57,966 bases of DNA from an uncultured Spiribacter sp. (lineage in GTDB: Bacteria > Pseudomonadota > Gammaproteobacteria > Nitrococcales > Nitrococcaceae). Shown here piece by piece: positions 1 to 57,966 of the stretch (position 1 is the stretch's first letter; every line of letters begins with the position of its first letter). The translations under genes and the position numbers were made by a program. The stretch is taken from NCBI GenBank assembly GCA_937884605.1, contig CALGDM010000026.1, forward strand, positions 1-57,966, written 5' to 3'. The notes under the pieces are model-generated. The model had not been told where the DNA came from. It did no database searches and was given only the letters and a program-made list of their open reading frames with translations.

Positions 1-2153
1 TCTCGTGTTACACCTGCGACGGTGACGTGATCCCGGCCGAAATCTCGGGGACGCGTGTCATGGTCGACGGCAGCCAGCACCTACTGGCGAGTATTCGGGA
101 TATTTCGACCCGCGTCGACCAGCGCGAACGCCTCGGTCGACAGGCCGCTGCAATGAAAGCGGCCACTGATGGGATCGCTATCTACACCGAAGACGGTGAG
201 GTCGTCTACGCGAACCAGGCCTACGCCGAACTGTTCGGCGTCGGGTCGCCCGAGGCAATCATCGGCGAGACGTGGGAGGACCTCCACGCCGAACAGCAGC
301 GGTTTGCCCTCGGCATTACTTCGGAGCTGTCGTCGACCGGCGAGTGGCGCGGTGAGGTAACTGCAAGGACGGGCGATCGACAGCGGCCGCTCGAAGCCTC
401 ACTCACCCGGCTTGAAACCGACGAGATCCTTTGTGTGGCCCACGATATTTCGGCGCAACTGGCTCACGAACGCCAGCTTACAGGGTTGGCATCCGCGAGC
501 CGCGAACTGTTGGCTGCTGAAGATTGCGAGGCCGTGAGCGCGGTTGCCGTCGACACTGTCGTCGACGTACTGGATTTCGAGCTAGCCTGTCTGCGACGCT
601 ATGACGAAACGACAAACGAGTTGACAATGGGTTCGATCTCGGAGGCCGCCGAGCGGCTCCGAGCCGAAGCGATTGCCTACGATCTCAACAGTTCGCGGGC
701 TGGAGCGGCCTACCGGCGTGGTGAGACAGTGCGCAACGAACTGAGTGACGACGCGTACGCAGCTGGTGCCGAGCGGGCGGATCTCCACGTCCCCGTAGGG
801 AACTACGGCGTGTTGAGCGTCTTCGAGCCGAGCGGATCGTTCAGCGACCAGGGGGTCCAACTGGTCGAACTCTTTGCCGAGTCAGTACGGGCGGCGTTCA
901 TTCAGGCCGACCGCGAAACACAGCTTCGGAGCCGACAGACGGAACTCGAAGCTCGGACCGACGAGCTGACTGTCGCCAGCCAGTTCAACGAGCTGGTCAC
1001 CGAGCTGATCGAACTCATGTTGCGGACACCCCACCGCAGAGAGATCGAGCGGGTAGTCTGTGAGGGGCTCGCCGACTCTGATTTCTACGCGGCTGCGTGG
1101 ATTGCCACCGTCAACAGCGAGGCTGACAGCGTCGAGGTCTCGACACACCGGGTCGACACCGATCCCTTCACCGAGACTGATCCGGCAGCGTTCGTCGCTT
1201 CACCGTTCGCCGAAGCGCTTGTGCGGGAGGCTAGTGAAACGGGTGCGCCAGCCATCAGCCGTCGGCAGCTCGACTCGGCGGAGCCGAGTGCTGGTGGTAA
1301 CGGGCCAACTGGCAATGGAGTCGACGAGACGCTCGCCGCAGCGGTGCCGATTGCGGTCGGCTCACGACGCTTCGGGGTATTGACGGTCGCTGGCACCGAC
1401 GACCGCGGCTTCGGCGAGAGTGTCCGTAACGGACTCCGGCTCTTGGGCGAGACACTCGGCTTCGCGTTCGTTCTTGAAGCGACCCGTGCGACGCTCATCG
1501 CTAACGACGCTATCGAACTGGAGTTCGCGGTCACCGAACGGTTCGCCGAACTCTCGGCGGCGCTTGATTGCCAATGCCTGTATGCGGGGTCGACAACGAC
1601 TGATGCAGGACGCCGGACCTACCGCATCAGAATCCGTGGAGCCGACTGTGCGGACGTCATCAGGCTCCTCGAATCCAGCCCCGGCGTCACTGACTGCCAG
1701 CGGCTCGACGACAAAGACAACGGCTGTCTGCTCGGTGTGACTGTCGACGATCCAGCTCCCGAGATCCTCGCTGATGCCGGGGTGAATCTCCGGTCGCTGG
1801 TCGCCGAAGACGGTGAGTCCCGGCTTGTCGTCGAAGCCCCCGAGGACATCGACGTGGGCGAACTGCGCTCGCGGCTCGCCGAACAGTACGGCCCGGTTCG
1901 ACTTGTCTCGAAACAGCACGGTCGACGGGCCAAATCCATCGATTCCATCGGCGACGAGCTCGTCGAGCGGCTCACCGACAAACAGCTCACTGTCTTAGAG
2001 ACTGCCTCGGAGTTGGGGTACTACGACTGGCCACGGGAGGCAACTGCCGAGGAGGTCGCCGCCGAACTCGGGATCGCCTCGTCGACGCTTCACCAGCACC
2101 TTCGGGCCGCAGAGGGCAAACTTGTGGCGGCCTTTTTTGATTCCCGTCGGTAG
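1..2153 (+). CDS. Bat-like PAS/GAF/HTH_10 regulator, haloarchaeal type (5' partial)
   Basis: Signal-sensing transcription regulator of the kind common in haloarchaea (bacterioopsin-activator-like family). The frame is open to the left edge, and a GTG at 27 lies inside the end of a PAS domain, so the gene is truncated by the window and its start is not visible. Counting from that GTG: end of a first PAS domain (~1-30), a second PAS domain (~38-145), a GAF domain (~155-295), a coiled linker, a second GAF-like domain (~325-480), a Bat-associated domain (~490-640) and a C-terminal HTH_10 (~650-702) with the motif LTDKQLTVLETA. The protein is highly acidic and the DNA is rich in GTCGAC-type words, unlike the genes after 2.5 kb. 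Its target genes cannot be told from the sequence. Family assignment is secure; the ligand is unknown. Confidence 0.85.
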   Translation, partial: SCYTCDGDVIPAEISGTRVMVDGSQHLLASIRDISTRVDQRERLGRQAAAMKAATDGIAIYTEDGEVVYANQAYAELFGVGSPEAIIGETWEDLHAEQQRFALGITSELSSTGEWRGEVTARTGDRQRPLEASLTRLETDEILCVAHDISAQLAHERQLTGLASASRELLAAEDCEAVSAVAVDTVVDVLDFELACLRRYDETTNELTMGSISEAAERLRAEAIAYDLNSSRAGAAYRRGETVRNELSDDAYAAGAERADLHVPVGNYGVLSVFEPSGSFSDQGVQLVELFAESVRAAFIQADRETQLRSRQTELEARTDELTVASQFNELVTELIELMLRTPHRREIERVVCEGLADSDFYAAAWIATVNSEADSVEVSTHRVDTDPFTETDPAAFVASPFAEALVREASETGAPAISRRQLDSAEPSAGGNGPTGNGVDETLAAAVPIAVGSRRFGVLTVAGTDDRGFGESVRNGLRLLGETLGFAFVLEATRATLIANDAIELEFAVTERFAELSAALDCQCLYAGSTTTDAGRRTYRIRIRGADCADVIRLLESSPGVTDCQRLDDKDNGCLLGVTVDDPAPEILADAGVNLRSLVAEDGESRLVVEAPEDIDVGELRSRLAEQYGPVRLVSKQHGRRAKSIDSIGDELVERLTDKQLTVLETASELGYYDWPREATAEEVAAELGIASSTLHQHLRAAEGKLVAAFFDSRR

Positions 2154-2166
2154 CTGTCTACCCAAC

Positions 2167-2182
2167 ACCGATGTATCTCGGT
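2167..2182. promoter_or_regulatory. inverted repeat, possible operator
   Basis: A perfect 5-bp dyad (ACCGA, 6-bp spacer, TCGGT) lies between the Bat-like gene and the HxlR-type gene. HxlR-family regulators often bind palindromes near their own promoter, so this could be an operator, but it may equally be a transcript-end hairpin or chance. A weak TATA-like CATATCTA follows at 2197-2204. Confidence 0.2.
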
Positions 2183-2246
2183 AGGGGTGTGGCCGACATA
2201 TCTAGGAGCGGTAACCAAGGAGATACTCGGTGATCGTAGTAATACG

Positions 2247-2512
2247 ATGGCGACGAACTGCTCTACACACGGCCGACAGTACGGGACTGACAGCACCGCA
2301 CAGGGGACGCTGATCGAGATAGCCTCGATTATTGGTCACAAGTGGTACCCGGTGATCCTCCACGAGCTGTGTGTTGAGGATGACCGCGGCTTCAGTGAGC
2401 TCCACGATGCTATCGACGGGGTCTCGAACAAGATGCTGTCGGACAGTCTCTCGGCGCTCGAAAGCGAAGGACTGGTCGACCGGGCGGTCGTCAGCGACAA
2501 GCCGGTGCGGGT
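2247..2512 (+). CDS. HxlR-family winged-helix regulator, haloarchaeal type (3' truncated at chimeric junction)
   Basis: N-terminal ~88 residues of an HxlR-type winged-helix DNA-binding protein. The ATG at 2247 is preferred over the in-frame GTG at 2187 because the HxlR fold begins just after it. Recognisable segments are IIGHKWYPVILHEL (first helix), FSELHDAIDGVSNKMLSDSL (recognition helix region) and [19 protein letters not shown] (start of the wing). In family members the wing continues with a VEYxLT-like strand and a final helix. Here the frame instead enters MscS sequence after DKPVRV, so the wing end and last helix are missing. Composition matches the upstream haloarchaeal gene. Probably a complete gene in its true genome, cut by an assembly join. 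Confidence 0.8.
2496..2512. other. putative chimeric junction (shared DKPVRV-coding stretch)
   Basis: The 17 bases here encode DKPVRV, which fits the wing of haloarchaeal HxlR proteins and also the entry to the MscS beta domain. To the left the protein and base composition are haloarchaeal; to the right everything is gammaproteobacterial. A short identical stretch shared by two co-assembled genomes would produce exactly this in-frame switch. Read mapping across 2450-2560 is decisive. Confidence 0.75.
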
Positions 2513-3191
2513 TGGTGACTTCTGCACGTTCGGCAGCATGAGTGGCACGGTCGAGGGGGTCGGGATCCGATCGACCCAGATCCGCGCCCTGAACCGCACA
2601 TTAATCTCGGTACCCAACGCGAAGTTTGTCGACATGGAGATCGTCAACTGGGCGCGTTGCGACACCATGCTGATTGAGGCGACGCTGGGGCTGCGCTACG
2701 AGACCTCGGACGACCAGCTGCGCTATGTCCTTATCGGCATTCGCGAAATGCTGCACGCGCACCCCCGAATCGAGGAATCCACGATTCGTGTGCGCTTTGC
2801 CGGCTACGGCGAATCCTCGCTTGATGTCAGCGTGCGCATCTACGCGCTCACCCGTGACTGGAACGAGTTCTACGCCATTCGCGAGGATGTGAACTTTCAT
2901 ATCAAGCGCATCGTTGAAGCCTCCGGCACGGGGTTCGCGTTGCCCGCCAGCGTTATGTACACGGCCAGAGACGGCGGACTCGATGAGGAACGCACGGCCG
3001 AGGCCGAGGAGGCTGTGGCGAAGTGGCGCCACGAAGGCATGTTGGCCTTTCCCCGCCTGACACTGGAACAGATCGAGCGTTTGCGGGGTACCGTCGACTA
3101 TCCGCCGGAGGGCTCATCGGAACGGGCCCAGGAAAGAAGCCGGCAGAGAGAGGAATCCGAACCATTGTCCGATCCCGAGTCGAGGTCCTGA
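2496..3191 (+). CDS. MscS-family mechanosensitive channel, C-terminal part (5' truncated at junction)
   Basis: Soluble C-terminal half of a small-conductance mechanosensitive channel, which in intact form releases solutes from the cell on hypo-osmotic shock. The visible part starts at the beta domain: [10 protein letters not shown], then [19 protein letters not shown] and [19 protein letters not shown], followed by the alpha/beta domain and a charged tail. All membrane helices, including the pore-lining TM3, are absent because the frame upstream is HxlR. About 230 residues remain of a family that usually runs to 280-550. It cannot make a channel as drawn. It is followed at 3247 on the same strand by gor. 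The most likely explanation is an intact gene whose 5' half lies on another contig. Confidence 0.8.
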
Positions 3192-3246
3192 GCCATGGCT
3201 ATGCCAGAATGGCGGCTCAGACACTCATCGACAGCAGGAGCCGGGA

Positions 3247-4611
3247 ATGAGCGGCAAGCAATACGACTATGACCTGATCTGCATTGGCGGCGGCAGTGGC
3301 GGGATCGCCACCGCGCGGCGAGCGGCCGCCCATGGTGCCCGCTGCGCCGTGATCGAAGCGTCACGGCTGGGGGGCACCTGCGTGAACGTCGGTTGCGTGC
3401 CCAAAAAGGTCATGTGGCAGGCCGCGCACAGCCGCGAGGTAATGGCCCGCGCCGCGGATTACGGCTTTAGCGGCGTCACGCCGAGCCTTGACTGGGGCGC
3501 CCTGGTCAGTGCCCGTGAGGGCTATATCGAGCGCCTGAATGGCATCTACGATCGCAACCTGGGCAATTCAGGTGTGGATCTTATCCGCGGTCAGGCGCGC
3601 TTTACCGATCCGCATACCGTTGAGGTGGACGGCCAGTCCTATCGTGCCGAGCGCTTTGTGATCGCCACCGGCGGCACCCCGGGGCGGCCCGGCATCCCGG
3701 GCGGCGATCTGGGCATTGATTCGGACGGCTTTTTCGAGATGACCGATCGGCCACAGAAGGTAGCGGTGGTCGGTGCCGGCTATATTGCGGTCGAGCTGGC
3801 CGGTGTGCTCCATCAGCTGGGCAGCGACGTGCAGCTGGTGGTGCGACGGGAAAAGCCCCTGCGGGGTTTTGATGCCGCCATTCAGGATGCCTACGTCGAA
3901 TCCATCGAGGCGCATGGCCCGACGCTGGTCAATCATTTTACGCCGGCGGGGCTTGAGGCCGCCTGGGGCGGCTATACGCTGCACGGATCGGACGGCCGCA
4001 CGCTGGAGGGCCTGGATCAGGTGATCTGGGCGGTGGGTCGGCTGCCCAATACCGATGAGCTGGGACTGGACGCGGCGGGCGTCCGGATGGACGCCGGCGG
4101 CACCATTCCGGTGGATGAGTGGCAGTCGAGCAACCAGCCGCATATCTTTGCGCTGGGCGATGTCACCGACAATCCCTATCCGCTGACACCAGTGGCGATT
4201 GCCGCGGGTCGGCGCCTGGCCGATCGGGTCTGGGGCGGGCAGAACGACCGCCGTCTGGCCTACCGCGACGTGCCCACCGTGGTGTTCACGCATCCGCCCA
4301 TCGGCAGTGTGGGACTGACCGAGGCCGATGCCCGTGCCGCCCACGGTGATGCCGTGCGCGTCTACGAAACCCGGTTTGTGCCCATGGACTTTGCCCTGGC
4401 GCCCGCCGAAGCCAAGCAGCGCAGCACCATGAAGCTGGTCTGCGTGGGCGATGACGAGCGCGTCGTGGGCGTGCACCTGTTTGGGGTCGGCAGCGATGAA
4501 ATGCTGCAGGGCTTTGCCGTGGCCGTGCGCATGGGGGCCACCAAGCATGACCTGGATGAAACCGTCGCCATTCACCCGACCAGTGCCGAAGAGCTGGTCA
4601 CCCTGACCTGA
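3247..4611 (+). CDS. gor: glutathione-disulfide reductase
   Basis: NADPH-dependent flavoenzyme that reduces oxidised glutathione in the cytoplasm. At 454 residues it has normal family length. An N-terminal FAD motif ([13 protein letters not shown]) is followed by the redox-active disulfide [14 protein letters not shown]. The NADPH-binding motif [11 protein letters not shown] has downstream arginines ([12 protein letters not shown]) that are typical of NADPH rather than NADH specificity. The second FAD motif is [18 protein letters not shown], and the C-terminal [11 protein letters not shown] supplies the catalytic histidine and glutamate of the partner subunit. The start has a good ribosome site (AGGAG, 7-8 bases upstream). 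The next gene follows after 16 bases and may be co-transcribed. Confidence 0.95.
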
Positions 4612-4627
4612 GACCGAGGGTGTCGCG

Positions 4628-5158
4628 ATGATTGAGACCTATCAGGGCATTGCCCCGCAGGTGGCCGCCTCGGCCTGGATCCATGACAGCGCGGTGGTGA
4701 TTGGTGATGTCCGGCTCGGTGCCTCGGTGTCGGTCTGGCCGACGGCCGTGCTGCGGGGGGACGTGCACCGCATCGAGGTGGGCGCCCAGACCAATATCCA
4801 GGATGGCGCGATCGTCCACGTGGCCCATGAAGGGCCGTATCAGTCGGGACATCCGGCGATCATTGGTGCGGCCGTCACCGTGGGGCACCGGGCCATTATT
4901 CATGCCTGCCACATCGGCGATCGTGTGCTGGTGGGTATGGGGGCGACGGTGCTGGATGGCGCCCATGTGGGGGATGAGGCGATTCTGGGGGCCGGTGCGC
5001 TGGTGCCCCCCGGCAAGCAGCTCGACGGGGGCTATCTGTATCTGGGCAGCCCGGCGCGGGCGGTGCGTGCGCTCGATGATCGCGAGCGCGAGCAGCTGGC
5101 CTACTCCGCGCGTCATTACGAGTCCCTGATGGGGCGTCACCGCGGCGGCGGCGACTGA
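4628..5158 (+). CDS. gamma-carbonic anhydrase-like hexapeptide-repeat protein
   Basis: Left-handed beta-helix protein of the YrdA/PaaY/CaiE branch of gamma-carbonic anhydrases. The 176 residues contain repeated hexapeptide turns such as AVVIGDVRLGASVSVWPTAV and ALVPPGKQLDGGYLYLGSPA, the usual family ending. Probable metal ligands are the histidines in IVHVAHEG, TVGHRAIIHACHIGD. Many such proteins bind zinc or iron, but the YrdA branch often has little measured activity, so catalysis is uncertain. It follows gor closely, and its last 22 bases overlap the end of the convergent antiporter gene. Confidence 0.85.
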   Translation: MIETYQGIAPQVAASAWIHDSAVVIGDVRLGASVSVWPTAVLRGDVHRIEVGAQTNIQDGAIVHVAHEGPYQSGHPAIIGAAVTVGHRAIIHACHIGDRVLVGMGATVLDGAHVGDEAILGAGALVPPGKQLDGGYLYLGSPARAVRALDDREREQLAYSARHYESLMGRHRGGGD

Positions 5159-6393
5159 TCGGGTCCGGTCAGGTTGGGTGGCGTGATCGGGTTGGCGGCC
5201 AGCTGACGCTGGACGATGCTGGGGGTGATGGCGCAGGTGGCCAGGGTGACCAGGGTCATTGCGCCGTAGAGCGCCGGCGGCACGACGTTGGGCCCGTAAC
5301 GGCCAGCCTGGTCGACAATGACCATCGCGATTTCGGCCCGCGGCACCATGCTCATGGCAATGACCAGCGCGCTGGATCGGGGGGCCATGAAACGCGCCGG
5401 CAGGGCGGTACCGATCAGTTTGCCGAGTACCGCCGCCACCAGCAGAACCGCTCCGGCCCCCAAGGCGCCGGTCAGGGCTTCGGGCTCGAGCTTGAGACCG
5501 ATGCCGATAAAAAAGAACGGCGCGAGAAAGTCATAGAGCACGCGATAGCCGCGATCCTGGCGGATCTTTCGCGGCGCCTTGCTGAATACCAGTCCCGCAA
5601 ACAGCGCGCCGACCGCCAGCGAAAATCCAAGCATGCCGGCGAGGGCGGCGATCAGGCTGCCCACCGCGACCACGATCAGCATGCGTGTGGGCGAGCGCTC
5701 GCGGCGGATGAGCCCCCGCGTCATGGGCGGCTCGACCCAGTGAGCAAAGGCATAGCAGCCCGCCGTGAAGGCGGCGAGGCTCGCCAGCAGCCCGGCGCCG
5801 GTGGTGGTTGCCGCGGTCCAGTCGACGCCATTGCCGCCGGTCAGGGTCGGGATGATTGCCAGCAGCAGCGCCATCAGCACCACGCCCGAAATGTCATCGA
5901 GCTCGGCCACGTCCAGCACCAGCGCCCCCTGCTCGCTGCGCAGCGCGCCGGCGGCCTGCCAGGGCGGCAGGGCCACGCCGATGCTGGTGGCGGTCAGGGC
6001 GACGCCGGCGACCAGTGCGGGCACGTTGGCAAAGCCGGCCCAGCGCGCGGCGTAGTAGCCCATCGCCCCCGAGACCAGCACGCTGACCAGCCAGATCAGG
6101 CTGGCACCGGGGAGCTTGTCGAGCAGCCGTCGCGGATTGCTGCCCAATCCCACCCGAAACAGCAGGGCGACCAGGCCGAGGGCGGCGAGTAGATCGAAGG
6201 CGCCCTGCACCGCCGGGGTCAGCAGCGGCACCACATCGTGGAGCAGTCGCAACCCCAGGCCGATGAGGATGTACCCGACCAGCGCCGGGATTCTCAAGCG
6301 CTCGCAGAGGTGTCTGAGCACGATGGCGAGCAGCGTGACGCCGCCCACCAGCAGAACCAGTAGTGAGTCAGGTGTAGCGCTGGCCTGGATCAT
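5137..6393 (-). CDS. cation:proton antiporter, CPA2 (KefB/NapA-like) membrane domain
   Basis: Integral membrane protein of 418 residues with about a dozen hydrophobic segments, starting with a helix at LLVLLVGGVTLLAIVL. The family motif region includes GYILIGLGLRLL and ALLFRVGLGSN in the first half, and LDVAELDDISGVVLMALLLA, whose acidic pair is likely the ion-binding site of the antiport core. It has no C-terminal TrkA-N domain, unlike the larger Kef-type protein at 47578; the tail is a short proline-rich segment. Exchange of Na+ or K+ for protons is expected, useful in a saline habitat, but the cation cannot be read from sequence. It lies 9 bases downstream of aroE on the same strand and overlaps the carbonic anhydrase-like gene tail to tail. 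Confidence 0.85.
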   Translation of the reverse strand: MIQASATPDSLLVLLVGGVTLLAIVLRHLCERLRIPALVGYILIGLGLRLLHDVVPLLTPAVQGAFDLLAALGLVALLFRVGLGSNPRRLLDKLPGASLIWLVSVLVSGAMGYYAARWAGFANVPALVAGVALTATSIGVALPPWQAAGALRSEQGALVLDVAELDDISGVVLMALLLAIIPTLTGGNGVDWTAATTTGAGLLASLAAFTAGCYAFAHWVEPPMTRGLIRRERSPTRMLIVVAVGSLIAALAGMLGFSLAVGALFAGLVFSKAPRKIRQDRGYRVLYDFLAPFFFIGIGLKLEPEALTGALGAGAVLLVAAVLGKLIGTALPARFMAPRSSALVIAMSMVPRAEIAMVIVDQAGRYGPNVVPPALYGAMTLVTLATCAITPSIVQRQLAANPITPPNLTGPDQSPPPR

Positions 6394-6402
6394 CCACGCG
6401 GA

Positions 6403-7221
6403 TCAGGGACGGGTGTCGTTGCGCAGGGTCTCGATGACCGGGCCGGTGCTGGGCCGGATGCGGCGCCAGAGCTCGAAGGCGCCGGCGGCCTGCTCGACCA
6501 GCATGCCCAGCCCGTCGCGGATGCGATAGGCGCCATTGGCCTCGGCCCAGCGCAGAAACGGCGTTGGCTCGGCGCCATAGAGCATGTCGAAGGCGGTGGC
6601 TCCGTCGCCGACGATACTGGCCGGGAGGTCGGGCACGTCGCCTTCAAGTCCGCTTGAGGTGGCGTTGATGACCACCTCGAAGCGCTCGCCGGCCAGCTCG
6701 TCCAGTCCGCAGCCTTCAATATTGCCGGCATCGGCAAAGGCCTGAGCCAGGGTCTGTGCGCGCTCGGGGGTGCGGTTGGCGATCACCAGGCTGGCCGGGT
6801 TTTCGTCGAGCAGCGGCATCAGTACACCGCCCGCGGCGCCGCCGGCGCCAATCAGCAGGATGCGCTTGCCGGCAAGGCCGACGCCCAGATTGTTGCGCAG
6901 GTCGTTGATCAGCCCCTCGCCGTCGGTGTTGTCGGCGTAGATGCCCTCGCCAAAAATCAGGGTGTTGACGGCACCCGCGCGCTCGGCGCGGTCACTGCGC
7001 TGATCGGCCAGAGCCCAGGCCTCCTCCTTGAACGGCACCGTGATGTTGGCGCCATGGGCGCCCTCGGCGCGAAAGGCGTCAATCGCCGCGGCGAGCCCAT
7101 CCAGGGGGGGCTCGCGCCGGGTGTATTCGATCTGCTGAGCGGTCTCCTCGGCGAACAGCGCATGGATGCGCGGCGACAGCGAGTGATCGATGGGATGGCC
7201 GAAAACGGCATAGGAATCCAT
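6403..7221 (-). CDS. aroE: shikimate dehydrogenase
   Basis: NADPH-dependent reduction of 3-dehydroshikimate to shikimate, in the common aromatic amino-acid pathway. The 272 residues match E. coli AroE in length. Visible motifs are the substrate-binding GHPIDHSLSPRIHALF, the catalytic-lysine segment NITVPFKEEA, the substrate aspartate in NTDGEG, the nucleotide loop GAGGAAGGVL, and NRTPERA for the NADP phosphate. It sits in the minus-strand run after hemB, with a 23-base gap. Two other shikimate-pathway genes (aroK, aroB) are about 10 kb upstream on the same strand. Confidence 0.95.
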   Translation of the reverse strand: MDSYAVFGHPIDHSLSPRIHALFAEETAQQIEYTRREPPLDGLAAAIDAFRAEGAHGANITVPFKEEAWALADQRSDRAERAGAVNTLIFGEGIYADNTDGEGLINDLRNNLGVGLAGKRILLIGAGGAAGGVLMPLLDENPASLVIANRTPERAQTLAQAFADAGNIEGCGLDELAGERFEVVINATSSGLEGDVPDLPASIVGDGATAFDMLYGAEPTPFLRWAEANGAYRIRDGLGMLVEQAAGAFELWRRIRPSTGPVIETLRNDTRP

Positions 7222-7244
7222 GGGACCTCCGATGGTCGGGGCGT

Positions 7245-8698
<1,454 letters not shown>

Positions 8699-8706
<8 letters not shown>

Positions 8707-9763
8707 GCCACGCCGGGCTCAGCGAGCGGACGGCATCGACCATGGCCTTGACGTGTTCCGGGGGGATCTGGGGGTGCACGCCGTGGCCGAGGTTGAAGAC
8801 ATGACCGCTGCCGGGGCCAAACTCCCGCAGCACCCGGTCGACCTCGCGATGGATCACCTCGGGGCGCGCATACAGGATGCTCGGATCGAGGTTGCCCTGC
8901 AGGGCCACGCGATCGCCCACCCGGCGCCGCGCTTCGTCCATTGACAGGGTCCAGTCGATGCCCAGCGCATCGGCGCCGCTCTCGGCGATGGCCTCAAGCC
9001 AGATGCCGCCGCCCTTGGTGAAAAAGGTGACCGGCACGCGCCGGCCTTCCCGGGTGCGGATCAGTCCATCGATGATCTGCTGGGCGTACTGCAGCGACAA
9101 CCGGGGGTAGGCATCGTGGGCCAGTGCCCCGCCCCAGGTGTCAAAGATCATGACCGCCTGGGCGCCCGCCTCGATCTGCGCGTTCAGATAGGCGGTGACC
9201 GCACGGGCGGTCTTCTCGAGCAGGCGGTGCATGACCTCGGGCTGGTCGTAGGCGAGCGCCTTGATGTGGCGAAAGTCCTTGCTGCTGCCGCCCTCGACCA
9301 TATAGGTCGCGAGGGTCCAGGGGCTGCCCGAGAAGCCGATCAGCGGGACACTGCCGTCGAGCGCGCGCCGCACCCGACTGACGGCGTCGGTGACATAGCG
9401 CAGTTCGGCGTCCACATCCGGCACCGGCAGACGATCGACGCTGGCCGCATCGCGCACTGTGCGCTCAAAGCGCGGCCCCTCGCCCGGCTCGAAATACAGC
9501 CCCAGGCCCATGGCGTCGGGCACGGTGAGGATGTCCGAGAACAGGATGGCCGCATCCAGGTCGAAGCGCCGCAGGGGCTGCAGAGTGACCTCGCAGGCAA
9601 GCTCGGGATTGCGACACAGATTCATGAAACTGCCCGCCTGCTGGCGGATCTCGCGGTACTCGGGCAGGTAGCGCCCGGCCTGGCGCATGATCCAGACCGG
9701 AGTACGGTCTACCGGTTCGCGGGTGAGGGCGCGCAGTAGGCGGTCGTTCTGCAGTTCGCTCAT
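8699..9763 (-). CDS. hemE: uroporphyrinogen decarboxylase
   Basis: Removes four acetate carboxyls from uroporphyrinogen III to give coproporphyrinogen III. I chose the ATG at 9763, which gives 354 residues, the same as E. coli HemE; an in-frame GTG at 9769 would add two. Signatures are [16 protein letters not shown] near the N terminus, [14 protein letters not shown] with the catalytic aspartate, [17 protein letters not shown] and [15 protein letters not shown]. It starts 14 bases after gltD ends and overlaps the Nudix gene at its end, placing it in the gltB-gltD-hemE-nudix-hemB-aroE run. Confidence 0.96.
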
Positions 9764-9777
9764 GACCACGTGCCGGC

Positions 9778-15655
<5,878 letters not shown>

Positions 15656-15837
15656 GCTAACTGCCTCTCTGTTTTTGGCTGGGGTTGGGCGTCGCCCGGT
15701 GTTCGGGCCGCATCGAAACCCGATGCCGACAACGCCTCTGGCGGCGCCAGCAGTTGACGTCCTCAATCAATGCGCGACTTCCATGTCAGCGGGCAAATGG
15801 TTGGACAATATAGCGCGGGCGCCGTTTTGCGGCAATG
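15656..15837 (-). other. gltB upstream leader region
   Basis: This 182-base gap is one of the longest in the window. Read on the minus strand it holds a promoter at its far end, a leader of about 145 bases, a small hairpin (GCCCG, 5-base loop, CGGGC, about 15690-15706) and an 18-codon reading frame starting ATGCGGCCC that ends in TAG one base before the gltB GTG. Whether the leader is translated or regulates gltB is unknown. Confidence 0.4.
15807..15835 (-). promoter_or_regulatory. sigma70-type promoter for gltBD
   Basis: On the minus strand TTGCCG (-35, plus-strand positions 15830-15835) and TATATT (-10, 15807-15812) are separated by exactly 17 bases. The -10 matches consensus at five of six positions and the -35 at four of six. 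Transcription would start near 15800, leaving a long leader before gltB. Confidence 0.6.
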
Positions 15838-17010
15838 TCAGGTGAGCTTGGCGGGGTCGGTGAGGCGCTCATATTCCTCGAGCGCAAAACGGTCGGTCAT
15901 GCCCGCGATATAGTCCGCAATCACCCGTGCCCGACCGCGTTGACCGCTGCGCTCGGCCCGCTCGCGGGCGCTCTGGGCAAACTCCGGAGGCAGCAGTTGC
16001 AGGTCAGCCATGAAGCGCTCAAACAGGCTGTGGACAACGTGGTCCGCCTTGGTGGTCATGCGGTGCACGCGGTAGTGCCGGTAGAGGTTGGCCATCAGGT
16101 GATTCTTGAGTGCCCGGTGGCGGGCGTGCATGCCCGGGCTGAACGCGATCAGCGGCTGCTCGTTGGCGCGCACATCGTCGGGTCCGAGCGGCGCAGCCCG
16201 GCTGATCCGCTCGCGGCTGGTGGTCAACAGGTCGTTGACCTGCCCGGCGATCAGCTCGCGGACAATGCGATAGACCCGTCGGCGTCCGGTCAGGGCGGGG
16301 TGCTCGGCCGCGACCTGGCGGTCGAGCGCGTCGATCCACTCCACCTCGCGCAGTGCGTCGATATCCAGCAGTCCCGCCCGCAGGCCGTCATCCACATCGT
16401 GGCTGTTGTAGGCGATCTCATCGGCGACGTTGGTGAGCTGGGCTTCGAGCGATGGTTGGGTGCCATCGATGAAACGCTGGCCGACATCGCCCAGGCGCTC
16501 GGCATGCGCAAGCGGGCAGCGTTTGACCAGGCCCTCGCGGGTCTCGAAGGTCAGATTGAGTCCGTCGTGGTCGGGGTAGCGGGTTTCGAGCTGATCAACC
16601 ACGCGCAGGGACTGCAGGTTGTGCTCGAACCCGCCGTATTCGGCCATGCAGTCATTGAGCGCGGTCTGCCCGGCATGACCGAAGGGCGTATGGCCGAGGT
16701 CATGGGCGAGGGCAATGGCCTCGGTCAGATCCTCGTTGAGGCCCAGCGCCCGGGCGATGGTGCGTGCGATCTGCGCGACCTCGAGGCTGTGGGTGAGACG
16801 CGTGCGAAACAGGTCGCCCTCGTGATTGACGAAGACCTGCGTCTTGTACTCGAGACGCCGAAACGCCGCGCTGTGAATGATCCGGTCGCGGTCGCGCTGG
16901 AAGGCGTTGCGCAGATCGGGGCGGCTGTCCGCGTGGTGCCGCCCGCGGCTGGTGGACGGGCGGCAGGCGAACGCCGCCAGACCGAGGGGATCATTGGCTG
17001 GCTCATTCAT
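15838..17010 (-). CDS. dgt: deoxyguanosinetriphosphate triphosphohydrolase-like protein
   Basis: HD-domain enzyme that cleaves dNTPs to the nucleoside and triphosphate. The 390 residues fit the shorter type-2 dGTPase-like group. The metal site is plain: LTHSLEVAQIARTIA gives the first histidine, AIALAHDLGHTPFGHAG gives the HD pair and the following histidines, and a later aspartate is in NVADEIAYNSHDVDDGL. The N-terminal segment SRPDLRNAFQRDRDRIIHS is a family hallmark. Its start overlaps the end of aroB by 8 bases, so it is the last gene of the pil-aro run. In other gammaproteobacteria dgt-like genes also follow aroB. Confidence 0.9.
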   Translation of the reverse strand: MNEPANDPLGLAAFACRPSTSRGRHHADSRPDLRNAFQRDRDRIIHSAAFRRLEYKTQVFVNHEGDLFRTRLTHSLEVAQIARTIARALGLNEDLTEAIALAHDLGHTPFGHAGQTALNDCMAEYGGFEHNLQSLRVVDQLETRYPDHDGLNLTFETREGLVKRCPLAHAERLGDVGQRFIDGTQPSLEAQLTNVADEIAYNSHDVDDGLRAGLLDIDALREVEWIDALDRQVAAEHPALTGRRRVYRIVRELIAGQVNDLLTTSRERISRAAPLGPDDVRANEQPLIAFSPGMHARHRALKNHLMANLYRHYRVHRMTTKADHVVHSLFERFMADLQLLPPEFAQSARERAERSGQRGRARVIADYIAGMTDRFALEEYERLTDPAKLT

Positions 17011-18097
17011 GGCCGGCTGCCTCGAGCGTTGCGGTGAGGGCGTCGGGGTCGTAATCGGCGCTCACCGTGGCATCGCCGAGGCCACGCAGCAGGACCAGGC
17101 GCAGCGCGCCGTCGCGGTTTTTCTTGTCGCGGGCCATGAATTCACGGAAGCGCTCGGCGCCGATGTCGGCGGGGGCGCGCACCGGCAGCCCGGCGCGCTG
17201 GATGAGCGTGATGGCGCGGTCGCGGTCGCGGGCATTGATCCAGCCCAGTCGTGCCGAGAGGCGTGCCGCCATGCACATGCCCGCGGCAATCGCCTCGCCG
17301 TGCAGCCAGTCGCCATAGCCGCGGGCGGCTTCAATGGCATGACCGAAGGTGTGCCCCAGGTTGAGCAGGGCGCGCTGGCCGGCCTCGTGCTCGTCGGCGG
17401 CTACGATGGCCGCCTTGTTGCGGCAGCAGCGCTCGACGAGCGGGGCGAGGGTGGCGGGATCGCGGGCCATTGCCGCGTCCAGGTTGGTTTCGAGCCAGGC
17501 AAGGAAATCGACGTCGCCGAGCAGGGCGTATTTGATGACCTCTGCCATGCCGGCGCGCAGTTCCCGCTGCGGCAGGCTGTTGAGTAGCGACAGATCGGCG
17601 ATCACCGCGCGTGGCTGGTGGAAGGCGCCGATCATGTTCTTGCCGCGGGGGTGGTTGACGCCGGTCTTGCCGCCCACCGACGAGTCCACCATCGCCAGAA
17701 GCGTGGTGGGGACCTGCACAAAGCCCACGCCCCGCTGGTAGGTGGCGGCGACGAACCCCGCCAGATCGCCGATCACGCCTCCGCCCAGCGCGACCACCTG
17801 ACAGTCACGGCTGAAGCCGTTGACCAGCAGGGAGTCAAAGACCGGCAGCATCGACTCGAGCCGTTTTTCCTGCTCGCCGTCCGGCAGGCAGGCGCTGGCA
17901 AAGCGACGGTCACTGAAGGCTGCGCGCAGCCGGTCGAGGTACAGCGGCGCGACGGTTTCGTTGCTGACCACCATGACCTCGCGGGCATCGACGTAATCGC
18001 GCAGGTAGCGGGGATTGTCGAGCAGACCCTGGCCGATCAGGATGGGATAGCTGCGCTCGCCCAGGGAGACGTCGACGCGGCGGGGTTCATCGGTCAT
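17003..18097 (-). CDS. aroB: 3-dehydroquinate synthase
   Basis: Converts DAHP to 3-dehydroquinate, the second step of the shikimate pathway, using NAD and a metal ion. The ATG at 18097 (MTDEPRRVDVSLGERSYPI) gives 364 residues, as in E. coli; the frame continues upstream only by overlapping aroK. Signatures are the glycine-rich NAD region GGGVIGDLAGFVAATYQRGV, VPTTLLAMVDSSVGGKTGVN, and metal ligands in NLGHTFGHAIEAARGYGDWL and HGEAIAAGM. It overlaps aroK by 11 bases at its start and dgt by 8 at its end, indicating one operon. Confidence 0.95.
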   Translation of the reverse strand: MTDEPRRVDVSLGERSYPILIGQGLLDNPRYLRDYVDAREVMVVSNETVAPLYLDRLRAAFSDRRFASACLPDGEQEKRLESMLPVFDSLLVNGFSRDCQVVALGGGVIGDLAGFVAATYQRGVGFVQVPTTLLAMVDSSVGGKTGVNHPRGKNMIGAFHQPRAVIADLSLLNSLPQRELRAGMAEVIKYALLGDVDFLAWLETNLDAAMARDPATLAPLVERCCRNKAAIVAADEHEAGQRALLNLGHTFGHAIEAARGYGDWLHGEAIAAGMCMAARLSARLGWINARDRDRAITLIQRAGLPVRAPADIGAERFREFMARDKKNRDGALRLVLLRGLGDATVSADYDPDALTATLEAAGHE

Positions 18098-18620
18098 GCG
18101 AGGGCTCCGTTTGCTGCAGTCGCTCGGCCAGTTGTTCGGCGATTCGCTCGGGCGATCCGTCGCGCGTGTCGATGCTGACATCCGCGAGGGCTTCGTAGAT
18201 CGGCCCACGCGTGTCGAGGATCGCCGCCAGGCGTCCGGCGGGATCGTCGCCGCGCAGCAGCGGACGATCGCTGTGACGGGTGCGCGCGATCTGCGTGGGC
18301 ACATCGGCGCGCAGATAGACCACCTGGCCGCGCTCGCGCAGACAGCGTTGATTGGCCGGATCAAGCACCGCGCCGCCGCCGGTGGCCAGCAGGGTGCGCG
18401 GCTGCCGGGTCAGTGTCTCGAGCAGTGCCGACTCGCGGCGTCGGAAACCGGCCTCACCCTCGATGTCGAAGATGCGCGGGATGTCGACGCCGGTGCGCGC
18501 CTCGATGGCGGCATCCAGGTCCACGAACGACAGCGCCAGCCGCGCGGCCAGTCGCCGGCCGATGGTGCTCTTGCCCGCGCCCATGGGGCCGATGAGAAAT
18601 ACCCGGTCAATCCTGCTCAT
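18087..18620 (-). CDS. aroK: shikimate kinase
   Basis: Phosphorylates shikimate at O3 using ATP. The 177-residue P-loop protein has Walker A GPMGAGKSTIGRRLA, the shikimate-binding FVDLDAAIEARTGVDIPRIF, the second substrate segment LLATGGGAVLDPANQ and a lid region with YLRADVPTQIARTRHSDRPL. Its ATGA start overlaps the pilQ stop by 4 bases and its end overlaps aroB by 11. The pilQ-aroK-aroB order is conserved in Pseudomonas and relatives. Confidence 0.95.
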   Translation of the reverse strand: MSRIDRVFLIGPMGAGKSTIGRRLAARLALSFVDLDAAIEARTGVDIPRIFDIEGEAGFRRRESALLETLTRQPRTLLATGGGAVLDPANQRCLRERGQVVYLRADVPTQIARTRHSDRPLLRGDDPAGRLAAILDTRGPIYEALADVSIDTRDGSPERIAEQLAERLQQTEPSHDR

Positions 18621-19726
18621 GGTCCTGATTCTACCGCGTTTGCGGGCGTGCTCGGAGTCTCGAGGATGCGGGGTGTGACAAAGATCAGCAATTCGCTGCG
18701 GTCGTTGACCGCGGTGCGGCGCTGAAAGAGCTGCCCCACCAGCGGCAGATCCGAGAGACCCGGCACACGGCTCACACCATCGCGGCGGGTCTGCTCGAAC
18801 ACGCCCCCCAGGACCACGGTCTCGCCATCGGCCACCAGCACGTGGGTGCGCACCGCTTGGGTGTTGATGGCCGGGCCTTCCGGGGTCTCCTCGCCGCGGC
18901 TGTCCTGATTGATCGCCAGCGTCAGCTGCACCTGGTTGTCGGGGGTGATCTGAGGCGTTGCCACCAGCCCCAGAACGGCTTCACGAAAGGCGATGCTGGT
19001 GGCACCGCTGGAGGTGGCCTGCTCGAAGGGGATCTGTACGCCCTGCTTGATCTCGGCCTGCTGGTTGCTGGCAGTCACGACGCGCGGGCTCGAAATGATC
19101 TCGCCCTTGTTCTCGCTCTCCATCGCCGAGAGCTCGAGCTCGAGCAGATAGCTACCGATCTTGCCGATGGCCACGCCGGCGCCCCCGGCGGCATTGCTGG
19201 CGGGCAGATCCACCATCAGACCGTCGCTGTCCAGCGTGCCGCCGCTGATGAGGGTGGTCTCGCCGGTCTGATTGCGACGCGCGGCATTGAAGCGCACGCC
19301 GATCTCGTTGCTGAAGTCATCGCTCGCGATCACGATCCGCGCCTCGATCAGTACCTGCCGGACCGGCACATCCAGACGCTCCACCAGCGCCCGGGCCTGA
19401 GCGATGACACGATCCGGCCCGCGGATGATAAGGGTGTTGGTGCGCCCATCAACGCGCACCCGCGCAGCGTCCAGCAGACTGGCGAGCTCGTCGGCGTCGG
19501 CATAACGAATCGGCAGAAACACGGTTTTCGCCGGCGCGACGGCCTGTGGGTCGGCATCCGGTGCCGGCCCGGCGGTGATGGCCTCGACCTGTTCGCGCAC
19601 CTCCGGCAGCGTCACCGAGTCGACATCCAGCTGAACCGGCTGGGCGGCGACGGGCGGGCTGCCGAGGCTGAGCGCGATCAGGGGGATGAGCGCCGCGAGC
19701 GGCGATCGGACGATGGCAATGGACAT
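18617..19726 (-). CDS. pilQ: type IV pilus secretin PilQ, reduced form
   Basis: Outer-membrane secretin through which type IV pili emerge. It has a signal peptide (about residues 1-28, cleavage near PVAAQ), an N1-like domain (FLPIRYADADELASLLDAAR, TNTLIIRGPDRVIAQARALV) and the secretin core with VLIEARIVIASDDFSNEIGV and the signature VPGLSDLPLVGQLFQRR. Only 369 residues are present, whereas PilQ usually has 600-750. The AMIN domains that bind peptidoglycan and the N0/STN domain are missing. The start is clean, 3 bases after the pilO-pilP stop, so this is not an obvious frameshift. Gene order makes the assignment to PilQ rather than another secretin strong. Confidence 0.9.
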   Translation of the reverse strand: MSIAIVRSPLAALIPLIALSLGSPPVAAQPVQLDVDSVTLPEVREQVEAITAGPAPDADPQAVAPAKTVFLPIRYADADELASLLDAARVRVDGRTNTLIIRGPDRVIAQARALVERLDVPVRQVLIEARIVIASDDFSNEIGVRFNAARRNQTGETTLISGGTLDSDGLMVDLPASNAAGGAGVAIGKIGSYLLELELSAMESENKGEIISSPRVVTASNQQAEIKQGVQIPFEQATSSGATSIAFREAVLGLVATPQITPDNQVQLTLAINQDSRGEETPEGPAINTQAVRTHVLVADGETVVLGGVFEQTRRDGVSRVPGLSDLPLVGQLFQRRTAVNDRSELLIFVTPRILETPSTPANAVESGP

Positions 19727-19729
19727 CCG

Positions 19730-20647
19730 CTATTCTCCTGCCGATGGTGGCCCCGGCTGCCGGGGGATGATCCGCATGGGGGCGTCGGGGTTGCTCGCGC
19801 CGGGCGCCAGAGTGATGGCACCGGGCCCAATGCGCGCCAGTTGCCCCAGCGCAGCGATCGGGTCGCCGCGCTGGCGTCGCTGCAGCGGACCATCGCCGCG
19901 ACGGATCAGCGCCCACTGCCGATCGCCGCGAATGATTCGGCCGATATAGCGGATATCGGTGTTGGCGACCGTCACCGGCTGGCCGTCGTCGGCGAAGGGA
20001 TTGTCCGGCGGCAGCGCGGCGTCCTCGGCGTCCGGCCGGGATGTTGCGGCGATCCAGCCCGCCGCGGTCTTCGTATCCATCCGCTCCGCCGGCGCCGACG
20101 GGTGCCAGTAGGCATCCAGACTGAGTGTCAGGCCGAGTTCGCCGGATCGGGCATCGGCCTCCGTATTGGCGTCGGCGTCGGCGTCGGTAAACTCGAGCCC
20201 GATCAGGGCGATCCCGCGAGTGGTCTGCTCGACGCCGGTCAGAAACCGCATCAAGGGCTGCCAGGCGCCATGGAGGCGGACCGCCAGGCGACGTCGATGG
20301 TGGTCCGACGTCACTCGGGTGTTGCCGGGATCGACGTCAACCAGGCGTGAGCCGGTGTCGGCGGCCAGTGCCGCGAGGTGACTGACCAGCCGGGATGCCT
20401 CCGCTGTCCGTGGCAAACGCATGGGGTGATCACCCAGCGCCGCGCGTTGCCGATCCACCGCTGCCATGAGCGCGCTCCGGTCGGCGATGCGGCGTTGCTC
20501 GGCAGCGAGGCGCTGGGCCAGCGGCGCGCCGCTTTCGGCAAGCTGGTCGCGCTCGTCCAGAGCCGGTCGCAGGGCAATCAGCCAGCCGGCGATCAGGCCC
20601 AGCAACAGCCCGGCGCCGGCGGTCTTGAGGGCGTCAACGGCCATCAT
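19730..20647 (-). CDS. PilO-PilP fusion protein of the type IV pilus alignment complex
   Basis: In most type IV pilus operons pilO (membrane-anchored) and pilP (lipoprotein) are separate. Here one 305-residue frame seems to hold both. Residues ~5-27 form one membrane helix (LKTAGAGLLLGLIAGWLIAL); ~30-175 are a PilO-like coiled coil plus ferredoxin-like domain; ~160-200 include a low-complexity DADADANTEADA stretch and a proline/alanine linker; ~215-290 match the PilP beta domain (IRYIGRIIRGDRQWALIRRG, QRRQRGDPIAALGQLARIGP). No lipobox cysteine exists. The order pilN-(this)-pilQ leaves exactly the pilO-pilP slot. It overlaps pilN by 14 bases. The PilP half is judged from pattern only. Confidence 0.8.
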   Translation of the reverse strand: MMAVDALKTAGAGLLLGLIAGWLIALRPALDERDQLAESGAPLAQRLAAEQRRIADRSALMAAVDRQRAALGDHPMRLPRTAEASRLVSHLAALAADTGSRLVDVDPGNTRVTSDHHRRRLAVRLHGAWQPLMRFLTGVEQTTRGIALIGLEFTDADADANTEADARSGELGLTLSLDAYWHPSAPAERMDTKTAAGWIAATSRPDAEDAALPPDNPFADDGQPVTVANTDIRYIGRIIRGDRQWALIRRGDGPLQRRQRGDPIAALGQLARIGPGAITLAPGASNPDAPMRIIPRQPGPPSAGE

Positions 20648-21200
20648 CCACCACCGGCGTTGACGGACCGGTCAGAACCAGTCGAAACCCTCGGCGCCGG
20701 TCGCGCTCGGCGGGCAGGTGGGCCAGGCGCTGCAGGCGGAACCCGGCAAAGGCCGGCGCGGCGCGCAGCGCGTCGATGAGTCGTGGCAGGGCATCGGGTT
20801 GCCGGGTGTGGCCCTCGATGACGCGTTCTTTTGGCCGGATCTGCAATCGGGTCAGGGTGATCGCCGGTGGGCGCGCGGCCAGCGCCTGAGCCAGTGCATC
20901 GGGGGCGTGGGTCCGCCGCTCGCCCAGCTGCTGCATGACCGAATGCCGGGCGTCGAGCCGCTCACGGGTCTGCTCGAGGCGGCGATAGGTCGCGATCGCC
21001 GGGGCGAGCTCGGCCAGCTGCGCCTCAAGGTCGGCCTGATGAGCGCGCGCCGCCGCATTCCGTTGATCAATACTGATGGCGACGATGATCAGGGCCATCA
21101 GTCCCGCCAGGCCGCTGCCAAGACCGATCAGCCCCAGGCGCAAGCGCTGACGGCGGGCCTGGCGGGCACGCCAGGGCAAAAGGTTAACGCCAATGGGCAT
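20634..21200 (-). CDS. pilN: type IV pilus assembly protein PilN
   Basis: Inner-membrane component that links cytoplasmic PilM to PilO/PilP in the pilus alignment complex. The ATG at 21200 (with GGAGA 5 bases ahead) gives 188 residues beginning MPIGVNLLPWRARQARRQRL; the conserved INLLPWR-type motif is the PilM-binding N terminus. One membrane helix follows (LIGLGSGLAGLMALIIVAIS), then a coiled-coil segment (LEAQLAELAPAIATYRRLEQ) and a ferredoxin-like domain. The frame continues upstream but would only overlap pilM. It overlaps pilM by 17 bases and the next gene by 14. Confidence 0.9.
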   Translation of the reverse strand: MPIGVNLLPWRARQARRQRLRLGLIGLGSGLAGLMALIIVAISIDQRNAAARAHQADLEAQLAELAPAIATYRRLEQTRERLDARHSVMQQLGERRTHAPDALAQALAARPPAITLTRLQIRPKERVIEGHTRQPDALPRLIDALRAAPAFAGFRLQRLAHLPAERDRRRGFRLVLTGPSTPVVDDGR

Positions 21201-22119
21201 AGCGGTCTCCGGCATGCAGCGCGAGCCCGATCGCAGTGACAAGCCGCGGCCGATCGGCGGTGAAGGCATCGGGGTCACAGGCTTCGGCCAGTTCCAGACC
21301 GCGCAACGGGTCCGGCAAGTGGCAGTCGCTGCCCAGCCGGCTGGCAATGGCCGCCGCCAGTGCCGGACGGGCGCCGCCGCCGATGAGGGCCATGGCATCG
21401 GGGATGCGGGTTGAGGCACTGCCGTGATGCATGGCGAGGGCCTGCTCGATGCGCTGCAGACAATCGGTATCGCCGGGGGAATCGCTCAGGTCGTGGGCCT
21501 GGCAGTAGTGCAGGCGCTGGCGATCAAAGATGCCCAATCGCAGGCGTGTCCCCAGGTCGAGCAGCGCCACCGGGGCGCTGGCAGGCCCCAGTGGCAGGCG
21601 GTCGTCCATCAGTGCGGCGCGCACGCTGGCGTGGGCGTCCAGGTCGATCAACGTGCAGCGCAGGCCCGCTGTCTGGAGCTGACGCCGCCGCTGGGCGATG
21701 GCCTCGGCCCGGGCGGCCACCACCAGAACGGCCTGCTGATCGCCATCGGGCTCGGCGGCGAGTCGCCGAAAGTCAAAGGCCAGCGCCTGGCGGGACTGCT
21801 TGAGGGCGGCCTCGATATCAAGTTGGACCCGGGTCTCAAGGGCCGCCTCGCTGAGGCCCTTCGGCACCTTGATCACCCGGGTGATGGCCTGTTCGTCGGC
21901 GAGTGCGGTGGCGGCCAGTCGCGCGTCGGGGGCGGCGCGTCGCGCGGCAGCGGTGATGGCGGCGGTGTTGTCGGCGTCTGCACAGGGCTCGATGGCATGG
22001 CCGGTGACCACGGTGCGGTCGCCGACCCGGCGCAGCGCAACGGCCTTGACGGCTGTGGTGCCGCAATCAATGCCGACGACGGCGGGGCGCCGGGGACGTT
22101 GCAGTCGTCGCCAGGTCAT
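21184..22119 (-). CDS. pilM: type IV pilus assembly protein PilM
   Basis: Actin-like cytoplasmic ATP-binding protein that docks on the N terminus of PilN. The 311 residues show the FtsA/actin-type pattern: VVGIDCGTTAVKAVALRR near the start (phosphate 1), VALLDLGTRLRLGIF (phosphate 2) and ALIGGGARPALAAAIASRLG (adenosine). It is shorter than the ~350 of Pseudomonas PilM, mainly through a compact middle. It is the first gene of the minus-strand pil operon and is divergent from the PBP1A gene, as in Pseudomonas. Confidence 0.88.
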   Translation of the reverse strand: MTWRRLQRPRRPAVVGIDCGTTAVKAVALRRVGDRTVVTGHAIEPCADADNTAAITAAARRAAPDARLAATALADEQAITRVIKVPKGLSEAALETRVQLDIEAALKQSRQALAFDFRRLAAEPDGDQQAVLVVAARAEAIAQRRRQLQTAGLRCTLIDLDAHASVRAALMDDRLPLGPASAPVALLDLGTRLRLGIFDRQRLHYCQAHDLSDSPGDTDCLQRIEQALAMHHGSASTRIPDAMALIGGGARPALAAAIASRLGSDCHLPDPLRGLELAEACDPDAFTADRPRLVTAIGLALHAGDRYAHWR

Positions 22120-22159
22120 GAGCCGTTGGGCTCGCGCAACCCGTCGGCCTCGCCGGCGG

Positions 22160-22168
22160 TGATATACT
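22160..22168 (+). promoter_or_regulatory. extended -10 promoter for the PBP1A gene
   Basis: TGATATACT gives an extended -10 (TGN then TATACT) 36 bases before the ATG at 22204. No good -35 hexamer sits 16-18 bases upstream, as is common for extended -10 promoters. The pilM promoter must lie in the same 84-base gap but I could not pick it out. Confidence 0.45.
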
Positions 22169-22203
22169 CGGGCCTCGACGGGTCAGTGCATGCAAGAAGG
22201 TTC

Positions 22204-24543
22204 ATGTCGGTCATCATTCGGCGCTCACTGCAAATGCTGGCGGGGCTGGCCTCGCTGGGGCTCCTGGCAGCCGGTGGCATGATTGCCGCCTATATCCTGC
22301 TGGCGCCCGGGCTGCCCAGCGTCGAGTCGGTGCGCAATGTCGAGTTGCAGGTGCCGCTGCGCGTCTACACCGCCGAGGGCGAACTCATCGAGGAGTTCGG
22401 CGAAGTGCGGCGGACGCCCGTCAATCTCTCGGATATCCCGACGACCCTGATCGATGCGTTCATCGCCGCCGAGGATCAGCGTTTCTATCAACATCCCGGG
22501 GTTGATTATGAAGGCATCGCCCGGGCCGTCTGGTACCTGGTTCGCACCGGTGAGAAAGGACCGGGCGGCAGCACCATCACCATGCAGCTTGCCCGCAACC
22601 TGTTCCTGAGCTCCGAGCAGACCTACCTGCGCAAGCTCCGCGAAATCTTTCTGGCGCTGCGCATCGAGCAGCAGCTCGACAAGCAGAAGATTCTCGAGCT
22701 GTATCTGAACAAGATCTATCTGGGCCAGCGGGCCTATGGCGTGGCAGCGGCCGCGGAGGCCTATTACGGACGTCCCCTGGCGGAGTTGACGCTGCCCGAG
22801 CAGGCAATGATCGCCGGGCTGCCCAAGGCCCCCTCGGCTTCCAACCCGCTCGCCGATCCGGACGAGGCGCTGAGCCGACGTGCCTATGTATTGGGGCGCA
22901 TGCTGACAACCGGCGTGATCGACCAGGAGCGCTACGAAAGCGCCATGGATCAACCCATCACGGCCGACCGGCACCGTCGCGAACCCGGCGTTGACGCGCC
23001 CTATGTCGCGGAGATGGTGCGTGCCCAGCTGGTTGAGCGTTTCGGCCGCACCCCCGCCTACACCGAGGGCTATTCGGTCTACACCACCGTCTCGGCCGAG
23101 CGCCAGCGCGAAGCCCGTCAGGCCTTGCGCTCGGGGCTGCACGCCTATGATGAACGCCACGGCTATCGAGGCCCGCTGGCGCAACTTGACCCGGCGCTCA
23201 TCGACGGACCCCGCGCGGCGTTGCTGGATCGGTTGTCCGGATTTCCGCGTCCGGGAGCGTTACGCGTGGGTGTGGTGACTGCGCTCGAGGACACCGGGGC
23301 CACGCTGCTGACTGCGGCAGACGAGCGTCTTGCGCTGCCCTGGGCGGGAATGCAGTGGGCGCGGCCGCAACTCGGCCGCAATGCCATGGGGCGCAATCCC
23401 GACGCTCCGGGTGATGTGCTCTCGGTGGGGGATGTCGTGTACGCCCGCGAGACCGATGACGGCTGGCGGCTGGCCCAGCTGCCCGAGCCCCAGAGCGGGC
23501 TGGTCGCCATGACCCCGGATACCGGGCGGATCCGCGCGCTGGTCGGCGGCTATGATTTTTCGTTCAGCAAGTTCAACCGCGTTACTCAGGCCGCCCGCCA
23601 GCCCGGTTCGGCCTTCAAGCCGTTGATCTACTCGGCGGCGCTTGCCAATGGCCTGACGCCGGCGACGCTGATCAACGATGCGCCAGTGGTGTTCGCCGAT
23701 GCGGCGCTCGAGGATGTCTGGCGCCCCGAGAATTACAGCGGCCGAGTGTTTGGTCCGACCCGGCTGCGCGAAGCCCTGACCTATTCCCGCAATCTGGTCT
23801 CCATTCGGGTGCTGCGCCGGGTGGGCATCAGCCCCACGCTGGCGCACCTCCAGCGCTTTGGCCTGCCCCGCGAGCGTTTGCCGCGCAACCTGTCGCTGGC
23901 ACTGGGGGCCGCCGAGGTCACGCCCCTGGAACTGGCTCGTGCGTACGCGGTGTTCGCCAATGGCGGCTATTCCATCGAGCCGCATGTCATTGAACGGATT
24001 GTCGACAACGACGGCGAAACCGTTGCTGAACAGTCCCCGGCCGAGTCCGACGAGCGGCCTCGCGCGATCAGCGCCGACAATGCGTGGCTGATGCGCTCGA
24101 TGCTGCGCGATGTGGTCGAAGAGGGCACCGCCCGCCGGGCCAGCGAACTGGGGCGCTCGGACATCGCCGGCAAGACGGGCACCACCAATGACCAGAACGA
24201 TGCCTGGTTTTCGGGGTTTAATGGTGATCTGGTGACCACGGTCTGGGTCGGCTTCGACGAGCGCCAGAGTCTGGGGCGTTATGAAACCGGCGGTCGTGCC
24301 GCCTTGCCCATCTGGATGGACTTCATGGGTGAGGCGCTCGCGGGGCGCCCTGCGTCGGAGTGGTCGCGCCCCAGCGATCTGGTGACCGTGAAAATCGACC
24401 CCGAGACCGGCGAGCGGGTCAGCGGTGATGTCGGCGACGCCCTGTACGAGACCTTTCGTACCGATCACCTCCCGCCACCGCCCGCGCCCAGTGACGATGG
24501 CTCGTCGGGTCGCACCGGGGGGGCGGACGACCCTCTTTTCTGA
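22204..24543 (+). CDS. mrcA: penicillin-binding protein 1A
   Basis: Bifunctional peptidoglycan glycosyltransferase and transpeptidase anchored in the inner membrane. An N-terminal helix (LQMLAGLASLGLLAAGGMIA) is followed by the GT51 domain with the catalytic glutamate in AAEDQRFYQHPGVDYEG and GGSTITMQLARNLF. An OB-like insert follows, then the transpeptidase domain with the serine nucleophile in QPGSAFKPLIYS, YSRNLVS as the SxN motif, and KTGTTNDQNDAWFSGF as the KTG motif. I chose the ATG at 22204 (779 residues); a GTG at 22186 would add six, and the frame is open much further upstream only opposite pilM. PBP1A beside pilMNOPQ is a conserved arrangement. Confidence 0.94.
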   Translation: MSVIIRRSLQMLAGLASLGLLAAGGMIAAYILLAPGLPSVESVRNVELQVPLRVYTAEGELIEEFGEVRRTPVNLSDIPTTLIDAFIAAEDQRFYQHPGVDYEGIARAVWYLVRTGEKGPGGSTITMQLARNLFLSSEQTYLRKLREIFLALRIEQQLDKQKILELYLNKIYLGQRAYGVAAAAEAYYGRPLAELTLPEQAMIAGLPKAPSASNPLADPDEALSRRAYVLGRMLTTGVIDQERYESAMDQPITADRHRREPGVDAPYVAEMVRAQLVERFGRTPAYTEGYSVYTTVSAERQREARQALRSGLHAYDERHGYRGPLAQLDPALIDGPRAALLDRLSGFPRPGALRVGVVTALEDTGATLLTAADERLALPWAGMQWARPQLGRNAMGRNPDAPGDVLSVGDVVYARETDDGWRLAQLPEPQSGLVAMTPDTGRIRALVGGYDFSFSKFNRVTQAARQPGSAFKPLIYSAALANGLTPATLINDAPVVFADAALEDVWRPENYSGRVFGPTRLREALTYSRNLVSIRVLRRVGISPTLAHLQRFGLPRERLPRNLSLALGAAEVTPLELARAYAVFANGGYSIEPHVIERIVDNDGETVAEQSPAESDERPRAISADNAWLMRSMLRDVVEEGTARRASELGRSDIAGKTGTTNDQNDAWFSGFNGDLVTTVWVGFDERQSLGRYETGGRAALPIWMDFMGEALAGRPASEWSRPSDLVTVKIDPETGERVSGDVGDALYETFRTDHLPPPPAPSDDGSSGRTGGADDPLF

Positions 24544-24560
24544 CCCTGGAGTGCGCCATC

Positions 24561-25184
24561 ATGGCCCGAGGAAAAGCCAACCGCGACGCCCGCATGCGCG
24601 AACGTCTGGTTCAGGAGTCGGCCCGCATCATGGCGGTCGAGGGGATTCGGGACTTCTCAATCGCCAAACGCAAGGCAGCGCTGCAGCTGAACGCCCCACG
24701 GACCACCAATCTGCCGCAGAACCGCGAGATCCAGGCGGCGCTGCAGGATTATCAACGTCTGTTTGGCGGCGAGCGCCAGGTCACCGCCCTGCAGTCACTG
24801 CGGGAGGCGGCCCTTGAGGCCATGACGTTTTTCGCGGCGTTCCGGCCGCGACTGACGGGCTCGGTGCTGGATGGCACCGCCGGCGACCAGAGCGCGGTGG
24901 ACCTGCACTGCTTTGCCGATACCCCCGAGGATGTCGTGTTCTTTCTCATGGATCACGACATCCCCTTCGACACCCAGGAAAAGCGGTTTCGGTTCGAGGA
25001 TGACTACGGGATGATCCCCGTGCACCACTTCATGGCCGGCGACACGCCGATCACGGTGGCGGTCTTTGCGGGGCGTGGCAATCACCAGCCGCCGAAAAGC
25101 CCGATCGACGGCCGACCCATGCAGCGGGCCAGCCGTCGCGACGTCGAGGCGCTGATCGCCGAGGACGCCGACGCCGTCGACTAG
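24561..25184 (+). CDS. conserved protein of unknown function
   Basis: A 207-residue cytoplasmic protein with no signal peptide or membrane segment. I do not recognise a named function. The N-terminal third is helical and basic (MARGKANRDARMRERLVQES, IAKRKAALQL); the middle has LTGSVLDGTAGDQSAVDLHC, which loosely resembles the GS-x-D-x-D pattern of minimal nucleotidyltransferases; and the C-terminal third contains the conserved-looking FRFEDDYGMIPVHHF. The start has a good ribosome site (GGAG) and is 17 bases after the PBP1A stop, so the two are probably co-transcribed. The gene ends 3 bases before the convergent gltA stop. Confidence 0.75.
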   Translation: MARGKANRDARMRERLVQESARIMAVEGIRDFSIAKRKAALQLNAPRTTNLPQNREIQAALQDYQRLFGGERQVTALQSLREAALEAMTFFAAFRPRLTGSVLDGTAGDQSAVDLHCFADTPEDVVFFLMDHDIPFDTQEKRFRFEDDYGMIPVHHFMAGDTPITVAVFAGRGNHQPPKSPIDGRPMQRASRRDVEALIAEDADAVD

Positions 25185-25187
25185 GGC

Positions 25188-26486
25188 CTAGCCGCGGCGA
25201 TGCAGCGGGACGTAGTCGCGGCGGGCGGGGCCGGTGTAGAGCTGGCGCGGACGACCGATGCGCTGCTCGGGGTCGGAGAGCATCTCCATCCACTGGGCGA
25301 TCCAGCCCGGCGTGCGGCCGATGGCGAACAGCACCGTGAAGAACTCCTTGGGAATGCCCAGGGCGCGATAGATGATGCCCGAATAGAAGTCGACGTTGGG
25401 ATACAGCTTGCGCTCGACGAAGTAGTCGTCGGCGAGGGCGATTTCCTCGAGCCGGATGGCCAGCTCGAGCTGCGGATCATTGCCCACACCCAGCTCATCG
25501 AGCAGCTCGTGGCAGGTCTTGCGAATGATCGTCGCCCGCGGGTCGTAGTTTTTGTAGACCCGATGGCCAAAGCCCATCAGCCGGAACGGGTCATTCTTGT
25601 CCTTGGCCTTTTCGATGTACTTCGGGACCTGATCGACACTGCCGATTTCGCTCAGCATGTTGAGCACCGCCTCGTTGGCACCACCGTGGGCGGGGCCCCA
25701 GAGGGCGGCGCAGCCGGCCGAGATGGCGGCGAACGGGTTGGTCCCGGTGCTGCCGGCCAGCCGGACGGTGGAGGTGCTGGCGTTCTGCTCGTGATCGGCA
25801 TGCAGGATCAGCAGCTGATCGAGGGCACGCTCCGCCACCGGGTTGATCGCGTAGTCCTCGCTGGGTCGCGCGAACAGCATGTTCAGCAGATTGCCGGTGT
25901 AGGACAGGCGGTTGAGCGGGTGGACGAAGGGCTCGCCCACCATATGCTTGAACGAGGCGCCGGCGATGGTGGGCATCTTGGCGATGATGCGATGCGCCGA
26001 CAGCAGGCGGCTATCGGGATCGGTGATGTCCATGGCGTCGTGATAGAACGCCGACAGCGATCCGACAACGCCGGTCAGCATGGCCATCGGATGGGCGTCG
26101 TAGTGAAAGCCGTTAAAGAAGATCCGCAGGCTTTCGTTGACCATCGTGTGCCGGGTAATGGCGTCCTCGAACTCCTCGAGCTCGCGCTTGTTGGGCAGAT
26201 CGCCATGAATCAGCAGTCGCGCTACCTCGAGGAACGAGCCATGCTCGGCGAGCTGCTCGATGGGGTAGCCGCGGTACAGCAGGATGCCCTGCTCACCATC
26301 GATAAAGGTGATGTCGCTCTGGCAGCTGCCGCTGGTGCCGTAGCCCGGATCGTAGGTGAAGTAGCCGAGATCGCTCGGCAGCGAGCGGATATCGATAACG
26401 TCAGAGCCGTGGGTGCCCTGGCGCACCGGCATGTCCGCTCGCCGGCCGGTCTCATTGTCGGTGATCGTGACGGTCTTGTCGGCCAT
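25188..26486 (-). CDS. gltA: citrate synthase (type II)
   Basis: Condenses acetyl-CoA with oxaloacetate at the entry to the TCA cycle. The 432 residues fit the hexameric, NADH-sensitive type of Gram-negative bacteria. An N-terminal domain ([20 protein letters not shown]) precedes the catalytic core. Key residues are in [17 protein letters not shown] (histidine), [16 protein letters not shown] (histidine) and the aspartate of [16 protein letters not shown]; the family signature [13 protein letters not shown] is intact. It lies 35 bases after the L31 gene on the same strand. Confidence 0.96.
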
Positions 26487-26521
26487 CGAGACGCCTCCTG
26501 TTCGCTCGGCGCTATCCGGTC

Positions 26522-26785
26522 TCAGCCCTTGGAGCCTTTCGCCATCCCGCCATAGCGACGACGGAACTGATCAACCCGACCACCGCTCGACAGCACACGC
26601 TGCTTGCCGGTGTAGAACGGGTGGCTGGCGCTGGAGATCTCGACCTTGACCAACGGATATTCGTTGCCGTCCTTCCACTGGATGGTCTCGTCGGTCTTCA
26701 CCGTCGAGCGGGTCAGAAACGAGTAGTCCGCGGAGATGTCCTGAAACACCACTTGGCGGTACTCGGGATGGATGTTTTTCTTCAT
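26522..26785 (-). CDS. rpmE2: 50S ribosomal protein L31, type B
   Basis: Large-subunit ribosomal protein. The ATG at 26785 ([16 protein letters not shown]) gives 87 residues, the size of type-B L31; the frame is open further upstream but with no family match. It lacks the zinc-binding cysteines of type-A L31, so it would function without zinc. [20 protein letters not shown] is the conserved C-terminal motif. In many bacteria the type-B copy is induced by zinc limitation; no clear Zur site was visible here. Confidence 0.95.
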
Positions 26786-26820
26786 TCCGTCTCTCGAAAC
26801 ACTGGTTAAAAGATGCGCGT

Positions 26821-26849
26821 ATGTTAGGCGGTCGCTGCCAGCGGTACAA
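26821..26849 (-). promoter_or_regulatory. possible promoter for rpmE2
   Basis: On the minus strand TTGTAC and TAACAT are 17 bases apart and end 36 bases before the L31 ATG. Matches to consensus are only moderate (3 of 6 and 4 of 6), so this is tentative. Confidence 0.3.
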
Positions 26850-26924
26850 GAGACGCGCTCGACCGGGTCATGCCGCGACGGTAGGATGACGCGATTCAAT
26901 CGGCCGTCGAACAGGAAACCGTCC

Positions 26925-27305
26925 ATGCTCTATATCGGGCTCAAGCATCTGCATACCACCGTCGCCACGCTGACGGTTCTGTTGTTCATCCTGCGGGGTG
27001 GCTGGATGGTCGCCGGCTCGGCGATGCTGCAGCGCAAATGGGTCAAGATCGTGCCGCATGTGATCGACACGACGCTGCTGGTCACGGCCTTCGCAGTGGC
27101 CTGGATCGGCTGGCGCTACCCGGTGGTGCTCCACGACTGGATTACCGCCAAGGTGGTCGCACTGGTGGTCTATATCGTCCTCGGCATCATCGCCCTCAAG
27201 CGCGGCCGCACCGCGACGATCCGGGTGACGGCGTTTTTTGCCGCGCTGGTGGTCTACGCCTACATCGTGATGGTGGCGCTGTACAAGACGCCGCTGCCGA
27301 TCTGA
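26925..27305 (+). CDS. SirB2-family membrane protein
   Basis: Small inner-membrane protein of 126 residues with about four hydrophobic helices ([75 protein letters not shown]). The N-terminal [18 protein letters not shown] and the [16 protein letters not shown] stretch match the SirB family (PF04247 type). The molecular role of this family is not established despite the name from Salmonella invasion regulation. The ATG at 26925 has AGGAAA 5-10 bases upstream. It is divergent from rpmE2 and its end meets the CPXCG gene tail to tail. Confidence 0.85.
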
Positions 27306-27491
27306 TCAGTCGTCGTCGCGCTGCACCGTCAGGACCGGGCCGTCGGGGGTGACCGTCAGTCGGCACTCGATGGGCCGGCAGCACACGACGCAGTCCTCGA
27401 TGTAGTCCTGATCGCCGGCGGAGCAGTCGACCACGGTGGCAAACGCCTCGCCGCAATAGGGGCAGTCGATGGTGAGCGTTTCGATCATCAC
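27306..27491 (-). CDS. CPXCG-motif cysteine-rich protein
   Basis: A 61-residue (or 60 from the second ATG at 27488) zinc-ribbon-like protein with two cysteine pairs: DCPYCGEAF near the N terminus and DCVVCCRPIECR in the middle. It matches the short CPXCG family (Cys_rich_CPXG) of gammaproteobacteria, whose function is unknown; zinc or another metal is the likely ligand. Its ATG overlaps the hemW stop codon, so it is probably translated from the hemW message. Confidence 0.88.
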   Translation of the reverse strand: MMIETLTIDCPYCGEAFATVVDCSAGDQDYIEDCVVCCRPIECRLTVTPDGPVLTVQRDDD

Positions 27492-28639
27492 TCAAATAGC
27501 TCCAGCAGGTCATTGAGAAAGCGCTGGCCCAGTACCGTCGCCTGCAGCCGCGAGGGGTCCTGAACCATCAGTCCGCGCCGTCGGGCCTCGCTCAGCCCCG
27601 GCTCAAAGGCCGATGCCGGCAGGCCTGTGCGGGCCTGGGCATCGGCCATTGATGTGCCGTCAGTCAGGCGCAGGGCGTTCATCAGATATTCCAGCGGGCG
27701 CTCGTCGGTGTCGACGTCGCGCCGCCCGGCGATGGCCGCATCAGTGCCTGCCAGATCCTGATAGAGCCGCGGCAGCCGCTGCTTGTGAGTGCGGCTTATG
27801 CGCCCCTCCGGGCTGCTCAGCTTGGCATGGCCACCGGCACCGATCGCCAGATAATCCCCAAAGCGCCAATAGTTCAGATTGTGACGGCATTCCTCGCCGG
27901 CAACCGCCCAGGCGGATACCTCGTAGCGCTGCAGTCCGGCGGCGTCGATGCGCTCGGCGCAGGCCGCCTCGATGTCGGCGAGCCGGTCGTCATCCGGCAG
28001 TGTCGGCGGACGGGCGAAAAAGGCGGTGCCGGGCTCGAGGGTCAGCTGATAATGCGACAGATGTCGAACCCCCAGTGCCAGCGCCTGCTCGACATCATCC
28101 AGCGCCTCGGCGGCGGTCTGTCCGGGCAGGCCGTGCATCAGATCGACGTTAATGCGCTCGAATCCGGCACGCTGGGCCGCCGTCACTGCCGCCGCCGCTT
28201 CGTGGCCGCCGTGGATGCGTCCAAGGCGCTCGAGGTGGTGGGTGTCAAAGCTCTGCACACCGATGGACAACCGATTGACACCTGCGCCCAGAAACCCCTC
28301 GAAGCGGCCGGCCTCGAGGGTGCCGGGGTTGGCTTCGAGGGTAACCTCGGCGGTGCGGGACAGGTTGAGTCGCTGGCGCAGGCCGTCGAGCAGCGTGCCA
28401 ATGGCCTCGGCACTGAACAGGCTTGGCGTGCCACCGCCGATGAAAACGCTGTCGACGCGTCGGCCGTCGGCACCGACGGCCTCGCGCTCGGCATCGCGCA
28501 GCAGGGCCTGGGTGTAGGCCGTCTCGGGCAGCTCGCCGCGCAGCGCATGGGAGTTGAAGTCGCAGTAGGGGCACTTCTGTACGCACCACGGCAGGTGCAC
28601 GTACAGCCCCAGCGGCGGCGGGGTCAGGGCCGCCGCCAT
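27488..28639 (-). CDS. hemW: radical SAM heme chaperone HemW
   Basis: HemN-like radical SAM protein that in E. coli and Lactococcus binds heme and delivers it to respiratory enzymes. The 383 residues begin with YVHLPWCVQKCPYCDFNSH, where the CX3CX2C cluster site is clear. True coproporphyrinogen oxidases have one more cysteine directly after this motif, and here the next residue is aspartate-phenylalanine, which supports HemW. GGGTPSLF and the C-terminal HTH-like HemN_C domain are present. It overlaps the end of rdgB by 16 bases. A heme-delivery role would suit the heme-copper oxidase cluster at 39-46 kb. Confidence 0.92.
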   Translation of the reverse strand: MAAALTPPPLGLYVHLPWCVQKCPYCDFNSHALRGELPETAYTQALLRDAEREAVGADGRRVDSVFIGGGTPSLFSAEAIGTLLDGLRQRLNLSRTAEVTLEANPGTLEAGRFEGFLGAGVNRLSIGVQSFDTHHLERLGRIHGGHEAAAAVTAAQRAGFERINVDLMHGLPGQTAAEALDDVEQALALGVRHLSHYQLTLEPGTAFFARPPTLPDDDRLADIEAACAERIDAAGLQRYEVSAWAVAGEECRHNLNYWRFGDYLAIGAGGHAKLSSPEGRISRTHKQRLPRLYQDLAGTDAAIAGRRDVDTDERPLEYLMNALRLTDGTSMADAQARTGLPASAFEPGLSEARRRGLMVQDPSRLQATVLGQRFLNDLLELFE

Positions 28640-29238
28640 TCCTGCTCCAGCCGCCGACGCAGGGCACTCAGCGCCTGACCGCGGTGACTCAGCATGTTCT
28701 TGGTGTCGGCGGGCAGCTCGGCGGCGGTGCAGCCGGACTCAGCCAGGTAGAAATGCGGGTCATAGCCGAATCCGCCCTCGCCCTGGGGCGTTTCGATCAG
28801 CTGCCCGGTCCACACCCCCTCGGCGATCAGGGGCGCGGGGTCATCGGCGTGGCGCAGCGCCACCAGCACGCAGCGATAGGCGGCGCCGCGCTCATCCTCG
28901 CCCAGATCGATCAACGCATCGCGCAACCGGGCGTTGTTGTCGGCGTCGCTGGCCTCCTCGCCGGCCCAGCGCGCCGAGCGCACGCCGGGGTCGCCATCCA
29001 GTGCCGGGATCTCGAGCCCCGAGTCGTCCGCGATGGCGGGCAGCCGGGTGTGGGCGGCGGCGTTACGCGCCTTGATCAGGGCGTTCTCGACAAAGGTGGT
29101 CCCGGTTTCCGCCGCTTCGGGCACGTAGTAAAAGGACTGCGGGACAATCTCGGCGACGGGGCCACTCAACAGAGCGGTGAGCTCGGCCAGCTTGCCTTGA
29201 TTGCCACTCGCCAGTACCAGTCGCTCAATGAGCGCCAT
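28624..29238 (-). CDS. rdgB: XTP/dITP diphosphatase (non-canonical purine NTP pyrophosphatase)
   Basis: House-cleaning enzyme that removes dITP, ITP and XTP, releasing pyrophosphate. The 204-residue HAM1/RdgB protein has VLASGNQGKLAELTALL at the N terminus, FVENALIKARNAAAHT, the acidic substrate site IADDSGLEIPALDGDPGVRS and GFGYDPHFYL. It starts 1 base from the rph stop and overlaps hemW at its end. The rph-rdgB-hemW order is widespread in proteobacteria. Confidence 0.95.
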   Translation of the reverse strand: MALIERLVLASGNQGKLAELTALLSGPVAEIVPQSFYYVPEAAETGTTFVENALIKARNAAAHTRLPAIADDSGLEIPALDGDPGVRSARWAGEEASDADNNARLRDALIDLGEDERGAAYRCVLVALRHADDPAPLIAEGVWTGQLIETPQGEGGFGYDPHFYLAESGCTAAELPADTKNMLSHRGQALSALRRRLEQEWRRP

Positions 29239-29239
29239 G

Positions 29240-29956
29240 TCAGCCCTCCAGTGCGGTCCGCTGGGCGGTGATCAGTTCGGCGATGCCGGCGCCGGCCAGA
29301 TCCAGCATGGCGTCAAGCTCGGGGCGGCGGAAGGCATGGCCCTCGGCGGTGCCCTGGACTTCGATGAAGTGGCCGGCATCATTCATGATGACATTCATGT
29401 CGGTCTCGGCCTCGGAGTCTTCGGCGTAGTCCAGGTCGAGCACAGGCGTGCCCTGGTGAATGCCCACCGAAATCGCGGCGACGTGGCCGTGCAGGGGGTT
29501 GCGGCGCAGCTTGCGGGCCCGCACCAGGGTCTGCACCGCGTCGGCGAGGGCGACATAGCCGCCGGTAATCGCCGCGGTGCGGGTGCCGCCATCGGCCTGC
29601 AGGACGTCGCAATCCACCACCACGCGGCGCTCGCCGAGGGCTTCCAGATCAACCACGGCGCGCAGGCTGCGGCCGATCAGTCGCTGGATCTCGATGGTGC
29701 GGCCCTGCTGACGGCCCCGGGCGGCCTCGCGGTCGGTGCGGCTGCCGGTGGCTCGCGGCAACATGCCATACTCGGCAGTTACCCAGCCGCGGCCCTTGTT
29801 GCGCAGCCACGGCGGCACGCGCTCTTCGACCGAGGCGGTGCAGAGCACCCGGGTGTCCCCGAACTCCACCAGCACCGAGCCTTCGGCATGTCGAGTGAAG
29901 TCGCGGGTCAGGCGAACGGTGCGGAGTTGGTCAGGGCTTCGGCCGCTGGGGCGCAT
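29240..29956 (-). CDS. rph: ribonuclease PH
   Basis: Phosphorolytic 3'-exonuclease that trims tRNA precursors. The ATG at 29956 ([20 protein letters not shown]) gives 238 residues, exactly the E. coli length; the longer open frame would run into gmk on the other strand. Signatures are [52 protein letters not shown] and [20 protein letters not shown] with the catalytic acidic residues. It is divergent from gmk with a 61-base gap. Confidence 0.95.
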
Positions 29957-30017
29957 GCGGATCTCCCGGGTGGTTGGCAAGATGCGAAAATGAAGCGCGC
30001 AGGGTAACATTCCGCCC

Positions 30018-30656
30018 ATGCAATCGGGCACAACGGGCACTCTGTATATCGTGTCGGCCGCTTCCGGCGCCGGCAAAACTTCGCTACTCCGTGCGCTCAT
30101 GGCGCGGGATCCGCGGCTGTGCTTTTCGGTCTCGCACACCACGCGTCGGCCGCGGCCGGGCGAGCGCGACGGTCATGACTATCATTTTGTGGATGATCCG
30201 GGGTTTCGGCGCCTGATCGATGCCGATGCGTTTCTCGAGCACGCCCGCGTCTTCGATCGCCGCTATGGGACGTCGTGGGCCGCGGTGGACGATGATCTGG
30301 CCGCTGGTCGCGACGTGCTGGTGGAGATCGATTGGCAGGGGGCCCGCCAGATCCGCGAGCGTCTGCCGGACTGCGTGTCGATCTTTGTCCTGCCGCCGTC
30401 GCGGGACGTGCTCGAGGCCCGGCTGCGCGGCCGCGGTCAGGACAGCGATGCGGTGATCGAGGCGCGAATGGCCGAGGCGGTCAGCGAGATGAGCCATTGC
30501 CGCGAATACGATTATCTGGTCTGGAATGACGACTTTTCGGTGGCGCTGGCCGACCTCGAGGCCATCATCCGGGCGCGGCGGCTGGGCACCGATCAGCAGA
30601 CGCGCGTCCATGCCGATGCGCTGGCACGGCTCACCGGCACCGACGGGTCGGGCTGA
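30018..30656 (+). CDS. gmk: guanylate kinase
   Basis: Phosphorylates GMP to GDP with ATP. The 212-residue P-loop kinase shows [15 protein letters not shown] (Walker A), [20 protein letters not shown] (GMP-binding signature), and [15 protein letters not shown] for the acidic site. It starts the plus-strand group gmk-rpoZ-spoT-ridA-recG; the 111-base gap to rpoZ is larger than others in the group and probably has a further promoter. Confidence 0.95.
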
Positions 30657-30767
30657 GCCCGCGGTCCCCCGGCGTTTCTGGCCGCACAATCAAGCCTTTA
30701 TTGCAACCTGGCTTTCAGGCTAAACTGGGAAGCATTCCACAGCGCATTCATTCTGGAGATCGCCGCC
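30657..30767 (+). promoter_or_regulatory. rpoZ upstream region, possible promoter
   Basis: The gap between gmk and rpoZ contains TTTATT and TAAACT 18 bases apart (about 30698-30727) and a short dyad CCTG-N5-CAGG between them. Both hexamers are weak matches to sigma70 sites. CTGGAG lies 9-14 bases ahead of the rpoZ ATG and is a plausible ribosome site. Confidence 0.3.
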
Positions 30768-31082
30768 ATGGCACGAGTCACGGTTGAGGACTGCCTCGAC
30801 AACATCGATAACCGCTTCGAACTGGTGCTGGCCGGCACGCGTCGCGCCCGACAGGTGGCGCACGGCGCCCAGCCGCTGGTGGACTGGGAAAACGACAAGC
30901 CCACCGTGGTCGCGCTGCGCGAGATCGCCGAGGGCTATGTCACCGCCGACATCCTCAACGTCGAAGCGGAGGCGGCCGAGGCGCTGGGCGCGCTGGATGA
31001 CGCCAGCAGCGAGGCCGAGCCGCAAGCGGCCGACCTGCCCGCCGAACCGCCGGCGGACGACGGGGCGGAGACCGGCGACTGA
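30768..31082 (+). CDS. rpoZ: DNA-directed RNA polymerase omega subunit
   Basis: Small subunit that helps assemble and stabilise RNA polymerase and forms part of one ppGpp site. The 104 residues begin [20 protein letters not shown] and include the helix [20 protein letters not shown] and [16 protein letters not shown]. The C-terminal third is an acidic alanine/glutamate-rich tail longer than in E. coli (91 residues), in keeping with an acidic proteome. It is followed directly by spoT, the usual arrangement, which links a ppGpp target with ppGpp metabolism. Confidence 0.95.
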
Positions 31083-31092
31083 CCGGGGTGTC

Positions 31093-33261
31093 ATGGCCAG
31101 CAGCGAGGCAGTAGTCACCCCCGACACATCGGGATACGACTCCGCGGCCCGGGCGGCCGATCTGTGTTCGCTGCTCGAAAACTACCTCGACCCGCATAAC
31201 GTCCAGAAAGTCTATCGCGCCTATCAGTTTGGCGCGCAGGCCCATCAGGGACAGCGCCGCCTGTCCGGCGAGCCCTACATCACCCACCCGCTGGCGGTGG
31301 CGCGGACACTGGGTGAAATGGGGCTGGATGCCGAGAGCCTCTGCGCCGCCATCCTCCACGACGTGATCGAGGACACGCCCACCGCCAAGGCCGAGATCGC
31401 CGAGGCCTTCGGCCCGGAAGTAGCGCAGCTGGTGGATGGCGTCTCCAAGCTCACCCAGATCAACTTTCGCAGTAAGGCCGAGGCCCAGGCCGAGAACTTC
31501 CGCAAGATGATCCTGGCCATGTCGAAAGACATCCGGGTGATTCTGATCAAGCTGGCCGATCGCCTCCACAACATGCGCACCATCTTTGTGATGCCGCCCA
31601 GCAAGCGTGCGCGAATTGCCCGCGAAACCCTCGAGATCTATGCACCGATCGCCCAGCGGCTGGGCATCAACAGCATTCGGGTGGAGCTCGAGGACCTGGG
31701 GTTTGCCGCCCTGCATCCGATGCGCTATCGCGTTCTCAAGGAGCGGGTGCGCCAGCAGCGCGGATCGCGCCGCGAGCTGCTGGATAATGTCCGTGACGAG
31801 ATTCAGTCAAGCCTGACCGAAGCGGGCATCGACGCACAGATCAGCGCCCGGGAAAAGCATCTGTGGAGCATCTATCAGAAGATGCGCAGCAAGCAGGCCG
31901 GTTTCGAGGATATCTTCGACGTCTACGGCTTTCGCGTGGTGGTCGCGGATGTGGATACCTGCTACCGGGTGCTGGGCCACTGCCACGGGCGCTACAAACC
32001 GCTGCCGGGCCGGATCAAGGACTACATCGCCATCCCCAAGGTCAACGGCTATCAGAGCCTGCACACCACCCTGCTGGGGCCGCGCCGCGTTCAGCTCGAG
32101 GTGCAGATTCGCACCGCCGAGATGGATCGCGTGGCCGAGGCCGGGATCGCCGCGCATTGGCTGTACAAGGATCCGGGCCAGCCCAGCAATGTCGCCCAGA
32201 CCCGCGCCCGCGAGTGGGTGCACGGTCTGCTCGAGATCCAGGAAAACGTGGGCAACTCGCTGGAGTTCATCGAAAACGTCAAGATCGATCTGCTCCCTGA
32301 CGAGGTCTACGTATTTACGCCCGGCGGCGACATCATGGAGCTGCCCAAGGGCGCCACGGTGGTGGACTTTGCCTACGCCGTTCACTCCGAGATCGGTGAT
32401 GCCTGCATTGCCGCCAACATCGATAATCGCCTCGCCCCGCTGCGCACGCCGCTCAAGACCGGCGAGACGGTCGAGATCATCGCCGCGCCGGTCGCCCGTC
32501 CCAATCCGGCATGGCTCGATTTTGTGGTGACCGCAAAGGCGCGCTCGGCCATCCGTCAGAGCCTCAAGCGACTGCAGGGTGCCGAGGCCACTGACCTGGG
32601 TCGGCGTCTGGTCGAGCGCGGTCTCAACGCCATGGATCTGAGCCTGGGCGATCTCGGCGACGATCAGATCGCGGCGGCCCTCGAGTCGTTCGGCGTCGAG
32701 GATGTCGAGCAGGTGTTCGAGGAAGTCGGCCTGGGCCGTCGGCTGCCCTGGTTTGTGGCCCGCTATCTGGCCGGGGGTGACGATGCCGCCGACCGGTCGG
32801 AGGCCGCCGGCACCGGGGGCGCACTGACTCTGCAGGGCACCGAAGGCGCGGTGGTGGCGTTTGCGCGCTGCTGCCGGCCGATCCCGGGCGATCCCATTGT
32901 CGGCTTTGCCAGCGCCGGACGCGGCGTGGTGGTGCACCACGAGGCCTGCAACAACATCCGCGAGTACCGCAAGCACCCCGAGAAGTGGGTGGACGTGCGC
33001 TGGGGCGCCATCGCCGAGGGCGACTATCCGGTGGCCGTGGACATGGACGTCATGAACAATCGGGGTGTGCTGGCGAGTGTCGCGGCGGTCATCTCCGATC
33101 TCGACTCCAACATCGACGCCGTCGAGATCGACGAGAAAGCCGACATGATTGCCACCCTGCGGCTGGTGGTGGGGGTGCGTGACCGCGTCCATCTGGCGCG
33201 TATCATGCGCCGGCTGCGGGGCCTGTCGGCGGTGCAGCGCATCACCCGGCGGCGCGGCTGA
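31093..33261 (+). CDS. spoT: bifunctional (p)ppGpp synthetase/hydrolase
   Basis: Makes and degrades the stringent-response alarmone. The ATG at 31093 gives 722 residues. Domains in order: HD hydrolase (~25-190) with AAILHDVIEDT and LIKLADRLHNMRTI; synthetase (~230-380) with DYIAIPKVNGYQSLHTTLLG and AEAGIAAHWLYK; TGS (~410-470) with VYVFTPGGDIMELPKGATVV; a helical/zinc-finger segment with FARCCRPIPGDPIVGFAS; and a C-terminal ACT domain (~645-720). The intact HD site indicates hydrolase activity, and the synthetase motifs appear complete, so SpoT/Rel-type bifunctional is the best label. It sits 10 bases after rpoZ and 32 before ridA. Confidence 0.95.
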   Translation: MASSEAVVTPDTSGYDSAARAADLCSLLENYLDPHNVQKVYRAYQFGAQAHQGQRRLSGEPYITHPLAVARTLGEMGLDAESLCAAILHDVIEDTPTAKAEIAEAFGPEVAQLVDGVSKLTQINFRSKAEAQAENFRKMILAMSKDIRVILIKLADRLHNMRTIFVMPPSKRARIARETLEIYAPIAQRLGINSIRVELEDLGFAALHPMRYRVLKERVRQQRGSRRELLDNVRDEIQSSLTEAGIDAQISAREKHLWSIYQKMRSKQAGFEDIFDVYGFRVVVADVDTCYRVLGHCHGRYKPLPGRIKDYIAIPKVNGYQSLHTTLLGPRRVQLEVQIRTAEMDRVAEAGIAAHWLYKDPGQPSNVAQTRAREWVHGLLEIQENVGNSLEFIENVKIDLLPDEVYVFTPGGDIMELPKGATVVDFAYAVHSEIGDACIAANIDNRLAPLRTPLKTGETVEIIAAPVARPNPAWLDFVVTAKARSAIRQSLKRLQGAEATDLGRRLVERGLNAMDLSLGDLGDDQIAAALESFGVEDVEQVFEEVGLGRRLPWFVARYLAGGDDAADRSEAAGTGGALTLQGTEGAVVAFARCCRPIPGDPIVGFASAGRGVVVHHEACNNIREYRKHPEKWVDVRWGAIAEGDYPVAVDMDVMNNRGVLASVAAVISDLDSNIDAVEIDEKADMIATLRLVVGVRDRVHLARIMRRLRGLSAVQRITRRRG

Positions 33262-33293
33262 GCGCCCCGAGTCATCACAAAACGGAGCAAGCC

Positions 33294-33686
33294 ATGACAC
33301 GCCGTATCATTCAGACTGATCAGGCCCCGGCGGCGATCGGGCCCTATTCGCAGGCGGTGCAGGTCGGCGATCTGGCCTTCATTTCGGGTCAGATCCCGCT
33401 GGATCCCGCCACCATGACCCTGGTCGAGGGGGATATCGCAGTCCAGACCCGGCAGGTATTCGATAACCTGCGCCACGTCTGCATCGCCACCGGGGGCGAT
33501 CTGGCCTCGATCTGCAAGCTGACGATCTTTTTGACCGACCTCGGCCATTTCGCGACGGTCAACGACATCATGGCGGAGACCTTTGCCGAGCCCTACCCGG
33601 CGCGTGCCGCGGTCGGCGTGCGCGAGCTGCCCAAGGGGGCAATGGTCGAGGTCGAGGCAATCCTGAGCCTGGCCGAAGACGCCTGA
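33294..33686 (+). CDS. ridA: RidA-family enamine/imine deaminase
   Basis: Hydrolyses reactive 2-aminoacrylate-type enamines made by PLP enzymes. The 130 residues show the YjgF/RidA pattern: QAPAAIGPYSQAVQVGDLAF, ISGQIPLDP, DLASICKLTIFLTDLGHFA and the C-terminal RAAVGVRELPKGAMVEVEAI with the substrate-binding arginine and glutamate. Gene order spoT-ridA-recG is as in many gammaproteobacteria. It is cytosolic and normally trimeric. Confidence 0.95.
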   Translation: MTRRIIQTDQAPAAIGPYSQAVQVGDLAFISGQIPLDPATMTLVEGDIAVQTRQVFDNLRHVCIATGGDLASICKLTIFLTDLGHFATVNDIMAETFAEPYPARAAVGVRELPKGAMVEVEAILSLAEDA

Positions 33687-33689
33687 TCC

Positions 33690-35768
33690 ATGACCGAGGG
33701 CGCCGCCGCGTCGGGCACGCCGGTGGCCCGCTTGCCGGGGATCGGTCCACGGCTCGCCGAGAAACTGGCGCGGCTGGGGCTCGAGCGGGTCGAGGACATG
33801 CCCTTTCACCTGCCCAATCGCTACGAGGATCGCACCCGGGTGCGGGCCATCGGCGAGCTGGTCCCCGGCGTGGCGGCGCTGGTGGATGGCACGGTAACCG
33901 CGGTGGAGATCGTGGGCGGGCAACGCCGGCGGCTGATCTGTCGCATCAGCGACGGCACCGGCAGTCTCGAGCTGGTGTTCTTTCATTTCTACGCCAGTCA
34001 GCAGCGCCAGATGGCCCGCGGCGTGTCGCTGCGGGTGTTTGGCGAGGCCCGTGCCGGGCCGGTGGTCCTGCAGATGGTCCATCCCGACTGGCAGCGCGTG
34101 GAGGCCGGTGCCGCTCCCGCGCAGGGCGAGTTCAAGCCCGTCTATCCGGCCACCGAGGGTGTGACCCAGGCGGCGCTGCGGCGGGCCATTGCGGCCGCAC
34201 TGGCACGACCCGGCGCCGTCACCGAGTGGTTGCCCGCGCCGCTGCGCGCATCCCTGGATCTGCCATCGCTGGACACGGCGCTGGCGCAGGTCCATGCGCC
34301 GGCCGCCGATAGCGATGTCGATGCACTGCTCGAGGGGCGGCACCCAAGCGTGCGGCGCCTGGCCTTCGAGGAACTGCTGGCCCACCGCCTCAGTCTGCTG
34401 CGCCTGCGCGCCGCCCAGCAGCAGGTCATGCCCGCGCCGGTGATTGGTGAGGACAGGGCCGGGGCAGCGCGTTTTCTGGACGGGCTGGGGTTTGAGTTGA
34501 CCGGCGCCCAGCAGCGCGTGCACGCCGAGGTGCTGGCCGATCTGGGCCAGGCGGTGCCCATGCTGCGACTGGTGCAGGGCGATGTCGGCTCGGGCAAAAC
34601 GGTGATCGCGGCGCTGGCCGCCCTGCATGCCGTGGCCGCCGGCTGGCAGGTGGCGATCATGGCCCCCACCGAGCTGCTCGCCGAGCAGCACGAGCGCAGC
34701 TTTCGGGACTGGCTCGAGCCCCTCGGGTTGCGGGTCGGCTGGCTGAGCGGCCGCGCTGGAGCCGCCCAGCGGCGGGCCACGCTGAGCGGGCTGGCCGCCG
34801 GCGACATCCAGGTGGTGGTGGGCACCCACGCGCTGTTCCAGGCCGATGTGGTGTTCCAGTCGCTGGGCCTGGTGGTGATCGACGAGCAGCATCGCTTCGG
34901 CGTCCATCAACGTCTGGCGTTGCGGGATAAGGGCAGCGACCGTCACCAGCCCCATCAGATGGTGATGACCGCCACACCCATCCCGCGCACGCTGGCGATG
35001 ACCGCCTACGCCGATCTGGATACTTCGGTGATCGACGAGTTGCCGCCGGGGCGTTTGCCCGTGCAGACCGTCGCCCTCCCGGACACCCGCCGCGAAGCCG
35101 TCATCGAGCGCATTCGGGCGGTCGGCGCGCAGGGCCGGCAAGCCTACTGGGTGTGCACCCTGGTGGAGGACTCGGACTGGCTCGAAGCCGAGGCGGCCGA
35201 AGCCACCGCTGAGCGACTGCGCGAGCAACTGCCGGGGCTGAGTATCGGGCTGGTGCACGGGCGCCTGTCGGCGTCCGCCAAAGAGCATGTCATGGCGCAA
35301 TTCGAGGCCGGCGAGATCGATCTGCTGGTGGCCACCACCGTCATCGAAGTGGGTGTCAATGTCCCCAACGCCTCGCTGATGATCATCGAGAATGCCGAGC
35401 GGCTGGGTCTCTCGCAATTGCACCAGCTGCGCGGCCGGGTGGGGCGCGGGCATGCCCGAAGCAGCTGCGTGCTGCTGTACCATGGTCCGCTGGGCGATAC
35501 GGCCCGGGCGCGCCTGGGCGTGCTGCGCGAGAGCAACGACGGATTTCGCATCGCCCGGCGCGATCTCGAAATCCGTGGCCCCGGCGAAGTGCTGGGCACG
35601 CGCCAGACCGGGGCGCTGACCTATCGGATTGCGGATCTGACCCGCGACGGCGATCTGCTGGACTCGGTCCAGGTGGCGGCGCGCGAGCTGCTCGACGCCG
35701 ATCCGGTGGCCGTGTCCGAGTTGATTCGCCGCTGGGTGGGCGAGGGCGAGCGTTACGCACAGGTATGA
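33690..35768 (+). CDS. recG: ATP-dependent DNA helicase RecG
   Basis: Double-stranded DNA translocase that reverses stalled replication forks and processes recombination intermediates. The 692 residues match E. coli (693). The N-terminal wedge/OB domain (about 1-230) includes LPGIGPRLAEKLARLGLERV; the helicase core has Walker A QGDVGSGKTVIAALAAL, the DEQH-type box LVVIDEQHRFGVHQRLAL and motif III MTATPIPRTLAMTAYAD. The later motifs include VHGRLSASAKEHVMAQFEAG, LVATTVIEVGVNVPNA and HQLRGRVGRGHARSSCVLLY. It starts 3 bases after ridA. Confidence 0.96.
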   Translation: MTEGAAASGTPVARLPGIGPRLAEKLARLGLERVEDMPFHLPNRYEDRTRVRAIGELVPGVAALVDGTVTAVEIVGGQRRRLICRISDGTGSLELVFFHFYASQQRQMARGVSLRVFGEARAGPVVLQMVHPDWQRVEAGAAPAQGEFKPVYPATEGVTQAALRRAIAAALARPGAVTEWLPAPLRASLDLPSLDTALAQVHAPAADSDVDALLEGRHPSVRRLAFEELLAHRLSLLRLRAAQQQVMPAPVIGEDRAGAARFLDGLGFELTGAQQRVHAEVLADLGQAVPMLRLVQGDVGSGKTVIAALAALHAVAAGWQVAIMAPTELLAEQHERSFRDWLEPLGLRVGWLSGRAGAAQRRATLSGLAAGDIQVVVGTHALFQADVVFQSLGLVVIDEQHRFGVHQRLALRDKGSDRHQPHQMVMTATPIPRTLAMTAYADLDTSVIDELPPGRLPVQTVALPDTRREAVIERIRAVGAQGRQAYWVCTLVEDSDWLEAEAAEATAERLREQLPGLSIGLVHGRLSASAKEHVMAQFEAGEIDLLVATTVIEVGVNVPNASLMIIENAERLGLSQLHQLRGRVGRGHARSSCVLLYHGPLGDTARARLGVLRESNDGFRIARRDLEIRGPGEVLGTRQTGALTYRIADLTRDGDLLDSVQVAARELLDADPVAVSELIRRWVGEGERYAQV

Positions 35769-35780
35769 GGGGATTCCAGC

Positions 35781-36332
35781 ATGGCTGAGCCGGGACTGCG
35801 TCACTGGCGACCGCGGGGTGTGCCCGGCGCTCGTCCGCGGCCGGGGGCCGTCCGCGACTGGCTGGACGAACCGGGTTCGCTGACCCGGCGACTGCGGGCG
35901 CAGGCCGGCGGCGCGTTCGACGTGCAGGTCCTGCGCGAGTATTGGGGGCGGCCCTGGCCGGACGAGCGTCGCCGGCTGGGCGCCCCCGGGCCGGCCTGGC
36001 TGTGGATTCGTGAGGTCAGGCTGGGCGCCGGGGACCAGCCCTGGATCTATGCCCGCAGCGTCATTCCGCGTCACAGTCTCGAGGGGCCACTGCGCCGTCT
36101 GCGCACCCTGGGGCGGCAACCGCTGGGGGCGTTGCTGTTTGGCCGCTACCCGGTGGCCCGCGGGCCCATCGAGGTGGCGGCACTGACCGGCGACTCGCGG
36201 TTGGGCGCCCGGGCCCGGGCGCAGGGCGCCCAACCGCAATGGGCGCGGCGCTCGGTGTTCTCGATCGCCGGCCGTCCGTTGCTGGTGACCGAGGTTTTCC
36301 TGCAACCCCTGATCGAGGAGCTGCACGCATGA
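35781..36332 (+). CDS. ubiC: chorismate lyase
   Basis: Removes pyruvate from chorismate to give 4-hydroxybenzoate, the first committed step of ubiquinone synthesis. The 183 residues contain typical UbiC stretches: [17 protein letters not shown], an aromatic/acid segment [20 protein letters not shown], the arginine-rich [19 protein letters not shown], and the C-terminal [20 protein letters not shown] with the conserved glutamate. Its last 4 bases (ATGA) overlap the ubiA start, so the pair is translationally coupled. It is 12 bases after recG, and a shared message is possible. Confidence 0.93.
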
Positions 36333-37210
36333 GCGCATCCGTCACCGACTGGGGGCATCGGCTGGCGCTGTATGCCCGGCTGGCGCGCCTGAACCGACCC
36401 ATCGGCAACTTCCTGCTGCTGTGGCCCACGCTCTGGGCGTTGTGGCTGGCGGCGGCCGGCGAGCCGCGGCTGGATGTGCTGGTGGTGTTCGTGCTGGGCG
36501 TGGTGGTGATGCGCGCCGCCGGCTGCGTGATCAATGACTATGCCGATCGCGACTTTGATCGCCACGTCAAACGCACCCGTACCCGGCCATTGACCACCGG
36601 CGAGGTCAGCGAGCGCGAGGCGCTACTGCTGTTTGTGGCCCTGTGCCTGATCGCCTTCGCCCTGGTGCTGCTCATGAACCGGCTCACGATCCTGCTCTCG
36701 CTGGGCGGTGTGGCCCTTGCCGCCACCTATCCGTTCATGAAACGCCACACCCATCTCCCGCAGGTCCACCTGGGGGCGGCCTTCGGCTGGGCAGCCCCCA
36801 TGGCCTTTGCCGCCCAGACCGGCAATGTGCCGGCGCTCGCCTGGCTGGTATTCGCCGCCTCGGTGGTGTGGGCGACCATCTACGACACCCAGTACGCCAT
36901 GGTCGATCGCGACGACGATCTGAAGGTGGGCATCAAGTCCACGGCGGTGCTGTTCGGGCGCTACGACCGGGCCATGATCGGGCTGCTGCAGGTCTTGTTG
37001 ACGCTGTTGCTGGCGGTGATCGGCTGGCGCGCCGGCCTGGGGCCGGTGTACTACCTGGCGCTGGCGCTGGGCGCTGGGCTGTTCCTGCGCCAGCAGTGGC
37101 TGATCCGCGACCGCAGCCGTGACGGCAGTTTTGGGGCGTTTCTCAACAACAATCTGTACGGCGGTGTGGTGTTCGTGGGTATTGCGCTGTCCTATCTGAC
37201 AGGCGGCTAA
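36329..37210 (+). CDS. ubiA: 4-hydroxybenzoate octaprenyltransferase
   Basis: Membrane enzyme that attaches the polyprenyl tail to 4-hydroxybenzoate made by UbiC. The ATG at 36329 gives 293 residues with about eight to nine helices. Both aspartate-rich motifs are present: [20 protein letters not shown] and [20 protein letters not shown], which bind Mg-pyrophosphate of the prenyl donor. The N-terminal [20 protein letters not shown] is the family signature. Its last 4 bases overlap the end of the convergent comF gene. Confidence 0.95.
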
Positions 37211-37932
37211 ATCGCCCGGGCCAGGGCGATCACCTCGATGCGCTTGACCCCGCCCTGGCGCAGGCAATCGGCCACCGCCGCCAGGCTGGCGCCGGTGGTC
37301 ACGACGTCATCCACCAGAGTGACTGCGGGCGGGGGCGGGCGCTGCAAGCGGAATGCCCCGTGCAGGTTGGTGCGCCGGTCGGCGGCCGTCTGGCCACGCT
37401 GGGGCGCGGTGTAGCGGTGGCGCCGGATCAGCGATGACGCCACCGGCGGCCCCAGCCAGCCGGCGATTAGCGCCGATTGGTTGAAGCCGCGCCGGCGATA
37501 GCGGGTTGGATGCAGCGGCATGGGCACCAGCGGGCCCTGGCAGGGGGTGCGGCGTTGATGCAGTGCCGCGGCGGCCAGCTCGGTCAGCAGACGGCCGGCA
37601 GCCAGATCCTCGTGCAGCTTGAACGCCCGAATCAGGTCATCAACGCCATCGCTGTAGGTCCAGATCACGCGGGTTCGATCAAGCGGCGGCGGTGCGGTGC
37701 GACAGCCCGCGCAAAGCGGCTCGCCCGAGGCCAGCGGCAGGCCGCAGCGCTCGCAGGCCGCGCTGATCCAGGGCAGATCCTCGCGACAGCCGGGGCACAG
37801 CGGGCACGCCAGGCTGCGGGCCTGACAGAACCGGCAGCGGCCGCTGAACAGGTTGTGCAAAAACGCCGCCCAGCGGCCGGGCGGCCGCCACGCGGTGCGG
37901 GTTTGAGGCGGCTTGGCGGGGGGTCGGCTCAT
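37207..37932 (-). CDS. comF: ComF-family phosphoribosyltransferase-like protein
   Basis: ComF/GntX-type protein with an N-terminal zinc-ribbon-like region and a C-terminal phosphoribosyltransferase fold. The ATG at 37932 gives 241 residues. Cysteine pairs are in [30 protein letters not shown] and CAGCRTAPP; the PRPP loop is [40 protein letters not shown] is another hallmark. The family helps DNA uptake in naturally competent bacteria and may act with type IV pili such as those encoded at 18.6-22.1 kb, but the biochemical activity is not settled. Confidence 0.9.
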
Positions 37933-38018
37933 GCCGCCAGACTGCCGGTGCGCCCGGGCCGCGACCAGTACCCGGGCGGGCGCTGCCGACCGGCGGCGGA
38001 TTATGTCAGGATGGACGT

Positions 38019-38915
38019 ATGTCAGATCTCGCCGATGATCCCCTGCAGCTTGATCCCCGGGTGCTTCGCCGCCGGCTGGAGCGCGCCGCACCGCGTTTCG
38101 ACGAGGCGGCGGTGCTCCACGGCGAGGTCAGTCGACGACTGGTGGAACGGCTCGACTACATCCGCCTGCAGCCGGCCGCGATGCTGGATCTTGGCTGTGC
38201 CAGCGGACTGAACACCCAGGCGCTGCGCAAGCGCTATCCGCGGGCGGATTACTACGCCATGGATCTGGTCGCCCCGCTGGTGGCGCAGACGCGGCGGCGG
38301 GCCGGCCGCTGGCGCCGTCCGCCGGGGGTGTGCGCGGGGCTCGATCAGCTGCCGTTTCGCAATGACAGCTTTGATCTGGTGGTCTCGAGTCTGGCGCTGC
38401 ATCGCGTGCCCGATCTGGCGCCCACGGCCCGCGAGTTGCAGCGCGTGCTGCGCCCCGACGGCGTGCTGCTGTTTGCCACCTTTGGGCCGGATACCCTCGA
38501 CGAATTGCGCACGGCCTGGCAGGCAGCCGACCAGACGCCGCATGTGCACGGCTTTGTTGATATGCATGATATTGGCGATGCCCTGGTCAATGCCCGCCTG
38601 GCGGATCCGGTGATGGACATGGAGCATTTCACGCTGACCTATGCCGATGTGCCCGCCCTGATCCGCGATCTTGACGCGCTGGGACTGCGCAATGCCCTGG
38701 CGGCCCGCCAGCCGGGCCTCACCTCGAGGCAGCGCTGGCAGGCCATGGAAACCGCCTATCAGGCGCTTGCCGACGCCGAGGGCCGGTTGCCGGCAACCTG
38801 GGAAATCGCCTACGGGCACGCCTGGGGCACCGATGCCCAGATGCAGATGACCGGCGATGACGGCGCCGTGCGGGTGCCGCTGGATACCCTGTCAATGCCT
38901 CATCGCCAGCGCTGA
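38019..38915 (+). CDS. bioC: SAM-dependent methyltransferase, BioC-like (malonyl-ACP O-methyltransferase)
   Basis: Class I methyltransferase of 298 residues. The SAM loop is AMLDLGCASGLNTQALRKRY, followed by YYAMDLVAPLV and DQLPFRNDSFDLVVSSLALH. The N-terminal RAAPRFDEAAVLHGEVSRRL fits BioC, which methylates malonyl-ACP to start biotin synthesis; BioC normally begins with a similar AARTFD-type helix. comF is often next to bio genes in gammaproteobacteria, and it is divergent from this gene with an 86-base gap, which supports the call. No bioB, bioF or bioH is in the window. A related methyltransferase remains possible. Confidence 0.75.
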   Translation: MSDLADDPLQLDPRVLRRRLERAAPRFDEAAVLHGEVSRRLVERLDYIRLQPAAMLDLGCASGLNTQALRKRYPRADYYAMDLVAPLVAQTRRRAGRWRRPPGVCAGLDQLPFRNDSFDLVVSSLALHRVPDLAPTARELQRVLRPDGVLLFATFGPDTLDELRTAWQAADQTPHVHGFVDMHDIGDALVNARLADPVMDMEHFTLTYADVPALIRDLDALGLRNALAARQPGLTSRQRWQAMETAYQALADAEGRLPATWEIAYGHAWGTDAQMQMTGDDGAVRVPLDTLSMPHRQR

Positions 38916-39005
38916 GGCGATCGGCGTCGGGGGTGTTGCTTTCCTCCGCGCGCGGAATTCACTAAACTTGACGCCTATCAGTTTTAACCCGAGCGGGGCG
39001 GGCCC

Positions 39006-39587
39006 ATGAGTACCCGGACGGAAAGCGAGCCGAATCACGGCCGCCGCTTTGTTCTGGCGCCCAATATCGCGCCCGACTGGCGGCAGACGATGCTGATTTT
39101 TGCCGGCATCAGCACGGTATGTCTGGGGATTGCGCTGGTCTGTACCTGGTACGGGCTCTGGCCGATCCTGCCGTTTGCGGGCATTGAAGTGACGGCGCTG
39201 GGATGGGCGCTGTACAAGTCGGCGCGACGCTCGCTCGACCGCGAGATCATTCACGTCGTGGACAACGCCGTGGTGGTGGAAAAGGGCTGCGGCCGGGTCG
39301 AGCAGCGCTTCGAAATGGACCGGACCTGGACCGATGTGCAGCTTCGCCGGGTGTCCCGGCGCTGGGACGAAACCCAGTTGCTGCTGCGCTCGCGGGATCA
39401 GTCGCTGGTGATTGGCGCGTTTCTCGACACGGACGAGCGACGCAGCCTTGAGCGGGCGCTGCGGGCCTGTATCGGGCCGATGGCCCGATGGGGGGATGAG
39501 CGTCCGGTGATGGCCACCGAATCGAATGGGCCGGGGAGATCCTGGAAGCCGGGGCTCACCGCTAACGTTGGAGAAGAATCGGGATGA
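39006..39587 (+). CDS. DUF2244-family membrane protein
   Basis: A 193-residue inner-membrane protein with two helices (about residues 29-50, TMLILFAGI-type, and 55-72, WPILPFAGIEVTALGWALY) followed by a cytoplasmic or periplasmic domain with VVDNAVVVEKGCGRVEQRFE and LLLRSRDQSLVIGAFLDTDE. This pattern is DUF2244 (PF10003 type), often found beside coxB. The stop overlaps the coxB ATG by 4 bases, so it is co-translated with the oxidase genes and probably has an assembly or regulatory role. Exact function is unknown. Confidence 0.85.
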   Translation: MSTRTESEPNHGRRFVLAPNIAPDWRQTMLIFAGISTVCLGIALVCTWYGLWPILPFAGIEVTALGWALYKSARRSLDREIIHVVDNAVVVEKGCGRVEQRFEMDRTWTDVQLRRVSRRWDETQLLLRSRDQSLVIGAFLDTDERRSLERALRACIGPMARWGDERPVMATESNGPGRSWKPGLTANVGEESG

Positions 39588-40459
39588 CTGCAGCAACCGC
39601 GATGAAGCGCGCGGGTCAACTGACCGCCCTGGCGGCCGCCTTGATCACCGCACCGGCCAGCGCCGACTTTGGCCTGCTCAACATGACGCAGGGAGTCACC
39701 GAGTCGAGTCGCGAGATCTATGGCCTGCACATGACCATTTTCATGATCACCGTGGTGATTGGTGTGGGCGTGTTCGGAGCCATGTTCTATTCGATTTTCC
39801 GGCATCGGAAATCGCGTGGCGTGACCCCTTCGAAATTCCATCACAGCACCACCATGGAGATCGTCTGGACGGTTATCCCGCTGGTCATTCTGGTGGCCAT
39901 GGCGGTGCCTGCCACCCGGGTGCTGATCGACCTCGACGACACCAGCGGCTCGGAAATGACCGTCAAGGTAACCGGCTATCAGTGGTTCTGGGGCTATGAA
40001 TACCGCGGCGAAGACGTGCAGTTCCTGAGCCGGCTGTCCACTGACAGTGACCGGGCGCGGCGCCTCGACTCGGGAATCAAGCCGGCGTCGGTGGACAACT
40101 ACCTGCAGAACGTCGATCAGCGCCTGGTCCTGCCGGTCGACACCCGCATCCGCTTTCAGATCACCGGCGCGGATGTCATCCACTCGTGGTGGATGCCGGA
40201 TCTGGGCTGGAAAAAGGATGCGATCCCGGGCTATGTCAACGAGATGTGGACCGAAATCGAAGAGCCGGGGGTCTACCGCGGCCGCTGTGCCGAGCTGTGC
40301 GGGCGTGACCACGGCTTCATGCCCATCGTGGTCGAGGCCCTGCCCAAGGCGGAGTTCGAGACCTGGCTTGCCAACCGCCAGGCCAGTGGTGAGGGCATGA
40401 CGGCGGATGCCGATGCCGACACGACGCCGGAGACCGATGGCGAGCTGGCCGCCCGGTAA
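39584..40459 (+). CDS. coxB: cytochrome c oxidase subunit II
   Basis: Accepts electrons from cytochrome c at its CuA centre and passes them to subunit I. The 291-residue protein has a signal-like N terminus ([20 protein letters not shown]), two membrane helices, the aromatic QWFWGYEY loop, and the CuA ligands: the histidine in [12 protein letters not shown], and the cysteines, histidine and methionine in [17 protein letters not shown]. The C-terminal tail is acidic and low complexity ([16 protein letters not shown]), with no fused cytochrome c domain. It begins the coxBA-x-C cluster. Confidence 0.95.
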
Positions 40460-40487
40460 ACAGAATCAGACAGGGGAGATGGTTGAG

Positions 40488-42062
40488 ATGACGGCAACGA
40501 CCTACAACGACGCATCGCATGAGGGGGAGCCGACCGGTTTCACCCGCTGGCTGGTGACCACCAACCACAAGGACATCGGGTCGATGTACCTGCTGTTCTC
40601 GCTGGCCATGTTCCTGGTGGGCGGCGCAATGGCACTGGTGATCCGCGCCGAGCTGTTCCAGCCCGGCCTTCAGCTTGTCGATCCGTACTTCTTCAATCAG
40701 ATGACCACCATGCACGCGCTGGTGATGATCTTCGGCGCGGTCATGCCCGCGTTTACCGGGCTGGCCAACTGGATGATCCCACTGATGGTGGGCGCGCCCG
40801 ACATGGCGCTGCCGCGCATGAACAACTGGAGCTTCTGGCTGCTGCCGTTCGGCTTTGCCGTACTGCTGTCGACGCTGTTCATGCCCGGCGGTGGCCCGGC
40901 AGGTGGCTGGACCATGTATCCGCCGCTCATGCTCCAGACCGGTACCGCCTTCCCGTTCGTGATCTTCGCGATCCACGTGCTTGGCATCAGCTCGATCATG
41001 GGCTCGATCAACGTCATCGCCACGATCCTGAACATGCGGGCCCCGGGCATGAGCCTGATGAAAATGCCGCTGTTCGTATGGACGTGGCTGATCACCGCCT
41101 ACCTGATGATCGCGGTCATGCCGGTACTGGCCGGTGCGGTGACCATGCTGCTCACCGATCAGTACTTTGGCACCACGTTCTTCAGCGCCGCGGGTGGCGG
41201 TGATCCCGTGCTCTATCAGCACATCTTCTGGTTCTTCGGGCATCCCGAGGTCTACATCCTGATCCTGCCGGCGTTCGGGATTATCTCGACGATCATCCCC
41301 ACCTTTGCCCGCAAGCCGCTGTTCGGCTACAGCTCGATGGTCTACGCCACCGCGTCCATCGCGTTCCTGTCGTTCATCGTCTGGGCGCATCACATGTTCA
41401 CCGTCGGCATGCCGCTCGCCGGCGAGCTGTTCTTCATGTACTCGACGATGCTCATCGCGGTCCCCACCGGCGTGAAGGTGTTCAACTGGGTCTCGACCAT
41501 GTGGCGCGGGGCGATGACGTTTGAAACGCCCATGCTGTTCGCGCTGGCATTCGTGTTCCTGTTCACCATCGGTGGCTTCTCGGGGCTGATGCTCGCGATC
41601 GCGCCGGCCGACTTCCAGTATCACGACACCTACTTCGTGGTGGCGCATTTCCACTACGTACTGGTCACCGGTGCGGTGTTCGCCATTCTTGCGGCGGCCT
41701 ACTACTGGATGCCGAAGTGGACCGGGCATATGTACAGCGAGCGGCTGGGTCAGTGGCACTTCTGGTTGTCCGTGGTGTTCGTCAACGTGCTGTTCTTCCC
41801 GCAGCACTTTCTCGGGCTCGCCGGCATGCCGCGCCGTATCCCGGACTACTCGGTGCAGTTCGCCGACTGGAACATGGTCTCGAGCATCGGCGGGTTCGGC
41901 TTTGGGTTTGCCCAGCTGTTGTTCGTCTACCTGCTCTACAAGTGCATCCGCGGCGGCCAGCAGGCCGAGGCCAAGGCCTGGGAAGGCGCTGACGGTCTCG
42001 AGTGGGATGTGCCGTCACCGGCGCCGCATCACACGTTCGAGACACCGCCGGTGGTCCGTTAG
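40488..42062 (+). CDS. coxA: cytochrome c oxidase subunit I
   Basis: Catalytic subunit holding heme a and the heme a3-CuB site; pumps protons while reducing oxygen. GGGGAG lies 9 bases before the ATG at 40488 but directly abuts the ATG at 40479, so 40488 (524 residues) is preferred. Key sites: FHALMIIF-type heme ligand segment [10 protein letters not shown], the CuB histidine with glutamate GHPEVY of the A1 family, [10 protein letters not shown] for the other CuB histidines, and [14 protein letters not shown] for the heme ligands. Twelve helices are expected. [14 protein letters not shown] is the usual N-terminal signature. Confidence 0.96.
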
Positions 42063-42076
42063 GCAATCACCGCGCA

Positions 42077-42190
42077 ATGATCAACCGCGAAGTCGATCGA
42101 CGCACACGACGCAGGATCCGCTGGACGGTCGTCCTGCTCGTGCTGCTCGTTCTGGGCATCTATCTGGGGGTTTTCCTCGATCGTCTCTAG
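42077..42190 (+). CDS. 37-residue single-helix membrane peptide in the cox cluster
   Basis: A short frame between coxA and coxC, encoding a basic N terminus (MINREVDRRTRRRIRW) and one membrane helix (TVVLLVLLVLGIYLGVFL), N-in by the positive-inside rule. It sits 14 bases after coxA and 31 before coxC, where many proteobacteria carry a small oxidase assembly peptide followed by Cox11. Cox11 is absent here. It is likely a real gene, equivalent to the 'cytochrome oxidase small assembly protein' annotations, but I see no strong ribosome site (only GCGCA near the ATG) and its function is not known. Confidence 0.6.
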   Translation: MINREVDRRTRRRIRWTVVLLVLLVLGIYLGVFLDRL

Positions 42191-42221
42191 CGATCCGACC
42201 GGGGGAGAGGGAGAGCAGCAA

Positions 42222-43082
42222 ATGGCACAGGCACAGGGCGGCTACTACGTCCCGCATCAAAGCTACTGGCCGATCATCGGCACCATCGGCGTCACCGCGC
42301 TGGTGGTCGGGATCGCGATGTACCTCGAAGGCATGGCGCTGGGTACCTGGGTGATGGGCGGCGGCGGTCTGATCACCGCCTGGTTTGTGTTTGGCTGGTT
42401 CAGTGACGTGGTCAGCGAGGGCGTCAAGGGCCTCTACAGTGATCAGGTCGATCGCTCGCTGCGCTGGGGCATGATCTGGTTCATCTTCTCCGAGATCATG
42501 TTCTTTGCCGCGTTCTTTGGCGCGCTCTTCTACGCCCGGATGCTGTCCGTGCCGTGGCTGTCCGGCGAAGACCCGGCGACCAGCCGTCTGCTGTGGGACT
42601 CAATGGCGCTCAGCTGGCCCACCGCCGGGCCGGCCAATGCGGCCATGGAGTGGCGGCCGATGGCCGCGTGGCCGCTGCCCACCATCAATACGCTGATCCT
42701 GCTGACCTCGGGGATGACGCTGACCATCGCGCATCATGCCCTCAAGGATGACAACCGCACCAAGCTGATCGGTTTCATGTGGGCCACCGTGCTGCTGGGC
42801 ACGCTGTTCATTGGTCTGCAGGCCTACGAGTACTACGAGGCCTACGTCCACCTGAATCTGCGCATGGAAACCGGCATCTACGGGTCGACGTTCTTCATGC
42901 TCACCGGCTTCCACGGCATGCATGTGGTGATCGGCACACTGATGCTGCTGGTGATCACGCTGAGGTGCATGAAAGGCCACTTCAAACCCGAGTCGCACTT
43001 CGGCTTCGAGGGGGCGGCCTGGTACTGGCACTTTGTCGACGTGGTCTGGCTGGGCCTGTATATCTTCGTCTACATCCTCTAG
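42222..43082 (+). CDS. coxC: cytochrome c oxidase subunit III
   Basis: Core membrane subunit without redox centres, which stabilises subunit I and helps proton uptake. The 286 residues have about seven helices. Recognisable segments are MIWFIFSEIMFFAAFFGALF, the MLTGFHGMHVVIGTLMLL region and the final FEGAAWYWHFVDVVWLGLYI. A long ribosome-binding purine tract (GGGGGAGAGGGAGAGC) precedes the ATG. It ends 5 bases from the convergent DUF2909 gene. Confidence 0.95.
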   Translation: MAQAQGGYYVPHQSYWPIIGTIGVTALVVGIAMYLEGMALGTWVMGGGGLITAWFVFGWFSDVVSEGVKGLYSDQVDRSLRWGMIWFIFSEIMFFAAFFGALFYARMLSVPWLSGEDPATSRLLWDSMALSWPTAGPANAAMEWRPMAAWPLPTINTLILLTSGMTLTIAHHALKDDNRTKLIGFMWATVLLGTLFIGLQAYEYYEAYVHLNLRMETGIYGSTFFMLTGFHGMHVVIGTLMLLVITLRCMKGHFKPESHFGFEGAAWYWHFVDVVWLGLYIFVYIL

Positions 43083-43087
43083 CGCGC

Positions 43088-43303
43088 TTATAGCGGACTG
43101 CTGTTCGGGGCAATGGCGCCGGTCAGAAAGCCCACCAGGATCAGCAGAAACAGGATGATCGACAGCGTGATCCGCACCGTCAGGGCATTGAGCGTGCGGC
43201 GCGATTCGCCCCGGTCGCGGATCAGATAGAACAGGCCCGAACCGAGGCTCGCGACGATAACGAACAGTGTGAGCAAGATAGTGATGCGAATTGCGAAATC
43301 CAT
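43088..43303 (-). CDS. DUF2909 twin-transmembrane protein
   Basis: A 71-residue protein with two membrane helices (ITILLTLFVIVASLGSGLFY and ITLSIILFLLILVGFLTGAI) joined by a short charged loop RDRGESRRTLNALTVR. It matches the DUF2909 pattern (PF11137 type) found next to SURF1 and coxC in gammaproteobacteria. AAGGA lies 7 bases before the ATG. It runs opposite to its neighbours, tail to tail with coxC and head to head with surf1. Function unknown, but context suggests an oxidase assembly aid. Confidence 0.85.
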   Translation of the reverse strand: MDFAIRITILLTLFVIVASLGSGLFYLIRDRGESRRTLNALTVRITLSIILFLLILVGFLTGAIAPNSSPL

Positions 43304-43360
43304 GAGCTATTCCTTGTCGCTTTGCGCGCATTGTAAAGGAAGTTACGGGCGGCAGCTGGC

Positions 43361-44125
43361 TTGACCAATGCCCGTCGCGGCATTCGGATCGGCGGCTGGG
43401 TGTTCGCCCCCGGCCTCTTGCCCACGCTGGTTTACGGGGTGTTGCTGGTGCTTCTGATCGGCCTCGGCCAGTGGCAGCTTGACCGGGCGGCTGAAAAGCG
43501 CACGGCGCTGGCCGATAAGGCGGCCGCCACCGACGCCCCGGTGATGGCACTCAACGATCGTGCGGCCAGTCTGGCCCGGCATGAGTACCGGCGCGCCACC
43601 GCCGAGGGCCGCTATGACACGGACCACCAATTTCTGCTGGACAACCAGGTCCAGGATGGCCGCATCGGCTACCGCGTTCTGACGCCATTGCGACTGAGCG
43701 GCCGTGACGCCGCCGTGCTGGTGCAGCGCGGGTTCGTGCCCATTGCGGACAGCCGTCGGACGCTGCCCGAGCTGCCGCCGGCGGAGTCGCCGGCACGGGT
43801 CAGCGGCCGCATCGAGTCGGGGCCGTCCGTGGGCATGCGCCTGGGCGATGCGGCGGATGGCCGCGGCGATTGGCCGCGGCGCCTGCAATACATTGATTTC
43901 GAGGCCATGAACGCGATGCTCGATTACCCGCTCAGCGACTATGTGCTGGTCGAAGGATCGCTGACCACGGATGCCGTCGCCCGGCGCAGTGACCGGGATG
44001 CCTGGCGCTTTGGTCCCGAACGCCACCAGGGCTATGCGGTGCAGTGGTTCTCGCTGGCGGCGGCTCTGACCCTGATCTGGCTGGTGGTCAACACGCGCCG
44101 GCAAACACGAGGAGAGAGCACTTGA
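43361..44125 (+). CDS. SURF1-family cytochrome oxidase assembly protein
   Basis: Membrane protein thought to help insert heme a into subunit I. It has an N-terminal helix (LLPTLVYGVLLVLLIGLGQW ending WQLDRAAEK), a periplasmic domain and a C-terminal helix (WFSLAAALTLIWLVVN), the usual SURF1 layout in 254 residues. Motifs include ARHEYRRATAEGRYDTDHQF, VQRGFVPI and RHQGYAVQWFSLA. The TTG at 43361 seems to be the start; the frame is closed 24 bases upstream and no ATG fits. An AAGGA is about 20 bases ahead, so initiation may be weak. The stop overlaps the TTG start of the next gene. Confidence 0.9.
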   Translation: MTNARRGIRIGGWVFAPGLLPTLVYGVLLVLLIGLGQWQLDRAAEKRTALADKAAATDAPVMALNDRAASLARHEYRRATAEGRYDTDHQFLLDNQVQDGRIGYRVLTPLRLSGRDAAVLVQRGFVPIADSRRTLPELPPAESPARVSGRIESGPSVGMRLGDAADGRGDWPRRLQYIDFEAMNAMLDYPLSDYVLVEGSLTTDAVARRSDRDAWRFGPERHQGYAVQWFSLAAALTLIWLVVNTRRQTRGEST

Positions 44126-44715
44126 TCGAACGACTCAAGGGCCGTTGGCAGCCGTTTGCGCTCCTGGCGGTATTCATCCTGCCCACCGCCGCGGCCATGG
44201 TCATGGTCTTCAGCGACTGGCGCCCCGAATCATTCACCAACAATGGTGATCTGGTGCAGCCGGCCGAGCAGATCAATCCCGGGCAGTGGCAGGGCGTGGT
44301 CGAGCCGGCGCCGGTCCTGGCCGGCGACTGGCTGATTGTTGTGCCGCAGCGCGAGGCGTGCGGCGAGGCCTGCCGTGAGCGTGTCGACATGCTCAACCGG
44401 GCCCAGATCGCCCTGGATCGGGACATTGAACGGGTGCGTCTGGTGGTGCTGCAGCCCGAAAGCCTCGAGGCGCCGGTGTTTGAACCGGTCCCGGGCATTC
44501 TCAATCTGTCGGCCGCCGACCCGGTGGTGGATCGACTGGCGGTCCACAACGGTGAACCGATGGCCGCGCATATTGTCGATTATCGCGGTTATCACGTCAT
44601 GCGCTATCCGCAGCCGCTGGATGCGTCCGGCCTGCTGGACGATCTGGAAAACCTCCTCAGTCTGGCCAAAGAGGAGGCCGAGCGCCGCGCCCTTGAGGAG
44701 GCTGTCAACGAATGA
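44122..44715 (+). CDS. membrane-anchored protein with SCO-like CX3C motif
   Basis: A 197-residue protein with one N-terminal helix (FALLAVFILPTAAAMVMVF) and a periplasmic domain. The TTG at 44122, overlapping the surf1 stop in TTGA with AGGAGAG ahead, is the likely start. The domain has REACGEACRERVDMLNRAQI, a CX3C pair in the place where SCO/thioredoxin folds hold their metal or redox cysteines, and a C-terminal IVDYRGYHVMRYPQPLDASG strand segment. Proteins of this position are usually annotated only as hypothetical. Copper handling or thiol transfer for the oxidase is a fair inference. The next gene overlaps it by 4 bases. Confidence 0.8.
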   Translation: MIERLKGRWQPFALLAVFILPTAAAMVMVFSDWRPESFTNNGDLVQPAEQINPGQWQGVVEPAPVLAGDWLIVVPQREACGEACRERVDMLNRAQIALDRDIERVRLVVLQPESLEAPVFEPVPGILNLSAADPVVDRLAVHNGEPMAAHIVDYRGYHVMRYPQPLDASGLLDDLENLLSLAKEEAERRALEEAVNE

Positions 44716-45713
44716 ATCCCAATCCCTGGTTTTATCGTCTGAGCCTGGTAGCGACCGCTACCGCGCTGTGTGTCGTGGTCCTGGGCGCCTGGGTGCGGCT
44801 GACGGACGCCGGGCTGGGCTGCCCGGACTGGCCCGGCTGCTACGGGCAGTGGGATGTCCCCAATACCCCCGAGGCGATCGCGGCGGCCAATGAGGCATTC
44901 CCCGACACGCCGGTGCATGTGGGCAAGGGCTGGCGCGAGATGGTGCATCGCTATCTGGCGACTGGTCTGGGCGCCCTGATTGTGGGGATGGGCGTATTCG
45001 CCTGGCGCCAGCGGCATCGCCCCGGCCAGCCCTGGCGCGTGCCGTTGCTGCTGGTCGCCCTGGTCTGCTTTCAGGGGCTGCTGGGTGCCTGGACGGTGAC
45101 CTGGCAGCTGAAGCCTGCGGTGGTCACGGCCCACCTGCTGGGGGGGCTGGCGACACTCTCGCTGCTCTGGTGGGTGACGCTGCGCAGCAACCGACTGGGG
45201 GCCGGACGGCTCTCGCGGGTGCCGGGACTGGGGGTATTCCTTGCCATCGGCACGTTGGCGGCCGTTGGCCAGATCACTCTGGGCGGCTGGACGAGCACCA
45301 ACTACGCGGCCCTTGCCTGCAACGAGTTTCCCACCTGCAGCCTTGGTGAATACTGGCCGGACAATGCCGACTTTGGCGAGGGCTTTGTGCTGTGGCGGGG
45401 CCTGGGCGTGAATTACGAATTTGGCGTGCTGGATCATCCCGCCCGCATGGCCATTCACCTGGTGCACCGGATCGGCGCCATCGCGGTCACCCTGGTGCTG
45501 GGCGGACTGGCGTTCTGGCTCTGGCGTGCCGGGGGCCTGGGGCGCGTCATGGGCGTGGCGGTCGTCGGGGCGCTGGGTCTGCAGGTGCTGATCGGCATTG
45601 GCAACGTCATCTACAACTTGCCGCTGGCATTGGCGGTCGCGCACAATGCGGGCGCAGCCCTGCTCATGCTGGTGCTGGTCACTGCCATTCACGTCCGGCG
45701 ACCCATTGCGTGA
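44712..45713 (+). CDS. ctaA: heme A synthase
   Basis: Oxidises heme O to heme A for the aa3 oxidase. The 333-residue membrane protein of the COX15/CtaA family has eight helices. Motifs: [20 protein letters not shown] near the first helix, heme ligand histidines in [16 protein letters not shown] and [35 protein letters not shown], and a second half with [15 protein letters not shown] and [16 protein letters not shown]. Two cysteines at ACNEFPTC could form the disulfide seen in this family. It leads directly to cyoE. Confidence 0.94.
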
Positions 45714-45715
45714 TC

Positions 45716-46669
45716 ATGAACCGATATATCGACGCCACTTCCAATCCTGCGACGGGCGCCACGGCGGTCCTGCAGCATGCCGTCCAGCACTGGCGTGACT
45801 ACTACGAGCTGACCAAGCCGGGTGTGGTGGCATTGATGGTGTTTACCGCGCTGGTGGGCGAACTGCTGGCGAGTCCCGGCGCCATTCCCTGGACCGCGCT
45901 CACGCTGGGTAACCTGGGGATTGCCCTGGCCGCCGGTTCCGCGGCGGCCATCAACCATCTGGTCGATCGGCGCGTCGATGCGCGCATGAAGCGGACCGAG
46001 GGCCGTCCTCTGCCCACCGGTGGGCTCCGCACCCGTGACGCCAGCCTGTTTGCCGGGGTGCTGGGGCTGGCCGGTCTGTCGATCCTGTACTTTATGGTCA
46101 ACCCGCTGACTGCCTGGCTGACCTTTGGCTCGCTGATCGGCTATGCGTTCATCTACACCCTGTTCCTCAAACGCGCCACGCCCCAGAATATCGTGATCGG
46201 TGGCGCGGCGGGTGCGGCACCGCCGGTGCTGGGCTGGGTGGCGGTCACTGGCAGCGTTGACGCCCACGCCCTGCTGCTGTTTCTGATCATCTTTACCTGG
46301 ACGCCGCCGCATTTCTGGGCCCTGGCCATTCATCGGCGAGAGGAATATGCCAGCGTCAACATCCCGATGCTGCCGGTCACCCATGGCGATCGGTTCACAC
46401 GCTGGCAGATCCTGTTCTACACCGTGCTGCTGGTGGGGGTGACGTTGATGCCGTTTGCCACCGGCATGAGCGGATGGCTGTATCTGGCCGGGGCGCTGGT
46501 GCTGGGGGCGCGGTATCTGTGGTTTGGCTATGCACTGCTGGCCCGTCCCAACGACCCGTCACTGCCGATGAAGTCGTTCGGCTTTAGTATCGTCTATCTG
46601 ATGGCGCTGTTCGCGGTGCTGTTGCTGGATGCGTATCTGCCGGTGATTCTGGCGCCCCTGATGGGGTAG
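45716..46669 (+). CDS. cyoE: heme O synthase (protoheme IX farnesyltransferase)
   Basis: Adds the farnesyl tail to heme B; the product goes to CtaA. The ATG at 45716 (2 bases after the ctaA stop) gives 317 residues with about nine helices. It has the [20 protein letters not shown] motif for Mg-prenyl-diphosphate, [20 protein letters not shown] and [18 protein letters not shown]. Also called ctaB or cox10. It closes the oxidase and heme A cluster and ends 6 bases from the convergent usp gene. Confidence 0.95.
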
Positions 46670-46675
46670 ACCCGC

Positions 46676-47521
46676 TCAGAGAATGAGCAGGTCGAGTGGC
46701 GAGTCGTTCAGCAACCGCCTTGTCACGCTGTAGCGGAGTATGGCCTCCGGGCTGGTCCGCCCGCGCGGACTGAGCACCAGCAGATCACCCCCCTCCCGCT
46801 CGGCCAGAGAGATCAGCGCGATGTCCATGGGGCGGGGGTCTGTCTCGACACGCTCACCCACTGCGCCGAGTTTTGAGTCCAGCGCCAGACGGTGCAGGGC
46901 TTGCGCGGCCTGGGTCTTCTCCTGGGCCAGGGCGAGATCCCGGGCGGCATCGGTCATGCGGTTTGCGGTCACCGGGCTTTGATCCGAAGCCCCGATGATA
47001 TGGACAAGATCGGTCGATGCCGCGTCGAAAAGCCGACAGGCGGCCAGCGCATCGAGGCGTCCCCGCGCGCCATCGGTGAGGTCGGTGGCCACGACCAGTC
47101 GATGATAGGCCTCGATGGGTGCGCTCTGGGCGACCAGAATCGGGCACGGGGCATGCGCGATGATCCGCTCGGAGGTTCCGCCCAGAAACAGATCACGGAG
47201 CGCCCGCCGGCGATGACGACCCAGTACGAGCAGGCTCGTGTTGTCAGTCACCGCCGCCCTTATTCCGGCGTCAACGCCCCGGGCATGTTGTACCTCGGCC
47301 ACGCAGCCGACACCGTCGCTGGTCTCGATCGTTCGTGCCAGGCGCTGTAAGATCGAATTGGCCTGTTGGTGGTGGGCATCGATCACCGCGCTCGGCTGGT
47401 CGGCGTCAATGACGTGCACCAGCCTTAGTGGCAGGTCGTGCTGACGGGCGAGCAGGGTGGCGCGTCTCTGGGCACGCTCGGCGCGAGGACTCAGATCCGT
47501 TGCCACCAGCAGTTCGGTCAT
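46676..47521 (-). CDS. tandem universal stress protein (UspA) domain protein
   Basis: Two Usp domains in 281 residues. The ATG at 47521 (GGAGG seven bases ahead) gives the usual opening MTELLVATDLSPRAERAQRR. The first domain ends with the ATP-loop-like pattern VLGRHRRRALRDLFLGGTSE and RIIAHAPCPILVAQS; the second opens YHRLVVATDLTDGARGRLDA and ends in VLSPRGRTSPEAILRYSVTR. Such proteins bind ATP or AMP and help survive stress. It is divergent, over 56 bases, from a Kef-type antiporter, and Usp proteins elsewhere are known to regulate cation transporters; a link here is inference. Confidence 0.9.
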   Translation of the reverse strand: MTELLVATDLSPRAERAQRRATLLARQHDLPLRLVHVIDADQPSAVIDAHHQQANSILQRLARTIETSDGVGCVAEVQHARGVDAGIRAAVTDNTSLLVLGRHRRRALRDLFLGGTSERIIAHAPCPILVAQSAPIEAYHRLVVATDLTDGARGRLDALAACRLFDAASTDLVHIIGASDQSPVTANRMTDAARDLALAQEKTQAAQALHRLALDSKLGAVGERVETDPRPMDIALISLAEREGGDLLVLSPRGRTSPEAILRYSVTRRLLNDSPLDLLIL

Positions 47522-47577
47522 GGCCGCCTCCGGGTGTGGCCCATCGGGATCGACAGACTCATCGGGAGCCTTCATCC

Positions 47578-49281
47578 ATGGAATTCATGCTCCACTCGGC
47601 GTTCGCCGAAGTCGCCACCCTGCTGATGCTGGCGGCGGTGATCGGCTTTGCGGGCCTGCTGCTGCGCCAGCCGTTGATTGTCAGCTTTATCGCAGTAGGG
47701 ATTGTTGCCGGGCCCTCGGTGCTGGATATCGTCCATGCCGAGGCCCAGATTGAACTGCTCTCCGAGCTGGGAATTGCTGTCCTGCTGTTTCTGGTGGGCA
47801 TCAAGCTCGATATCAAGCTGATCCGCTCGCTGGGGTCGGTGGCAGTGATGACCGGTCTGGGCCAGGTCGCGTTTACCGCCGGCCTGGGGTTTGTCATCGG
47901 GATGGCCCTGGGCATGGACGCGGTCACCTCACTGTACGTCGCCGTTGCACTTACGTTCTCCAGCACGATCATCATTGTCAAGCTGCTCTCCGATAAGCGC
48001 GAGATCGACTCGCTGCATGGCCAGATCGCGCTCGGCTTCCTGATTGTCCAGGATCTGGTGGTGGTGCTGGCCATGATTGTTCTCTCGACGCTGGGAATCG
48101 GCAGCGAGGGCGGGGGTGGCGCCGGCGACATCGCGCTGGTGCTGATGGCCGGCGTGGTCCTGGTCGCACTGGTGATTGCGTTTGTTCGCTACGTCGCCGA
48201 CCCCCTCAGCGCGCGGCTTGCCCATGCCCCCGAGCTGCTCGTGATCTTTGCCATCGCCCAGGCGACCGTGTTTGCCACCGTCGCCGACGTCATCGGGCTG
48301 GGCAAGGAGTTGGGCGGGTTGCTGGCCGGTGTGTCGCTCGCCTCAACGCCCTATCGAGAGACAATTTCAGCGCGGCTCGCGCCGCTGCGTGATTTCCTCT
48401 TGCTGTTTTTCTTCATCTCGCTGGGTGCGACCCTCGACATGAATCTGCTCGGGCAGCGGCTCGGCGATGCATTGATCTTTTCGGCCTTTGTGCTGATCGG
48501 CAATCCATTGATCGTGCTCGTGATTATGGGGGTCCTCGGCTACCGGCGGCGGACCGGTTTTCTGGCGGGGCTGACGGTCGCGCAGATTTCGGAATTTTCG
48601 CTGATCTTTATCAGCATGGGGCTGGCGCTGGGGCATGTGAACGAGGAAGCGCTGGGGCTGGTGACCCTCGTGGGTCTGATCACCATTGGGCTATCGGTTT
48701 ACATGATCACGTATTCCCAGCGGTTATATGACGGGCTGGGGCCGTACCTCGGCGTATTCGAGCGGGCCAACCCGGTGCGGGAGCCTCATTCCGCCGCGTT
48801 CCGGGGCGGCGGGGACGCCGAGGTGATCATCTTTGGAATGGGGCGCTTTGGGGCGGCCATCGCCCTGCGCCTGCAAAAGCAGGGGCTTGCCGTCATTGGC
48901 GTCGATTCCAACCCGCGGGCGGTCCAGCGCGCCCACCGCCTCGGTTTGCAGGCCGAGTACGGGGATGCCACCGATGCGGAGTTCATCGCTTCGTTGCCCA
49001 TCGAGCATGCCCAATGGGTGATCAGCACCCTGCCACGCTACCCGACGGGTCTGAGCCATGAGGACAGTCGTCACACGCTGGCCCAGCTTGTGCGTGGCCA
49101 CCCATTCACTGGTCGCATTGCCATCGCCTCGCACAATGAGCGGGATACCGAAGAGCTGCGCGAACGGGATGCCGACCTGGTGCTCGAGCCGTTTCAGGAT
49201 GCGGCGGATCGCGCGGTGGAACTGATCCAGGGCGCCGCCCCGACCGGGCGAACGCCGATCCCGCCGATCGTCGACGACTGA
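47578..49281 (+). CDS. Kef-type cation:proton antiporter with C-terminal TrkA-N domain
   Basis: CPA2-family transporter of 567 residues. The membrane part (about 1-390) includes ELGIAVLLFLVGIKLDIKLI, FLIVQDLVVVLAMIVLSTLG (with the conserved QD site), and GLTVAQISEFSLIFISMG. The cytoplasmic part (about 415-530) is a TrkA-N/RCK domain: EVIIFGMGRFGAAIALRLQ, VIGVDSNPRAVQRAHR and YGDATDAEFIASLPIEHAQW. K+/H+ exchange controlled by nucleotides is expected; glutathione control as in KefB/C is not evident. It is the larger of two CPA2 proteins in the window and is divergent from the usp gene. Confidence 0.9.
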   Translation: MEFMLHSAFAEVATLLMLAAVIGFAGLLLRQPLIVSFIAVGIVAGPSVLDIVHAEAQIELLSELGIAVLLFLVGIKLDIKLIRSLGSVAVMTGLGQVAFTAGLGFVIGMALGMDAVTSLYVAVALTFSSTIIIVKLLSDKREIDSLHGQIALGFLIVQDLVVVLAMIVLSTLGIGSEGGGGAGDIALVLMAGVVLVALVIAFVRYVADPLSARLAHAPELLVIFAIAQATVFATVADVIGLGKELGGLLAGVSLASTPYRETISARLAPLRDFLLLFFFISLGATLDMNLLGQRLGDALIFSAFVLIGNPLIVLVIMGVLGYRRRTGFLAGLTVAQISEFSLIFISMGLALGHVNEEALGLVTLVGLITIGLSVYMITYSQRLYDGLGPYLGVFERANPVREPHSAAFRGGGDAEVIIFGMGRFGAAIALRLQKQGLAVIGVDSNPRAVQRAHRLGLQAEYGDATDAEFIASLPIEHAQWVISTLPRYPTGLSHEDSRHTLAQLVRGHPFTGRIAIASHNERDTEELRERDADLVLEPFQDAADRAVELIQGAAPTGRTPIPPIVDD

Positions 49282-49303
49282 GCGGGGTCTTACGCTGCCC
49301 CGA

Positions 49304-50311
49304 TCAGCCCTCGCCGGCGGCCTTGTCCAGGCCGACGTTGTTTTTCTCGAGAACGCGATCGGCGCGATAGCTCGAGCGCACCAGCGGCCCCGAGACCACT
49401 TCGAGGAAGCCCTTGCCCAGACCGATCTCGCGGTAGCGCTCGAACTGCTCGGGGGTCACGTAGCGATCCACCGGCAGGTGGTTGACCGTGGGGCGCAGGT
49501 ACTGGCCGAAGGTGACGATGTCGACGCCGATGGCGCGCAGGTCATCCATGGTCTCGATAATCTCTTCATCGGTCTCGCCCAGCCCCAGCATCAGGCTGGT
49601 CTTGGTCAGAACGCCGGGGCGGCGCTTTTTGGCATAGGCGAGCACATCCAGCGTCTGCTGATAGCCGGCCCGCGGGTCGCGCACCGGATGGGTCAGGCGC
49701 TTGACCGTCTCGACGTTCTGGGCGAACACCTCGAGCCCGGTATCGACCACGGTGTCGATGGCCTCGTGACGCCCGTTGAAGTCAGGGGTCAGCGCCTCGA
49801 CCGCCGTGTTGGGGTTGCGGCGCTTGATCTCGCGAATGCAGTCGGCGTAGTGCTGGGCCCCGCCGTCGGGCAGGTCATCGCGATCCACCGAGGTCAGCAC
49901 CACGTACTTCAGGCCCATCAGCTCGACGGTGGTGGCGGCCCCATTGGGCTCGTTGTCGTCGAGCCAGCCCCTGGGGTTACCGGTATCCACCGCGCAGAAT
50001 TTGCAGGCGCGCGTGCAGACGTCACCCATGAGCATGATGGTCGCCGTCCCGGCGCTCCAGCACTCGCCCATATTGGGGCACATGGACTCTTCGCAGACGG
50101 TGGCCAGCTTGTGCTCGCGCACTGTGTTGCGGACCTTCTGGTAGGTCTCGCCGGTGGGGACCTTGACGCGCAGCCAGTCCGGCTTGTCGCCGCGACCCAC
50201 CGGAGCCGTGTCGCGCTGTGCCTTGACGCCATTCTTGATGGCGCGGATACCGTTGTCCTTGTCGACCTTCTGGCCGCTGACCACAACGGGGATGCCTTTG
50301 AGTTCGGGCAT
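49304..50311 (-). CDS. lipA: lipoyl synthase
   Basis: Radical SAM enzyme that inserts two sulfurs into octanoyl-carrier domains. The 335 residues carry both iron-sulfur sites: the auxiliary cluster [18 protein letters not shown] and the SAM cluster [13 protein letters not shown], plus the C-terminal RSSYRAD motif with the serine ligand of the auxiliary cluster. lipB is not next to it. A small frame (50331-50516) lies 19 bases upstream on the same strand and probably shares its promoter. Confidence 0.96.
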
Positions 50312-50330
50312 GTCCGACTCCTTGCCTCGT

Positions 50331-50516
50331 TCAGTCCTTGCCGTAGGGGTTGTTCATCACCGAAAACCAGTTGGCATGCGCCTTGTCGGCGTCCTCCCGG
50401 TAGGCTTCAACCTCCTCGCGGCTCATTTCCTCGCGCAGACGGCCATCACTGACCGGCCGCGGATCGTGTCCCTCGGTATTGTCCTTGTCCTGCTTGTCTG
50501 GCCGCTCATCACTCAT
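50331..50516 (-). CDS. small hydrophilic protein upstream of lipA, unknown
   Basis: A 61-residue, very hydrophilic and acidic frame with no cysteine, signal peptide or membrane helix. It is probably disordered in the first half ([19 protein letters not shown]) and helical in the second ([20 protein letters not shown]), ending in a short [14 protein letters not shown] motif. GGAG lies 10 bases or so before the ATG. Its placement and coding bias suggest a real gene, but I know no family. It is divergent from tusA. Confidence 0.55.
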
Positions 50517-50534
50517 GACGGCACCCTCCGAATC

Positions 50535-50564
50535 CTGACTGTGTCATGTAAAATCCAGTATACG
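50535..50564 (+). promoter_or_regulatory. possible promoter for tusA
   Basis: CTGACT and TATACG are 18 bases apart and end 20 bases before the tusA ATG at 50585. Each matches the sigma70 consensus at four of six positions. Tentative; the divergent promoter for the lipA side must overlap it. Confidence 0.3.
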
Positions 50565-50584
50565 TTTGAAACCGGACCGTCTCC

Positions 50585-50833
50585 ATGGCCGCTGCTTCAC
50601 ACCCTCATGCCCATCGTGAACTGGATCTGCGCGGGTTGAACTGCCCGCTGCCGATCCTGCGCACCAAACAGGCGCTGCGGGAGATGGCGGTGGGCGAATG
50701 CATCGCCGTCCAGGCCACCGATCCCCACGCCGTTATTGATTTTCGTGCCTTGTGTGACACCACTGGGCATCAGCTGTTGCACGAAACCCAGTCCGGCGAT
50801 GAGCTCACATTCTGGCTTGAGAAGGGCCCCTGA
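50585..50833 (+). CDS. tusA: sulfurtransferase TusA-family protein
   Basis: Small sulfur carrier that passes persulfide sulfur, for example to tRNA thiolation enzymes. The 82 residues include the diagnostic ELDLRGLNCPLPILRTKQAL, with the active cysteine in CPLP, then VQATDPHAVIDFRALCDTTG and a final strand. It is close to lipA, another sulfur-using pathway, but divergent from it. Its last 29 bases overlap the end of sohB on the other strand. Confidence 0.92.
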   Translation: MAAASHPHAHRELDLRGLNCPLPILRTKQALREMAVGECIAVQATDPHAVIDFRALCDTTGHQLLHETQSGDELTFWLEKGP

Positions 50834-51809
50834 GGCGCGCCAGCAGGGACTCGGCCACCACCGACAGCCGGCGGCTGAACGAGGGCGCCTGATGCCAGGA
50901 CAGGCTGATCAGCTCCATGCGCTCGCGCCGCTCGAGCAGTAGATCGTCACTGGTGCCCAGATCATCGACCAGTCCCAGCTCGAGGGCGCGCTCGCCCATC
51001 CAGTGCTCGCCGGTGGCGACCCGCTCGACGTCCATGCGCGGCCGATAGCGCGCGATATGGTCACGGAACAGGTCATGCACCGCCTGCAGTGACTCGCGGA
51101 AATGCTCGCGGCCTTCGTCGGTGTTTTCGCCAAAAACGGTCAGGTCGCGCTTGTGCGCGCCGGCGGTATGCAGTTCGAACTCGATGTCGTGGCGCTTGAG
51201 CAGGCCGTGGAAGTTGGGCAGCTGCCCGACCACGCCGATCGAGCCGATGACCGAGAACGGGGCGGCGACGATGCGGTCGGCCACGCAGGCCATCAGATAG
51301 CCGCCGCTGGCCGCGACCCGGTCCACCGCGATGGTCAGGCGGATGTTGGCCTCGCGCAGCCGTGCCAGCTGGCTGGCGGCAAGGCCGTAGCCGGGCACCA
51401 TGCCGCCGGGGCTTTCCAGGCGCAGCAGCACCTCGTCATCACGCTTGGCACTGGCGATGATGGCGCTGACCTCTTCGCGCAGCGAGTCCACGGCGGTGGC
51501 ACGGATATCGCCCTCAAAGTCGAGGACGAACAGCCTCGGCAACCGGCCCTCGCCGCCCTGTCCGCGGCGCTTTTGCCGGCGCTCGCGAAGGCGCTGGACC
51601 AGCTTGGGGCGACGCTCGTCGAGACCGCGCTGGATGCGCCGGCTCATGGCCTGGTAGCGGCGGTTGAGGGGCTCGACCTCAAGCTGCTCGCGTTGCCGAC
51701 CGCGACGCCGGCTGGTCATGCCGCCGATCATGCCCAGCACCACCGCGAAAGCCACCACAAGGGTAAGCACCTGGGCCAGGAAAAGGGCATAATCCTGTAC
51801 AAATTCCAT
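50805..51809 (-). CDS. sohB: SohB-family inner-membrane serine protease
   Basis: S49 (signal peptide peptidase A-like) protease anchored by one N-terminal helix (LFLAQVLTLVVAFAVVLGMI), active domain in the periplasm. The 334 residues contain a basic linker rich in arginine (RRGRQREQLEVEPLNRRYQA), the nucleophile in DRVAASGGYLMACVADRI, a downstream GSIGVVGQLP, and the probable general-base lysine in GAHKRDLTVFGENTDEGREH. ATGEHWMGERALELGLVDDL is the usual C-terminal signature. AAAGGA lies 8 bases before the ATG. Confidence 0.93.
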   Translation of the reverse strand: MEFVQDYALFLAQVLTLVVAFAVVLGMIGGMTSRRRGRQREQLEVEPLNRRYQAMSRRIQRGLDERRPKLVQRLRERRQKRRGQGGEGRLPRLFVLDFEGDIRATAVDSLREEVSAIIASAKRDDEVLLRLESPGGMVPGYGLAASQLARLREANIRLTIAVDRVAASGGYLMACVADRIVAAPFSVIGSIGVVGQLPNFHGLLKRHDIEFELHTAGAHKRDLTVFGENTDEGREHFRESLQAVHDLFRDHIARYRPRMDVERVATGEHWMGERALELGLVDDLGTSDDLLLERRERMELISLSWHQAPSFSRRLSVVAESLLARLRGPSQARM

Positions 51810-51901
51810 CGCATTATCCTTTCATGGATGCTGATCGTGACTACCTCGCAAGTCTACGCGAGCCAACCGATGAAAGAAGCCACCCGACGCAGGGGAGGGG
51901 C

Positions 51902-52213
51902 ATGAACACCCTGGACGACGCACTCTATCGGCATCGCGGGGTCGATGTGGCAACGCTGCGCCAGCTCGATCGATGGGCGGATACACCCAAGGGGACGGCC
52001 TTTCGGGCCTTCAAGCGCTGTCGGCCGGCGCTGGTGGAGGACCGCGATTTTTTTGTCGAGTCCATCCATGCCCCGTCCGATCCCACCGCCGCCGCGCTGA
52101 TCGAGCGCCTGCGCGCCGACGGTGCGCTCTACGCGAGCAGCCACGTGGCCATTCTGCTGTCCCGGGCGGCCTGCGCGCGGTTGCCGGTTCTGGCGGGGTC
52201 TGGCAACCAATGA
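51902..52213 (+). CDS. conserved small protein of unknown function upstream of CtaG
   Basis: A 103-residue cytoplasmic protein starting at the ATG at 51902, which has a strong AGGGGAGG 3-10 bases ahead; an ATG at 51824 is in frame but has no such site. Segments include MNTLDDALYRHRGVDVATLR, DRWADTPKGTAFRAFKRCRP and LYASSHVAILLSRAACARLP. I recognise no domain. It ends in ATGA overlapping the CtaG start, so it is co-translated with the oxidase assembly genes CtaG and SCO and may share their job. Two cysteines are present but no metal motif. Confidence 0.65.
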   Translation: MNTLDDALYRHRGVDVATLRQLDRWADTPKGTAFRAFKRCRPALVEDRDFFVESIHAPSDPTAAALIERLRADGALYASSHVAILLSRAACARLPVLAGSGNQ

Positions 52214-53028
52214 ATACCCTTGTCACCTGGTTGCAGCCGTGGGAGCCCTCGTTGCCGGTCTTTGCCGCCTGCGCGCTGGCTGTCAGCCTGTACGCCATCG
52301 GCATGATGCGCGGGGCGACGCCCGGCTTCTGGCCGGCGCTCTCGTATTTTGCCGGTGTGGCACTGATCTACGCGGTCACCCAGACCCACTACGATTACTA
52401 CTCGCAGTACCTGTTCTCGGCGCACCGCCTGCAGCATCTGGTGCTGCATCACCTGGGCCCGTTTCTGATTGCGCTGGCGATGCCGGCGACGGTGTTGGCA
52501 ACGGCCCTGCCGGCGCGGGTCCGGGCCTGGCCCCGGGGGCCGGCTGCCCCGCTTTTTGGCGCGCTGCGCCGGGTGTATCGCATACTCCAGCAGCCGTTCA
52601 TTGCCGGCGTGCTGTTCGTTGGCGTGATCTATTTCTGGCTGACTCCCGAGATCCACTTTGATGCCATGCTGAGCATCGATCTGTACTGGTTCATGAACTG
52701 GACGATGCTGCTCGACGGGCTACTGTTCTGGTGGCTTATTTTCGAGCGCAACGACCAGGCCGTGACGCCGCGCCTGAGCCCGGGGCGGCGGATTCTGCTG
52801 CTGGCGCTGATCATGCCGCCGCAGATCGCGCTGGGGGCCTACATTACGTTCAGCGGCCAGAATCTGTTCGAGATCTACGATGTCTGCGGCCGGGCCTTTC
52901 CCATCGATCCGCTGCTTGATCAGCAGATCGGCGGACTGATCACCTGGATACCGGCGGCCATGATGAGCGTCATGGCGGCGATCATCGTTCTCGCGTTTCG
53001 TCTGCAAGGGAGGGACTCGGATGCCTGA
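52210..53028 (+). CDS. ctaG: caa3-type cytochrome c oxidase assembly protein CtaG
   Basis: Seven-helix membrane protein of the Caa3_CtaG family (PF09678 type), not related to Cox11 despite the shared gene name. The ATG at 52210 gives 272 residues. Typical features are FSAHRLQHLVLHHLGPFLIA with histidines that could bind copper, GVLFVGVIYFWLTPEIHFDA, and QIALGAYITFSGQNLFEIYD near the end. In Gram-positive bacteria it is needed for copper insertion into subunit I. Here it overlaps the previous small gene by 4 bases and the SCO gene by 8, which fits a role in maturing the aa3 oxidase encoded at 39-43 kb. Confidence 0.9.
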   Translation: MNTLVTWLQPWEPSLPVFAACALAVSLYAIGMMRGATPGFWPALSYFAGVALIYAVTQTHYDYYSQYLFSAHRLQHLVLHHLGPFLIALAMPATVLATALPARVRAWPRGPAAPLFGALRRVYRILQQPFIAGVLFVGVIYFWLTPEIHFDAMLSIDLYWFMNWTMLLDGLLFWWLIFERNDQAVTPRLSPGRRILLLALIMPPQIALGAYITFSGQNLFEIYDVCGRAFPIDPLLDQQIGGLITWIPAAMMSVMAAIIVLAFRLQGRDSDA

Positions 53029-53620
53029 GCACAGCGTTGGTCGGTGGATTCGGCCGGTCCTGGTGCTGGCCCTGGCGCTGGTGCTGGGCGCCTGCGGCGG
53101 CAGCGGCTACCAGACCAAGGGCATCGAAGGGCTGCTGCCGGATCTGGCGTTTCGTCTGACCAGCGAGACCGGCGAGCCGCTGACGGCCGAGGATCTGCGG
53201 GGCGCGCCGACGGTGGTGTTCTTCGGCTTTACCCACTGCCCCGATGTCTGCCCCACCGCCATGGCCCGGATTGCGGCGGCCACGGAAGCCGCCGGCGAAG
53301 ACCTTGACGGGGATCTGCAGGTGCTGTTCGTGTCGGTGGATCCCGGGCGCGACACGCCCCAGCGGCTTGCCGACTACACCGACTTTTTCAGTGACCGGGT
53401 GACCGGCGCCACCGCCTCGGTGGAGCAGCTGCGCGAGCTCACCAAGCGCTATCGCGCCACCTTCGGCTACGGCGAGCCCAACGAGTTCGGCGACTACAAC
53501 GTCTCGCACTCAAGCGCGATGTATGTGTTTGACGCCCGCGGCCAGGCCCGGGCGCTATTCCGCCCGAGCGACAGCGTGACCGCGATGGCCGCGGATCTGC
53601 GGCGCATCGCCGAGGGCTAG
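53021..53620 (+). CDS. SCO1/SenC-family copper chaperone lipoprotein
   Basis: Thioredoxin-fold protein that loads copper into the CuA site of subunit II. The 199 residues have a lipoprotein signal (VLVLALALVLGAC, cleaved before the cysteine at the lipobox LGAC). The copper site is HCPDVCPTAM with the distal histidine in NVSHSSAMYVFD. VLFVSVDPGRDTPQRL is another family stretch. It overlaps ctaG by 8 bases, forming an unknown-ctaG-sco operon. Confidence 0.94.
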   Translation: MPEHSVGRWIRPVLVLALALVLGACGGSGYQTKGIEGLLPDLAFRLTSETGEPLTAEDLRGAPTVVFFGFTHCPDVCPTAMARIAAATEAAGEDLDGDLQVLFVSVDPGRDTPQRLADYTDFFSDRVTGATASVEQLRELTKRYRATFGYGEPNEFGDYNVSHSSAMYVFDARGQARALFRPSDSVTAMAADLRRIAEG

Positions 53621-53630
53621 GCCGGGGCGC

Positions 53631-55322
53631 TCAGTCCTCGAACAGGTCCTTGTCGGTGACCGCGCCGTAAGACGCCGAGCTGACCAGCCGGGCAAACTTG
53701 CCCAGCACGCCGCGCCGGTAGTTGGGGGGCCGGGGGCTCCACCGGGCGCGGCGCTCGGCCAGCGTGGCATCGTCGATCTGCAGCTCGAGCAGGTTCTGAT
53801 CGGCATCGATGACCACCGGGTCGCCTTCCTCAACCAGGGCGATGTTACCGCCGGCCGCCGCCTCGGGCGCGACATGGCCCACGACCATGCCGTAGGTCCC
53901 GCCGGAGAATCGCCCGTCGGTGATCAGACCCACGGCATCCCCCAGCCCGCGGCCGATGATTGCCGAGGTGGGGGCCAGCATTTCGCGCATGCCGGGACCC
54001 CCGCGGGGGCCTTCGTAGCGGATGATGAGGACATCGCCGGGCTGGATTCGGTCGGCGAGGATCGCATCCATGGCGAGCTCTTCGGAGTCGAACACCCGGG
54101 CCGGGCCCTCGATGCGGCGCTTTTTGATGCCACTGACCTTGGCCACCGCCCCTTCGGTGGCCAGATTGCCGCGCAGGATGGCGAGATGGCCCTCGGCATA
54201 CATGGGGTTGTCGAAGTCGCGGATAATCGCCTGACCGGCCGGTGCCTCGGCGGGCACGTCGGCAAGCAATTCATCGAGGGTCTGCCCGGTAATGGTCATG
54301 CAGTCGCCGTGCAGCAGGCCACGGGCGAGCAGCATTTTCATGACTTGCGGGGTTCCGCCGACGGCATGGAATTCACTGGTCACATAACGCCCCGAGGGTT
54401 TGAGATCGCAGAGCACCGGCACGCGCTGGCGGGCGCGCTCGATGTCGTCGATGGAGAATTCCACCTCGCAGGCGCTGGCAATGCCCAGCAGATGCAGGAC
54501 CGCGTTGGTTGAGCCGCCCAGTGCCATCACCACGCTGGCCGCATTCTCGAAGGCCTTGCGGGTCATCAGATCGCGCGGCAGGCGCTGATGGTGGATAGCG
54601 TCCATGAGCACCTCGGCGGCGCGGGCCGCCATGGTCCGCGCCTCGTCGTCCTCCGCGGACACGGTGCTCGAGCCCATCAGACTCATGCCCATCGCTTCGA
54701 AGGCGCTGGACATTGTGTTGGCGGTGAACATGCCCCCACACGAGCCGGCCCCCGGGCAGGCATTCATTTCCACGCCCTTGAGGTCCTCGTCCGAGAGATT
54801 GCCGGCGGCCGACTGGCCGACCGCCTCGAAGGCGCTGACGATGGTCAGGTCCTCGCCCTTGTAGTGGCCCGGCTTGATGGTGCCGCCATAGACAAAGATC
54901 GCGGGGATGTTCAATCGGGCGATGCCGATCATGGCGCCGGGCATGTTCTTGTCGCAGCCCCCGGTGGCCAGCACGCCGTCAAGGCTCTGGCCGTTGCAGA
55001 CGGTCTCGATGGAATCGGCAATCACTTCCCGCGAGACCAGCGAGTACTTCATGCCCTCGGTGCCCATGGAGATGCCATCGGAGATGGTGATGGTGCCAAA
55101 GCTCACCGGCATGGCACCGGCGGCCCGCAGCGCATCGCTGGCGCGCTCGGCCTGGGCGCCGATGCCCATGTTGCAGGGCGTAATGGTGCTGTGGGCATTG
55201 CCCACGCCGACGATGGGTTTCTGGAAGTCCTCGTCGGTAAAGCCAGCGGCCCGCATCATTGCGCGGTTGGGGGTGCGGGCGCGTCCTTCGGTGACGGCGC
55301 GGCTGCGGCGGTTGTCGGCCAT
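53631..55322 (-). CDS. ilvD: dihydroxy-acid dehydratase
   Basis: Iron-sulfur enzyme of isoleucine, valine and pantothenate synthesis. Two ATGs are in frame, at 55328 and 55322; AAGGA touches the first but is 6 bases from the second, so 55322 (563 residues, [13 protein letters not shown]) is preferred. Cluster cysteines are in [23 protein letters not shown] and [16 protein letters not shown], and the C-terminal part has [20 protein letters not shown]. The protein is shorter than E. coli IlvD (616) and resembles the ~560-residue group in archaea and many bacteria, which carries the extra cysteine in TPCN. It is divergent from zapE. Confidence 0.95.
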
Positions 55323-55455
55323 GTCCATTCCTTGATGGTGGGGATTGATCGATCACGGGACAAAATACGAAACTCCGGGGCGGGTGGCAATCGTCGCCGC
55401 GCACTGTGATGGCATACTCTGCTCAACGAGGAAAGCGACAGGGCAGGCAGGGGCG

Positions 55456-56556
55456 GTGACAACGCCGAGTATCCGTTACGAGGCCGATCTGGCCGGCGGC
55501 GATTTCGTCGATGATCCGGCGCAGCGCGCCGCGGTTGAGGCGCTGGACGCACTGCAGGCAGCGCTGGTGGCGCAGCCGCCACCGGCCACCGGCCTGCGGG
55601 CCTGGTGGCAACGCCGTCGCGGCGAGGCGCCCGAGCCGGTCCGGGGGCTCTACCTGTGGGGCGGTGTGGGCCGCGGCAAGACCTATCTGATGGATACCTT
55701 CTATGAATGCCTGCCGGCCGCCATTGGCAAGCGACGGGTGCATTTCCATCGGTTCATGCAGTCCGCGCACTACCGCCTGCGCTGGCTGCGCGAGCAGCCT
55801 GACCCGTTGCGGGCCCTGGCCGCCGAGTGGGCGGCGGATCTGCGCGTGCTCTGCTTTGACGAATTCTTTGTCAGCGACATCGCCGATGCGATGATCCTTT
55901 CGGGGCTGCTGCACGGGCTGATCGACGAGGGCGTGACGTTGGTGGCCACGTCGAACCTGCCGCCGGACGGGCTTTACGCGGGCGGGCTGCAGCGTGACCG
56001 GTTTCTGCCCGCCATCGATCTGCTCGAGCGCCATCTGCAGGTCATGAATGTGGATGGCGGCACCGACTATCGCCTGCGCCTGCTCAGTCGGGCGCCGGTC
56101 TATCACGTTCCCGCCGATGAGCGAGCGCGCGCAGCGCTCGCCGAGACCTTCGAGCGTCTCTGCCCCGAGCGCGAGCATGAGGCCGCGGAGCTTGTCATCA
56201 ACCAGCGTGATATCCCGGTGCTTGCACTCGGGGATGGCGTGCTCTGGGCGCGCTTTGACGCCCTGTGCGAGGGCCCGCGCAGCGCCGATGACTATGTCGA
56301 GATCGCGCGTGGGTTCCATACGGTGCTGGTGGCGGATGTGCCCATCCTGGATCGTGATCGCGAGGACGCCGCGCGGCGCTTTGCCGCGCTGGTGGACGAG
56401 TTCTACGACCGCGGCGTCAAGTTGATCGTCTCTGCCACCGCCGAGCCCGAGTGGCTGTACCGCGGCCGGCATCTGCATTTTGAATTTCGGCGTATCGTTT
56501 CGCGGCTGCGCGAGATGCAGTCTCGGGAGTATCTGGCCCTGCCCCACCGGCCCTAG
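55456..56556 (+). CDS. zapE: cell division protein ZapE (AFG1-like ATPase)
   Basis: P-loop ATPase that in E. coli associates with the Z ring during constriction. The frame opens at 55345, but the GTG at 55456 (MTTPSIRYEADLAGGDFVDD) gives 366 residues, normal for the family. Walker A is LWGGVGRGKTYLMDTFYECL, Walker B is LCFDEFFVSDIADAMIL, and the AFG1 arginine-rich segments HFHRFMQSAHYRLR and VATSNLPPDGLYAGGLQRDR are present. A hairpin terminator lies about 60 bases after its stop. Confidence 0.93.
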   Translation: MTTPSIRYEADLAGGDFVDDPAQRAAVEALDALQAALVAQPPPATGLRAWWQRRRGEAPEPVRGLYLWGGVGRGKTYLMDTFYECLPAAIGKRRVHFHRFMQSAHYRLRWLREQPDPLRALAAEWAADLRVLCFDEFFVSDIADAMILSGLLHGLIDEGVTLVATSNLPPDGLYAGGLQRDRFLPAIDLLERHLQVMNVDGGTDYRLRLLSRAPVYHVPADERARAALAETFERLCPEREHEAAELVINQRDIPVLALGDGVLWARFDALCEGPRSADDYVEIARGFHTVLVADVPILDRDREDAARRFAALVDEFYDRGVKLIVSATAEPEWLYRGRHLHFEFRRIVSRLREMQSREYLALPHRP

Positions 56557-56776
56557 GGTTTTCCCCAGACCCTGTGGACAAGTCTGTGGAGGAAGCCGGG
56601 GATGGATGGCGGACAGGCCCGCGTGATGCGGGTTTTCTCAGACTGGCGAATTCTTGATCAGTTTAAAATAGTTAATAAAAACAGTTAGTTATGTTTTGTC
56701 CCCCGGTATCAGGGAGTTAGCGACGTCCCGCCGGTTTCGCGACGCACTGGATGTGCACAACCGCTGCTGTCAAGCC
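56557..56776. other. 220-base AT-rich gap with DnaA-box-like 9-mers
   Basis: Between the convergent zapE and deacetylase genes. It holds TGTGGACAA (56573-56581) and TGTGCACAA (56752-56760), each one mismatch from the DnaA-box consensus, a weaker TGTGGAGGA (56585-56593), a terminator-like hairpin and a 60-base AT-rich tract (56641-56700, about 28% GC) with three AGTTA repeats. No reading frame fits. Origin function is possible but unproven. Confidence 0.35.
56615..56639 (+). terminator. rho-independent terminator after zapE
   Basis: Stem CCCGC (56618-56622), loop GTGAT, stem GCGGG (56628-56632), followed by TTTTCTC. The stem may extend by weaker pairs (AGG with TTT). The following T-run is short, so efficiency is uncertain; it also reads partly on the other strand. 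Confidence 0.55.
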
Positions 56777-57700
<924 letters not shown>

Positions 57701-57705
57701 GGGGA

Positions 57706-57966
57706 TCAGTCCCCTGTGTGGAAGGTTTGCCGAAAGGCCACCGAATAGACCTCGCCACCGGCATGGGGATTGACCTCGATTTCGAAGATGCGGGCGTCGC
57801 CGGGCTCAATGGGGAAGGTCCCGACGTAGGAGACCCAGTTGTCCTCGCGCACCCGCTCGGCGGGGATTTCGGTCAGCTCGTCGTTGTCATCGCGGGCCAC
57901 GATATCGACCCGCCCCGGGACGGCCTGACCGTCGCGCAGGATGGTCACCATCACCATGCCGCGGGT
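57706..57966 (-). CDS. DUF4426-like protein, C-terminal fragment (5' end outside window)
   Basis: The frame is open to the right edge, so the start lies beyond it; an internal ATG at 57957 is unlikely to be the true start. The visible 86 residues form an Ig-like beta-sandwich pattern: MVMVTILRDGQAVPGRVDIV, VREDNWVSYVGTFPIEPGDA, FEIEVNPHAGGEVYSVAFRQ TF. This matches, by pattern, the C-terminal half of DUF4426, a small secreted family of gammaproteobacteria with unknown function. It is upstream of, and 5 bases from, the deacetylase gene. Confidence 0.55.
   Translation of the reverse strand, partial: TRGMVMVTILRDGQAVPGRVDIVARDDNDELTEIPAERVREDNWVSYVGTFPIEPGDARIFEIEVNPHAGGEVYSVAFRQTFHTGD

Follow-up and report, generated by a model that had tools for sequence, protein, structure and literature searches.

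An in-frame HxlR-MscS fusion at the end of a bacterial contig is almost certainly an artefact rather than a new protein

Background

Contigs assembled from mixed DNA can carry the sequence of two organisms. Part of PMC7299287 describes how k-mers shared between genomes link their assembly graphs and can yield chimeric contigs, how an iterative assembler takes its small-k contigs as reads for the next, larger k, and how several assemblers resolve such chimeras with read pairs; simulated assemblies, as presented in a portion of PMC3901335, contain chimeric contigs at all taxonomic levels, with a tendency toward close taxa. The case that concerns us is alike in that sequence of two organisms stands in one contig, with the shared k-mers named in PMC7299287 as a possible cause. 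It differs from the mostly close-taxon simulated chimeras of PMC3901335 in two respects: the partners belong to different domains, and a reading frame happens to stay open across the place where they meet.

The window is the whole of one contig (C26; 57,966 bases) of a 1.80-Mb genome in 30 contigs, which is rated 91.48% complete and 0.11% contaminated. Near its left end an open frame begins as one protein and finishes as another, the join lying 2.5 kb from that end, and each part has a known relative. Residues 1-89 are 57% identical over 89 positions to an HxlR-like protein encoded by the Halorubrum salinarum plasmid pHAR01 (region L025), with an alignment that ends at KPVRV; the gene order is the same, but the end of the domain and the tail are missing here. 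Residues 83-314 resemble the C-terminal part of an 818-aa MscS/MscK-like channel encoded by another genome of the genus, G013 (72% over 234 positions including gaps), and the gene downstream is also alike; the first 626 residues of that channel are absent here, although their counterpart up to G013 residue 312 is to be found on a different contig, C27. A keyword search of the literature for an HxlR-MscS fusion matched one paper only, on the Natrialba magadii genome, in which each term is mentioned once. We consider that the fused frame is very probably not a gene of any organism, but a chimeric contig end produced by an assembly join.

The reading frame and its domains

A single frame of 314 codons runs on the forward strand from an ATG at 2247 to a stop codon ending at 3191 (a 334-aa version could start at an in-frame GTG at 2187). 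Pfam places HxlR (PF01638) at residues 28-89, with E-values of 1.1e-12 to 1.6e-12, followed by the MscS β domain (PF00924, MS_channel_2nd) at residues 82-137 and the MscS C-terminal domain (PF21082, MS_channel_3rd) at residues 144-227. The two MscS domains are both present (profile positions 13-68 of 68 and 2-85 of 88, respectively), but the winged helix is not whole: its match covers positions 1-61 of the 91 in the profile, leaving out the last third, and the C-terminal tail is lacking as well. The preliminary description of this frame, as 88 N-terminal residues of a haloarchaeal HxlR continued by the C-terminal half of an MscS channel, is borne out by the Pfam matches and by separate homology searches with the two halves, and the remark that neither half is complete is equally apt: 82 HxlR-like residues stand here in place of the 626 that precede SDKPVRV in the G013 channel. 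The pore-lining transmembrane helix of MscS sits just before the β domain. The product of the fused frame, were it made, would keep the MscS domains and may be soluble.

Table 1. Features at the left end of the window and what each rests on
Feature	Coordinates	Strand	Evidence
Foreign haloarchaeal segment, left contig end	1..2490		tblastn, blastn, tetranucleotide score, absence from relatives
Bat-like regulator (PAS, GAF, BAT, HTH_10), 5' end lost at contig end	3..2153	+	Pfam BAT E 1.2e-27, HTH_10 E 1e-21
5' 88 codons of haloarchaeal hxlR, cut at join	2247..2510	+	Pfam HxlR; 57% identity to Halorubrum protein
Join, 22 bp that fit either parent	2491..2512	+	G013 homology from 2491; haloarchaeal matches to 2512
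3' part of native MscS/MscK-like channel gene: β domain, C-terminal domain, tail	2511..3191	+	Pfam; G011 and G013 homology
Glutathione-disulfide reductase (gor), native downstream neighbour	3247..4611	+	NCBIfam NF004776 E 2e-180, above cut-off; same order in G013
γ carbonic anhydrase-like hexapeptide protein, next native gene	4628..5158	+	NCBIfam NF050158 E 9.6e-48, below curated cut-off; same order in G013

The haloarchaeal left end

What lies to the left of the join is a Bat-like regulator gene, truncated by the contig end, and the beginning of the hxlR-like gene. A tblastn search with the Bat-like protein hits 197 plasmid records, and in 11 the match extends over at least 80% of the query; the ten commonest genera among these matches are all haloarchaeal. 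Bases 1-2700 match 18 plasmid records in blastn, every one of them haloarchaeal by name; the hxlR part is matched in three of these records, and in all three the alignment stops at 2512. No search recovered the genome of the haloarchaeal parent itself, the best plasmid relative of the Bat-like protein (from Halorubrum salinarum) being 47.8% identical over the whole query. When the same protein was compared with genome contigs, two archaeal loci were matched through just its last 60 or so residues, and scans of viral contigs turned up no relative. Among the 22 other genomes of the family there is no copy of the segment, and the Pfam BAT domain occurs once in the whole genome: in this gene.

A bat-like gene is followed directly by an hxlR-like gene in two of three haloarchaeal plasmid regions (Halorubrum and Halomarina), as it is in the window; in a Salinigranum plasmid the hxlR-like gene does not come directly after the bat-like one. 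The adjacent pair, with its PAS/GAF regulator, can be seen at L025:2340-5288 and L026:1391-4252, and possibly constitutes a conserved regulatory pair.

Composition tells the same left side from the rest of the genome. On a tetranucleotide scale bases 1-2490 score +0.153, outside the range of 121 native chunks of the same 2.49-kb length (-0.392 to -0.067) and within that of 55 haloarchaeal chunks (-0.012 to +0.351): the composition of the segment is haloarchaea-like. The preliminary description had called everything left of the join haloarchaeal and had proposed this comparison with the rest of the stretch; both homology and composition fit the 2.49 kb that are available. (A technical note: composition in 500-base steps does not place the join, for the windows remain slightly haloarchaea-like through the one starting at 2701 and turn negative only from the one starting at 2801. 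Codon usage, expressed in nats as haloarchaeal over bacterial, gives +77.8 for the bat-like gene, +10.1 for the hxlR part, 0.0 for the mscS part and -114.5 for gor; these values constitute weak evidence, since the codon tables come from mechanically listed frames, some of them surely spurious, and they do not separate the mscS half by source.)

The bacterial right side

The genus comparison drew on 14 genomes, the window's own among them. Close copies of the MscS part are present in two others, G011 (84% identity, residues 1-224 of the 226 in that part) and G013 (90% for residues 1-155, with a second piece at 199-226); the remainder yield weak matches or none. At the DNA level the window resembles G013 at 85% over the first 482 bases (2491-2972) and at 88.8%, collinearly, over the 54.9 kb from 3117 to 57966. 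The intervening bases, 2973-3116, have no long match in G013: the C-terminal tail is longer here, and 40 gap positions appear in the protein alignment. The G011 DNA match runs through this tail (2491-3446, 78%). Is everything on the right gammaproteobacterial, as had been claimed? Collinearity with G013 to the contig end upholds the claim in the main, with qualifications: 2973-3116 is unmatched, and identity to G013, otherwise 89% in the alignment, is 0.77 in the 1-kb bin at 20 kb and 0.69-0.79 in the bins at 46000-48999. The label "gammaproteobacterial" itself rests in part on protein families.

Two minor features of the right side may be recorded. A 40-base insertion relative to G013 at 23370-23409 is the only gap of at least 30 bases inside the BLAST alignments. 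The only tRNA that ARAGORN finds in the window is a tRNA-Asp (gtc) at 33902-33996, called at 95 bases; that is long for a tRNA-Asp, and the call may be a poor one.

The other half of the channel gene

In G013 the channel is encoded by one intact gene (L028:4653-7109), which lies between a gene for a 679-aa protein and gor. Used as a query against the window's own genome, the G013 region splits in two: bases 1-5589 align with the minus strand of C27:1-5580 at 87%, and from base 6529 it matches C26 from 2491 onward. The 939 bp between these pieces found no match in the genome among the candidates scored, which were 40 of the 194 obtained at first look. C27 carries a 287-aa frame that starts at 862 on the minus strand and runs off the contig end at 2 (L032); its product shares 80% identity with the G013 channel over residues 24-312 of the latter. 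The same 679-aa gene adjoins the channel gene on C27 and in G013; its product, which presumably is an M3-peptidase-like protein, carries an HEFGH motif. The native channel gene is accordingly split in the assembly, with its 5' part at the end of C27, its middle lost, and its 3' part on C26 from 2491, and the haloarchaeal 2.49 kb occupies the place of the lost middle. It is because the 5' part of the channel gene is on C27 that we set the odds of an artefact so high.

The 22-bp join

The peptide at the join reads SDKPVRV, as it does in the native channel of G013; the Halorubrum HxlR has SEKPVRV. Native-channel homology begins at 2491 and hxlR homology ends at 2512, and the stretch that both parents could have supplied is on that account 22 bp long. 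The preliminary description had the place right, in the DKPVRV-coding sequence, but gave the extent as 17 bp (2496-2512). The figure of 22 bp is a bound drawn from relatives, the haloarchaeal parent itself not having been found; G013 has an exact copy of the 19-mer at 2491-2509, and the G011 sequence departs from it at three positions. Both genes read the shared stretch in the same frame, and the fused frame stays open across the join for that reason. About one third of random same-strand coding joins would be in frame in any case, and the in-frame state should need no further explanation.

How frequent are words of this length in pairs of such genomes? A comparison of 579 kb of native DNA with 138 kb of haloarchaeal DNA, on both strands and with overlapping matches merged, yielded 39 exact shared matches of 17 bp, 12 of 18, one of 19, two of 20 and one of 23; cumulatively, four matches are at least 19 bp long, three at least 20, and one at least 21. 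(A smaller sample with overlaps unmerged shared seven 19-mers, three 21-mers and two 22-mers.) The 23-bp match joins the window's gor gene to a plasmid mercury reductase gene; these are related genes, so the match is not due to chance, and with the lone match of at least 21 bp thus explained, chance matches of 21-22 bp must be rarer than the count implies. Scaled up by the product of lengths to genomes of 1.8 and 3 Mb, these counts correspond to about 270 shared words of 19 bp or longer and about 67 of 21 bp or longer, the second figure deriving from that one match. For words of at least 21 bp a fair estimate per genome pair is no more than some tens, and many genomes are present in a sample. 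Genomes of this kind not uncommonly share exact words of 19-23 bp.

How the fusion could have arisen

From the outset the preferred explanation was that the assembly had joined DNA of brine organisms occurring together, and it gains from four observations: the 5' part of the channel gene on C27, the position near a contig end, the 22-bp overlap, and the intact gene in G013. The frame, the domains and the switch site of the in-frame haloarchaeal HxlR/bacterial MscS chimera at 2247-3191 are confirmed; the different origins of its halves are shown by homology and by tetranucleotide composition, and the true continuation of one of them is elsewhere in the same assembly. A plausible course of events is that a short-read assembler using a small k (about 21) at some stage would walk out of the middle of the channel gene, where assembly had been poor, and, at the shared word, pass into haloarchaeal sequence from the same sample; the false path would be kept if the true continuation were missing or thin. 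A first round with k near 21 would meet false branches of this kind. (The k-mer walk is something we infer.)

A chimera could also have formed outside the assembly graph, in the library or during amplification (by ligation of fragments or by template switching), or through a wrong merging of contigs after assembly. Template switching, too, uses short shared stretches, and the join has such a stretch and lies near a contig end; but a single chimeric molecule should rarely outvote the true reads, and a join between k-mers needs no such molecule. We regard it as unlikely. The biological conclusion is the same in either case, the fusion being absent from any cell, and with the two origins taken together we are nearly certain that the fusion is an artefact.

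Might haloarchaeal DNA instead have recombined into the channel gene of a bacterium and created a genuine HxlR-MscS fusion? Uptake of haloarchaeal genes by halophilic bacteria is possible, no stop codon interrupts the frame at the join, and the shared 22 bp could serve recombination as well as misassembly. Against this, at the end of C27 the native 5' part of the channel gene still has its normal neighbour; the haloarchaeal segment and its BAT domain have, as noted, no second occurrence in the family genomes or in this genome, respectively; none of the 258 plasmid records matching the 314-aa protein covers 80% of it, and among the 25 matches listed of these 258 none begins before residue 55; finally, composition and a look at the outliers, covering 51 of the other 59 contig ends, yielded no second segment that is demonstrably haloarchaeal. 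A real transfer was held from the beginning to be much less likely than an assembly join, and that judgement stands, with the C27 piece as its mainstay: we think such a transfer very improbable. We are equally disinclined to believe in its variant, cross-domain recombination at the 22 bp in one strain while others of the population kept the gene intact. A mixed population, most cells having the intact gene and a minority strain the haloarchaeal insertion, would make C27 and C26 both true, and would account for the 5' part on the one and the foreign end of the other; C27, however, breaks 939 bp before the join rather than at it, and C26 ends within the foreign segment, leaving the far flank outside the contig. 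This is the least credible of the readings, and the chance we allow it is minute.

Almost certainly, then, the HxlR-MscS fusion is no new protein but an artefact. Foreign DNA at a contig end passes the usual quality figures, as the 0.11% contamination of this genome cautions, and a chimera of this sort might find its way into protein databases as a "novel domain fusion" or be taken as evidence of cross-domain gene transfer. Checking the ends of the other contigs for the missing half provides a quick test for chimeras that dispenses with the reads.

Other contig ends

The 51 contig ends examined, with the window's own right end among them, are all the others except the right ends of C9, C18, C19, C21, C22, C25, C28 and C30. 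Of the native 1-kb windows (1112 in all), 19 have a positive tetranucleotide score and a single one exceeds 0.1, and several of these lie where a contig ends; since some native windows score above 0, composition alone is not specific for foreign DNA. Open frames in seven high-scoring stretches include several with type IV pilin-like N-termini and others that we take, from motifs as in the case of the pilins, to be epimerase-like or tRNA-synthetase-like. At the end of C10, which has the highest score, both flanks match genomes of the genus, with short matches between them, and six of the 13 other genomes show some match. This end is the one that was searched in the genus, and the outlying ends are not counted as further joins. 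Unusual composition and pilin-like frames go together at L074:8001-10000 (the end of C10), L050:7908-9133 and L059:2-580; variable pilin-like genes may be places where the assembly breaks.
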